From positions 1-6,884 of the forward strand of contig JALGVQ010000153.1 in assembly GCA_025774615.1 (NCBI GenBank): a stretch of DNA of 6,884 nucleotides, written 5' to 3'. Positions within the stretch are counted from its first letter, which is position 1; each line of letters opens with the position of its first letter. Origin of the DNA: a bacterium. Its GTDB lineage: Bacteria > Blakebacterota > Blakebacteria > Blakebacterales > Blakebacteraceae. The translations under genes were made by a program, and so were the position numbers. Positions 1-6,884 of the stretch are shown piece by piece. The notes beneath the pieces were generated by a model, which was not told where the DNA came from, did no database searches, and was given only the letters and a program-made list of their open reading frames with translations.

Positions 1-2
1 TC

Positions 3-287
3 GATCTGGATGCGGTAGAGCATGAAGCAATATGGAATGAGCAGGAGAACCAGGTTGAGTTGTACGCCCGGTTCACCGCTCCGCAGGAGATCCGGGTGGA
101 TCCTGCCGGCGAGTCCTTCTCCTTCGATACCGGTGACCGGGTGCTGCTTGAGATCAGTCGCAAGTTTATCCTCCCCGACCTGGAACGTTCTCTCGAACGC
201 TTCGGCCTCCAGAGTCAGGCGGTTTACACCGACGAGAGGGATTGGTTCGCGCTCCTGCTGCTCCGGAAGGTGAGACCGGGTGACTGA
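3..287 (+). CDS. egtD: L-histidine N-alpha-methyltransferase (EgtD-type), C-terminal part, 5' end outside window
   Basis: Partial gene: the reading frame is open from base 3 to a TGA at 285-287, giving the last 94 residues. EgtD uses S-adenosylmethionine to trimethylate the alpha-amino group of histidine to hercynine, the first step of ergothioneine synthesis, in the cytoplasm. The fragment begins DLDAVEHEAIWNEQENQVEL, matching the family's conserved FEHxAxWN region and the following Glu-rich strand. Further on is LLEISRKF (bases 144-167). Its E and S (bases 150-152 and 156-158) align with the Glu282/Ser284 pair that contacts the substrate in the mycobacterial enzyme, which supports histidine rather than another amino acid as substrate. 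The end, TDERDWFALLLLRK, is the usual family C-terminus. The SAM-binding fold lies outside the window and could not be checked. The gene overlaps the next by 8 bases, so the two are almost certainly co-transcribed. A broader DUF2260-type amino-acid betaine methyltransferase is the main alternative. Confidence 0.85.
   Translation, partial: DLDAVEHEAIWNEQENQVELYARFTAPQEIRVDPAGESFSFDTGDRVLLEISRKFILPDLERSLERFGLQSQAVYTDERDWFALLLLRKVRPGD
267..273 (+). promoter_or_regulatory. Ribosome binding site of the Mo-oxidoreductase/desulfurase gene
   Basis: AAGGTGA, a good match to the 3' part of the Shine-Dalgarno consensus AAGGAGGTGA, ends 6 bases before the GTG at 280. It lies inside the end of the methyltransferase gene. 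It decides the start: the in-frame TGA at 271-273 blocks any earlier start, and GTG 280 is the first start codon after it. The site sits within the last codons of the upstream gene, so translation of the two genes is probably coupled. Confidence 0.7.
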
Positions 288-3200
288 ACAGGATGGGCCG
301 AGCGAGGTGAAGCGCGAGACCCGGGATGGGCTGTGCGGGATCTGTCCCGCCGGCTGCTGGGTCCGGATCACCCTCGAGAATGGTCGGCTGGTTGATATCG
401 AACCGCAGCCTGACCACCCACTGGGGATGATCTGCACCATCGGCCAGCACGCTCCTCAGATCGTCCATGATCCCGACCGTATACAGACCCCGTTGAGACG
501 AGCGGGTCCGAAAGGTTCTCTCGAGTTCGAACCGATAAGCTGGGATGAGGCGTATGAGACCATCAGCGAACGGTTCACCAGCCTCAAGGCGGAATACGGC
601 CCGGAGGTAATCGCCATCTACACCGGTCGCGGCAGTTTCGACATGGCCATGTGCGACCTGCTGCAGCCGGCGGAGGCGGCAGTCTCGAGCGCCTCGAACA
701 TCCTCTTCCCCTTCGGTTCACCCAATACCCTCGGAGTGGGCGCCCTCTGTTACGTCTCCTTCGCCATGATCGCCCCCCACGTGACCATGGGGGAGATGCT
801 CATTACCATGGACACTGATGTCGATCAGTCGGAACTGATTGTGCTGTGGGGAGCCAATCCCGCTACCGACTCACCTCCATCGCTCCACCATCGCGTCCTG
901 AGGGCACGGGAGCGGGGAGCGGATGTGGTGGCCATCGATCCCCGACGTACAGCGACTGCCAGACAGACTGACGCCGAATGGATCGGGATACGGCCGGGCA
1001 CCGACGGCGCCCTTGCCCTGGGCATGATCAACGTCCTCATCGAGGAAGAGCTGTACGACGAGGGCTTTGTGCGCGACTGGACGGTCGGGTTCGGGGAACT
1101 GAGCCAGATGACACAGCACTACCGGCCGGAGGTTGTGGAATCGATAACCGGTGTGCCGGCGGCGACGGTCGTGGATCTGGCCCGGCGCCTCGCCGCGGCG
1201 CGCGGCGCCTCTCCGGTCATGTACACAGGACTCGAGTACTCCGACAGCGGTGTCCAGGCGATCCGGGCCGTGTTCGTCCTCTGGGCGCTGGCGGGACAGC
1301 TCGATGTTCCCGGTGGGCTCGTCTTTCAGATGAAGGAGAACCAGTTCCCGCAGAACCGGAGCCACCTGATCCCCAATCCCGATCCACGCAAGGCTCCTGG
1401 ACGTGACCGGTTCCCGATCTACAGCGAGTATCGAGGGGAATCACACGCCATAGCGTTACCCGACGCAGTATTGCGGGGGGTTCCCTATCAGATCAGGGCC
1501 CTCATCATCCTGGGGGGCTCGATCATCACTTCATGGCCACGGCCCGAAGTGTGGCGCGAAACACTCGGGGCGCTCGACTTTCTGGTGACCGTCGACAGGT
1601 ATCTCACCGCCGATGCCGCTTATGCCGACATCGTGCTCCCGGCGACGACGATGTTCGAGATCACTTCCTTCATGCGGTACGGTCCACTCTTCAAGATCAG
1701 GGAGAAACTGATCGAACCGGTGAGTGAGGCCAGGAACGATTTCCTGATCCTGACCGAGCTGGCCGATCGTCTGGGCTATGGTCATCTCTACCCACGGAAT
1801 GAAGAGGAGATCCTCGAGCGGGCGCTCGAAGACTCTCCCTGGACAGTGGCTGAAGTCCGCGAGGCAGGAGGTTCGGTCCAGGTCCCGACGGTCATGATGG
1901 AATACAGGAAGTGGGAGAAAGGACGGCTCCGGCGGGACGGGAAGCCGGGATTCGATACCCCGAGCGGGAAATTCGAGATCGCATCCTCGATCCTGGCCGA
2001 ACACGGGTATGATCCGTTGCCGGTCTACACCGAACCGGCCGAGGGGCCGCTGGCCAACCGGGAGCTTGCGGAGCGGTTTCCACTGGTGCTCAACACCGGC
2101 GGACGCACCCCCTTCGACTTCCGCAGCCAGCATCACGGTGTATCAGGTCTCAGGGAGAAGCATCCGGATCCTACCGTGAGCATGAACCACCTTGATGCCG
2201 CCGATCGCGGGATCGGGGAGGGGGATCTGGTGGAGGTCGTCTCGCCGCGGGGACGGGTCCGGTATCGGGCCATGGTGACAGAGAACATGGTTCGCGGGGC
2301 AGTGGACGCCAGCCAGGGGGGTGGAGGACCGCTCGGCTCGAAGGCCTGGCAGGAGTGCAACGTCAACGACCTGACCGATCTTCAGCGCCACGATCCCATC
2401 AGCGGCTTCCCGGTCTACAAGTCCCTGCTCTGTGAGATCGATAAGGTAGGAGCAGGCTCCGCGTCGTCGATCATCCAGGGTGGTGAACATGATGATCTGG
2501 AAGCAGAGGATGAGAGTCTCAAACCCTCCGAACCACCACGGATGATCTATCTCGACCACAACGCTACTACCGCGATCCACCCAGAAGTGCTGGAAGCCAT
2601 GCTTCCCGCGCTCGCGGAGGACAGTTGGGGTAATCCCTCGAGCATCTACCAGAAGGGCAGTCACGTGAAGGCCGCTGTGGAAAGGGCCAGGCGCACGGTC
2701 GCGCAGTTGGTGGGCTGCACCGCTCGCAGGATCACTTTCACCGGAAGTGGTTCTGAAGCGAACAACATGGCGATCAAGGGTATGGCGCTTGCCGTGCCCC
2801 GTGGACGGCACATCATCACCTCCACGATCGAACATCCGGCGGTATTGCAGACCTGCCTCGCACTCGAGTCGGCAGGATACGAGATCACCCGTCTGCCGGT
2901 GGGTCGGGACGGTTTGATCGATCCTGAAGCCTTCAGTGACGCCCTGCGTTCTGATACCACCCTGGCCACGATCATGTTCGCCAACAACGAAGTCGGTTCG
3001 GTGCAGCCGATCTCGCGGATGTCAGCGATCGCACGGGAGAAGGGTGTGCCATTCCATACAGACGCTGTCCAGGCGCTGGGGAAGGTCCCGCTCGACATGG
3101 ATGGGCTGGGTGTCGATATGGCATCGTTCTCTGCCCACAAGATCCAGGGGCCGAAAGGTGTTGGAGCACTGTACATCCGGGCCGGTGTGGAACTCTCTCC

Positions 3201-3702
3201 ACTGGTGCATGGGGGAGGACAGGAGCGGGGCATGCGCGCCGGCACCGAGAATGTGGCCGGGATCATCGGTTTCGGGAAAGCCGGTGAACTTGCGCAGCGG
3301 CGTCTCTACGCTGATGCGATGAATGAAGTCGAACGACTGCGGGATCGGCTGGAAGAGGGAGTTCTCGATCTGGTGCCGGAGGCGAAACGGAATGGTTCTG
3401 CGACCTCATGCCTGCCGAACACGCTGAATATGACCCTGCCCGGCATCAGAGGTGAATCACTCGTCCTGGCCCTGGATCCGCTTGGAGTTTTCTTCTCCTC
3501 CGGATCAGCCTGCAAGTCGGGTGATCCCGATCCCTCCCACGTATTGCTCGCCATCGGTCTGAGTGTGGATGATGCCCACTGCTCGGTACGATTCTCCCTC
3601 GGTCCTGATCTCTCCGAGGAAGATATCGACATCACTCTGGAGCGTCTTGAACAGACACTGAACGATACCATGAGCGCGGTGCGTTTCGTTGGCTGCCGCT
3701 GA
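280..3702 (+). CDS. Fusion of bis-pterin molybdenum oxidoreductase and cysteine desulfurase; candidate oxygen-independent ergothioneine synthase
   Basis: One uninterrupted frame of 1140 residues starting at GTG 280. Residues 19-52 hold C19-x2-C22-x3-C26-x25-C52, the 4Fe-4S motif of the DMSO-reductase superfamily. The molybdopterin oxidoreductase domain follows, with GSPN at 146-149 and C157 placed as the likely Mo/W ligand, as in polysulfide and thiosulfate reductases and formate dehydrogenases; WGANP and DPRRT follow. The dinucleotide-binding domain is about 600-722. After a Ser/Gly- and acid-rich linker (about 722-753), residues 755-1140 form a NifS/IscS-type desulfurase: YLDHNATT near 757, GSGSEANN at 822-829, H852, D928, Q931, PLP lysine K954 in SAHK, and persulfide cysteine C1078 in SSGSAC. 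Its length (386) is close to that of free-standing enzymes. There is no Tat or other signal peptide, so it is cytoplasmic. Beside a hercynine-making methyltransferase, I infer transfer of cysteine-derived sulfur to hercynine. The desulfurase could instead only sulfurate the Mo site. Domains are certain; the overall reaction is inferred. Confidence 0.93.
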   Translation: MTEQDGPSEVKRETRDGLCGICPAGCWVRITLENGRLVDIEPQPDHPLGMICTIGQHAPQIVHDPDRIQTPLRRAGPKGSLEFEPISWDEAYETISERFTSLKAEYGPEVIAIYTGRGSFDMAMCDLLQPAEAAVSSASNILFPFGSPNTLGVGALCYVSFAMIAPHVTMGEMLITMDTDVDQSELIVLWGANPATDSPPSLHHRVLRARERGADVVAIDPRRTATARQTDAEWIGIRPGTDGALALGMINVLIEEELYDEGFVRDWTVGFGELSQMTQHYRPEVVESITGVPAATVVDLARRLAAARGASPVMYTGLEYSDSGVQAIRAVFVLWALAGQLDVPGGLVFQMKENQFPQNRSHLIPNPDPRKAPGRDRFPIYSEYRGESHAIALPDAVLRGVPYQIRALIILGGSIITSWPRPEVWRETLGALDFLVTVDRYLTADAAYADIVLPATTMFEITSFMRYGPLFKIREKLIEPVSEARNDFLILTELADRLGYGHLYPRNEEEILERALEDSPWTVAEVREAGGSVQVPTVMMEYRKWEKGRLRRDGKPGFDTPSGKFEIASSILAEHGYDPLPVYTEPAEGPLANRELAERFPLVLNTGGRTPFDFRSQHHGVSGLREKHPDPTVSMNHLDAADRGIGEGDLVEVVSPRGRVRYRAMVTENMVRGAVDASQGGGGPLGSKAWQECNVNDLTDLQRHDPISGFPVYKSLLCEIDKVGAGSASSIIQGGEHDDLEAEDESLKPSEPPRMIYLDHNATTAIHPEVLEAMLPALAEDSWGNPSSIYQKGSHVKAAVERARRTVAQLVGCTARRITFTGSGSEANNMAIKGMALAVPRGRHIITSTIEHPAVLQTCLALESAGYEITRLPVGRDGLIDPEAFSDALRSDTTLATIMFANNEVGSVQPISRMSAIAREKGVPFHTDAVQALGKVPLDMDGLGVDMASFSAHKIQGPKGVGALYIRAGVELSPLVHGGGQERGMRAGTENVAGIIGFGKAGELAQRRLYADAMNEVERLRDRLEEGVLDLVPEAKRNGSATSCLPNTLNMTLPGIRGESLVLALDPLGVFFSSGSACKSGDPDPSHVLLAIGLSVDDAHCSVRFSLGPDLSEEDIDITLERLEQTLNDTMSAVRFVGCR
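2443..2541 (+). other. Inter-domain linker of the fusion protein
   Basis: Residues 722-754 join the molybdopterin dinucleotide-binding domain to the desulfurase. The stretch is first small and polar (Gly, Ala, Ser), then acidic (HDDLEAEDES), then Pro-rich just before MIYLDHNATT. It looks flexible and unstructured. There is no stop codon and no slippery run here. ATG 2542 at the start of the desulfurase part has no Shine-Dalgarno sequence before it (upstream is ccaccacgg), so separate internal translation of the desulfurase looks unlikely. Confidence 0.7.
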
Positions 3703-3799
3703 TCTGGTCGATTGATTTATCAGTCGGACCGAACCAGTACCTGATTCATTCCGTACACAGTATATCGGTCCGATTTCAATCAGAACGCAGACCAACAGG
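3703..3799. other. Intergenic gap between the fusion gene and the first permease
   Basis: 97 bases, visibly more AT-rich than the flanking genes. They contain the paired dyad described separately and an AT-rich TATATC at 3761-3766 that could be a -10 element. No well-spaced -35 partner is visible: TTGATT at 3712-3717 is too far away and CTGATT at 3741-3746 is only 14 bases off. No hairpin followed by a run of T is seen, so I cannot place a terminator for the upstream unit. The gap probably separates two transcription units, because the gene content changes completely across it. Confidence 0.4.
3724..3773. repeat. Two TCGGwCCGA dyads forming a spaced inverted repeat
   Basis: TCGGACCGA at 3724-3732 and TCGGTCCGA at 3765-3773. 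Each is itself a palindrome around a single central base. The two copies are exact reverse complements of each other. Their centres are 41 bases apart, close to four helical turns, so both would face the same side of the DNA. They lie upstream of the permease start, and the second overlaps the only -10-like stretch. This layout suits a dimeric repressor or regulator. It could also be one 9-base-pair stem with a 32-base loop in RNA. No regulator gene is present to support the operator reading. Confidence 0.45.
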
Positions 3800-3800
3800 A
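3795..3800 (+). promoter_or_regulatory. Weak ribosome binding site deciding the first permease start
   Basis: ACAGGA ends 5 bases before ATG 3806. An ATG at 3800 in the same frame overlaps this element and so would have no usable ribosome binding site. ATG 3806 also gives MHDLFQDLRFALR, the way ADOP proteins usually begin. I therefore prefer 3806, although the alternative adds only two residues. Confidence 0.5.
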
Positions 3801-3805
3801 TGAAC

Positions 3806-6214
3806 ATGCACGATCTATTCCAGGATCTCAGGTTCGCGCTGAGAACACTTCGCAAGCGGCCTGATTTCACCGCCGTGGCTCTCATCACTCTGGCTCTCGG
3901 TATCGGAGCCAACTCAGCCATCTTCAGCGTGGTACACACCGTCCTGCTGCAGCCGCTTCCCTTCGAGGAACCCGACCGCCTGGTGCAGGTATGGGAATCA
4001 AGGGTCGATCGCGGCTGGGATCGCGCCTCGGTCGCCCCGGGGAACTTCTGGGATCTCAAGGAGATGAATCGGACCTTCGAGGATCTCGGACTGTTCTCAG
4101 GAGCGAGCATGAACCTCACCGGCAGTGAGTTCCCCGAACGGATAAGTGCCGGACGGGTATCGGCCGGTTTCTTCACGATCCTTGGAGTACAGCCGGTGAT
4201 GGGGCGCACTCTTCTGGCTGGTGAGGATGATCCTGGCCAGGACACCCAGGTGGCCATGCTTGGGCACAGTTTCTGGCAGTCCCATTACGGTGGTGACATC
4301 AGGGTCCTCGATCAGGCACTGATGCTGGATGGAAGAAGTTATACGATCGTCGGTGTGCTCCCCCGGGGTGAACCGTGGTTGGACTTTGGTGATGTCTTCA
4401 TCCCCTACGTCCGGAACCCTGACGCGACCAGGAGTAGTTTCGAAGTAGCCGTGATCGGTCGCCTCTCACCCGGAGTGGCATTTGATACAGCTCTTGCCGA
4501 TCTGAACTCGATCGCCGGACAGCTTGCCGAGACCTATCCCGAGCAACTGGAAGGTATCGGGATAGCCATGGGATCGTCGAGTGAATGGGTGGCCGATGAC
4601 AATCTGCGGCTGGCGCTTACGGTCCTCTTTGCTGCCGTCGGACTGCTTCTGCTGATCGCCTGTGTGAACATCGCCAACCTGCTCATGGCCCGGGCGACGG
4701 CTCGCCACCGGGAGATGGCGCTGCGCGCCGCTCTTGGTGCCGGTCGTTCCCGGATCATCCGACAGGTGATCACCGAGAGTCTGCTCCTGGGCATCATCGG
4801 ATCAGGCCTCGGGCTCCTGCTCGCCAGTGGTGCAGTGAGGCTTATCCAGGTCCTTGAACCTGCCGGTATACCGAGGATCGCCGATATCGGACTCAACGGA
4901 ACAGTGCTCGGTTTCACGGCCCTGATCGGACTTCTTGCAGGAGTGATCTCAGGACTCATACCAGCTCTGCAGATCCCCTACGCCAGTTCCGCCACAGCAC
5001 TGCGTTCAGGTGACCGTTCATCTACCGGATCACGTTCGGCCAAACGTCTCAGAAACATTCTGGTCGGTGCTGAGGTCGCTCTCTCCCTGATCCTGCTGAT
5101 CGGGGCAGGGCTGCTGGTGCGCAGTTTCAGCGAATTGCTGGGAGTGGATCAGGGATTCGCTACTGAGAACCGCCTCGTCTTCTCGGTAACCATCCCAGAT
5201 GACATGGACGGCGACCGACACAGCACGATACGGAATGACTATCTAGACCGGATCAAAGCGATTCCGCAGGTACTCTCTGCCGCCGCGGTGAATGTCCGGC
5301 CGCTCATCGACGGCAGTACCGGTATGGGGATTCTGCCGCAGGGACATCCCCCGGAAGCAGAAGCTGATATACCGTGGGCCAGCTGGCGGATGATAACGCC
5401 CGATTATTTCGAATCGATCGGAATCCCGCTGATCCGGGGTCGGACATTCAACGAGGACGAGCGGATCGCTGAGCCGTGGCGGGTGATCATCAGTGAACGA
5501 CTGGCTGACGAGATGTGGCCGGGAGAGGATCCGATCGGCCGTACAGCACTCCTCTGGAAGGGGCAGGGTGACCGGCCGGCGGAGGTGATCGGTGTGGTCG
5601 GCAACATGACCGAACGCGGACTCGCTGATGGTCCCACATTGGCTACGTATGTTCCTTATCTTGCTGCAGCCTGGTCGCCGATGCACCTCGTCATCCACAC
5701 CACCGCCGCGCCTGAGGCGATCGTGCCAGATCTGCGTGCGATCCTTGCCGATATCCATCCCGACCTGCCGATCTCGAACATCACCAACATGGATGAGATG
5801 GTGGGTCTCTCTGTGGCCGCGCGCCGGTTCAACATGCTGCTGTTGACGATCTTCTCGGGAGTAGCGCTCCTTCTGGCCCTGGCCGGGATCTTCGGGGTGC
5901 AGTCTTACTCTGTTACGAGCCAGACGGCTGAGATCGGTATCCGTGTGGCACTCGGCGCGAACAGGAGACAGGTGCTCGGACACATCATCCGCGGTGGAAT
6001 GAGACCGACACTCATCGGAGTAGTGATGGGGATCATCGGTGCTCTACTCCTCTCACGCCTGATGGCCAGCCTGCTGTTCGGCATAAGGGCAGGTGATCCA
6101 TTGACCTACCTGGCAGTGGCACTGGTCCTGACCTTTGCTGCGTACATTTCATGTTATCTACCAGCACGGAGGGCTCTGAAGATCGATCCGGTGGTCGCTC
6201 TCAGGCAGGAGTAG
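3806..6214 (+). CDS. ADOP-type ABC transporter permease with duplicated MacB/FtsX units, no ATPase domain
   Basis: About 802 residues, a normal length for the acidobacterial duplicated orphan permease family. The N-terminus DLRFALRTLRKRPDF, followed by the membrane segment around ITLALGIGANSAIFS, is the family signature. Numbering from ATG 3800, predicted membrane segments are near 24-48, 271-297, 320-345, 365-388, 420-443, 679-703, 737-760 and 768-790. Two periplasmic MacB-type core regions (about 50-265 and 450-675) separate them, giving two FtsX-like units. Both halves carry the cytoplasmic loop motif: MALRAALGAGRSRIIRQV in the first and IGIRVALGANRRQVLGHI in the second. There is no Walker A or B motif, so any ATPase partner is encoded elsewhere. 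By analogy with MacB it sits in the inner membrane and may couple ATP hydrolysis to periplasmic work such as efflux. Its substrate cannot be read from sequence. It ends in ARRALKIDPVVALRQE, the common family tail, so it is complete. Confidence 0.92.
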   Translation: MHDLFQDLRFALRTLRKRPDFTAVALITLALGIGANSAIFSVVHTVLLQPLPFEEPDRLVQVWESRVDRGWDRASVAPGNFWDLKEMNRTFEDLGLFSGASMNLTGSEFPERISAGRVSAGFFTILGVQPVMGRTLLAGEDDPGQDTQVAMLGHSFWQSHYGGDIRVLDQALMLDGRSYTIVGVLPRGEPWLDFGDVFIPYVRNPDATRSSFEVAVIGRLSPGVAFDTALADLNSIAGQLAETYPEQLEGIGIAMGSSSEWVADDNLRLALTVLFAAVGLLLLIACVNIANLLMARATARHREMALRAALGAGRSRIIRQVITESLLLGIIGSGLGLLLASGAVRLIQVLEPAGIPRIADIGLNGTVLGFTALIGLLAGVISGLIPALQIPYASSATALRSGDRSSTGSRSAKRLRNILVGAEVALSLILLIGAGLLVRSFSELLGVDQGFATENRLVFSVTIPDDMDGDRHSTIRNDYLDRIKAIPQVLSAAAVNVRPLIDGSTGMGILPQGHPPEAEADIPWASWRMITPDYFESIGIPLIRGRTFNEDERIAEPWRVIISERLADEMWPGEDPIGRTALLWKGQGDRPAEVIGVVGNMTERGLADGPTLATYVPYLAAAWSPMHLVIHTTAAPEAIVPDLRAILADIHPDLPISNITNMDEMVGLSVAARRFNMLLLTIFSGVALLLALAGIFGVQSYSVTSQTAEIGIRVALGANRRQVLGHIIRGGMRPTLIGVVMGIIGALLLSRLMASLLFGIRAGDPLTYLAVALVLTFAAYISCYLPARRALKIDPVVALRQE

Positions 6215-6261
6215 ACGCGAACATTCAAACCATTTCTGCATGGGGGCCTTCTAATCAGTTG

Positions 6262-6270
6262 AAAAGGGGA
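6262..6270 (+). promoter_or_regulatory. Ribosome binding site of the second permease
   Basis: AAAAGGGGA lies 8 bases upstream of ATG 6279 and is purine-rich with a GGGGA core. It supports ATG 6279 as the start, even though this gives the protein about 22 extra residues before the conserved LLHDLRFALRQL start of the family. The preceding 6215-6261 shows no clear promoter or terminator, so readthrough from the first permease is plausible. Confidence 0.55.
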
Positions 6271-6278
6271 CGATTTCC

Positions 6279-6884
6279 ATGTCACGGCAATCAGAGGCAA
6301 CTGAAGGATCAAAATCCAATACTCTTGCGATATTTTTCGATTCACTTCTGCATGATCTGCGCTTTGCCCTGAGACAACTGAAACGTTCCTCAGGCTTTAC
6401 CACCATTATCGTACTGACACTGGCAGTCGGGATCGGCGCCAATATCGCCATCTTCAGCGTGATGAAGGGTTTGATCCTCAACCCCTTAATCTATCCCGAC
6501 CCGGATGAGGTGGTTGCAATCTGGGGCTATGAGGCCGGGAGTCTGGGTTACCAGCCCTTCTCAGGACCTGATTTTCTGGATGTGCGGGAGCAGAACTCCA
6601 CGTTCGAAGAAATAGGTGTGTATACCTGGCGCTGGTTGAATCTGAGTGGCGATAACGAACCGGAACGTGTTTTCACTGCTGTCTGTACTCCAGGACTTCT
6701 GGAGGCACTGGCGGTTCAGCCTGCCATGGGTCGGCTTTTCACAGAACGCGACGAGCGAGAGGGATCTGAGAAAGTCGTGATTCTGAGTAATGCGCTCTGG
6801 AAGGACCGGTACGCAGGAGATCCGGACGTCATTGGAAAAATGATCACGATCAACCGTGAGGATTACGCGATAGTTGGAATAATG
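6279..6884 (+). CDS. Second ADOP-type permease, N-terminal 202 residues, 3' end outside window
   Basis: The frame is open from ATG 6279 to the window edge. Residues 25-40 (HDLRFALRQLKRSSGF) and the first membrane segment (about 41-67, with TLAVGIGANIAIFSVM) match the start of the complete permease to the left. The following region aligns with it as a MacB-type periplasmic domain: YPDPDEVVAIW, then STFEEIGVYT, LAVQPAMGRLF and YAIVGIM. It is therefore a paralogue, but a divergent one, so the duplication is old. Residues 1-24 (MSRQSEATEGSKSNTLAIFF and on) are an extra N-terminal extension not seen in the neighbour, encoded by noticeably AT-richer DNA. It may be a real extension, or the true start may be a rare codon further in, but the ribosome binding site favours ATG 6279. 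The function is probably the same unknown MacB-like transport or mechanotransmission role. Confidence 0.88.
   Translation, partial: MSRQSEATEGSKSNTLAIFFDSLLHDLRFALRQLKRSSGFTTIIVLTLAVGIGANIAIFSVMKGLILNPLIYPDPDEVVAIWGYEAGSLGYQPFSGPDFLDVREQNSTFEEIGVYTWRWLNLSGDNEPERVFTAVCTPGLLEALAVQPAMGRLFTERDEREGSEKVVILSNALWKDRYAGDPDVIGKMITINREDYAIVGIM

Follow-up and report, generated by a model that had tools for sequence, protein, structure and literature searches.

The window, i.e. the whole stretch of 6,884 nucleotides that we analysed, represents the entire contig C222 of an assembly of 324 contigs (3.3 Mb, 82% complete, 1% contaminated). It contains the end of an egtD gene followed by a gene whose product we assigned to MES, the O2-free ergothioneine synthase described in Caldithrix abyssi (CaMES; Beliaeva & Seebeck 2022, PMC9516567) and reviewed in PMC10903977. 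The features of this locus are as follows:

3..287, + strand: 3' end of egtD, coding for the C-terminal 94 aa of a histidine N-alpha-trimethyltransferase; frame open at the left edge of the window
150-158, + strand: E-x-S motif of EgtD (E50/S52 of the fragment), aligning with the EVS of known EgtDs
280..3702, + strand: predicted MES, metallopterin-dependent ergothioneine synthase, 1140 aa, GTG start, one open frame
280..2433, + strand: N-terminal bis-MGD Mo/W module, residues 1-718 (Pfam domains)
334..435, + strand: Fe4S4 motif C19/C22/C26/C52 (Pfam Molybdop_Fe4S4)
748..750, + strand: C157, predicted protein ligand of Mo/W, in the motif GVGALCYVS; equivalent to C153 of CaMES
2545..3702, + strand: C-terminal NifS/IscS-type cysteine desulfurase, residues 756-1140 (PF00266, TIGR03402)
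3139..3141, + strand: K954, PLP Schiff-base lysine; equivalent to K952 of CaMES
3511..3513, + strand: C1078, first persulfide cysteine, in the desulfurase loop SSGSACKSG; equivalent to C1074 of CaMES
3694..3696, + strand: C1139, C-terminal relay cysteine; equivalent to C1135 of CaMES

Two tandem ADOP-family duplicated permeases (MacB_PCD/FtsX) are encoded at positions 3800-6214 and 6279-6884, the second being cut by the contig end. They are not obviously linked to ergothioneine.

The identity of the truncated first gene as the C-terminus of a histidine methyltransferase with its E-x-S motif, as proposed in the original prediction, was confirmed by matches of bases 3-287 to Pfam PF10017 (E=4e-17, profile 217-304) and NCBIfam egtD TIGR03438 (E=1e-16), and by alignment with EgtD crystal structures (E=2e-8). 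Contig C208 ends with the N-terminal part of egtD (6384-7243; PF10017, E=5e-78, profile 2-239). As the last 76 bases of C208 are 91% identical to the first 76 bases of the window, the two contigs most likely abut, the assembly having most likely been broken by strain variation. In a genome of the same genus (G001), egtD and the MES gene are also side by side, and the MES protein is 89% identical over residues 9-271.

The MES frame overlaps that of egtD by 8 bases. Its product matches the Pfam families Molybdop_Fe4S4 (2e-5, over the cut-off), Molybdopterin (1e-39) and Molydop_binding (2e-19), and the same chain comprises a complete class-V cysteine desulfurase (NifS model, 1.6e-142). Thus, a single protein overlapping egtD does harbour both a whole bis-pterin Mo/W module and a whole cysteine desulfurase, as had been read from the DNA. 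The closest solved structure to the N-terminal half is that of acetylene hydratase (PDB 2e7z, E=1e-62), which shares with the N-terminal module of MES the Fe4S4 cluster, the bis-MGD cofactor and a Cys ligand, but hydrates acetylene and has no desulfurase domain. In a search of plasmids, no match reached 80% coverage of the fusion.

All the catalytic residues named for CaMES (PMC9516567) are present in the protein of the window; we equated them by the numbers, spacing and motifs given in that paper. C153, K952, C1074 and C1135 are each essential in CaMES: the C153S variant is almost inactive, the K952A substitution abolishes synthesis, and the C1074S and C1135S variants are both inactive (PMC9516567). 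In contrast, C1097 of CaMES, which corresponds to the dispensable position C1101 of the window's protein, is non-essential, with a two-fold effect (PMC9516567). The two proteins share their domain order, Fe4S4 cysteines, metal-ligand Cys, PLP Lys, relay cysteines and adjoining egtD gene, and they are similar in length (about 1136 aa for CaMES versus 1140 aa). They differ in that they come from different organisms and have diverged in sequence, and the activity of the window's protein is a prediction.

Four divergent MES homologues of the same architecture produce ergothioneine from hercynine in vivo, in E. coli (PMC9516567). This supports the earlier proposal that hercynine and cysteine are converted to ergothioneine and alanine without O2, and we also agree that the overall balance is redox-neutral. 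We are highly confident that the window carries an egtD-MES operon, which would operate by the relay mechanism proposed for this reaction, and we found no evidence against an MES function of the window's protein. An alternative is that the protein is a conventional Mo/W oxidoreductase with no relation to ergothioneine, in which the fused desulfurase serves only to mature the enzyme's own cofactor. Among general models, that of the alpha subunit of formate dehydrogenase indeed gives one of the best matches to the N-terminal half (7e-85), albeit far below its cut-off. Nevertheless, the presence of every MES residue, including C1139 at the extreme C-terminus, the linkage of MES to egtD and the behaviour of the K952A variant of CaMES, the metal site of which remains active and still swaps sulfur between ergothioneine and hercynine (PMC9516567), make this explanation extremely improbable.

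If the window's protein works as an ergothioneine synthase, EgtD would trimethylate histidine to hercynine (TMH), and the PLP desulfurase of MES would transfer the sulfur of L-cysteine to C1078 as a persulfide. C1139 would then relay the sulfur from C1078 to the C157-ligated Mo/W atom of the bis-MGD cofactor, so that a metal sulfido group is formed. This metal-bound sulfur would be attacked by C2 of the hercynine imidazole ring and ergothioneine would leave, after which the reduced metal would be resulfurated. The net reaction would be hercynine + Cys -> ergothioneine + Ala, with neither O2 nor an outside electron acceptor. The original prediction likewise had a persulfide on C1078, but it had the metal activate the C2-H bond, whereas in the published proposal the imidazole attacks a terminal Mo(VI)=S ligand, and a relay of Cys persulfides restores the sulfur on the metal (PMC9516567). 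Both versions of this step are proposals.

The MES route was described already in 2022, and the protein of the window is another member rather than a new route. With it, this third route to ergothioneine gains one more genome, from a bacterial lineage about which little is known. It also shows that the MES route is recognizable from sequence alone, as its known function was deduced that way in the original prediction. The two other routes share some features with it. The EgtB sulfoxide synthase pathway has the same hercynine substrate and EgtD step, but it needs iron and O2. The EanB rhodanese, like MES, transfers sulfur to hercynine independently of O2; however, it belongs to another protein family, uses polysulfide as its source and has no metallopterin.

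We looked for these other enzymes in the window's own genome by family searches, the results of which are not final for a genome that is 82% complete. No EgtB was detected in it, with TIGR03440 matches that are weak (best E=1.6e-8), whereas the EgtBs that exceed the TIGR03440 cut-off score 1e-129 or better. Two FGE-sulfatase proteins were considered as EgtB candidates, one being a fusion with a NapC-type cytochrome and the other resembling a lipoprotein, and both were discarded on their weak TIGR03440 E values. At L025:10-1590 (contig C240 of the same genome, G000), a multiheme cytochrome c of the NapC/NirT type and an FGE-sulfatase (formylglycine-generating enzyme-like) domain are joined in one protein. 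Similarly, no EanB-like protein was found among the rhodaneses of this 82% complete genome, which we judged by size and architecture; the candidates that we rejected are a fusion to ArsR (214 aa) and an exported protein made up of two repeats. The genome as assembled is thus in line with the expectation that egtB and eanB would be missing elsewhere in it. No COX1-type (heme-copper) oxidase was found in it either, at the same 82% completeness. A protein weakly similar to cytochrome bd subunit I, with a C-terminal cytochrome c domain, is encoded next to a cytochrome b gene (L110:841-2286, contig C63 of G000), and it may be a quinol enzyme working without oxygen. When its RNA polymerase beta subunit was compared with those of 30 named MES carriers, the closest were from two Zixiibacteriota genomes (65% identity) and two other bins (64%), distances too great for a firm placement in a phylum.

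We next extended the analysis to MES homologues in general. An alignment of the metal module was used to scan one genome per species (84,980 species), which yielded 80 best loci; four loci from a genome search were added to these for the analysis of architectures (n=84). The full-length fusion is coded in one frame at 76 of these 84 loci. At the other eight, three run off the contig, two are split between frames and two have no desulfurase; in the last one the match ends at residue 1086, in an over-long frame. As 76 full-length sequences share this architecture, the fusion is not due to chance. All 76 retain the Fe4S4 cysteines, the Cys ligand of the metal, the PLP Lys and C1078, and C1139 is present in all 73 of the 76 sequences that align there; two of the remaining three run off the contig and L076 ends early. 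The sole key position that is replaced is that of C1101 (2/76), with Ser in L053 and Arg in L105. The homologue labelled Caldithrix abyssi (L081) is found in the same clade of fusions.

The gene egtD is located within 3.5 kb of the MES gene at 60 of the 80 best loci, mostly directly adjacent or overlapping. Nine loci have sufficient flanking sequence on either side but lack egtD, and 11 are too short to judge; the linkage thus amounts to 60 of 69 informative loci, and the concern that homologues might be mostly unlinked to egtD was not borne out. The nine roomy loci could be taken to mean that the fusion thiolates another imidazole or heterocycle, the hercynine made by EgtD serving something else, all the more as the substrate of the window's protein is predicted by homology. 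Nevertheless, egtD is found elsewhere in eight of these nine genomes, the egtD-MES operon is retained in the same-genus genome G001, and the homologues that make ergothioneine from hercynine are four divergent ones. We thus consider that the fusion is very unlikely to act on another substrate.

At two loci, L107:6965-9151 (Methanophagales) and L101:374-2536, the MES metal module is found without a fused desulfurase. In L107, egtD is directly downstream of the metal module. The two sequences are nested separately inside the fused MES proteins in the tree, which suggests two losses of the desulfurase, although mis-assembly of the bins may also account for its absence. Sulfur transfer in CaMES is obligately intramolecular, within one chain only (PMC9516567); in contrast, in the desulfurase-free lineages sulfur would come in trans.

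Most of the MES carrier genomes are metagenome bins. A match over the cut-off to PF00115, a family of oxygen or nitric-oxide reductases that also takes in fragments, was obtained in 44 of the 49 other MES genomes, and many of these proteins span the whole model (E<1e-110). Geobacteraceae are known carriers of such oxidases. These matches show that many carriers have oxygen- or NO-reduction genes, not that each of them respires O2. In addition, a bona fide EgtB (TIGR03440, over the curated cut-off) is encoded in nine of the 49 genomes, two of which are those of the isolates Anaeromyxobacter terrae SG22 and Thiorhodococcus minor DSM 11518. The egtD gene adjoins egtB in five of these nine genomes with both enzymes, and at L054:5886-14402 the gene order is egtD-MES-ABC gene-egtB, with egtD, MES and egtB within 9 kb.

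MES homologues have been stated to occur in anaerobes only (PMC9516567), and our survey suggests that this statement should be relaxed. That the range of MES extends beyond strict anaerobes, that EgtB and MES apparently share one EgtD in at least nine genomes and that two lineages lost the desulfurase and would receive sulfur in trans is a combined reading that we regard as evenly balanced. The isolates with both pathways are where oxic versus anoxic use of each route can be tested.

Finally, two Mo-only sequences of genome G050 (L014 and L016, ~50% identical to MES) were set aside, as they form long branches that do not belong to the MES clade. Neither a desulfurase nor egtD is in view at these loci, and they may represent a sister family with another substrate.
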